DNA of 34,751 nt from Phyllobacteriaceae bacterium (lineage in GTDB: Bacteria; Pseudomonadota; Alphaproteobacteria; Rhizobiales; Devosiaceae): positions 1 to 34,751 of the forward strand of contig JAAZLP010000297.1 of assembly GCA_012799265.1 (NCBI GenBank), in the 5' to 3' direction. The position numbers and the translations under genes were made by a program. Below are positions 1 through 34,751 of the stretch, piece by piece. Within the stretch, counting starts at the first letter, position 1, and every line of letters starts with the position of its first letter. A model generated the notes under the pieces. It saw nothing but the letters and a program-made list of their open reading frames with translations, was not told where the DNA came from and made no database searches.

Positions 1-1128
1 ATCGCGCTCGACCTTGGCCTGCGCAAGACACCCAGCCTGCCGCCGCTGGCGCATGGCGAAGAGTGGCAGGTGCATGGCGGCGGATTTTATCACATCCAGA
101 AATACCTCGTGGCGCCGGAATTTTTGCCCGAGCACCTGACCTGGTTCAAATGGGAAAGCTACGCGACCTGGCTATCGGGCGCCGTGCTGCTCATGCTGCT
201 CTATTATATCGGCGCTGATCTCTACCTCGTTGACCGGAACGTGCTCGACGTGCCGAGCTGGGTGGCAATCCTGCTGTCGGCAGGCTCGATTGTGCTGGGC
301 TGGCTGCTCTACGACACGCTCTGCAAGTCGCCGATCGGGCAATCGACAACCGGGCTGATGCTGGTGCTGTTCGCCATTCTGGTCGCGATGAGCTGGGGTT
401 ACACGCAGCTCTTCACCGGTCGCGCCGCGATGCTGCATATGGGCGCGTTCACCGCGACCATCATGACCATGAACGTCGCCGGGATCATCATTCCCAACCA
501 GAAGATCGTGGTGGCGGACCTCAAGGCCGGGCGGGTGCCGGATGCCAAATATGGAAAGATCGCCAAGCAGCGGAGCCTGCATAACAACTACCTGACGCTG
601 CCGGTCATCTTCTTCATGCTCTCGAGCCACTACCCGCTGGCCTTTGCGACGCAGTGGAACTGGATCATCGCCTCGCTGATCTTCCTGGTTGGCGTGGTGA
701 TCCGGCACTATTTCAACACGCGCCACGCGCGGAAGGGCAATCCGCACTGGACCTGGGCCGTGGCGGTGATCCTGATGCTGGTTATCGCGTGGCTGTCGAC
801 GGCGCCAAAGCTGCCTGGAGCGGGTGATGAAACGCCGGCGTCGGCCACTGGCGAGCGTTTCATGGCGGCGACCCATTTCGCGGAAGCCAGCCAGATCGTG
901 CAGGGCCGCTGCGGCATGTGCCATACCGCTGAGCCGGTGTGGGAAGGTGTCTATCAGGCGCCCAAGAACGTCATTCTCGACAGCGACATTGCCGTCGCCA
1001 ACCACGCGCATGACATCACCATGCAGGCCGGCTGGAGCCATGCCATGCCGCCAGGCAATGTGACCGAGATGACAGCGGCGGAACGCGCATTGCTCGTAGA
1101 ATGGTATCGCGAGGGCGCAGGCTCATGA
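1..1128 (+). CDS. puuD: Urate hydroxylase PuuD, 5'-truncated by the window edge
   Basis: The reading frame is open from base 1, before the ATG of the ORF track at 70, so the real start lies outside the window. The visible part begins just before the family's conserved WQVHGGGFYHIQKY stretch. Several hydrophobic membrane segments follow, and then a C-terminal cytochrome c domain with a CGMCH haem-binding site and a later HAMPPGN stretch that probably gives the axial Met. PuuD proteins are membrane urate oxidases that oxidise urate to 5-hydroxyisourate and pass electrons to a cytochrome, instead of using oxygen like uricase. The stop TGA overlaps the ATG of guaD (ATGA), so the two are almost certainly co-transcribed and translationally coupled. 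The family call is firm; the missing N-terminus cannot be judged. Confidence 0.93.
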   Translation: MALDLGLRKTPSLPPLAHGEEWQVHGGGFYHIQKYLVAPEFLPEHLTWFKWESYATWLSGAVLLMLLYYIGADLYLVDRNVLDVPSWVAILLSAGSIVLGWLLYDTLCKSPIGQSTTGLMLVLFAILVAMSWGYTQLFTGRAAMLHMGAFTATIMTMNVAGIIIPNQKIVVADLKAGRVPDAKYGKIAKQRSLHNNYLTLPVIFFMLSSHYPLAFATQWNWIIASLIFLVGVVIRHYFNTRHARKGNPHWTWAVAVILMLVIAWLSTAPKLPGAGDETPASATGERFMAATHFAEASQIVQGRCGMCHTAEPVWEGVYQAPKNVILDSDIAVANHAHDITMQAGWSHAMPPGNVTEMTAAERALLVEWYREGAGS

Positions 1129-2426
1129 GCCGGACAATCCTGCGCGGCCGGGTGCTGAGCTTTCATCGCGCGCCGCAGGGCATCGATGATGTCGAGAGCT
1201 ATCTTTATCTCGAGGATGGTGCCGTCAGCATTGAGGACGGGCTGGTCGTCGCGGTTGGCGATTTTGCCGAGGCGGAGACAGCAGGGGCGGTCATCATCGA
1301 CCATCGGCCCCATCTCATCATGCCGGGCTTCATCGACCTGCATCTGCACTATGTGCAGAGCAATATCATGGCCGCCTATGCCGGTTCGCTGCTCGAATGG
1401 CTCAACACCTACACCTTCATCGAAGAGCAAAAGTTTTCCCAACAGGGGCATGCCGATGCGGTGGCGGTCGACTTCTACGATGCGCTGATCCGGCACGGCA
1501 CGACGACGGCGGTCGCCTATTGCTCAAGCCATCCGCGTTCTGTCGACGCCTTCTTTGCCGAAGCGCAGCGGCGAAACATGCTGATGGTCGGCGGCAAGGT
1601 CATGATGGACCGCAATGCGCCGGAAGGTCTGCTTGATACGGCGCAGTCGGGCTATGACGATACCAAAGCGCTCATCGCGCGCTGGCATGGCCGGGGGCGC
1701 GGGCTCTATGCGATCTCGCCACGCTTTGCCATTACCTCCACGCCTGAACAGATGGAGGCCGCGCAAGCGCTCGTGGCAGAGCATCCAGAATGCTATGTGC
1801 AGACGCATCTCAGCGAGAATGATGCAGAAATCACATACTCGATGGAGCTCTATCCGGACGCCAAGGACTATACCGGCATCTACGAGGATTACGGGCTGCT
1901 TGGACGCAAGACCCTCCTCGGCCACTCTATCCATCTCAGCCATCGCGAGACCACCGTGCTGGCCGAAACGGGATCGGTGGCGGTATTCTGTCCTACATCG
2001 AACCTCTTCCTTGGCTCAGGGCTGTTCGATTGCGAGCGGCTGATGAGCAATGGGGTGCGGGTAGGCGTGGCAACCGATATTGGCGGTGGCACCAGTGTGT
2101 CGATGCTGCGTACGCTTGATGAAGGCTACAAGGTACTCCAGCTCAAGGGGCAGCGATTGAACCCCCTAGCGTCGTTCCATATGGCGACAAGGGGCAATGC
2201 CGAGGCACTGGGGCTCGAGGAGACAATCGGCTCCATCGCGCCCGGGCGGGCCGCCGATCTCATCGTGCTGGATTCCGGAGCGACGCCAACCATGCGGCTG
2301 CGCAAGTCGACACTCGGAAGCCTCGCGGAAGAGCTGTTCCTGCTGCAAACATTGGGCGACGACCGGGCCATTGCCGAAGTCTATGTAGCTGGCGCAAGAG
2401 CGAAGTCTACTTTAGGCGGGTTGTGA
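1125..2426 (+). CDS. guaD: Guanine deaminase
   Basis: This 433-residue amidohydrolase deaminates guanine to xanthine in the cytoplasm. The metal site is visible as PGFIDLHLHYVQ (HxH), THLSEN and GHSIHLS, with a late VATDIGGGTS stretch carrying the conserved Asp. Length is normal for the family. The ORF track starts at 1101, but the ATG at 1125 is a better start: it gives the ATGA overlap with puuD and the usual short N-terminus before the first beta strands. Together with puuD it forms a purine catabolic operon: guanine to xanthine here, then xanthine dehydrogenase (not in this window), then urate to PuuD. Other amidohydrolases such as chlorohydrolases are related, but the context makes guanine deaminase the best call. 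Confidence 0.92.
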   Translation: MSRTILRGRVLSFHRAPQGIDDVESYLYLEDGAVSIEDGLVVAVGDFAEAETAGAVIIDHRPHLIMPGFIDLHLHYVQSNIMAAYAGSLLEWLNTYTFIEEQKFSQQGHADAVAVDFYDALIRHGTTTAVAYCSSHPRSVDAFFAEAQRRNMLMVGGKVMMDRNAPEGLLDTAQSGYDDTKALIARWHGRGRGLYAISPRFAITSTPEQMEAAQALVAEHPECYVQTHLSENDAEITYSMELYPDAKDYTGIYEDYGLLGRKTLLGHSIHLSHRETTVLAETGSVAVFCPTSNLFLGSGLFDCERLMSNGVRVGVATDIGGGTSVSMLRTLDEGYKVLQLKGQRLNPLASFHMATRGNAEALGLEETIGSIAPGRAADLIVLDSGATPTMRLRKSTLGSLAEELFLLQTLGDDRAIAEVYVAGARAKSTLGGL

Positions 2427-2460
2427 CTAGACCAGAGCTGGCCTAGTTTCGCCACGAAAC
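2427..2460. repeat. Two adjoining inverted repeats in the guaD-glcB gap
   Basis: Directly after the guaD stop is an imperfect palindrome CTAGaCCAGagCTGGcCTAG (2427-2446). It shares its last base with GTTTCG-CCA-CGAAAC (2446-2460), a perfect 6-bp stem. There is no T tract, so a simple intrinsic terminator is not obvious. The position, ending 17 bases before the glcB start, would also suit an operator for glcB. Confidence 0.5.
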
Positions 2461-2477
2461 TTGTTACCGAGGCATTT

Positions 2478-4649
2478 ATGACCGAGTACCTGACCAAATC
2501 CGGCCTTTCCGTGCATCCGCTTCTCGTCGATTTTGTAGAGAAAGAGGCGCTTCCGGGGACCTCGGTATCGGTCGAGCAGTTCTGGGATGGGTTTGCGGCC
2601 ATGCTCAAGGAGCATGTGCCGACCAATGCGCGACTTTTGGCGCGGCGCGAGGAACTGCAGGGCCAGGTCGACGAATGGCACCATAAGTACGGTCCTGTCG
2701 CCAGCAATCCGCAAGGATATGAATTCTTCCTGCGCGAGATTGGTTATGTCGTCGATGAGCCGGCGGATTTCACGATTGAGACCGAAGGACTGGATCCGGA
2801 AATTTCGTCCATCTGCGGGCCGCAGCTGGTGGTGCCGGTCTCCAATGCCCGCTACGCGCTGAACGCTGCCAATGCACGCTGGGGCAGCCTCTATGATGCG
2901 CTTTATGGTACCGATGTCATTGCGCAGGACGGCGAGCTGGCACCGGGCAAGGCCTATAACCCGGCGCGTGGCGCGGCTGTGGTGGCGCGTGCGGCAGAAT
3001 TTCTCGACAGCGCCGTGCCGCTGGCCGGTGGCAGCCACAAGGATGTGACGGGCTATCACATTGTCAGCGAAGGCGAAGCCAAGGTTCTGGTCGTCGATAC
3101 ACCAGCGGGCCGCACCGGCTTGCGCGATCCGGGCGCGTTTGTTGGTTATGCCGGTACGGAAAGGGCCGGCGAGATCGTCCTCAAGCACAATGGCCTCCAC
3201 ATCATTCTGGTGATTGCGCCGGAAACGCCGATTGGCTCGACCCATGCGGCTGGCCTCAGCGATGTGATCGTTGAAGCGGCGCTGACGACCATTCAGGACT
3301 GCGAAGACTCGGTCGCGGCGGTGGACGCCGAAGACAAGGTGGGCGTCTATCGCAACTGGCTGGGCCTGATGAACGGCACGCTGGAGGACACCTTTGAAAA
3401 GGGCGGCAAGACCGTCACCCGCAAGCTCAAGGCCGATCGGTCCTATAAGGACGTCAACGGCAATGAGCTGGTGCTGAAGGGACGCTCGCTGCTGCTGGTG
3501 CGCAATGTCGGACACCTGATGACCACCGACGCCGTGCTGCTGGATGGCAAGCCGGTTGGCGAAGGGCTGATGGACGCTGCCGTCACCGCACTCTGCGCCA
3601 TGCACGACAAGGGCAATAATTCGCGCACCGGGGCGACCTATGTGGTGAAGCCGAAAATGCATGGTCCGGAAGAAGTCGCTTTTGCCTGCGCGATCTTTGC
3701 GTCGGTCGAGAACTTTCTCGGTCTCAAGCCGAAGACCATCAAGATCGGCATCATGGATGAGGAGCGCCGGACTTCGGCCAACCTCAAGGCCGCGATCTAT
3801 GAGGCGCGCGATCGCGTCTTCTTCATCAATACCGGCTTCCTTGACCGTACCGGCGATGAAATCCACACCTCGATGGAAGCCGGCCCGGTCTTGCGCAAGG
3901 ACGAGATCAAGAGCGAAAAGTGGATCGCGTCCTATGAGGACCGCAATGTGCTGATCGGTCTGGCCGCCGGGTTCTCCGGCAAGGCGCAGATCGGCAAGGG
4001 CATGTGGGCGCGTCCGGACGATATGGCGGCGATGATGGATGCCAAGATCGGCCATCCGAATTCAGGCGCCAATACTGCCTGGGTGCCGTCGCCGACCGCG
4101 GCAACGCTGCATGCGCTGCACTATCATCAGGTGGATGTGTTCGAGGCGCAGAAGCGTCGGCACAATCAAGAACTGCCGGGCCTGATCGATCTCTTCTCTA
4201 TGCCGGTGCAGGCGCCCAATTCGCTGAGCCGCGAGGAGATCACCCGCGAGCTGGAAAACAATGCGCAGGGTATTCTGGGCTATGTGGTCCGCTGGGTGCA
4301 GCAGGGCGTTGGCTGTTCCAAGGTGCCGGACATCAACAATGTCGGGCTGATGGAAGACCGCGCGACCTGCCGTATCTCGGCGCAGGCGGTGGCCAACTGG
4401 CTGCGCCATGGTCTTGTCACCCGCGACGAGGTGACCTCGGTGTTCGAGCGCATGGCTGTCATCGTTGACCAGCAGAATGAGGGCGACCCGATCTATCGCC
4501 CGATGGCGGAAAACTATCACTCGGTGGCTTTCCAGGCGGCGCTTGAGCTGGCGCTGCACGGTGCGGAACAGCCGAGCGGCTATACCGAGCCGATCCTTCA
4601 CGCCGCGCGCCGCAAGGTTAAGGCGCGCGAGGCCGCCAAGCAGGCGTGA
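2478..4649 (+). CDS. glcB: Malate synthase G
   Basis: This 723-residue cytoplasmic enzyme condenses glyoxylate with acetyl-CoA to give malate. Length and layout fit isoform G (about 720 residues), not the shorter isoform A. Recognisable blocks are TIQDCEDSVAAVDAEDK, GRSLLLVRNVGHLM, GIMDEERRTSANLKAAI and NTGFLDRTGDEIHTSMEAG near the active site, and PNSGANTAWVPSPTAATLHA. GAGG at 2469-2472 provides a ribosome binding site five bases before the ATG. It lies 51 bases after guaD on the same strand. Urate breakdown through allantoin and ureidoglycolate releases glyoxylate, so this position suggests the enzyme serves purine catabolism as well as the general glyoxylate pool; that link is inference from context. 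Confidence 0.97.
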   Translation: MTEYLTKSGLSVHPLLVDFVEKEALPGTSVSVEQFWDGFAAMLKEHVPTNARLLARREELQGQVDEWHHKYGPVASNPQGYEFFLREIGYVVDEPADFTIETEGLDPEISSICGPQLVVPVSNARYALNAANARWGSLYDALYGTDVIAQDGELAPGKAYNPARGAAVVARAAEFLDSAVPLAGGSHKDVTGYHIVSEGEAKVLVVDTPAGRTGLRDPGAFVGYAGTERAGEIVLKHNGLHIILVIAPETPIGSTHAAGLSDVIVEAALTTIQDCEDSVAAVDAEDKVGVYRNWLGLMNGTLEDTFEKGGKTVTRKLKADRSYKDVNGNELVLKGRSLLLVRNVGHLMTTDAVLLDGKPVGEGLMDAAVTALCAMHDKGNNSRTGATYVVKPKMHGPEEVAFACAIFASVENFLGLKPKTIKIGIMDEERRTSANLKAAIYEARDRVFFINTGFLDRTGDEIHTSMEAGPVLRKDEIKSEKWIASYEDRNVLIGLAAGFSGKAQIGKGMWARPDDMAAMMDAKIGHPNSGANTAWVPSPTAATLHALHYHQVDVFEAQKRRHNQELPGLIDLFSMPVQAPNSLSREEITRELENNAQGILGYVVRWVQQGVGCSKVPDINNVGLMEDRATCRISAQAVANWLRHGLVTRDEVTSVFERMAVIVDQQNEGDPIYRPMAENYHSVAFQAALELALHGAEQPSGYTEPILHAARRKVKAREAAKQA

Positions 4650-4688
4650 CCGGCGAATTGCATTCGCTGACGATACTGTAACAAGACT

Positions 4689-4763
4689 GTCCTCGGGCTT
4701 GACCCGAGGACCTGCTGCCGCGCCTGCTTCGATTGAGAGGCGTCCTCGGGTCAAGCCCGAGGG
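4689..4763. repeat. REP-like pair of palindromic repeats, opposite orientation
   Basis: Two near-palindromes lie between the convergent glcB and CocE genes: CCTCGGG-CTTGA-CCCGAGG (within 4689-4712) and CCTCGGG-TCAAG-CCCGAGG (within 4742-4763). The second is the exact reverse complement of the first, so the pair is arranged head to head around a 30-base spacer, like a BIME. Either copy could end transcription from its side, but neither has a T tract. Such short GC palindromes are often dispersed in rhizobial genomes. Confidence 0.75.
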
Positions 4764-4799
4764 CGGCGTGGTGCGTGTCGCATTCCGATGGGCTGCAGC

Positions 4800-6428
4800 C
4801 TATTGCACGACGTAGGTCGGCAGGGTGAGCGTCGTGCCCTCGTGGAAGAGCTCGATGTCATTGGCCCGCAGGGTCTTTGCCGTGTTGATTGGCTCGTCGG
4901 TGCCGAGGTTGCGGGCATACCGAGGATGCGCGCCTGAGGCGATGAGGACGCGCAGGCGGTGGCCGGCGCGGAAGCAATGGGCGGTCGCGTGGAGCGGGAT
5001 GGTCAGATGCCATGAGCCGTCCGTTTCCTTCGGCGTTTCCGGCGTCACGCGGATAAAGCCATCGCAGATATTGCGGGAGACGCCATTGGGGTCGACGTCG
5101 CTGAGGCGGACGAAGAAGTCGGCATGGGGCAGAGCCGCCCAGGCGTGCAGGCTCGCCTTGCACGGACCGATGATGGTGAGGTCCCGGGTCAGAACCGGGC
5201 CGGTATAGACAAGGGTGTCATCACGCTCTTCGAGCGACGCCTGATCGACAGCGCCTGCGCCGGTAAAGGCGAAAATTGCGCCGCCGAGATTGGGCGTCGG
5301 GTCGGCCGGGTCATATCGATAGGTGTCGCTGCCGGTGCCGGCTGGTGCGTGGGGGCTTAGTTCGCCGGGGCCGGAGATTCGCAGGGTGAGCGGTTGTGGC
5401 GGGCCGGGCGGATAGTGGTCGAATTCGTGCCATTCCTCGAGGCCGGAGATGTGGAGGCGAACGGGGCGCTTCCGCAGACCTGTGTCGTCGCCCATGAGCT
5501 TGGCGCGCATCCAGAGGATGGTCTCGCGGAGATTGTCGCGCTGAAGCTCCTCGGCAACGTGAAACCAGGTGCCAATGGTGAGATAGGGCGTGTGGCCCAG
5601 CTCGACGAGGCGCTGGTAGTCGGCCAGCAGCGGATCAAGCATGAAATCATACCAGCCGGAAATGAAATGCACCGGCGGGGTGGTTTCACTGAGGCGATGG
5701 CTGTGGTCGAGATCGATCCAGAAATCGTCATTGCCGATGGCGTTCTCGAACCAATGGCGCCAGAAGCCGATCTTGTGGCCGACCGCTTTCCTGTCGGCTT
5801 CGATCAAAGGCAGGACGGCGGCAGCGCGCTCGGTGCGGCGCTCGATGTCGCCGGAAAACATGCGAGCCGCAGTGGAGAGGGGGCGGCTGCGCAGACCCTC
5901 GATCACCTGCACCCAGGAGAGCCAGAGATTGAGATGGAAGGCGCCGGAGGGGAAGACGACGGGGCGGAAGTTTGACGTCGTGACCTTGGTGGCGAGGGCG
6001 GCGGTGGGCGGCAGGGCGTCGCTGATCGCCCATTGGGCGTAGCCGAGATAGGAGGGGCCGGTGAGGCCGATGCGGCCATCGAACCAGGGCTGGGACTTGA
6101 TCCACTCGAGCGTCGCGAGGCCGTCGGCGCGCTCATTGGTGAAGGGATCGAATTCGCCGCCCGAGCGCTCGGTGCCGCGACAGGCCTGGATGACGACATG
6201 GAAGCCGCGTTCGGCATAGGCCTCGCAGATGGCGCCGAAGCCGCTGCGGCCATAGGGGAGACGCATGAGGATGGTCGGGTGCGGGCCCTCGGCCTTGGGC
6301 GCGTAATGATCGGTCTTGAGGATGACGCCATCATGCATGGTGAGCGGAATGCCGCGGGTTTTCTTCACGCTGTTGAGGCGTGGCGGTAGGTCTTCGATCC
6401 ACGCCAGGAACAGCGACGGCAGGCTCAT
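4800..6428 (-). CDS. CocE/NonD family alpha/beta hydrolase
   Basis: This 542-residue protein of the X-Pro dipeptidyl-peptidase S15/cocaine esterase superfamily is a serine hydrolase of esters or amides; the substrate cannot be read from sequence. The probable catalytic triad is Ser126 in GPSYLG, Asp261 in GWYDFMLDP and His290 in GTWFHVAEE. The alpha/beta hydrolase part is followed by a C-terminal beta-rich domain typical of the family. No signal peptide is seen, so it is likely cytoplasmic. Its ATG lies four bases after the stop of ade, which means one transcript and probably reinitiation. The pairing with adenine deaminase hints at a role in breaking down a purine-containing or other nitrogenous compound, but that is only a guess. 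Confidence 0.88.
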   Translation of the reverse strand: MSLPSLFLAWIEDLPPRLNSVKKTRGIPLTMHDGVILKTDHYAPKAEGPHPTILMRLPYGRSGFGAICEAYAERGFHVVIQACRGTERSGGEFDPFTNERADGLATLEWIKSQPWFDGRIGLTGPSYLGYAQWAISDALPPTAALATKVTTSNFRPVVFPSGAFHLNLWLSWVQVIEGLRSRPLSTAARMFSGDIERRTERAAAVLPLIEADRKAVGHKIGFWRHWFENAIGNDDFWIDLDHSHRLSETTPPVHFISGWYDFMLDPLLADYQRLVELGHTPYLTIGTWFHVAEELQRDNLRETILWMRAKLMGDDTGLRKRPVRLHISGLEEWHEFDHYPPGPPQPLTLRISGPGELSPHAPAGTGSDTYRYDPADPTPNLGGAIFAFTGAGAVDQASLEERDDTLVYTGPVLTRDLTIIGPCKASLHAWAALPHADFFVRLSDVDPNGVSRNICDGFIRVTPETPKETDGSWHLTIPLHATAHCFRAGHRLRVLIASGAHPRYARNLGTDEPINTAKTLRANDIELFHEGTTLTLPTYVVQ

Positions 6429-6432
6429 GGGC

Positions 6433-8166
6433 TCAGCTCACGAAATCAAACTTGTCGACATCGAAAAGGCCGTGATCGGTCATCTTGAGATGCGGGATGA
6501 CGGGGAGAGCGAGAAAGGCAACTTGGAGGAAGGGCTCGGGCAGCACGCAGTCAAGCGCCTTGGCCGCGTCGCGCAGGTGATGGAGGTCATGCGATACTTC
6601 CTCGAAGGATTTCTCGCTCATCAGGCCCGCGATCGGGAGACCAAGCTCCGCCGTGACCGCGCCCTTGTCTGAGACAACGAAGCCGCCGCCGAGCTGGATC
6701 AGTCGATTGACGGCGACAGCCATGTCTTCATCCGTCGCGCCGACGACAGTGATGTTGTGGCTGTCATGGCCGACCGAGGAGGCGATGGCGCCGCGCTTGA
6801 GGCCGAAGCCGGTAACGAAGGAGCGGCCGATATTGCCGTTCTTGCCGTGACGTTCGATGACGGCCACCTTGATGACGTCGGCGGCGAGATCAGGCTGGAG
6901 ACCCTTTTCGGTGGTTTCGAGCGTGGCTTCCTCACGGAAGGTGAGGATGAGGCCGGGGCGCACGCCAATGACGGGGACGCGGTTCTGTCCGGGCTTGGGC
7001 TCCGTGATGAAGGCGTCGGTGTTGAGGGGCTTTGCCTTCATGGAGGAGAGCCCGACGGGCGCCACATGCTCGCGGCTATCGAAGAGGGCCTGGGTGACGA
7101 GGCGGCCGGCAGCGATGACGTCGGAGACGCGGCAATCTTCCAGGCTGTCGAGAATGGCAATGTCGGCACGCCAGCCCGGGCCGAGGAGACCCCGATCCTT
7201 GAGGCCGAAGATGCGGGCAGCGGAGTAACTGGCCGCGCGATAGACATGGTGCAAGGGGCGGCCCAGGGCGATGAGGCGGCGGATGGAGCTGTCGAGGTGG
7301 CCCTCTTCGGCGATGTCCAGCGGATTACGGTCATCAGTACAGAGGGCGACGAAGCTTGAGGTGTTCTCGTCGAGGATTTCGGCGAGGGCATTGAGGTCCT
7401 TGGAGACTGATCCCTCTCGGATGAGGATGGCCATGCCCTTGGCAAGTTTCTCGCGGGCTTCGGCAGCGCTGGTGGCTTCGTGATCGGTGCGGATGCCGGC
7501 GGCGAGATAGCCATTGAGCGCGGTGCCCAGCACGAGGGGCGCATGACCGTCGATATGACCATTCTGGAAGGCGAGGAGCTTTGCGATGATGCCCGGATCG
7601 CCATTCAGAACGCCGGGGAAATTCATCATTTCGGCCAGGCCAACGACCTTGGGATGGCTGCGGAAGGGCAGGAGGTCGTCGATTTCGAGCTGCGCGCCGG
7701 AAGTTTCGAAGCCGGTGGCAGGGACGCAGGAGGAGAGATTAACCCGCACATCCATGATGGTGCGCTCGGCGCAGTTTAGGAAATAGCGAATGCCTTCGGC
7801 GCCTAGGACATTGGCAATCTCATGGGGGTCGCAGAGCACGGTGGTGACGCCATGCGGCAGGACGCCGCGGTCGAATTCGAGCGGGGTGACGAGCGAGGAT
7901 TCGATGTGGAGATGGGTATCGATGAAACCAGGGACGGCGAAGCGGCCTGTGCCGTCGATGATCTCATAGCCTTCATAGTGCCCGTGTGTGCCGACGATGC
8001 GATCGGCGACGATGGCGATGTCGGTGGTGGTGACGGCGCCGGTGATGACATCGAGCAACCCGACATTGCGGATGACGAGGTCCGCCGGTTCCTTGTCCTG
8101 TCCGGCCATGATCATTCGGGTGAGCAGGGCGGCGTCATTCATCATGGAAAACTCTTGACTGGACAT
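6433..8166 (-). CDS. ade: Adenine deaminase
   Basis: This 577-residue amidohydrolase converts adenine to hypoxanthine and ammonia in the cytoplasm. Family marks are PGFIDTHLHIESSLVTP (HxH metal site), HGVTTVLCDPHEIANVLG, GHAPL and CTDDRNPLDI, followed by the typical C-terminal domain with VGHDSHNI and GGGFVV. Length fits bacterial Ade. The start at 8166 is uncertain: in-frame ATGs seven and eight codons later (8145, 8142) have an AAGAG element just upstream and may be the true start. It is the first gene of a two-gene unit with the CocE hydrolase, and it faces a small membrane-protein gene across about 110 bases. With guaD and puuD it covers adenine and guanine entry into the urate pathway. 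Confidence 0.93.
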   Translation of the reverse strand: MSSQEFSMMNDAALLTRMIMAGQDKEPADLVIRNVGLLDVITGAVTTTDIAIVADRIVGTHGHYEGYEIIDGTGRFAVPGFIDTHLHIESSLVTPLEFDRGVLPHGVTTVLCDPHEIANVLGAEGIRYFLNCAERTIMDVRVNLSSCVPATGFETSGAQLEIDDLLPFRSHPKVVGLAEMMNFPGVLNGDPGIIAKLLAFQNGHIDGHAPLVLGTALNGYLAAGIRTDHEATSAAEAREKLAKGMAILIREGSVSKDLNALAEILDENTSSFVALCTDDRNPLDIAEEGHLDSSIRRLIALGRPLHHVYRAASYSAARIFGLKDRGLLGPGWRADIAILDSLEDCRVSDVIAAGRLVTQALFDSREHVAPVGLSSMKAKPLNTDAFITEPKPGQNRVPVIGVRPGLILTFREEATLETTEKGLQPDLAADVIKVAVIERHGKNGNIGRSFVTGFGLKRGAIASSVGHDSHNITVVGATDEDMAVAVNRLIQLGGGFVVSDKGAVTAELGLPIAGLMSEKSFEEVSHDLHHLRDAAKALDCVLPEPFLQVAFLALPVIPHLKMTDHGLFDVDKFDFVS

Positions 8167-8276
8167 GCCTTGAGGGTCCGCTGCCCGCGGAGCGGCGTCA
8201 AGCCCCGCATTGGGGATGCGGAACCGCGATCATGTCGGGACGTTGCTGGTGGACACGTTTTAATCCGGAGGCACGC

Positions 8277-8435
8277 ATGGAAACCTACGATCCCCACAAG
8301 TCCAAGACGGAAGTCCGTCAGGCAAGCCCGAGGAAGATGAATTCCCGTGTTCTCGTGATCTCGCTTGTCGCCGTGGTCCTGATCTTCGCGGTGCTGCTGA
8401 TCATCTTCAACACCACTCAGCCGGGTAATATCTGA
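8277..8435 (+). CDS. Small single-pass membrane protein (52 aa), unknown function
   Basis: The ORF track starts at 8232, but CCGGAGG at 8265-8271 sits five bases before the ATG at 8277, which is clearly the better start. The product has a polar, charged N-terminal half (METYDPHKSK...) and one strongly hydrophobic helix at about residues 23-44, followed by a short polar tail. It is predicted to be an inner-membrane peptide with its N-terminus inside. I do not recognise a family. It lies 28 bases upstream of the MgtC/SapB gene on the same strand, so the two are likely co-transcribed. Confidence 0.72.
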   Translation: METYDPHKSKTEVRQASPRKMNSRVLVISLVAVVLIFAVLLIIFNTTQPGNI

Positions 8436-8463
8436 CACCAAGCCTTGCGCCTCGGAGGGCGGA

Positions 8464-8979
8464 ATGGATTTCGGCAATAGCTATGGACTAGTCGATACCT
8501 ACCTGCCGCAGCACATCATTGCCATTCGCATCATGTTGGCGGCGGTCTTCGGCGCCATGATCGGCTTCGAACGCGAGATCAATACGGCTGGGGCCGGGCT
8601 CAGGACCCACATTCTGGTCTCGGTCGCGGCCGCACTCTTCACCATACTGGCGTTCGAAATCTTTCATACGATCGAAACCGGCGAGGGCGAGACGCGGGCT
8701 GATCCGATCCGCGCTGTCGAAGCGGTCACGGCCGGAATCGCCTTTCTTGGCGCCGGCGCAATCTTTCGCAGTGGCGGGGGCGTGCAGGGGCTGACAACAG
8801 GCGCCGGCATGTGGCTGGCGGGCGCCGTGGGGCTCGCGTCGGCGCTCGGATTTTACTTCATCGCCTTCGGCGTGGCCGCTCTGGCCGTCGTGGTCATGGC
8901 CGCGTTGAAGGCCTTTGCCCATCGCGTATTACGTCACAATGTTTCGGAAGTGCCGGTGGGGCGTGGGGAGAAGTCTTAA
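8464..8979 (+). CDS. MgtC/SapB family membrane protein
   Basis: This 171-residue protein consists of the hydrophobic MgtC/SapB domain alone: about four to five membrane helices, with GFEREI followed by AGLRTHILVS near the start and the family signature AGIAFLGAGAIFR in the middle. Salmonella MgtC is longer (about 230 residues) because of a soluble C-terminal domain that is absent here. GGAGGG at 8454-8459 is a strong ribosome binding site. Family members affect survival at low magnesium and in acid, and some inhibit the F-type ATP synthase; the job of this short form is unknown. No magnesium-sensing leader was recognised upstream. Confidence 0.9.
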   Translation: MDFGNSYGLVDTYLPQHIIAIRIMLAAVFGAMIGFEREINTAGAGLRTHILVSVAAALFTILAFEIFHTIETGEGETRADPIRAVEAVTAGIAFLGAGAIFRSGGGVQGLTTGAGMWLAGAVGLASALGFYFIAFGVAALAVVVMAALKAFAHRVLRHNVSEVPVGRGEKS

Positions 8980-9038
8980 CGCCTGCCAGCTGGCGCGGAG
9001 GGACACAGCGCTGCCGACATAACTTCTCCCCCCGCGAG

Positions 9039-9062
9039 GAAGCGACTGGGAGGAGTCGCTTC
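9039..9062. terminator. Perfect 9-bp hairpin after mgtC-like gene
   Basis: GAAGCGACT-GGGAGG-AGTCGCTTC forms a perfect 9-bp stem with a 6-base loop, 59 bases after the MgtC-like stop. It has no T tract on the plus strand, so termination is plausible but not proven. It could equally be part of a larger structured RNA with the inverted repeat that follows. Confidence 0.45.
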
Positions 9063-9144
9063 GCTACCCATGCGCAGGCTAATTGGAGGAGGGGCCCGCG
9101 CATACGATCAGCGGTGGTGCATACCGCAGACCGGATAGAAGTGC

Positions 9145-9203
9145 GGGAAGTGGCCCTTGGGAACGCAGGCCGGTTGAAACAACCGATTGCAGCGCCACTT
9201 CCC
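9145..9203. repeat. Nested inverted repeat between convergent genes
   Basis: The outer arms GGGAAGTGGC (9145-9154) and GCCACTTCCC (9194-9203) are perfectly complementary over 10 bases. They enclose an inner perfect hairpin CGGTTG-AAA-CAACCG (9171-9185). The element starts 58 bases... after none of the flanking stops directly: it sits 165 bases past the MgtC-like stop and 29 bases beyond the 3' end of the minus-strand receiver gene. It may terminate that gene, be a decayed mobile repeat, or be a small structured RNA. The rest of 8980-9232 shows no convincing gene. Confidence 0.6.
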
Positions 9204-9232
9204 ACGAAGCATGTAACCTGTGGACGCAGGAG

Positions 9233-9676
9233 TCACATGCCAACCGCATCCAGGCACTGACTGCGTGCCCAGAAACTGACGATCGAGGCAGCCTCATGCC
9301 GATAGGCATCAAGGGCGGCCTGACGAAAGAACACTGCAGAGGCTCCAGCTTCCTGAAGCTTCTGCCGACCCGCACGATCGGTGGGCGCTGTCATGACGGC
9401 AATGGGAATTCCCTTCTGCCGGAGCGCCGCATGATTGCGGGTCAGAAACTCGTAGTTGGCCTTGCTGCTGACCTTGAGGTCGACGACCACAAGACCCGGC
9501 CATGTATTGGCGACATCGCTCACGATCCGAGTGAGCTCAGTCATTCCTTCGTCCGCAGACGAATAGAGGCGGATATCGGGCGCGCCATGCGCAGTCAGCA
9601 TCCTCCTCAGCAGATCGGCCGAGTGTGCGTCATCATCGATAAGAACGATGAACGGATCGTCGTCCGCTGAGATCAT
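9233..9676 (-). CDS. Orphan receiver-domain (CheY-like) protein
   Basis: The product of about 147 residues is a single receiver domain without an output domain. Numbered from the ORF-track start (one residue earlier, a TTG at 9679), the acidic cluster is IDDD at 15-17, the phosphoacceptor is Asp67 in VVVDLK, and the conserved Thr is Thr97 in VMTAP. The usual Lys-Pro near the end is replaced by Arg119-Gln in VFFRQ, which may change the phosphorylation switch. ATG 9676 directly follows the TTG, and a GAGG element serves either. No histidine kinase is nearby. It is transcribed divergently from the membrane TPR regulator across a 275-base repeat-rich gap, so a functional link is possible but unproven. 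Confidence 0.82.
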   Translation of the reverse strand: MISADDDPFIVLIDDDAHSADLLRRMLTAHGAPDIRLYSSADEGMTELTRIVSDVANTWPGLVVVDLKVSSKANYEFLTRNHAALRQKGIPIAVMTAPTDRAGRQKLQEAGASAVFFRQAALDAYRHEAASIVSFWARSQCLDAVGM

Positions 9677-9752
9677 CAATGGTCACCTCAAACCCACCAA
9701 GGCGTGGGCACACACAGAAAACACGAGACCTTGTCGAGCGACGCGCGCCGAA

Positions 9753-9830
9753 AGGGTGGTCAATAGGGTGGTAAAACATGTCCGGTGCGGCGGGGCCGCT
9801 CGGGAAACATGCCGAGTGCGAAACATCGAC
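9753..9830. promoter_or_regulatory. Clustered short direct repeats in a divergent promoter region
   Basis: Between the receiver gene and the TPR regulator are two copies of AGGGTGGT (9753-9760 and 9765-9772, 12-base period) followed by three copies of AAACAT: AAACATG at 9774 and 9805, and AAACATC at 9821. The first two AAACATG copies extend to a similar nCCGnGTGCG-like tail. Iterated sites in a shared intergenic region look like binding sites for a regulator, perhaps the neighbouring one. No clear -35/-10 pair was recognised. Confidence 0.35.
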
Positions 9831-9951
9831 GGTTGGGCATATGGGGCATCTCCGGGACGCCGCACAGGCAAATTCCAGTAAACAGGATGTAAGCCGCCCT
9901 TGCTTTTAACATGTAAAGCGTGAAGATCAGCGCAGCGGTGGAGGACTTCGT

Positions 9952-11691
9952 TTGTCTCAGGGGGCAATTCCCGAGGAGCGTGAGGTGGCGGCGGCTTTGC
10001 AACGCCTGCTTGCCTGGCCAGACATGGCCCGATCCGCCCAGTTAGGCCGATTTCTCGAATATATCGTCAGCCTGAAACTGCGCGGCGAAGCGGATTCCAT
10101 AAAGGCTTACTCAATTGCCGTGGATGTGTTTGGTCGTCCCAGCGACTTTGATCCTCAGACCGATCCTATCGTGCGGGTTCAGGCGCGCCGGTTAAGGAGC
10201 CTGCTGGGACAATATTATCGCGAGGTCGGTGCTGACGAGACGGTCCGCATAGAATTGCCGGTCGGGCGCTATGTGCCTGATTTTGTTCGGTGGGATGGAG
10301 AGGCACGCGAGCCCGCGCCGGTGGATGTCGTCGAACCCGAGGACATCGCCGACGACCGCCCTCCGTCTTCCACGAACGGACAGTTGTCCACCTCATGGTT
10401 CGTGCTGGCGGTGATGACGCTGGCGGGCGTGATTATGAGCTATGGCATATCGAGCTGGAATGCCGGACGTGCTGAAACGCCGGCCGCACTCAATGGTCGT
10501 CCCTCCGTCTCGATCATGGAGTTTCAGAGTCTCACCGGTGACCCCAGAGACCTGCGCTATGCAGCGGGCCTGGCGGTGGAACTGGTGACCGATCTCGACC
10601 AGTTCGAGACGATGGATGTGCAGTATCGGAGCGCCAATGCGGCCGAGGCGCAGGCCGATGTCGACTATAGCCTGAGCGGCATCGTGCGGCGCGAGGAAGG
10701 GGGGCTGCAATATGGCGCGATCCTTACCGAATCGCAGACCGGCAGCGTCATCTGGAGCCGACAGATCAGCCTCGATGCCGCGGAAATGACGCGTCCTGAT
10801 CTGCTCGATCACGTGAGCCAGAAACTATCAAGCATGCTCGGCAGTCCGCGCGGACCGATCCATCGGCGCGCGCGCGCGCTGATCGATACCGATGCGCCCC
10901 TTAGCGGGCAGCCGAGCCTCTATATCTGCCGCATGATGTTCGACCTCTACCGGGAACGTCGGACGATCATTACCGGGGATCGTGCAGAGAGCTGCTATCT
11001 CGGGCTCAGTGAGCAGGAGCGCGAGAGCGGGCAGGCCTATGCCGCGCAATCAACGCTCATTCTGGATGCCAATCTCACCGCCGCGGGCGGCACTATGACT
11101 GCGGACGAACGGCGCGCCCGTTCGGAAGCCTTATTGGAAGATGCCATCGAACTATCGCCCACCAGCGCCTTTGTATGGGAGCAGCGGGCGCTGGCCTACG
11201 TATTGTCTGGCGAACCAGATAAGGCGGATGCCGCCTACGGCTCGGCGCTGCAGCTCAATCCGTCCAATACGGACACCATGGCGTCGCGGGCGCGGCAGCT
11301 TGCCCTGATGGGGAAGCTGGACCTGGCGGTAGAGTTGGCGCGTCGCGCGATCGAGGATGGGGCGGAGCCGCCGCCCTGGTATTTTGGTGTGCCGACGCTT
11401 GAGGCGCTACGCACAGGTCAGTTCCGGGAGGCTGCCAACTATGCGGCCATCTACGCGGAATCAGACCGCGAGCTCGGGCCGATCCTTGCCGTAATGGCCG
11501 GTCAGGGGTTGGGCGACAGGGCAGTCGTCAACAGCTATCTGCCGCGCGTGCTGGATAATGGCGCGTTTCGGGCCCGGGGCATTCTTCCGCGCCTGCGCGA
11601 GCGCATCGACAATCCCGAACTCATGGGCGATATCAGCGCCGCCCTCATTCAGGCCGGTGTGCCGGCAGAGGCGCTTGAGCAGGCGTTCTAG
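9952..11691 (+). CDS. CadC-like membrane-anchored regulator with TolB-like and TPR regions
   Basis: This 579-residue protein starts at TTG 9952, supported by GGAGG at 9940-9944 with 7-base spacing. Residues 10-112 match an N-terminal domain often seen in rhizobial proteins annotated as adenylate cyclase or TPR regulators: FLEYIV, IKAYSIAVDVFGR, DFDPQTDPIVRVQARRLR and LPVGRYVPDF. It resembles a winged-helix DNA-binding unit. A proline/acid-rich linker leads to one membrane helix at about 148-168. The outer part has a TolB-like segment (SVSIMEFQSLTGDPRDLRYAAG) and then TPR-like helices to the end. No adenylate cyclase catalytic domain is visible. It probably senses an envelope signal and controls transcription from the membrane; target genes are unknown. 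It ends two bases from the converging murD2. Confidence 0.75.
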   Translation: MSQGAIPEEREVAAALQRLLAWPDMARSAQLGRFLEYIVSLKLRGEADSIKAYSIAVDVFGRPSDFDPQTDPIVRVQARRLRSLLGQYYREVGADETVRIELPVGRYVPDFVRWDGEAREPAPVDVVEPEDIADDRPPSSTNGQLSTSWFVLAVMTLAGVIMSYGISSWNAGRAETPAALNGRPSVSIMEFQSLTGDPRDLRYAAGLAVELVTDLDQFETMDVQYRSANAAEAQADVDYSLSGIVRREEGGLQYGAILTESQTGSVIWSRQISLDAAEMTRPDLLDHVSQKLSSMLGSPRGPIHRRARALIDTDAPLSGQPSLYICRMMFDLYRERRTIITGDRAESCYLGLSEQERESGQAYAAQSTLILDANLTAAGGTMTADERRARSEALLEDAIELSPTSAFVWEQRALAYVLSGEPDKADAAYGSALQLNPSNTDTMASRARQLALMGKLDLAVELARRAIEDGAEPPPWYFGVPTLEALRTGQFREAANYAAIYAESDRELGPILAVMAGQGLGDRAVVNSYLPRVLDNGAFRARGILPRLRERIDNPELMGDISAALIQAGVPAEALEQAF

Positions 11692-11693
11692 TC

Positions 11694-12983
11694 TCAGCCG
11701 AAGTGTTCGGCACAGAGCGCCACGAAACGGGCGCCACGCTCTTCGAAGTTCTTGAATTGATTATAGGACGGGGCGCCGGGCGAGAGGATGATCGTGTCGT
11801 AACGATCCCTTTGTTCCGCCAGGGCATCAAGCGCAGCTTCGAGGTTTGGAGCCTCTAACACCTCGACGGACGGTGCAGCCTCACGGGTGGCACTGGCGAG
11901 GCGGTCACCTGTCACGGGCAGTGTGACAAGGGTGGTCACGCCGCGGGGGGCGAGCAGGGTTGCCAGTTCCGCATAGTCCTGCTGGCGCTCATGGCCGCCA
12001 GCGATGAGGGCAATGCGGCGGCCCGGATAGGCGGCGAGGGCGGCCTTGGTTGCTTCGGGCGTGGTCGAGATTGAGTCGTTGACGACGGTCACGTTGCTGA
12101 AGACATGTTCTTCAAGCCGATGCGGCAGGGGGTGGAAAGCGGCGATGCCGGCGAGAACGCCGTCCATCGTGCCACCCGTCGCCAGAGTAATCTGGGCGGC
12201 GAGATGGGCATTGTCGAGATTGTGGGCGCCGCGCAGGCGGGACTGAGCGACGGCGTTCTCGATGGCGATCGCTTCCTCGACGGTGAGATTGCGGAGGAGG
12301 CGCCGATGATCGCGCACCGCCCTGGCAACGAGGGCGTTGCCCTGGGCGGCAGCGCCGAAGGCGACGGCGAAATTGCCCTCGCGGTCCACCAGGTGAAGCT
12401 TGTCTGCATAGTAGCGGTCGACCGAGCCATGCCAGTCGACGTGTTCAGGATAGAGATTGGTGATGGCCGCGACATCGGGGAGGAAGTTCATGTCGGCGGT
12501 CTGGTAGCTCGATAGCTCGAAGATCACGACAGGGTGGCGGTCGGCGATATCGAGCGGCGCAAGGCCGACATTACCCGCCAGGCCGGCATCAATGCCGGAG
12601 CGGGTCAGCATCAGATGGGTGAGGGTGGCGGTGGTCGACTTGCCCTTGGTGCCAGTGACGGCAATGACTGTGCGGTCCTGGCGGTAGGTTGCGCCCCAGA
12701 GATTGAGGTTCGACGTCACCGGGATGCCAGCGTCGCGGGCCTGGGCGAAAATGGGTTTGTAGATCGAGACGCCGGGGCTCTTGACGATTAGGGCGAACCG
12801 GCGGGCCGCTATGGCCGCGGGGAGGTCTTCGGCAGCAATCTGCTCGGCATTGGCAATGTCTGCGGTGCCGCTGTCTACGGTGACGAAGACTTTCAGATCG
12901 GGCGCGCGCGCGGCGAGAAAGGCGCGGGTGGATTGCGCCTCCTTGCCCGCGCCATAGAGCAGGACCGGGCCGTCAAACTGCAT
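11694..12983 (-). CDS. murD2: MurD2: UDP-MurNAc-L-Ala--L-Glu ligase (MurD paralogue)
   Basis: This 429-residue Mur ligase has an N-terminal Rossmann-like part with VKSPGVSIYKP, the ATP loop GTKGKSTT at 111-118, FELSSYQ, NLYPEHVDWHGS and VNDSISTTPEATKAAL. The last two blocks depart from canonical MurD (which has DHLDRH-type and NDSKATN-type blocks) and resemble the MurD2 group described in Xanthomonas, which adds L-Glu, not D-Glu, to UDP-MurNAc-L-Ala. The ORF track extends to 13139, but that part is frame-shifted murL sequence. ATG 12983 overlaps the murL stop by 11 bases, giving tight coupling. Coupling to murL is the main reason to choose MurD2 over a second MurD. Substrate use is inferred from the family. 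Confidence 0.85.
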   Translation of the reverse strand: MQFDGPVLLYGAGKEAQSTRAFLAARAPDLKVFVTVDSGTADIANAEQIAAEDLPAAIAARRFALIVKSPGVSIYKPIFAQARDAGIPVTSNLNLWGATYRQDRTVIAVTGTKGKSTTATLTHLMLTRSGIDAGLAGNVGLAPLDIADRHPVVIFELSSYQTADMNFLPDVAAITNLYPEHVDWHGSVDRYYADKLHLVDREGNFAVAFGAAAQGNALVARAVRDHRRLLRNLTVEEAIAIENAVAQSRLRGAHNLDNAHLAAQITLATGGTMDGVLAGIAAFHPLPHRLEEHVFSNVTVVNDSISTTPEATKAALAAYPGRRIALIAGGHERQQDYAELATLLAPRGVTTLVTLPVTGDRLASATREAAPSVEVLEAPNLEAALDALAEQRDRYDTIILSPGAPSYNQFKNFEERGARFVALCAEHFG

Positions 12984-14310
12984 AGGCGGCCACCTTGGCA
13001 GCGAGGGCGGGCGGAATGTGGTGGTCATGGCTGTCGGTAAGGCATTCGGCCATGGCCAGCTGCAATTTTTCCTCGCCATATTGGGCGAAGAGGTCTGCCT
13101 TGACCGCGCTGACCACAGCGGCTTCATGCCAGTCGGCATGACGGGTCAGCGTATAGAAGCAGGCGGCGGCCTCGAGGATTTCGCCGACGCATTCCCACGG
13201 TTTTTGCCCGGCAAGCCCGGCCAGTTCGCGGAAGGAGCGCTCGTTAGCCGGTTCGTCGAGGAGGTTCTTGCCGAAAATCCTCAGCAGGCGATCCTTGGCC
13301 ATGAAGGGCGCGAAGATCAGGAAGACGAAGTGACACTTCGGGCATTCGCCGCACCAGAGGGGGCCGTCATTGCCCGTGAGGCGGAAGTTGCGGTTGCAGC
13401 TCGAGAAGACGCTGTCGAAGGTCTGGCTATGGGTGAAGAGCGAGGCAATGCGGGCCTCGGAATAGGGACGAAGCAGGGAGAAATATTTGAGCGCGCCACC
13501 GGTCGCGTTGGCGAGGGTGTCTGCGATCAGGAGTTCGAAGCCGAGGGACTTGGAATATTGGTGATTGGTCTCGCGGCCGTCGAAGACGACATTGCCTTCA
13601 CTGGCCGAGCGTTCGTTGGAGAGGACGATCTGGCTGTAATCAAAGAGCAGGGCGCAGAGCGAGGCGATCATGGAATTGATCGCCGTCGAGGGGACGTGGC
13701 CGTTGTAGAAGCCCGCTTCCTTGCCTAGGCGGATCATCTCCGGATCAAGCGTGCGGGTGACATAGAGTGGGGCTGTGCCGATCGCCTCGACCGATGTGAG
13801 GATCGGGCCCTTGGGATTGACCGCGAAGGGAGTGAAGTCGACGCCTGAATGGGTCAGCAGATCCACGCTCACGAGGGAATCCTTGCCGCCACCAATGGGC
13901 AGCAGGGTGCGGTCAGCCAAGACGACGCTCGGCTTGCGTTCGACCGTATCGGTGGGCGTGCTGAGCTGCAGCTTGCCAAAGCGGGCGAGCTCGTTGCGGG
14001 CATAGAATTCGCCGAGGCCATTTTCATAGACATCGATGACGAAGGCACGCTCGCCTGCTGTGAGCGGGATGTCGGGCGCATCGATCTGGAGCGGCGCACG
14101 CAGCTTGAAATAGCTGACGCCAAGGACGAACGCAGTCAGGCCCAGCAGCTTTTCGAATGCGGGTGAGCTTGCCGCCTGAGCATCCGTGCCAGCAGGCAGG
14201 GTCAGGACTTCAGTGAAGGCCAGATCGTTGAGGCGGTAGGGGAACCGCACCTCTCCGCTCGATGGATCAAAGGATGGGCGCTCAATGCGGAAGAATTCGG
14301 TCACGGTCAT
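12973..14310 (-). CDS. murL: MurL: UDP-MurNAc-L-Ala-L-Glu epimerase
   Basis: This 445-residue protein matches the MurL family, which inverts the terminal L-Glu of UDP-MurNAc-L-Ala-L-Glu to D-Glu in an ATP-dependent reaction and so makes free D-glutamate unnecessary. Visible features are a PP-loop-like LPIGGGKDS at about 137-145, SNERSASEGN with a following NHQYSKS, and a cysteine cluster SSCNRNF ... WCGECPKCHF (Cys304, 319, 322, 325) that may bind a metal. ATG 14310 is preferred to the ORF-track start at 14382 because conserved-looking sequence begins at MTVTEFFRIERP and the 24 extra residues look like noise. It is the first gene of the murL-murD2 pair and faces the flippase gene. Confidence 0.87.
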   Translation of the reverse strand: MTVTEFFRIERPSFDPSSGEVRFPYRLNDLAFTEVLTLPAGTDAQAASSPAFEKLLGLTAFVLGVSYFKLRAPLQIDAPDIPLTAGERAFVIDVYENGLGEFYARNELARFGKLQLSTPTDTVERKPSVVLADRTLLPIGGGKDSLVSVDLLTHSGVDFTPFAVNPKGPILTSVEAIGTAPLYVTRTLDPEMIRLGKEAGFYNGHVPSTAINSMIASLCALLFDYSQIVLSNERSASEGNVVFDGRETNHQYSKSLGFELLIADTLANATGGALKYFSLLRPYSEARIASLFTHSQTFDSVFSSCNRNFRLTGNDGPLWCGECPKCHFVFLIFAPFMAKDRLLRIFGKNLLDEPANERSFRELAGLAGQKPWECVGEILEAAACFYTLTRHADWHEAAVVSAVKADLFAQYGEEKLQLAMAECLTDSHDHHIPPALAAKVAAYAV

Positions 14311-14682
14311 CTCACTCGGCTTCAGCAATGATATAGGTGATTTGCGCGTGTGGCGGGAGTGGGGCTGATGCGCGTTCGGCAATCGAGCGCTGTTGCATCA
14401 TCCGTTAATAACTCTTTGAGTCTTTCTTCATCTCTATTCGCTGTAGCGTTGTTTGGGTGTGACGATTTGGCGTTCATCCTGTGATGGTTATTGGGATGAT
14501 TTATGAATTAGATTTTGATGTGCCATAGGGACTACTTTGCGCTTGGGTCAGGCGGTAACTATGTCCTGTGTTCATGCGTGATTTTTGCGCGGAGGGCGCT
14601 AGGTTAGGGGCATGTTGGGGAGGAATACTTTGGATTCGATCGGCAAGGGCATGCATGCGCGAGCAGCACAAGCGGCCGAAAA
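14311..14682. other. AT-richer divergent intergenic region with a possible leader ORF
   Basis: The 372 bases between murL and the flippase gene are visibly richer in A and T than their surroundings (TTAATAACTCTTTGAG, GATTTATGAATTAGATTTTG) and should carry the promoters for both directions. No confident -35/-10 pair can be named. A possible plus-strand mini-ORF (ATG 14612, or TTG 14631 after GGGGAGGA) runs 33 or 27 codons and stops at 14711-14713. Its stop overlaps an in-frame GTG (14710) of the flippase gene as GTGA, so it could be a coupled leader peptide. Confidence 0.4.
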
Positions 14683-16029
14683 ATGCAGCGGTGGCGATTG
14701 GGTTCGCCTGTGAGTGACTTCGGCTCTCTCCTCACCAAGCAAAGTTTTCACATCATTGCCCTTCGCCTCTTTGGTGCGGGACTGGCCCTGATCGCACAGG
14801 TTGTGGCGTCGCGCTTTATCGGCCCAGAAGAATATGGGCGGTTCGCCCTGGCTTTTGTCTGGCTGCTGCTTTTGGGCCATGTCGGCACGGCGGGAACTTC
14901 CCAACTGCTTTATCGTCACCTGGCCGAATATCTGACGACAGGGGATAAGGCCCGCGCCGCTGGTATTGTCCGGTTCGCCATGGCGGCAACCCTGGCTGTG
15001 TCGATTGCTATCGGTGTCCTCGGCATAGTTGCCGTTCAGCTTGGCGTTCTGCCGATTGGGTCGGAGCTGATCTGGCTTGTTACCCTGACCTTGATCGCGG
15101 TGCCGCTCCTGGCTTTTCAGGATTTCCTCGAGGCGATTGCGCGCGGCCTTGATCAGCCCGCAGCCGGCATCGGGCCCGCCTACACAATGCGGCACCTGTC
15201 GATCATCGTGGGCCTCGGCGCGCTGGTGCTGGTTGGGCATAGCGCGACGGCACTCACGGTTGTGGTGCTCGCGATTGTCGGCCTTATTGCCAGCATCCTG
15301 GTGCAATATTGGCTGCTAAGGCCTCATCTGGTCACCGCGATCGGATCTGCTGCTCCGGCCTTCGAGGTTAGCGCGTGGCTGAAAACGGCTGTGCCTATGG
15401 CCGGTGTTGATCTGGCTGAGGTCCTTTTCCTCAATGTCGACGTTATTCTTCTCGGCCTTCTCGTGCCGCCCGAACAGGTCGCGTTCTACTTTGCGGCGTC
15501 GCGGCTGGCACAATTCCTGGCCTATGTTCCCTATGGCGTCAGTGCCACCACAGCCCAGAAATACGCGGCGCTGAGCGCTGGCAATCGGCGTGGCGAACTG
15601 CAGGCGTTGGTCAGTCGAGCCACTGTCATGATGACCGTGCTCACTGCCGCAGGCGCGGTGACGTTGAGCGTTCTTGCGGCTCCGCTATTAGGTTTTTTTG
15701 GCCCTGAATTTCACATCGCCAGCCAGTTTGTGCCCGTCATGTGCCTTGGGATCGTTGCTGCCTGTGCGCTGGGGCCGGGGGAGGATGTGCTCAACATGCT
15801 GGGCGAAGAGCGGCTCTGCTCGATAGGCTTTATCGTTGCGCTGGCGGTAAACGTGGTCACGGCGCTCGTGCTGATCCCCGCAATGGGGCCGATGGGGGCT
15901 GCCATAGCGACGGCCCTGGGGCTCGCTGTTCGCGGCGGGGTCCTTGCCGCGATTGCCTATTGGCGCCTTGGTTTGATAATTCCCATGTTCAGCGCGCTTA
16001 TGCGTGGTCAGGCTGAGGTTGAGGCATGA
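14683..16029 (+). CDS. Wzx/MATE-like polysaccharide or lipid-linked glycan flippase
   Basis: This 448-residue, highly hydrophobic protein has about 12 to 14 predicted membrane helices. Near its start it shows RLFGAGLALIAQVVASRFIG followed by PEEYGRFAL, typical of oligosaccharide flippases of the MOP superfamily. Such proteins move undecaprenyl-linked glycans across the inner membrane for O-antigen, capsule or exopolysaccharide; the substrate here is unknown. ATG 14683 has no clear ribosome binding site. GTG 14710, which overlaps the stop of a short upstream ORF, is an alternative start that would remove nine residues before the family homology. The stop overlaps the next gene as ATGA. No glycosyltransferase or polymerase is nearby, which is unusual for a Wzx. 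Confidence 0.88.
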   Translation: MQRWRLGSPVSDFGSLLTKQSFHIIALRLFGAGLALIAQVVASRFIGPEEYGRFALAFVWLLLLGHVGTAGTSQLLYRHLAEYLTTGDKARAAGIVRFAMAATLAVSIAIGVLGIVAVQLGVLPIGSELIWLVTLTLIAVPLLAFQDFLEAIARGLDQPAAGIGPAYTMRHLSIIVGLGALVLVGHSATALTVVVLAIVGLIASILVQYWLLRPHLVTAIGSAAPAFEVSAWLKTAVPMAGVDLAEVLFLNVDVILLGLLVPPEQVAFYFAASRLAQFLAYVPYGVSATTAQKYAALSAGNRRGELQALVSRATVMMTVLTAAGAVTLSVLAAPLLGFFGPEFHIASQFVPVMCLGIVAACALGPGEDVLNMLGEERLCSIGFIVALAVNVVTALVLIPAMGPMGAAIATALGLAVRGGVLAAIAYWRLGLIIPMFSALMRGQAEVEA

Positions 16030-17258
16030 ACGGCACCTATACGCTTGAAGTCCTCAATGCCGAGACGCTGGCCACTCTGGATGCTGAAGAGTGGGATGCG
16101 CTTTCGACGTCTGCCCTGGAGGCCAATCCCTACTATGCTCGCGCCTATGTATTGGCCGGGCTGGCAACGGTGGACGCCCAAGCTGGGGTCCAGGCACTGA
16201 GCATCCGACGCAACGGCATGCTCGCCGGCCTTTTCCCGTTCAGGGTCAAGAAATGGCCGCTCAAACGGGCCGTGGCCGCGGCCAATCATTACCAGCCCAG
16301 CGGGCAGCCCCTGATCCATCGCGCCTACGCGGGCGGCGTGGTTAAGGCCTGGCTGAACGCGATCAGGGGTGGCAAAATGCCGCGGCGATGGACGTTCCGA
16401 AACATCGATCTATCGAGCCCGTTTCTCACGCTGTGCCGAGAGCATGATAATGACAACGCGTTTGAAACGGTCCCCACCGGCAGCTATCGCCGCGCTCGAC
16501 TTGATCGCCGGCCGGAAAATTTCGAGGCCCATCTCGAGACCGTTGTCTCCAAGCGCCGGGTCAAAGACATCAGGCGCACCATTCGAAGGCTGCAAGAGCT
16601 CGGTGATCTGACCTTTGAGCGGGTGCATGAGCCGGACGCTGTGGCTCAGCGTATTGAGGACTTCCTTGCCATCGAGCATGGCGGCTGGAAAGGGAAGACG
16701 GGCACGTCCTTCCTGGCTGATCCGGCTGACGCAGAATTTGCCCGAAGGGCATTTGTCTCGAAGGGGGCACTCAAGACTTCTGTCGATAGCCTCCTGCTGA
16801 ACGGCCAGCCGATCGCCGTCTCAATAAACCTGCAATCTGGGGACACGATCTTCACCCCCAAGTGCGCCTATGATGAAGCCTACCGCAAGCATTCGCCGGG
16901 ACTGGTGCTGGAATACCTCATTGTCGAGGCGTTCTATGCCAGCGAAGAAGACGTCCAAATGGATTCCTCGACGACGGTCGATGGCCATGTGGTGCAGGGC
17001 CTGTGGAACAGCGAAGTGCAGATGGGATCGGTCGTCATCGGCCCGAAGGGGCTGGGCACCAATGTTCTCGCCAGCGCCCAACGCGCAAAGGCTTTCCTAC
17101 GGGCATGGCTGAAATCGCTACTGACCTCGCCGAAGGAAGCCGGGCCGGTCAGCGCCTTGAGGAGCCTCGTGCGTCGGTTCAAGACGGCTCAGACCAATAC
17201 GGTCATCTACGCGGCGAGTTTCCCTCACGCCGCCGATCACCTGCTGCACTGGATTTGA
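16026..17258 (+). CDS. BioF2-like GNAT acyl/aminoacyl transferase (CelD/FemX-like)
   Basis: This 410-residue protein carries an Acetyltransf_6 (BioF2-like) domain in its C-terminal half. The evidence is RRVKDIRRTIRRLQELGDL, FLAIEHGGWKGKTGTSF, the strand LNGQPIAVSINLQ, and YRKHSPGLVLEYLIVEAFY followed by an acidic strand with Asp. The domain is structurally related to FemABX peptidyltransferases and to CelD/polysaccharide-linked acyltransferases. The N-terminal half looks like the paired partner domain of such proteins. It overlaps the flippase gene by four bases (ATGA), so it probably modifies the molecule that the flippase exports. The substrate is unknown. No signal peptide or membrane helix is seen, so it should act on the cytoplasmic side. 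Its end lies four bases from the converging phosphoesterase gene. Confidence 0.82.
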   Translation: MNGTYTLEVLNAETLATLDAEEWDALSTSALEANPYYARAYVLAGLATVDAQAGVQALSIRRNGMLAGLFPFRVKKWPLKRAVAAANHYQPSGQPLIHRAYAGGVVKAWLNAIRGGKMPRRWTFRNIDLSSPFLTLCREHDNDNAFETVPTGSYRRARLDRRPENFEAHLETVVSKRRVKDIRRTIRRLQELGDLTFERVHEPDAVAQRIEDFLAIEHGGWKGKTGTSFLADPADAEFARRAFVSKGALKTSVDSLLLNGQPIAVSINLQSGDTIFTPKCAYDEAYRKHSPGLVLEYLIVEAFYASEEDVQMDSSTTVDGHVVQGLWNSEVQMGSVVIGPKGLGTNVLASAQRAKAFLRAWLKSLLTSPKEAGPVSALRSLVRRFKTAQTNTVIYAASFPHAADHLLHWI

Positions 17259-17262
17259 TGGA

Positions 17263-18153
17263 TCAGTAGATGCGCATCTGCATGCGCATGACGATTTCGC
17301 TGCCAAGGCGTTGGAAGCCGAATTCGCGCATGACGCATTCCCAGCCGTCACCGGACTTCTCGATGCGGAAAAGGTTGTAGCGGGCCGGATCGTCCAGCGT
17401 GCCGCCCTGGGCCGCGCTGGCGGCGGCGACGCCGATCACCGGAACTTCGTGATTCTTGCCGGGAATGTGGTGGATGGACGAGCGATGCGTATGGCCGTGC
17501 AGGATCAGCTCGGCGCCGTTGTCGGCAATGACCTGACGGAAAATGCGGTGGCCCTTGAGGCCGAACGAGGGATGCTGCAGTTCCGCGTTTGGCGGGTGAT
17601 GGATCAGCACCACGCGGAAATAGCCGGCGTCACCGAGAATCTTGAGAATGCGGGCGAGGCGGCTGGCCTGCTTTTCCTCAAAGCGGCCGATGGCCATGAA
17701 GGGCGGAGTTGGTACGGCGCTGGAGCAGGAGACGATGGCGACTTCGCCGACGCGACGCACAAAGGGGAAGGGCTGGCCTTCGATGGTTTCGCCGGTGAGG
17801 TACTTGCCCCAGAGATTCTGCGCATTTTCCAGGGCACCGGGCACATAGGCGTCGTGATTGCCAGGGCAGACGGCGACGCGTTCGCTATCGCCAAGATTTT
17901 CCAGCCATTTGCCGGCGCGTTCGACTTCGGAGTCCAGCGCCAGATTGGTGAGATCACCAGTGACGGCGGTAAAGTCGGCATTCTGGGCCTGCATATGCGC
18001 AACGAGGCTCGCCAGGGTGCCGACATTCATCTCGCCATGGCGCTTCAGCTTCCAATTGAGAAAGCCAGTGATGCGCTTGCCGACCAGATCGCTCAGCCCA
18101 ACCTGGGGCAGGGGCGAGAGATGGATGTCGGAGATGTGCGCGAGAGTAATCAT
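17263..18153 (-). CDS. Calcineurin-like metallophosphoesterase (CpdA-like)
   Basis: This 296-residue protein has all five metallophosphoesterase blocks in order: ISDIHLS near residue 9, VTGDLTN, CPGNHDAY, LIHHPPN and LHGHTHRSS. These provide the two-metal site for phosphoester hydrolysis. The overall type resembles class III cyclic nucleotide phosphodiesterases such as CpdA, but the physiological substrate cannot be fixed. It seems cytoplasmic, without signal peptide. It stands alone on the minus strand and faces the Nudix gene across about 113 bases. Confidence 0.9.
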   Translation of the reverse strand: MITLAHISDIHLSPLPQVGLSDLVGKRITGFLNWKLKRHGEMNVGTLASLVAHMQAQNADFTAVTGDLTNLALDSEVERAGKWLENLGDSERVAVCPGNHDAYVPGALENAQNLWGKYLTGETIEGQPFPFVRRVGEVAIVSCSSAVPTPPFMAIGRFEEKQASRLARILKILGDAGYFRVVLIHHPPNAELQHPSFGLKGHRIFRQVIADNGAELILHGHTHRSSIHHIPGKNHEVPVIGVAAASAAQGGTLDDPARYNLFRIEKSGDGWECVMREFGFQRLGSEIVMRMQMRIY

Positions 18154-18266
18154 CGGGGCGCTTTTGCCATGCCCATGGAGCCAAGAAAACGGTCAATCTT
18201 GCATGCGCACGATTTTGTCACGGACAAAGCTCTGATAGCGATGGGAAGAAATTTGGAGACAAGCCC

Positions 18267-18740
18267 ATGATGAACCGCTTCCAGCGTGTGCGAGCCCGCG
18301 TGTTTCTGACGCTCAAGGGGCTATGGCAACGCATGACCGTGGGGGCGCGGGTGATGGTGGTGGATGGGGACAAGGTCCTGCTCATCCGGCACAATCATAT
18401 TCCCGGGTGGCAGTTTCCGGGCGGGGGCGTGGGCCCAGGTGAAACCGTGGAAGAAGCGGGCGCGCGCGAGACGGAAGAGGAAACCGGCTACCGCCCGGTG
18501 GGGCCGATGCAGCTCTTCGGCATCTATCATAACAGCAGCGTCGTCACGAACCGCGACCACGTCGCCTTCTTCATCTGCACCAAGTTTGAGAAGGCATTCG
18601 AGCACAAGGGCAATTTCGAGATTGCCGAAATTGGCTGGTTTGATCGCCGCTCCCTGCCGAGCGGGGTAACACCCGCAACCAGCCAGCGGATCGATGAATA
18701 TTTCGACAAGGCGGAGAAGCGGGCGATCTGGGGGTATTGA
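18267..18740 (+). CDS. Nudix hydrolase
   Basis: This 157-residue protein has a complete Nudix box in GGGVGPGETVEEAGARETEE followed by ETGY, matching GX5EX7REUXEEXGU apart from Thr at the hydrophobic U position. A strand before it reads VLLIRHNHIPGWQFPGG, as in many nucleotide-sugar or (d)NTP-type Nudix enzymes; the substrate is not predictable. GGAGA sits seven bases before the ATG, and a second ATG follows directly. It is expressed divergently from the phosphoesterase and ends before a strong hairpin shared with the converging reductase gene. Confidence 0.9.
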   Translation: MMNRFQRVRARVFLTLKGLWQRMTVGARVMVVDGDKVLLIRHNHIPGWQFPGGGVGPGETVEEAGARETEEETGYRPVGPMQLFGIYHNSSVVTNRDHVAFFICTKFEKAFEHKGNFEIAEIGWFDRRSLPSGVTPATSQRIDEYFDKAEKRAIWGY

Positions 18741-18770
18741 GCCTCAGGAGGATGTAACACCCCCACCCGG

Positions 18771-18793
18771 CCTCCCCCTGGAGCAGGGGGAGG
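18771..18793. terminator. Strong hairpin between convergent genes
   Basis: CCTCCCCCT-GGAGC-AGGGGGAGG is a perfect 9-bp GC-rich stem between the Nudix gene (plus) and the reductase gene (minus). No T tract flanks it, but the symmetric position suits a bidirectional terminator. The surrounding CCCCACCCGG...GGGGCG context resembles intergenic repeats that recur in rhizobial genomes. Confidence 0.6.
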
Positions 18794-18816
18794 GGCGCAG
18801 GTTGCGCGGCTTTGTG

Positions 18817-19776
18817 TCAGTCGAGGAATGGGAGTTCCGGGCCGATCGGGATGATGCGGTGCGGATTGATGGTGGGGTGGCTCCAGTAGTAGTGGGTGCG
18901 GATATGGTCGAGATCGACCGTTTCCTTGACCCCGGGCACCTCATAAAGCGCCTTCAGATAGTGCGACAGGTTCGGATAGTCGGCGATGCGTTCGCGGTTG
19001 CACTTGAAGTGGCCGACATAGACAGCGTCGAAGCGCACGAGGGTCGTGAAGAGCCGCCAATCGGCCTCGGTGATGGTGTCACCGGTGAGATAGGCCCTGT
19101 CGCCCAATAGGCCCTCTACCCAATCCAGGGCGTCAAAGAGTTTCGTGACAGCTTCGGTATAGGCCTCCTGAGAGGTCGCAAAGCCGGCTTTATAGACGCC
19201 ATTGTTGATGTCGTCGTAGACGCGGGCATTGATGGTGTCGATCTCGGCGCGCAGGGCCTCGGGATAGTAGTCGTCCGTGTTGCCGGTCAGCTCGTTGAAA
19301 GCCGAGTTGAACATGCGAATGATCTCGCTGCTCTCGTTGGAGACGATGGTCTTTGTCTGCTTGTCCCAGAGAACGGGCACGGTGACGCGACCCGTATAGT
19401 GCGGATCGGCCTCGGTGTAGATCTGCCAGACGAAGTCCTTGCCGAGCAGGGTGTCGCCCGTCGAGCCTTCGTCCTTTTTGAAGCTCCAGCCGGTTTCGTC
19501 GGGCATCTTGGGCGAGACGACGGAAACGTCGATCAGGCTCTCAAGCTCCTTGAGCTTGCGGAAGATCAGGGTGCGATGCGCCCAGGGACAGGCCAGTGAT
19601 ACGTAGAGATGGTAACGACCGGCTTCGGCAGCAAAGCCGCCGGTGCCTGATGGGCCGGGCGCGCCGTCTGGGGTGACCCAGTTACGGAAACCAGCCTGGG
19701 AGCGGACGAATTTGCCGCCGGACTTCTTGGTGTCGTACCACTGGTCGGACCATTTTCCGTCGATCAATTGTCCCAT
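18817..19776 (-). CDS. Glutathionyl-hydroquinone reductase (YqjG/ECM4-type GST)
   Basis: This 319-residue member of the Xi-class glutathione transferases has its catalytic cysteine at position 63 in LACPWAHRTL, the same position as in E. coli YqjG. Other family marks are RFVRSQAGFRNWVT-like sequence near the N-terminus, WDKQTKTIVSNESSEIIRMF in the thioredoxin-like domain, and a helical C-terminal domain with LTGDTITEADWRLFTTLVRF. The enzymes reduce glutathionyl-hydroquinones in the cytoplasm and protect against quinones. Its gene is monocistronic, with its promoter in the 19777-20132 gap. Confidence 0.93.
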   Translation of the reverse strand: MGQLIDGKWSDQWYDTKKSGGKFVRSQAGFRNWVTPDGAPGPSGTGGFAAEAGRYHLYVSLACPWAHRTLIFRKLKELESLIDVSVVSPKMPDETGWSFKKDEGSTGDTLLGKDFVWQIYTEADPHYTGRVTVPVLWDKQTKTIVSNESSEIIRMFNSAFNELTGNTDDYYPEALRAEIDTINARVYDDINNGVYKAGFATSQEAYTEAVTKLFDALDWVEGLLGDRAYLTGDTITEADWRLFTTLVRFDAVYVGHFKCNRERIADYPNLSHYLKALYEVPGVKETVDLDHIRTHYYWSHPTINPHRIIPIGPELPFLD

Positions 19777-20132
19777 CTTGTTCCTCTTTCGGTCATTTTC
19801 GCGTCTGCATTGCCGCGCAGGATAGTGCGCATGGCTTGAGTGTCTCGACAGCTAAGGTAGGGTGTGGGGCGTCGCAGGAATAGGCCTCGTTGGCGCAACA
19901 GTCCGTTGTCGCGCCGCGCACAGCAAACGTTGCAGGGAAGGAATATGTCTCATGCATCGCGCATTACTATTTACGCGTGTGTCTGCGGGTGCTAATGCGA
20001 ATCCAGACGTGGAGGCGTCCAGGATGGTGAAGGTATTGCGAACGAACCGACGACCCTAGTTGGTCGTTAAGACGGTGGCCCGAGTGGTCTGCCGCGCTCG
20101 TTTTCGCAAACTTTCAGTCCCGGAATATCACG
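19777..20132. other. Divergent intergenic region (356 bp) with possible short ORFs
   Basis: This gap separates the reductase gene (minus) from the GNAT gene (plus) and must carry both promoters. I could not name a convincing -35/-10 pair. It contains two overlapping short plus-strand reading frames after a GGGAAGGA element (see the 16-codon ORF at 19945) but no ORF of normal length with protein-like character. Confidence 0.4.
19945..19995 (+). CDS. Possible 16-aa cysteine-rich leader peptide
   Basis: ATG 19945 follows AGGGAAGGAAT, and the short frame ends in ...ACVCGC before TAA, with three Cys codons in its last six residues. It lies 137 bases upstream of the GNAT acetyltransferase. Short upstream ORFs ending in Cys codons are known attenuators in some bacteria, but here the call rests on one short sequence. 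A competing frame starts at ATG 19952 (36 codons, in the ORF track). No pausing/terminator hairpin is obvious. Confidence 0.25.
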   Translation: MSHASRITIYACVCGC

Positions 20133-20675
20133 ATGTCCATGCTCGCTGCGGCTCAGGCCGCGCCTCTTGCCGGTCAGCCCTATGTGCGGCCCGCTACTCC
20201 CGCTGACGATGCCTTTGTCGAAGAGCTGCAGGCGATTGCCTTTGGTCCCGGCCGGTTTGCGCGCACGGCATTCCGCGTACGCGAGCGGTTCCCGATCGAT
20301 CCGACGCTGAGCCTGATTTCCGAAGTCGACGGGACCCCGTCCGGCTCGGTCTGGATGACGCCGATCAGCGTGGGCGGGATCAAGGGCTATCTGCTTGGGC
20401 CGCTGGCCACCCACCCCAATTTCCGCAAGCGCGGCGCGGGAAAGTTGCTCGCTCTGGAGGTCTCCAAGCGGGCGCTGGCGCGCGGCGAAGGACACTTCGT
20501 GCTGCTGGTCGGCGATCAGGATTATTATTGCCCGCTCGGCTGGGAAACCACGACGCCCGGGAATATCGAATTCCCAGGCCCGGTTGACACCAGCCGCGTG
20601 CTGCTGCTGGCCGAGGACAAGAGCCTCGCCAAAACGCTCAAGGGCGCTATTGCTGCATTCGACGCTGGGCGTTGA
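20133..20675 (+). CDS. GNAT family N-acetyltransferase (YhbS-like)
   Basis: This 180-residue protein begins with a short flexible N-terminus and then VRPATPADDAFVEELQAIAFG, the usual first strand and helix of GNAT enzymes. The acetyl-CoA binding stretch is LGPLATHPNFRKRGAGKLL, with R-x-x-G-x-G/A spacing. The later VLLVGDQDYYCPLGWE is typical of the YhbS/COG3153 group. The acceptor is unknown. There is no strong ribosome binding site just before the ATG. It is followed at 77 bases by the CoA-pyrophosphatase-like Nudix gene on the same strand and may share a transcript. Confidence 0.88.
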   Translation: MSMLAAAQAAPLAGQPYVRPATPADDAFVEELQAIAFGPGRFARTAFRVRERFPIDPTLSLISEVDGTPSGSVWMTPISVGGIKGYLLGPLATHPNFRKRGAGKLLALEVSKRALARGEGHFVLLVGDQDYYCPLGWETTTPGNIEFPGPVDTSRVLLLAEDKSLAKTLKGAIAAFDAGR

Positions 20676-20700
20676 TCGGGCGAAAAAGGGTGCAGGGTGG

Positions 20701-20728
20701 AGGCAGCTTGACTAAACTCAGGCTGCCT
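20701..20728. repeat. Inverted repeat between GNAT and Nudix genes
   Basis: AGGCAGC (20701-20707) and GCTGCCT (20722-20728) are perfectly complementary across a 14-base loop. The element lies after the GNAT stop and just before the Nudix start. It could be a weak attenuator or an operator; there is no T tract. Confidence 0.3.
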
Positions 20729-20752
20729 GTCTGATTTGTGCCAGGGTGTTTC

Positions 20753-21379
20753 TTGTCTATTGATGACGACATTGCCGAAAGGCTGAGGACGCGGCTCTTG
20801 CAGCAGGCGCCCCAGAATACGACCATTGAAACGCTGGTCCCCGATTGGGCGCCGGAGAAGCCGTTCGAGCGGCCGCCTGTGCCCGCCGCAGTCCTTATTG
20901 CGCTTGTGCGCCGGCCCGAAGGGCACACGGTGCTCTATACGGAGCGATCTCCCGACCTGCGTGCCCATTCGGGGCAGGTGGCTTTCCCTGGTGGCAAGAT
21001 CGACCGCGAGGATGCCAGTATCGCTGCTGCGGCGCTGCGCGAGGCCAATGAAGAGGTTGGCATGCTGGCAGAGGATGCGACGATCCTCGGCTATATGGAG
21101 AGCTATTACACCGGCACCAACTACCTCATTACCCCTGTCGTGGCCGAGGTGACGCCGAGTGGCCCCTTCGTGCCCAATCCCGGGGAAGTGCATTCGGTGT
21201 TTGAGGTGCCGCTCAGCCGCATTCTCGATGCGGGGAGCTACGGTCGTTTCCGCGTCAAGCGGGCAGGGCAGGAGCATTCGACCTGGCAGATCGACCATGA
21301 CGGTCACATGATCTGGGGCATTACCGCCAATCTGACGCGCAAATTCCGGGATCTGGCGACCGACGAGGTGGCGGCGTGA
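20753..21379 (+). CDS. Nudix hydrolase, CoA pyrophosphatase (NudL)-like
   Basis: The product of about 208 residues has the CoA-type signature upstream of the Nudix box, YTERSPDLRAHSGQVAFPGG, and then the box itself (GGKIDREDASIAAAALRE, ANEEVGM). The combination points to hydrolysis of CoA or its derivatives to phosphopantetheine and 3',5'-ADP. The start is unclear: TTG 20753 has AGGG at a suitable distance, whereas GTG 20738 (ORF track) adds five residues but lacks a ribosome binding site. The stop overlaps the GTG of the CCA-transferase gene (GTGA). This Nudix-CCA transferase pairing is common in alphaproteobacteria. Confidence 0.9.
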   Translation: MSIDDDIAERLRTRLLQQAPQNTTIETLVPDWAPEKPFERPPVPAAVLIALVRRPEGHTVLYTERSPDLRAHSGQVAFPGGKIDREDASIAAAALREANEEVGMLAEDATILGYMESYYTGTNYLITPVVAEVTPSGPFVPNPGEVHSVFEVPLSRILDAGSYGRFRVKRAGQEHSTWQIDHDGHMIWGITANLTRKFRDLATDEVAA

Positions 21380-22545
21380 TCCCTCAGCGCCTGGAAAAGC
21401 TCGAATGGCTGGAGCGGACGGCGGTCCAGACTATCTTTGCGGCATTGGGTGGGGATGACGGCAAGACGCGGGCCGTGGGCGGGATCGTTCGGGACAGTCT
21501 CATCGGGCGGGTGCGCGACAGTAACGACATCGACATGGCGACGGAGCTGTTGCCGGTCGCTGTGATGCAGAAGGCCAAGGCGGCGGGGATCGCCACTTAT
21601 CCGACAGGGATTGATCATGGGACGGTGACGCTGCGGCTCGATGAGACCAGTGTCGAGGTGACGACGCTGCGCCAGGATGTCGAGACGGACGGTCGCCATG
21701 CGCAGGTGCGATTTGGCACCGACTGGACCATGGATGCGCAGCGGCGCGATTTTACCATCAATGCACTCTATTGCGGGCCGGATGGTGCGCTGTTCGATCC
21801 CCTCGGGGGCGCAGGTGACCTGATCAATGGGCGCGTCCGCTTCATCGGCGATGCGGGCCAGCGGATCGCCGAGGATGGGTTGCGGGTTTATCGTTTCTTC
21901 CGCTTTTCCGCGAGCCACGGCAATCAGGTTTTCGATCCTGAAGGACTGGCGGCCTGCCGCGATGCCGCCGATGAGCTTGATCACATTTCGCGCGAGCGGG
22001 TCGGGGCCGAGATGGTGCGCATGCTGGCGCTGCCCCTCGTGGCACGCACGCTGGCTATAATGGACGGTCTGGGTCTTGTGCGCATGGAGCGCGTTTCGGT
22101 TGCAGCCCTTGAGCGCTACGAGGCCCTGGGGGGAATGGGTGTCGAGGCGCGGATGGCCTTGCTCGGCGGAGACGTGGGGCGGCTGCGTTCGGAATGGCGC
22201 CTGAGCAATGCCATGGGCAATCGGGTAGAACGGATTACTGCTGCTTCTGACCTGATTGCGCGCGGTGATGTCGCCTGGGCGGCCTATCGGTTTGGCGAGG
22301 AGGCCGTCGAGGGCCTGGCCGTTACGGCTGCGCGGGAAGACTGGCAGCGCGATCGACTGATGGAGACCGCGCGCGATCTGGGACGGCTTCCCGTGGCACC
22401 GCTCCCGGTCAATGGGCAGGATCTCACTGAGCGCGGGATGAAGCCGGGGCCGGAAATGGGTTCGGCGCTGGCGATGATGGAGCGGGCCTGGGTGGAGAGC
22501 GGTTTTCTCGCCAGCCGGGAAGAACTGCTGGCCCAGTTGTTCTAG
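21376..22545 (+). CDS. cca: CCA tRNA nucleotidyltransferase
   Basis: This 389-residue enzyme builds or repairs the 3'-CCA end of tRNAs using CTP and ATP. The polymerase beta-like head shows GGIVRDSLIG at 35-44 and the catalytic DID at 51-53, then TDWTMDAQRRDFTINALY and the nucleotide-choosing GQRIAEDGLRVYRFFRFSA. The C-terminal part is helical and lacks an HD phosphohydrolase domain, as in other alphaproteobacterial forms. Poly(A) polymerase I is related, but motif details and the missing basic tail favour CCA addition. Start is GTG 21376, overlapping the Nudix stop, so translation is coupled. A hairpin follows the stop directly. Confidence 0.92.
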   Translation: MIPQRLEKLEWLERTAVQTIFAALGGDDGKTRAVGGIVRDSLIGRVRDSNDIDMATELLPVAVMQKAKAAGIATYPTGIDHGTVTLRLDETSVEVTTLRQDVETDGRHAQVRFGTDWTMDAQRRDFTINALYCGPDGALFDPLGGAGDLINGRVRFIGDAGQRIAEDGLRVYRFFRFSASHGNQVFDPEGLAACRDAADELDHISRERVGAEMVRMLALPLVARTLAIMDGLGLVRMERVSVAALERYEALGGMGVEARMALLGGDVGRLRSEWRLSNAMGNRVERITAASDLIARGDVAWAAYRFGEEAVEGLAVTAAREDWQRDRLMETARDLGRLPVAPLPVNGQDLTERGMKPGPEMGSALAMMERAWVESGFLASREELLAQLF

Positions 22546-22549
22546 CAAA

Positions 22550-22571
22550 ACGGCCTCCGTCGGGAGGCCGT
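22550..22571. terminator. Hairpin between cca and the DUF1059 gene
   Basis: ACGGCCTCC-GTCG-GGAGGCCGT is a perfect 9-bp stem five bases after the cca stop. On the minus strand it is followed by TTTTG, which makes it a good terminator for the DUF1059 gene; on the plus strand it lacks a T tract. Confidence 0.75.
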
Positions 22572-22594
22572 CGCATCTAAATCTCAGCCGTCGA

Positions 22595-22780
22595 TCAGCG
22601 GGCGTCGGTGGCGTCGACGATACGCTCCTTGATGCGCTCGACCATCTCAGGGCGGATTTCGGTCTCGCCATTGAGATTTCTCATGTTTTCAACGGCCCGG
22701 CGGACAACTTCGGCCTCTGAGTCGGCCTCCACGCGCCAAGTGGAGCCAGGGATGAGGGTGCCGGAATCAAAGCGTTTCAT
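22595..22780 (-). CDS. DUF1059-like small protein (61 aa)
   Basis: The ORF track begins far upstream at 22891, but AAGGAG directly precedes three consecutive ATG codons. The third, at 22780, has ideal 6-base spacing and gives MKRFDSGTLIPGSTWRVEAD at the start. The pattern MKxFxxGxxIPG, then an SEAEVVRRAVENM helix and ETEIRPEMVERIKERI, fits the DUF1059 family of small soluble proteins of unknown function. It lies 58 bases downstream of the ATPase gene on the same strand, so it may be its last cistron. Confidence 0.75.
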   Translation of the reverse strand: MKRFDSGTLIPGSTWRVEADSEAEVVRRAVENMRNLNGETEIRPEMVERIKERIVDATDAR

Positions 22781-22838
22781 CATCATCTCCTTGTCGAAGC
22801 ACAGTCTGTTAAAACGCGCGAACCAGAATCTGGTTCCA

Positions 22839-23975
22839 TCAGTCGTCCGGAAAAATTCCGATGTCTGACAGTCCCTCAAGCCACGTCCCACCGTCGCGAC
22901 GGATCACTGTGCGTGGGACAATGCCGGTGGCATTGGCGATGGCGTCTGCGAGAGCCGTAGAATGGGTGACGACCCAGACCTGCGTGCGCTCTGCGGCTCG
23001 GGCAATGGCGCCAGCCAGAGCGGGCAGGAGATTAGGATGCAGGCTTGCCTCGGGTTCGTTGAGCGCGATGAAGGGCGGCAGGCGGTAGGCAAAGAGGGCG
23101 CCGAGCAGCGCCAGGAACTGCAGCGTCCCATCCGAGAGCTCAGCCGGCCCGAAGGGACGGTGCGGCATATCGGGGAAGATCGTGGAGAAGCTGGCATCTT
23201 TCCCGGGTGGGGGGATGTCAAGTCGCGCCCCCGGGAATGCCTGATCGATGGCATGGGTGAGGTCCACAACATCCCCACGTATGTGTTTTAATGTCGCCAG
23301 CACCGCGCCAAGATTGCCACCATCGGCATCCAGCATGGGCGCTGTCACGGCAAGGGACGGCTGGCGCAGGGGCGAAGCCGCGTCGGTGCGGAAGCCGTGG
23401 TAGAAGCGCCAATTGCCCAAGAGGTGTCGGATGGCATCGAGCTCAGGCAGTGTCCCGCGCAGCGCTGAGAGGGCGGTTTCACTGGCGAGGAGCGGCTGGT
23501 CGAGTTGGCGCATACGACCGGTGTCATCCCGATACCAGGCGGCAGGTCCCTTACGGTCGAGAAGGGTAATCGTGCGTCGTCCGGGGAGAAAAAGGCTCTC
23601 GGCCTTGATCTGCGGCTCTTCAGAGAACACCGCCTCGTAGCGGCTATCGCCGAATCCGATTTCGACGGCATAGCGCGGCAGGAACGCTGCCTCCTCGTCG
23701 CCGGGGAGAATGGTATCGAGTCCAACCTCAAGGAATATGCGGGGTGGTTCGGTGGTCCGTCGTGGTCCAGCCCAGATGGCTGAGGCGAGGCCGCCTTCAC
23801 GCGCCAGGGCCATGGTCAGGTCACCGGTCGCGGCAGCGCGCACCAGTTCGAGGCCACGATAGAGATTGGTTTTGCCGACGCCATTGCCACCGACCAGTAC
23901 GGTGAGCTGCTTCAAGGGAAAGCGGATGGAGCGGACCGAGCGATAGCCAGTGATGGAGAGATCGGCGAGGGACAT
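22839..23975 (-). CDS. AAA family ATPase (COG4637-type, RecF/SMC-like)
   Basis: This 378-residue protein has an ABC/SMC-type ATPase fold: ITGYRSVRSIRFPL at the start, Walker A GGNGVGKTN at 29-37, a signature-like ELSDGTLQFLALLGAL, Walker B region FIALNEPEASLHP, and a switch VVTHSTALADAI. At the Walker B position an Asn stands where Asp is usual (LNEPE in place of DEPE); I believe related proteins can show this, but I cannot check. The ORF track starts at GTG 24026, but homology-like sequence begins at ATG 23975. There is no partner nuclease or defence gene nearby, so the function is unknown. Confidence 0.82.
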   Translation of the reverse strand: MSLADLSITGYRSVRSIRFPLKQLTVLVGGNGVGKTNLYRGLELVRAAATGDLTMALAREGGLASAIWAGPRRTTEPPRIFLEVGLDTILPGDEEAAFLPRYAVEIGFGDSRYEAVFSEEPQIKAESLFLPGRRTITLLDRKGPAAWYRDDTGRMRQLDQPLLASETALSALRGTLPELDAIRHLLGNWRFYHGFRTDAASPLRQPSLAVTAPMLDADGGNLGAVLATLKHIRGDVVDLTHAIDQAFPGARLDIPPPGKDASFSTIFPDMPHRPFGPAELSDGTLQFLALLGALFAYRLPPFIALNEPEASLHPNLLPALAGAIARAAERTQVWVVTHSTALADAIANATGIVPRTVIRRDGGTWLEGLSDIGIFPDD

Positions 23976-24042
23976 TCCCGAGATGTGCCACAAGGCAGTC
24001 TCGGGATCGACCCCCGCCGGTATCACTTCAGGCGGTAGAGCC

Positions 24043-24927
24043 TTACGGCCACTTCACCGCGGGCGGCATGGAGGAGAGGATCGAGTTCACATTGCCGCCG
24101 GTCTTGAGACCGAAGGTAGTGCCACGGTCATAGAGCAGGTTGAATTCGACATAGCGACCACGGCGCACGAGCTGTTCTTCGCGTTCGGCTTCGGTCCAGG
24201 TCTTTTCGAAATTGCGGCGAACCAGCTTGGCGTAGATGTCGAGGAAGCTTTCGCCCACGGCCTGCGTGAAGGCGAAGTCAGCGTCCCAGTCACCGGAATT
24301 GAAGTGGTCGTAGAAAATGCCGCCGATGCCGCGGGGCTCGTTGCGGTGGGGCAGGAAGAAATACTCGTCGCACCAAGCCTTGAGCTTGTCGTAGTCGACG
24401 CCGGGGCGGTTATCGCAGGCAGCCTTCATGGCGGCATGGAAATCGACAGTGTCCGGGTCGGTCTGGGTGCGGCGGTTGTCGAGCACCGGCGTCAGGTCAG
24501 CGCCGCCGCCCCACCACTGCTTGCCCGTCACGATCATACGCGTGTTCATGTGCACCGCCGGAACATGGGGGTTCCAGGGGTGGATGATCAGCGAAATGCC
24601 GGAGCTCCAGAAAGCGGTGCCGGCTTCGGTGCCGGGCATCTGCTTGGCAAAGTCCTCAGTGAAATGGCCATGGACGGTCGAGATGTGGACGCCGGCCTTT
24701 TCAAAGACACGGCCATGCAGCATCGACATCTCGCCACCGCCGCCGGCGGCGCGATCCCAGGGGGTGCGTTCGAAGGTGCCTGGCGCCATATCGGCATTGG
24801 GGCCCTGTACTTCGGTCTCAATGGCTTCAAGTTCCGCGCAGATGCGATCGCGCAGGGTGCGGAACCAGGCAGAAGCGGTGGATTTCTTGGTTTCGATATC
24901 GGCTGGTAGGGTCATGGTCGGGGACAT
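24043..24927 (-). CDS. hemF: Oxygen-dependent coproporphyrinogen III oxidase
   Basis: This 294-residue cytoplasmic enzyme converts coproporphyrinogen III to protoporphyrinogen IX with O2, in haem synthesis. Family blocks are [37 protein letters not shown] and [19 protein letters not shown], with SILSSMPP near the end. Length is normal. ATG 24927 has AAAGG a few bases upstream; ATG 24915 is a second option. It lies 47 bases after trmL on the same strand. The haem link to the divergently transcribed cytochrome bc1 operon beyond trmL is suggestive but the arrangement is common. Confidence 0.96.
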
Positions 24928-24974
24928 GGACCTTTGGAACAGTTCTGTAAAGAAGGGCTGGTCGAATTGCGCGG

Positions 24975-25454
24975 TCAGGTCGCGGTAATGTCAGTGGGGA
25001 AGGCTGACAGCTGCCGCATGGCTTCGCCCACTACCATGGAGCCAGCCATGGCCACATTGATCGAGCGCAAACCGGGCGACATCGGGATGCGCAAGCGGAG
25101 GTCGGCGACTTCAGCCACGCTGTCGGGCACCCCTGCGCTCTCGCGTCCCAACATGATGATATCGCCCTTCGCGAAGGTGGCTGCGTAAGCCGATTGCGAT
25201 GACTTTATCGTCATCAGGACCAGCCGTCGCCCTTCACTGCGTCTCCAGTCATCGAAAACGGAGAAGGAGGCATGCTGATGTATGATGGCGTGCTCCACAT
25301 AATCCAAGCCCCCACGGGCAAGAGCCTGAGGAGTTATTGCGAAGGCGGCTGGATGAATAACGTGTAGCCTCAGTCCCATACAGGCGCAAAGCCGGATGAG
25401 AATGCCGGTATTATGCGCAAAATCTGGCTGATAGAGCGCTAGATCGATGGTCAT
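24975..25454 (-). CDS. trmL: tRNA (cytidine(34)-2'-O)-methyltransferase TrmL
   Basis: This 159-residue SPOUT methyltransferase modifies the wobble ribose of certain leucine tRNAs using S-adenosylmethionine. The family pattern is clear: [20 protein letters not shown] at the start, [13 protein letters not shown] in the knot, and [18 protein letters not shown] with the SAM-binding C-terminal loop. The ORF track starts at a TTG three codons earlier, but ATG 25454 gives the standard N-terminus [10 protein letters not shown]. No good ribosome binding site precedes it; the upstream minus strand instead has a T-rich run (CGTTTTTTTGTTTTTTGG). It faces petA across about 225 bases. Confidence 0.92.
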
Positions 25455-25679
25455 GCGAGCCAAAAAACAAAAAAACGAGACGGGGCGCCAAGCTACAAGA
25501 ATCTATAGACATGCTATAACTCGCTGTCATCGCCCCCTGCACTGGACAAGTTTCTATGACAGTGCAAAAAGGGCTCCAACTGACGGACCGCTTGAGGGTG
25601 GCCTATGGTCGCATGCCTATTGGCCGCGGCTTAGGGGCCACCGGCTCCGTCTGGTGTAGATCGTACGGGGATACGGACC

Positions 25680-26207
25680 TTGGCCACGCACTCAGAACAT
25701 TCATCGACAAACCGGCGCGACTTTCTATACGTCGCCACGGGGGCTGTCGGCGCCGTTGGCGCCGCATCCGTGGTTTGGCCGCTGATCAACCAGCTTAATC
25801 CGGACGCCTCCACGCTGGCGCTTGCGTCGATCGAATTCGATGTCAGCTCCATTCCAGAGGGCCAGTCGGTGACGATCACCTGGCGTGGCCTTCCCGTGTT
25901 TGTGCGCCACCGGACCGCGGCCGAAATCGAAGAAGCGCGCGCCGTGCCGCTTTCCGATCTCAAGGATCCGGAAACCGATGAGCAGCGCACCAAGCCGGGT
26001 CACGAGCAGTGGCTGATCATGATCGCCAACTGCACCCATCTGGGTTGTATCCCGGTTGGTGAAGCTGGCGACTTCGATGGCTGGTTCTGCCCGTGCCACG
26101 GCTCGCACTACGACTCCGCCGGTCGTATCCGTCGCGGTCCTGCACCATTGAACCTGGTCGTGCCGCCTTATGAATTCGTCAGCGATACGCTGGTCCAGAT
26201 CGGCTAG
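25680..26207 (+). CDS. petA: Ubiquinol-cytochrome c reductase Rieske iron-sulfur subunit
   Basis: This 175-residue subunit of complex III carries the [2Fe-2S] cluster that takes electrons from ubiquinol. Cluster blocks are CTHLGC (Cys118, His120, Cys123) and CPCHGSHYD (Cys137, Cys139, His140). The N-terminus has a twin-arginine type signal-anchor, [18 protein letters not shown], for export of the folded domain by Tat. The start must be TTG 25680: the frame is closed upstream at 25632-25634 and no ATG or GTG lies between. It is first in petABC, and its stop is 14 bases before the petB ATG. The 225-base gap to trmL should carry the promoter; TATAAC at about 25515 is a candidate -10, but I see no good -35. 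Confidence 0.97.
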
Positions 26208-26221
26208 TGGGGGCTTTTCCG

Positions 26222-27472
26222 ATGTCTGAACATTCTACCTATACTCCCGGAACTGCCGTCGAGAAGTGGCTTGACGACCGCCTGCCGGTGGTGCGCTTCG
26301 CCAAAGAACACCTGATGGACTTCCCGACGCCGAAGAACCTCAACTACTGGTGGACCTTCGGCGCGATCCTGGTCATGTGCCTTGGCGTGCAGATCGTCAC
26401 CGGCGTGATCCTGGCCATGCACTATACGCCGAATGTCGGCCTGGCCTTTGACTCGGTCGAACACATCCGCCGCGACGTCAATGGCGGCCGTATCATCCAG
26501 GCCGTCCACGCCGTGGGCGCTTCGATGTTCTTCGTCGCGCTTTACATCCACATGTTCCGTGGCCTGTTCTACGGTTCCTACAAGGCACCGCGCGAGATCA
26601 TTTGGATCCTGGGCGTGCTGATCTTCATTCTGACCGTCGCCACCGCTTTCATGGGCTACATCCTGCCCTGGGGCCAGATGTCGTTCTGGGGTGCCACGGT
26701 TATCTCGAACATTTTCTCGGCCATTCCGCTGATCGGCGAGAACATCAAGCAGCTGGTGCTGGGTGGCTTCGCTGTCGGCAACCCGACGCTGAACCGCTTC
26801 TTCTCGCTGCACTACCTGCTGCCCTTCGTGATCGCTGCCATCGTGGCGCTGCACATCTGGGCCCTGCACGTGCCGGGCAACAACAACCCGATCGGCGTTG
26901 AGGTCAAGGACGGTCGCGATACCGTTCCCTTCCATCCGTACTATACGATGAAGGACCTGTTCGCGATGGTGCTGTTCATGATCCCGTTCGCGTGGTTCGT
27001 GTTCTTTGCCCCGGACATCCTGGGCCACCCCGACAACTACATCATGGCCAACAGCCAGGTGACGCCTGCCCACATCGTTCCGGAATGGTACCTGCTGCCG
27101 TTCTATACGATCCTGCGCGCCATCGACTTCAACATCCTGTTCATCGACTCCAAGCTTGGCGGCGTTATCGCCATGGGCGGTGCACTGGTCATGCTGCTGA
27201 TCGTGCCGTGGCTGGATACCGGCAAGGTCCGTTCGGGTACCTTCCGCCCGGTGTTCAAGTGGTTCTTCGCCCTCTTCACCATCAACTTCGTGGCGCTGAC
27301 CTATCTGGGCGCACAGCCGGCAGAAGGCATCTATGTGGTGCTCGCCAAGGTCTGCACCGCCATCTACTTCCTCTACTTCCTCGTGGTGCTTCCGGTGCTG
27401 TCGCGGATCGAGGTTACCAAGCCGCTGCCTACCAGCATTTCCGAGAGCGTTCTCGGCAAGGCCAACGCGTGA
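26222..27472 (+). CDS. petB: Cytochrome b subunit of complex III
   Basis: This 416-residue integral membrane subunit holds both b haems and the quinol-oxidising and quinone-reducing sites. The haem-ligand histidines lie at 96 and 110 ([16 protein letters not shown]) and at 197 and 211 ([16 protein letters not shown]), each pair 14 apart as expected. The Qo-site PEWY motif is in [12 protein letters not shown]. The protein includes the full eight-helix core, not the split b6/subunit IV form. ATG 26222 is preferred over the GTG at 26207, which overlaps the petA stop. It is a separate gene from cytochrome c1, unlike the fused fbcH of Bradyrhizobium. Confidence 0.97.
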
Positions 27473-27486
27473 CCGGGGCAATAGAC

Positions 27487-28341
27487 ATGTTCAAATCCAA
27501 GATCATCATTGCCGCGTTCGCCGCTCTTGCCGGCCTCGCATCGGTACCCGCAATTGCCGCTGAAGCAGGGCCTCGCCCAGAACGTCAGCCGTGGAGCTTC
27601 GCCGGTATCTTCGGTACCTATGACACCAACCAGCTTCAGCGTGGTTTCCAGGTATTCCGCGAAGTCTGTGCGAGTTGCCATGGCGCGCATCTGATTTCGT
27701 TCCGCAACCTGGCCGAGCCGGGTGGCCCAAGCTTTTCGGAAGAGCAGGTGAAGGCCCTTGCTGCCGAGTATCAGATCGCCGATCCGACCGCTGAAGGTGG
27801 CCTGCGTCCGGGTATCCCGGCTGATCGCTGGCCGTCGCCTTTCGCCAACGAGCAGGAAGCACGCGCTGCGATGAACGGTGCGCTGCCGCCGGATCTGTCG
27901 GTGATGGCCAAGGCACGTGGTGTCAGCGATCCGTTCCCGACCTGGGTATTCAACTACTTCACGGCTTACCAGGAAGGTGGCGTGGACTATCTGCACGCGC
28001 TGCTGACCGGTTATCGCGATGAAGTCCCTGCGACCGCTCCCGAAGGCTTCGAACTGCTGGAAGGGCAGTACTATAACGAGTACTTCCCGGGTCATGCGAT
28101 CGGCATGGCGCCGCCGCTGGCCGACGGTTCGGTGACCTATACGCCGGGCGAGGATGGGGTCACGGTTCCTGAGACGCTGGAGCAGTATGCGACCGACGTC
28201 TCCGCCTTCATGATGTGGATGGCTGAACCGCACCTGGTGAGCCGCAAGCAGACTGGTTTCGTCGTGCTGTTGTTCCTCATCGTCTTTGCAGGCCTGATGT
28301 ATGGCACCAAGCGCAAGCTCTGGAAGGGCATCGAGCACTAA
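27487..28341 (+). CDS. petC: Cytochrome c1 subunit of complex III
   Basis: This 284-residue protein has a cleavable signal peptide (MFKSKIIIAAFAALAGLA... up to about residue 25). The haem site is CASCH (Cys61, Cys64, His65) and the Met ligand lies in IGMAPPLADG. A single C-terminal membrane anchor follows (FVVLLFLIVFAGLMYGTKRK). It passes electrons from the Rieske protein to soluble or membrane-bound cytochrome c in the periplasm. The ORF track joins it to an out-of-frame reading of petB from 26992; the real start is ATG 27487, 14 bases after the petB stop. It is the last gene of petABC and is followed by a terminator. Confidence 0.96.
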   Translation: MFKSKIIIAAFAALAGLASVPAIAAEAGPRPERQPWSFAGIFGTYDTNQLQRGFQVFREVCASCHGAHLISFRNLAEPGGPSFSEEQVKALAAEYQIADPTAEGGLRPGIPADRWPSPFANEQEARAAMNGALPPDLSVMAKARGVSDPFPTWVFNYFTAYQEGGVDYLHALLTGYRDEVPATAPEGFELLEGQYYNEYFPGHAIGMAPPLADGSVTYTPGEDGVTVPETLEQYATDVSAFMMWMAEPHLVSRKQTGFVVLLFLIVFAGLMYGTKRKLWKGIEH

Positions 28342-28370
28342 GCTCGATCCAAAGCGCCGCTGAAAATCTG

Positions 28371-28390
28371 AGGGGCCCTCCGGGGCCCCT
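28371..28390 (+). terminator. Intrinsic terminator of petABC
   Basis: AGGGGCCC-TCCG-GGGCCCCT is a perfect 8-bp stem 29 bases after the petC stop, followed by TTCTCTT. This is the expected form of a rho-independent terminator for the bc1 operon. Confidence 0.85.
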
Positions 28391-28488
28391 TTCTCTTGGC
28401 GGGAATTTGAATGGTGCCGGGGAACGAATCCCTTGCCAAGCAAGCTCAATCCCCGGATATTCGCCTCGTTGGTTTTTGGGAGAATGCG

Positions 28489-28683
28489 ATGTCCGCAGTT
28501 CGCCTGGCTGTCACAGTCGTTACTACCGCCATTGCTGCGAGCCGCCATCCCGTGGTGCGCGCGGGCGTGCAGGCTGTCGTCAACAACCCCAAGACCCGCG
28601 AGACGGCCATCAACACGACCCGCAATGTCGCCTACAATGCCGGTGTGCTTGCGCGTCACCTGCTTGGCCGCAACAAGTCCTGA
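28489..28683 (+). CDS. Small hypothetical protein (64 aa) upstream of apt
   Basis: GGGAGA at 28478-28483 lies five bases before ATG 28489, which is a better start than 28411 in the ORF track. The product is basic, with a hydrophobic N-terminal half (AVRLAVTVVTTAIAASRHPVV) and an amphipathic, Arg/Asn-rich second half containing NNPKTRETAINTTRNVAYNA. It may lie at the inner membrane. I do not recognise a named family. It is 21 bases upstream of apt and probably shares its transcript. Confidence 0.65.
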   Translation: MSAVRLAVTVVTTAIAASRHPVVRAGVQAVVNNPKTRETAINTTRNVAYNAGVLARHLLGRNKS

Positions 28684-28704
28684 TTTCCTCCTACCTCAAG
28701 GCCA

Positions 28705-29241
28705 ATGATGTCGCTCGACCTGCAGTCGCTTGTCCGCACGATTCCGGACTATCCCAAGCCTGGCATCCTTTTCCGTGACATCACCACGCTGATCGAGCAT
28801 CCAGAGGGCTTTCGCGAGAGTGTAGAGCGGATTGCCGCGGCGCATCGCGACATGGGTTTTACGCACGTGGCGGGCATTGAGGCGCGCGGTTTCATTTTCG
28901 GCGCTGGTGTAGCGATTGCGCTGGGTGTGGGGTTCATCCCGGTTCGCAAGCGCGGCAAGCTGCCGGGCAATACGATCGGGCAGAACTATGCGCTGGAATA
29001 CGGCGTCGACACGATCGAGATACACGCCGACGTCCTCAATGAAGGCCACAAGGTTCTGATCGTCGATGATCTCATCGCTACCGGGGGAACGGCGATTGCA
29101 GCAGTGAGCCTGATCCGCCGCACCGGCGCCGTCTGCGAGAATGCGGCCTTTGTCATCGATCTCCCGGTTCTGGGAGGCGCGGACAAGCTGCGGGCGGAGA
29201 ATGTTGCTGTGTCAACGCTGATGGCGTTCGACGGGCACTAA
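28705..29241 (+). CDS. apt: Adenine phosphoribosyltransferase
   Basis: This 178-residue cytoplasmic enzyme makes AMP from adenine and PRPP in purine salvage. The PRPP loop VLIVDDLIATGGTA is intact. The N-terminal IPDYPKPGILFRDITTL and HVAGIEARGFIFG blocks are typical for Apt, not for hypoxanthine or xanthine enzymes. Length is normal. An AAGG element lies just upstream, with two successive ATGs (28705 and 28708). It competes for the same substrate as the adenine deaminase encoded at 6.4-8.2 kb. A strong hairpin follows. Confidence 0.95.
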   Translation: MMSLDLQSLVRTIPDYPKPGILFRDITTLIEHPEGFRESVERIAAAHRDMGFTHVAGIEARGFIFGAGVAIALGVGFIPVRKRGKLPGNTIGQNYALEYGVDTIEIHADVLNEGHKVLIVDDLIATGGTAIAAVSLIRRTGAVCENAAFVIDLPVLGGADKLRAENVAVSTLMAFDGH

Positions 29242-29256
29242 GCCAAAATTTGATCA

Positions 29257-29282
29257 GCAATCCCCGCCAAGGCGGGGATTGC
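29257..29282. terminator. Bidirectional hairpin terminator after apt
   Basis: GCAATCCCCGCC-AA-GGCGGGGATTGC is a perfectly paired 12-bp inverted repeat (in practice the innermost bases form the loop). It lies between the convergent apt and GFA genes. On the minus strand it is followed by TGATCAAATTTTGG. Confidence 0.75.
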
Positions 29283-29301
29283 GCCTGGCGGGGGCGCGGC
29301 C

Positions 29302-29700
29302 CTACCAGTTGTTGCGCCCATCCAGCCGCTCGATGGAAACGGCGGACCAGTCGATATCATCGATGGTGTTCAGATTGACCATGAAGCTGCGCGCGGTGGG
29401 CACCACGCCCGGCTCTCCCTTGGGCGTACCATCATTGTTGTAGGCGGACGACCAGTCGGGCGAGGTGCCCCAGGTCTGGATGCCGCACTTGCTGCAGAAG
29501 TGGTGCTCGTTGAGGCCTTCGGTGGCTGAATAAAACGTGTCGCCTTCGAGCGACTGGAAATCCAGCTCGTGCTCTTCGAAGGCTCCCCACACGGCACCCG
29601 CGCGCTGGCAGTAGGTGCAGTTGCAGGTGTGAGCATCGGTTGGAATGCGGGGCAGGGCGATGCGCGTCGCGCCGCAATGGCAGGTGGCGAAGATGGTCAT
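29302..29700 (-). CDS. GFA/CENP-V domain zinc protein
   Basis: This 132-residue protein shows the cysteine pattern of the GFA (glutathione-dependent formaldehyde-activating enzyme) family: CHCGATR, CNCTYCQR and HFCSKCGIQTWG, which bind structural and catalytic zinc. Many members have been annotated as S-(hydroxymethyl)glutathione synthase, but most lack a proven reaction, so only the family is called. AGGAGA gives a good ribosome binding site. An 8-bp inverted repeat lies about 40 bases upstream of its start. Confidence 0.88.
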   Translation of the reverse strand: MTIFATCHCGATRIALPRIPTDAHTCNCTYCQRAGAVWGAFEEHELDFQSLEGDTFYSATEGLNEHHFCSKCGIQTWGTSPDWSSAYNNDGTPKGEPGVVPTARSFMVNLNTIDDIDWSAVSIERLDGRNNW

Positions 29701-29739
29701 GGGTCTCTCCTCTCGGGGGTACCCAAGACTAGCGATGCT

Positions 29740-29760
29740 TGCTGACAGTGTGTGTCAGCA
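29740..29760. promoter_or_regulatory. Perfect inverted repeat upstream of the GFA gene
   Basis: TGCTGACA-GTGTG-TGTCAGCA has perfect 8-bp arms. It lies between the 3' end of the VOC gene and the start of the GFA gene, both on the minus strand, with an extra GGGTACCC palindrome nearer the GFA start. It could be an operator for the GFA gene or a hairpin ending VOC transcription; the lack of a T tract favours the operator slightly. Confidence 0.4.
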
Positions 29761-29766
29761 CAGGCT

Positions 29767-30171
29767 CTAAGCTGCAGCGACCACCGACTGTTGCACCTGC
29801 TTGTCCACTAGACAGAACTGGTTGCCCTCAGGATCGCGCATGACGGTGTAGGTCGGGAGCACGCGGTCGACCGTGGCGCCGGCCTGCTTGAGGCGCTCGA
29901 CCTCCGAGGGGCGGTCGGCCACCTCAACGTCGAAGTGAACGCGGTTGTTGTCGTAGCGACGACCCTCGACATTCTGGAAGCAGAGGCTCGGCCCCGGTCC
30001 GTCGACGAGAACTGTAGGATCCGTGTCCGGCGTAAAGCCCAGCGCTGCGAGGCGGACGATTTCGGCGTCGTCATAGGGACGGACATTGTAGCCATCGAGC
30101 AGGCCCGCCCAGAATTTCGCCAAGACGGCGGGTTTATCGCAATCGAAGACGATTTCGTGGATGGCACCCAT
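29767..30171 (-). CDS. VOC superfamily (glyoxalase/bleomycin resistance-like) protein
   Basis: This 134-residue single-module protein reads HEIVFDCDKPAVLAKFWAGLL at its start, then VHFDVEV, and TYTVMRDPEGNQFCLVD at the end. These are the His/Glu-bearing strands of the glyoxalase-like VOC fold; metal binding is possible but the substrate is unknown. AGGAGA precedes the ATG at a suitable distance. It is followed by the GFA gene on the same strand after a 66-base gap that has an inverted repeat, so the two may or may not be co-transcribed. Confidence 0.88.
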   Translation of the reverse strand: MGAIHEIVFDCDKPAVLAKFWAGLLDGYNVRPYDDAEIVRLAALGFTPDTDPTVLVDGPGPSLCFQNVEGRRYDNNRVHFDVEVADRPSEVERLKQAGATVDRVLPTYTVMRDPEGNQFCLVDKQVQQSVVAAA

Positions 30172-30231
30172 TTGCCGATCTCCTCTGTCGTTTGCCTCTG
30201 GTTAACGAAGAAATACGGCGAGAGTCGGAAA

Positions 30232-30256
30232 AGGGCCCGGCGTAGTGCCGGGCCCT
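30232..30256 (-). terminator. Intrinsic terminator of the small proline-rich gene
   Basis: AGGGCCCGGC-GTAGT-GCCGGGCCCT is a perfect 10-bp stem. Read on the minus strand, it is followed by TTTTCC, five bases after the stop of the 30262-30435 gene. Confidence 0.85.
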
Positions 30257-30261
30257 GCGAG

Positions 30262-30435
30262 CTACCGTTTTCCGTTCGGCGCAAGTAGCTCCGTCAGCGG
30301 CGGCAGAGCAGGCGTGAGCTCCTTCACAACCAGCTTTGCGCCGGATTTTGGAAGGGGCGGCTGCGCCTTGCCGTGGCGCGGTACCTTGTGAGCATGATTG
30401 ATCGGCAGGGGTCGCTGGAACTGATTTTTGGGCAT
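30262..30435 (-). CDS. Small basic, proline-rich hypothetical protein (57 aa)
   Basis: AAAGGA lies about seven bases before ATG 30435, which is a better start than 30498 in the ORF track. The product starts MPKNQFQRPLPINHAHKVPR and is rich in Pro, Lys and Arg. It has no membrane segment and no cysteine, and is probably disordered in its first half. I recognise no family. The strong terminator directly after it, and the clean ribosome binding site, support a real gene. Confidence 0.6.
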   Translation of the reverse strand: MPKNQFQRPLPINHAHKVPRHGKAQPPLPKSGAKLVVKELTPALPPLTELLAPNGKR

Positions 30436-30769
30436 GAGCTGTCCTTTCCCGCCCGGCAGGTGACTGCGCGGGCTGGCTCGAAGAAATGGGCGCAGCACGA
30501 AGCCGCGCGATGAGCGTGGTTTTGGGAGGACGCCAGGGAAACGGGGAGAAGGACGAGGTGGTCAGGCCTTGCGTGCACCGATCTCAAACCCTCCGGACCG
30601 CATAGCCGTCACAAGCCGATCACGCGGATGCGGAGCGGGTGTGTGTCGGGCGTCCTGAAGAAGATTTCAGATCATTCGGGTGCGAGACCTCCGTAGCAAT
30701 ACCGGAGGGTAGTCAGCAAAAAGGGCCGGCGTCAACCGCCGGCCCTCAGAAGTGTTTGGCTTCGCAATG
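30436..30769. other. Intergenic region (334 bp) with a hairpin, no gene seen
   Basis: This gap lies between the terC-like gene (3' end) and the small proline-rich gene (5' end), both on the minus strand, so it must hold the latter's promoter. Besides the terminator at 30722-30746 it contains a hairpin CCTCCG-(9 bases)-CGGAGG at 30688-30708. The plus-strand ORF at 30639 runs through both hairpins and does not look coding. Confidence 0.5.
30722..30746 (-). terminator. Intrinsic terminator of the TerC-family gene
   Basis: AGGGCCGGCG-TCAAC-CGCCGGCCCT is a perfect 10-bp stem. On the minus strand it is followed by TTTTTGC, about 25 bases after the terC-like stop, the classic rho-independent form. 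Confidence 0.88.
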
Positions 30770-31795
30770 TTATCGGGGCTCGATATGGCCCGGACGCGGC
30801 GCTTCTTCGACGCTGATCGACGGCTCGTTCCGGGTCTTCCAGAGCGAGTAGAAGATACCGCCCGCGAGGATCGAAATCGTGACGCCCAACGAGAGCAGGG
30901 TGTCGATATGGATGCCGAAGGGCACCAGACAGATCTTGATACCGATGAGCACCAGGATGATCGCCAGGGAGATCTGGAGATAGCGGAAGCGGTTCATCAT
31001 CGCAGCCAGGGCGAAGTAGAGCGCACGAAGGCCGAGGATCGCGAAGATGTTCGACGTGTAAACGATGAACGCGTCCTGCGTGACGGCAAACACCGCCGGC
31101 ACCGAGTCCACGGCGAAGATGAGGTCGACGATTTCGACCATGATCAACGCGATGGCGAGCGGCGTCAGCCAGGTCACCAGCTTGCCGGTCTTGGGGTCCG
31201 GCTGCTTGACGGTGAAGTTGCGACCATGGAGTTCCTTGGTGACGCGGAAGCGCGACGAGAGGAACTTGTAGATCTTGTTGTCTTCGAGGTTTGTCTCTTC
31301 CTCTTCCTTGTGGGCAAACATCTTGATGCCGGTGAAGATGAGGAAGGCGCCGAAGATCACCAGGATCCAGCTGAACTGGTGCACGAGGGCTGCGCCGACG
31401 CCGATGAGAACGGCACGGAACAGGATCACGCCCAGAATGCCCCAGAACAGCACGCGGTGCTGGTAGAGGCGCGGGATTCCCAGGAAGCTGAATATCGTGG
31501 CGATGACGAACATGTTGTCCATCGCCAGTGACTGCTCGATCAGGTAGCCGGTGTAAAACTCCAGACCGGCTTCTGCGCCGCGCTGGAACCATACCCAGGC
31601 ACCGAATGCGAGTGCGATGAGGACATAGAAGCCGTAGAGCATAAGGCTCTCTTTGGCTTCGATTTCATGCTCGTCGCGATGCAGGATGCCGAGGTCAAAG
31701 ACCAAAAGGCCAAGAACGATCGCGATGAACGCGACCCAGAAATAGACAGGGGTACCGAGAAAATCGCCCGAAAGGGCGGCAAAAAGCGATTCCAT
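30770..31795 (-). CDS. TerC/Alx family membrane protein
   Basis: This 341-residue protein has about eight to nine membrane helices and the conserved acidic positions of the family in QSLAMDNMFV and EIVDLIFAVDSVPAVFAVTQ, with DAFIVYTSNIFAILGLRALYF after it. A charged cytoplasmic loop (KEEEETNLEDNKIYKF) splits the two halves. Length and layout resemble E. coli Alx. Family members are linked to tellurite resistance, manganese export and metal loading of exported enzymes; which applies here is unknown. GGAGAAGG gives a strong ribosome binding site. I looked for a yybP-ykoY manganese riboswitch in its 154-base leader and could not recognise one. Confidence 0.92.
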   Translation of the reverse strand: MESLFAALSGDFLGTPVYFWVAFIAIVLGLLVFDLGILHRDEHEIEAKESLMLYGFYVLIALAFGAWVWFQRGAEAGLEFYTGYLIEQSLAMDNMFVIATIFSFLGIPRLYQHRVLFWGILGVILFRAVLIGVGAALVHQFSWILVIFGAFLIFTGIKMFAHKEEEETNLEDNKIYKFLSSRFRVTKELHGRNFTVKQPDPKTGKLVTWLTPLAIALIMVEIVDLIFAVDSVPAVFAVTQDAFIVYTSNIFAILGLRALYFALAAMMNRFRYLQISLAIILVLIGIKICLVPFGIHIDTLLSLGVTISILAGGIFYSLWKTRNEPSISVEEAPRPGHIEPR

Positions 31796-31910
31796 CGCCG
31801 GACCTTCTCCATGTGAATAAGTGGAGCAGCTCCGACATCATCGTGGAGAACCCACGACCAGAGGGGCCCGGCGCTGCCCTCGGAAAATGTGTGAAAGCCG
31901 GGAAAGTTTC

Positions 31911-31931
31911 AAGCCCCCATAACGAGGGCTT
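31911..31931 (-). terminator. Possible hairpin terminator after the small secreted protein gene
   Basis: On the minus strand, AAGCCC-TCGTTATGG-GGGCTT can pair over six bases plus a wobble, 19 bases after the stop of the 31950-32294 gene. The following GAAACTTTCC is only weakly T-rich. Confidence 0.45.
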
Positions 31932-31949
31932 TACGTCGCAATCGTTTTC

Positions 31950-32294
31950 TTAGCGCGGATTGCAGAGCATAACGATCGCTTCAGCCGTCTCCAACTGCAG
32001 CGCTACGCCATAGGTCGGGTCATTGATCAGTCGGCCTGCCTGAATGGAAGCATTGGCCTTCAGATTGCCGTCGTTGAAACCGACGCCGTCCTGATAGACC
32101 GCAAGGTTGCCGCTGCCGGAGGTGGGGTCACCAAGGGTGCGCGAGGCCCAGCCATAGACCTGACCATAGATGGTGAGGATGCCGACGCGATTGGTGGTGG
32201 CGTCGCGGCAGCTCCAATTGCCCTGATAGGCCTGCGCGAAGGCAGGGAGGGCGGATACGGCGGTGAGGGCGAGAACAAGGGCGAATCGGCGCAT
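31950..32294 (-). CDS. Small secreted or periplasmic protein, unknown function
   Basis: This 114-residue protein starts with a clear Sec signal peptide (MRRFALVLALTAVSALPAFA, cleavage likely after Ala20). The mature part, about 94 residues, has exactly two cysteines (Cys29 and Cys111 of the precursor) placed near its two ends, suggesting one disulfide that closes a small beta-rich domain. No catalytic motif is visible and I recognise no family. It is transcribed in the same direction as the TerC-family gene, with a 154-base gap and a probable hairpin between them. Confidence 0.75.
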   Translation of the reverse strand: MRRFALVLALTAVSALPAFAQAYQGNWSCRDATTNRVGILTIYGQVYGWASRTLGDPTSGSGNLAVYQDGVGFNDGNLKANASIQAGRLINDPTYGVALQLETAEAIVMLCNPR

Positions 32295-32325
32295 GAGTGG
32301 AGAGTGCCGGGCGCCCCCTGTTCTT

Positions 32326-32883
32326 TCAAGAGCCGCGCTTGATCAGCTTTCCGAGAACGGGGGCCTTGGTGAGCGCAAGCAACAGTTTCAGTTTCAGCGG
32401 CATGCGATAATCACGCAGCTTGGAAAAGCCGACGAGATCGGCGCGATAGACCAGTTCGTCGCGCTGATTGACGGCGGTGATCTGATTGAACAGCAGACCC
32501 CAGCCCGGGATGGAATTGGACGGGCGCTTGGCCGTGACCTTGAGCGTATAGCTTACGGTATCACCGGGCCGGACCGGCACCTTGAAGTCCATGGAGTTGA
32601 CGCCCGGCGAGGGGCCCGAAACGCCGGGGGACTTCCCCTCCGATTTAAGGCGCTCTTCCTCGGAGAAGAGGGCGTCGACCATTTTGCGATGCCCAATGCT
32701 GACGGTGTGCCAGCCTGAGGCGATGATGCCGCCAAAATGGCTGTGTTTGGCCAGCTCGGGCTCGATATGAAAATATTGCGGGTCGTAGAGACTGGCGAAG
32801 CGGATGATTTCCTCTTCCGAGAAGGTATGGCTGCCCAGGGGGAATTCTTCGTCGATGACGATATCCTCGAACCAGCGGGTCAT
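32326..32883 (-). CDS. MaoC-like hot-dog fold dehydratase (second of a pair)
   Basis: This 185-residue protein shows the MaoC/R-hydratase pattern: FEDIVIDEEFPLGSHTFSEE, then FASLYDPQYFHIEPELA with the D-P-x-x-x-H active-site residues, GGIIASGWHT, and later VRPGDTVSYTLKV. Such proteins hydrate enoyl-CoA thioesters or act as subunits of larger hydratases. The ORF track begins at 33168 only because the frame stays open through the neighbouring gene; ATG 32883 overlaps that gene's stop (ATGA). The tight pairing suggests the two products form a heteromeric enzyme. Confidence 0.88.
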   Translation of the reverse strand: MTRWFEDIVIDEEFPLGSHTFSEEEIIRFASLYDPQYFHIEPELAKHSHFGGIIASGWHTVSIGHRKMVDALFSEEERLKSEGKSPGVSGPSPGVNSMDFKVPVRPGDTVSYTLKVTAKRPSNSIPGWGLLFNQITAVNQRDELVYRADLVGFSKLRDYRMPLKLKLLLALTKAPVLGKLIKRGS

Positions 32884-33359
32884 GCTGCGGTCTCCGGCGT
32901 GCGGCATTCGATCAGATTGGCGAGCCGCATGCTCATGACAGGCTTGTCCTTCTGATTGCGGATGTCGAAATCGAGAGTGACGATGCCCCACTGCGGATGG
33001 CTCTTCGAGCGTCGCAGCTCGGCGATGGTTGCGGTTCCGCCGATGGTGTCGCCAACCATGACCGGCGCCTTCCATTTGAGGTCGGTAAAGCCAAGGCCGC
33101 CGCACGAAGCGATCTTGGATAGGAAGTTGTCGACCAGCATGCGCAAGCTGAGGCCACCCGTCTGCCACCCGCTCGAGGCGAGACCGCCGAGCAGGCTTTC
33201 CTTGGCCGCCTTTTCATCGAGATGAAAGGGGAAGGGGTCGAACTCGCGCGCGAAACTCGTAATCATCTCCTTGCTGACGCTGGTGGTCCCAAGGTTGATG
33301 ACCTCGCCAACGGCAAGATCTTCAAAATGACGTCGATTTTCTGTGACTGGGTTGGTCAT
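32880..33359 (-). CDS. MaoC-like hot-dog fold dehydratase (first of a pair)
   Basis: This 159-residue protein has the MaoC pattern FEDLAVGEVINLGTTSVSKE, FAREFDPFPFHLDEKAA with the catalytic Asp and His positions, LGGLASSGWQT and VMVGDTIGGTATI. It resembles its downstream neighbour in plan but is clearly diverged from it, so any duplication is old. The two overlap by four bases. The CoA substrate is unknown; no acyl-CoA dehydrogenase or ligase is nearby to help. It faces ychF across 200 bases. Confidence 0.88.
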   Translation of the reverse strand: MTNPVTENRRHFEDLAVGEVINLGTTSVSKEMITSFAREFDPFPFHLDEKAAKESLLGGLASSGWQTGGLSLRMLVDNFLSKIASCGGLGFTDLKWKAPVMVGDTIGGTATIAELRRSKSHPQWGIVTLDFDIRNQKDKPVMSMRLANLIECRTPETAA

Positions 33360-33559
33360 ATACTTTCCCTATACGTCAACGTGCCTGCTGATGTGCCATG
33401 CAATGGGGTCTCGGGCAAGCGCTGCTGCAAGCGGAGGCTTTGATGGCGCGCCTAGCGTCGCGTCTATTTACGGTGTCACGGGCGCTGAAAGCGGCCTCAA
33501 ACATTGACATCGCGGCCGATCCGACCCAATTGGAGCCCAACGATTTCCCGGAGATACCC

Positions 33560-34657
33560 ATGGGCTTCAAGATGGGCATTGTCGGCCTGCCGAATGTCGG
33601 CAAGTCGACACTTTTCAATGCGCTTACCCGTACCGCCGCAGCGGCCGCTGCCAATTTCCCGTTCTGCACGATCGAGCCCAATGTGGGCGAAGTGCCTGTG
33701 CCCGATCCGCGCCTGCAGAAGCTCGCCGAAATCGGCAAGTCGGTGAATGTGCTGCCGGCCCGTATGAGCTTTGTCGACATTGCCGGTCTGGTCAAAGGCG
33801 CGTCCAAGGGTGAGGGCCTGGGCAACCAGTTCCTGGCCAATATCCGCGAATGCGACGCGATCGCTTACGTGCTCCGCTGCTTTGAAGACAGCAACATCAT
33901 CCACGTCGCCAACAAGGTGGATCCACTGGCAGACGCCGAAGTGGTCGAAACCGAACTGATGCTGGCCGACCTCGAAAGCCTTGAGAAGCGCCGCGCTGGC
34001 GTCGAAAAGAAGGCCAAGGGCAATGACAAGGATGCAAAGCTAACGCTTGATCTGATCGATCGCGCGCTGGTCCTGCTGCGCGACGGCAAGTCCGCGCGCT
34101 TCGTCAAGCGCGAGGCCGAGGAAGAAAAGGCGTTCCAGGAACTGCAGTTGCTGACGTCCAAGCCCGTTCTCTATGTCTGCAATGTCGATGAAAGCTCTGC
34201 GGACAAGGGCAACGAGATGAGCAAGGCCGTCGAGGCCTATGCCGCTGCCAATGGTGCCGGCGTGGTTGTGATCTCGGCAGAGATCGAAAGCCAGCTGGCC
34301 CAGCTGCCCGATGAGGAACAGGCGGAGTATCTGGAAACGCTAGGCCTCGAAGAAGCCGGTCTTAACCGGCTGATCCGGGAAGCCTATGACCTTCTTGGCC
34401 TGCAGACCTATTTCACGGTAGGCCCCAAGGAAACGCGGGCCTGGACCATTCACAAGGGTGACAAGGCTCCGGCCGCTGCCGGCGTCATTCACACCGACTT
34501 CGAGCGTGGCTTCATCCGCGCGCAGACCATCGCCTATGAGGACTATATTGCCCTGGGCGGTGAAGCCGGCGCCAAGGAAGCGGGCAAGGCGCGCGACGAA
34601 GGCAAGGAATATGTCGTCAAGGATGGCGACGTCATGCTCTTCAAGTTCAATATCTGA
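33560..34657 (+). CDS. ychF: Ribosome-binding ATPase YchF
   Basis: This 365-residue Obg-family P-loop protein hydrolyses ATP and binds the ribosome; in E. coli it is tied to translation and oxidative stress responses. Motifs are GLPNVGKST (G1), [19 protein letters not shown] (G3), NVDES at the altered G4 site, an alpha-helical coiled-coil insert, and a C-terminal TGS-like domain with [14 protein letters not shown] and DFERGFIRA. The ORF track starts at 33398, but ATG 33560 has GGAGA six bases before it and gives the conserved start [12 protein letters not shown]. The 5' gap of 200 bases should carry its promoter. Peptidyl-tRNA hydrolase, a frequent neighbour, is not next to it here. Confidence 0.96.
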
Positions 34658-34751
34658 CCAGGCTGCCCCACTCGTCCTGCCAAAGCACACGATCCTCCAG
34701 CCAGACAAAGAGGCCGTAGAGATCGTGCTGGGCTAGCGCGAGGCTTGCCAG
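34647..34751 (-). CDS. C-terminal end of an unidentified minus-strand gene (partial)
   Basis: On the minus strand the frame entering from the right edge is open for 34 codons and ends at TGA 34649-34647, overlapping the ychF 3' end by 11 bases. The visible sequence is rich in aromatic and acidic residues ([20 protein letters not shown]) and looks like real protein, but it is too short to identify. The other minus-strand frame checked meets a stop almost at once. The ORF track omits it because the start lies outside the window. Confidence 0.42.

Follow-up and report, generated by a model that had tools for sequence, protein, structure and literature searches.

The closest described system is that of Xanthomonas oryzae, in which MurL and MurD2 (XOO_1319/XOO_1320; Feng et al. 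2017, as reviewed in PMC8788868) are encoded by adjacent genes in a genome that has no murI. MurD2 ligates L-Glu to the cell-wall precursor, and MurL then epimerises it there to D-Glu, in one direction only, converting ATP to AMP; both reactions have been established with enzymes from Xanthomonas and actinobacteria (PMC8788868, PMC5808125). The specificity for L-Glu is set by Glu197 and Arg358 of X. oryzae MurD2: when both are swapped to the MurD residues, the enzyme uses D-Glu (PMC8788868). MurL has been described in reviews as free of known conserved domains, and a carboxyl-adenylate has been proposed (PMC8788868, PMC5808125). On the canonical route, instead, MurD uses free D-Glu, murD lies in the dcw cluster, and MurI is needed. 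A 2021 review names Devosia, Pelagibacterium, and Parvularcula among the bearers of MurD2/MurL (PMC8788868). Thus, since Devosia is already in the published list, the pathway reported here is not new in kind. The preliminary description of this DNA, which had pointed to the pair as an alphaproteobacterial case, was correct that the pair is real, but its noteworthiness is weakened by that list. The Devosia pathway being already published, what we add is a fold assignment for MurL and the presence of MurL, and of MurL-MurD2 fusions, in Patescibacteria.

The window (the whole stretch of DNA analysed, 34,751 nucleotides) is contig C145 of a Devosia metagenome-assembled genome (MAG) of 3.19 Mb in 504 contigs, 85.8% complete. 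The positions of the two genes and of the other features considered are reported in Table 1. Two longer mechanical open reading frames, with starts at 13139 and 14382, were rejected as over-extensions. The overlap of the two genes had been given as 11 bases, and indeed the junction, CCTATGCAGTTTGACGG, contains the start codon of murD2 as well as the stop codon of murL, with an overlap of exactly 11 bp. The same overlap occurs in 82/85 Devosiaceae loci, and so it is not due to chance; it is typical of Devosiaceae, unlike the X. oryzae pair. Shortly before the ATG of murD2, the murL sequence contains a stretch AAGGTGG, which is a possible ribosome-binding site for murD2 and, with the overlap, suggests translational coupling of the two genes. 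All the motifs previously quoted were found in the sequence: GTKGKSTT, NLYPEHVDWHGS, and VNDSISTTPE in the ligase, GGGKDS and WCGECPKC in the second protein.

Table 1. Positions of the features considered (window coordinates for genes, residue numbers for protein features, locus coordinates where a locus is named)
Feature	Position	Strand	Details
murL	12973..14310	-	ATG at 14310, stop at 12973; 445 aa
murD2	11694..12983	-	ATG at 12983, stop at 11694; 429 aa
murL 3' end / murD2 5' end overlap	12973..12983	-	11 bp, from sequence
MurL PP-loop	aa 140-145		GGGKDS
MurL cysteine cluster	C305, C320, C323, C326
MurL invariant cysteine	C374
MurD2 lysine	K113		GTKGKS
MurD2 glutamate	E180		NLYPEH
MurD2 isoleucine	I305		NDSIS
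MurD2 arginine	R333		GGHER
MurD2 proline	P405		SPGAPS
Transporter, GNAT/FemAB-like protein, and metallophosphoesterase	14683-18153		upstream of murL
AAA_21 family ATPase	22839-24026	-	PF13304, AbiEii-like
Protein adjoining the ATPase	21304-22671		455 aa
Divergent MurI-like protein, Devosiaceae genome G407	L229:851-1672	-	113 bits

The identification of the second protein as MurL was borne out by the NCBIfam MurL model NF041275 (E=2.6e-117, 392 bits, 438/447 positions, model positions 8-445). The equivalog cut-off of this model, 700 bits, is tuned on Xanthomonadales, and the window MurL stays below it, as do all 57 Devosiaceae matches and all 13 matches of the class-wide sample; Devosia MurL is about 40% identical to Xanthomonadales MurL. 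The window protein is 89% identical to the MurL of Devosia elaeis, and almost all of its roughly fifty best named matches come from Devosia. A Pfam search of the protein gave no match to a MurL family, and a PDB sequence search with the single protein returned nothing useful. The ligase scored 270.6 bits against the murD model TIGR01087 (cut-off 212).

We then compared 175 MurL-linked ligases with 30 canonical alphaproteobacterial MurD. In the window ligase, E180 and R333 stand at the positions of X. oryzae E197 and R358, with Glu and Arg both kept as in the X. oryzae enzyme, while P405 and I305 stand at the positions of A414 and K319 of E. coli MurD. In place of these four residues (E/R/P/I), canonical MurD has D182/K348/A414/K319 (E. 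coli mature numbering). The MurD2 residues were present in 164, 172, 167, and 165 of the 175 MurL-linked ligases, respectively, whereas D/K/A/K were found at the same positions in 30, 30, 29, and 30 of the 30 canonical proteins. Moreover, the K of GTKGKS was conserved in 175/175 MurD2, against an N (GTNGKS) in 30/30 canonical MurD. In a quick tree with SH-aLRT support and no bootstrap, the window ligase fell inside MurD2, which was split from MurD by a branch of SH-aLRT 100 whether E. coli MurD was included or not. The match to Xanthomonas MurD2 put forward in the preliminary description is thus sustained by residues and tree alike, and the grouping with canonical MurD, which it had named as the outcome that would contradict it, was not observed. 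These data support the assignment of the ligase to the MurD2 type, with a predicted use of L-Glu.

A question already raised about this genome was whether the usual MurI and a canonical MurD are still present. Presence and absence across genomes were called by family (profile) searches. No MurI over the family cut-off was found in the 85.8% complete MAG, and the window ligase was the only MurD over cut-off. The dcw cluster lies on one contig, with murE, murF, mraY, ftsW, murG, murC, and ddl in order; murD is absent from it, and the mraY-ftsW gap, the usual place of murD, is only 158 bp long. For comparison, murD lies between mraY and ftsW in E. coli and just downstream of mraY in a relative of the same order (L237). 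In four other Devosiaceae genomes this place is also without murD. A 1.4-kb mraY-ftsW gap in another Devosiaceae genome (G444) was considered as a site for a murD remnant, but by inspection its open reading frame looks like a receptor-type ligand-binding protein.

Given the completeness of the MAG, the absence of murI from one genome is not proof, and it is the absence across the family that carries the point. MurL was found in 57/61 Devosiaceae genomes searched and MurI over cut-off in 0/61, single-contig genomes included; the Devosiaceae MurD matches over cut-off adjoin MurL. The four genomes without a MurL match are drafts of at least 260 contigs, one of which (G413) still has MurD2. The pattern was reversed in the relatives sampled from this order (MurL 0/5, MurI 5/5). 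In the class-wide sample, MurI was found in 0/13 genomes with MurL vs 86/374 others (P=0.036, without phylogenetic correction), a difference that is weak by itself because this model finds no MurI in many of the sampled alphaproteobacterial genomes. In Devosia and almost all of the Devosiaceae sampled, murL and murD2 appear to have replaced murI and murD, a clean swap within one order, which answers the question above.

An alternative reading takes the ligase for an ordinary D-Glu MurD whose gene has left the dcw cluster and which is supplied by an Asp/Glu racemase paralogue, while the MurL-like protein does something else. Two PF01177 racemases are present in the genome, and in Vibrio fischeri the aspartate racemase RacD, when overexpressed, can feed D-Glu to peptidoglycan (PMC12502697). 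Both paralogues, however, match the aspartate/glutamate models PRK10200 and TIGR00035 and amino acid racemase models rather than MurI, and at E<=0.001 the MurI model, which is not a full test for such paralogues, detects no such racemase in several near-complete MurL-bearing Devosiaceae. The family search yielded no accepted D-amino-acid transaminase in this genome: the one candidate (TIGR01121, 104.8 bits) is a PLP transaminase corresponding to the branched-chain enzyme IlvE. Considering also the L-Glu residues of the ligase and its grouping with MurD2, we regard a relocated MurD as very improbable, the two racemases remaining a minor caveat as a source of D-Glu. It is scarcely credible that MurL-MurD2 coexists with a canonical pathway missing from the MAG by incomplete assembly, as completeness and the 504 contigs might allow, against a contiguous dcw cluster without murD, a family in which no genome has MurI over cut-off and the MurD matches over cut-off adjoin MurL, and a single divergent MurI-like protein in which both catalytic Cys are replaced by Ser. 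We are therefore highly confident that the pair constitutes the MurD2-MurL pathway and probably the only route of this organism to D-Glu in peptidoglycan, its activity in Devosia being inferred.

The MurI-like protein just mentioned, from Devosiaceae genome G407 (Table 1), scores below the MurI cut-off, and its serines lie in the motifs SNAPS and SSTHLP. Elsewhere among the alphaproteobacteria, a partial and distant MurL-like protein of about 500 aa (L230/L024, genome G071) has no MurD2 nearby, and the best MurD match of that genome is strong (376.9 bits); the protein is perhaps a different PP-loop enzyme. Four near-complete alphaproteobacterial genomes of 0.9 Mb from family f61 (G057, G157, G304, and G365) gave no match whatever with the MurD model, by which other Mur ligases are as a rule detected as well, and this suggests a loss of peptidoglycan synthesis.

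The structure of MurL was modelled with AlphaFold2 (86 MurL sequences; mean pLDDT 96.9, pTM 0.95). The best PDB matches of the model were QatC with ATP (E=1.3e-5), QueC (5.9e-5 and 4.2e-4), and Cap9 (1.1e-3), with a Foldseek probability of 1.00 for QatC and QueC; the match spans the PP-loop part and not the whole of MurL, with a TM-score of 0.63-0.66 by QueC length. Viral QueC proteins were the top matches in a library of viral structures, and the MurL profile matched the PP-loop of TtuA (E=1.4e-4). The GGGKDS motif is invariant or nearly so in the 86 sequences, and the cysteine pattern SSCN...WCGECPKC resembles TCY...CGHCAAC of QueC. At the sequence level, Pfam QueC matched 3/86 members (best E=2.9e-4), and hhalign of E. 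coli QueC alone against the MurL profile gave a probability of 3.5%, with only the Cys motif aligned. MurL is thus predicted to have a PP-loop fold of the QueC/QatC kind, a link carried mainly by the fold, as the sequence relation to QueC is weak. With QueC, QatC, and Cap9 (7-cyano-7-deazaguanine synthase and its defence relatives) MurL shares the predicted PP-loop fold, GGGKDS, and a C-x(n)-CGxCxxC cluster; it differs from them in an identity of only about 15%, in extra N- and C-terminal parts, and in acting as an epimerase, without an amide or nitrile product. In the open-access literature, to which our search was limited (subscription papers lay outside it), we found no prior statement tying MurL to QueC or to the PP-loop.

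PP-loop enzymes of the QueC kind adenylate their substrate and release PPi, which agrees with the consumption of ATP and the release of AMP by MurL. The modelled fold and the cysteine cluster would likewise fit an adenylation of the Glu alpha-carboxylate. We propose that MurL belongs with the QueC-like PP-loop ATP pyrophosphatases, that its GGGKDS would bind ATP, and that it could adenylate the alpha-carboxylate of the terminal Glu with release of PPi. The activated C-alpha proton would be removed and returned on the opposite face, with the invariant C374, H205, or H250 as candidate acid/base residues, and hydrolysis of the acyl-adenylate to AMP would drive the epimerisation one way. The cluster of four cysteines probably binds zinc in a structural role, as in QueC. 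These chemical steps are inferred, but the fold makes for a testable mechanism of an epimerase that reviews describe without known domains. The assignment is also useful to the pursuit of MurL/MurD2 as a target for narrow-spectrum antibiotics.

Matches to the MurL family were also found in 62/380 sampled genomes of Patescibacteria (the phylum of G447 and of L115, a Zambryskibacteria MAG), a group missing from the published MurD2/MurL list, and in these too MurL and MurD2 are adjacent. In ten genomes the two are joined in one uninterrupted frame of 774-907 aa, with MurL preceding MurD2 (L132, L211, L212, L213, L214, L215, L216, L217, L218, and L219); an eleventh fusion (L220) is cut by the contig end. 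The distribution of fused and separate states on the MurD2 tree needs four changes. MurI had no match in seven MurL-bearing Patescibacteria genomes, and within the same limits of the literature search we found no prior statement on glutamate racemase in CPR. MAG binning is a caveat, but contamination is unlikely to be the full explanation because of the number of independent genomes. The fusions suggest a greater age or mobility of the route than its published range would imply. All in all, we consider it likely that MurL is an adenylating enzyme of the QueC family turned epimerase and that MurD2-MurL, extending beyond a few genera, recurs as a cell-wall route in Patescibacteria, where the two enzymes are repeatedly fused. 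The finding in Devosia itself is of moderate interest; what most deserves to be followed is the fold of MurL, together with the fusions in Patescibacteria.

As regards the other genes in the window, the region upstream of murL encodes a flippase-like polysaccharide transporter (PF01943) and, in a gene that overlaps the transporter gene by 4 bp, a GNAT/FemAB-like protein; a metallophosphoesterase comes next. The GNAT/FemAB-like protein matches the Brucella effector model BspF far below its cut-off, and these are probably ordinary envelope genes. Further along the window, the AAA_21 family ATPase and its 455-aa neighbour form a possible defence-related pair.
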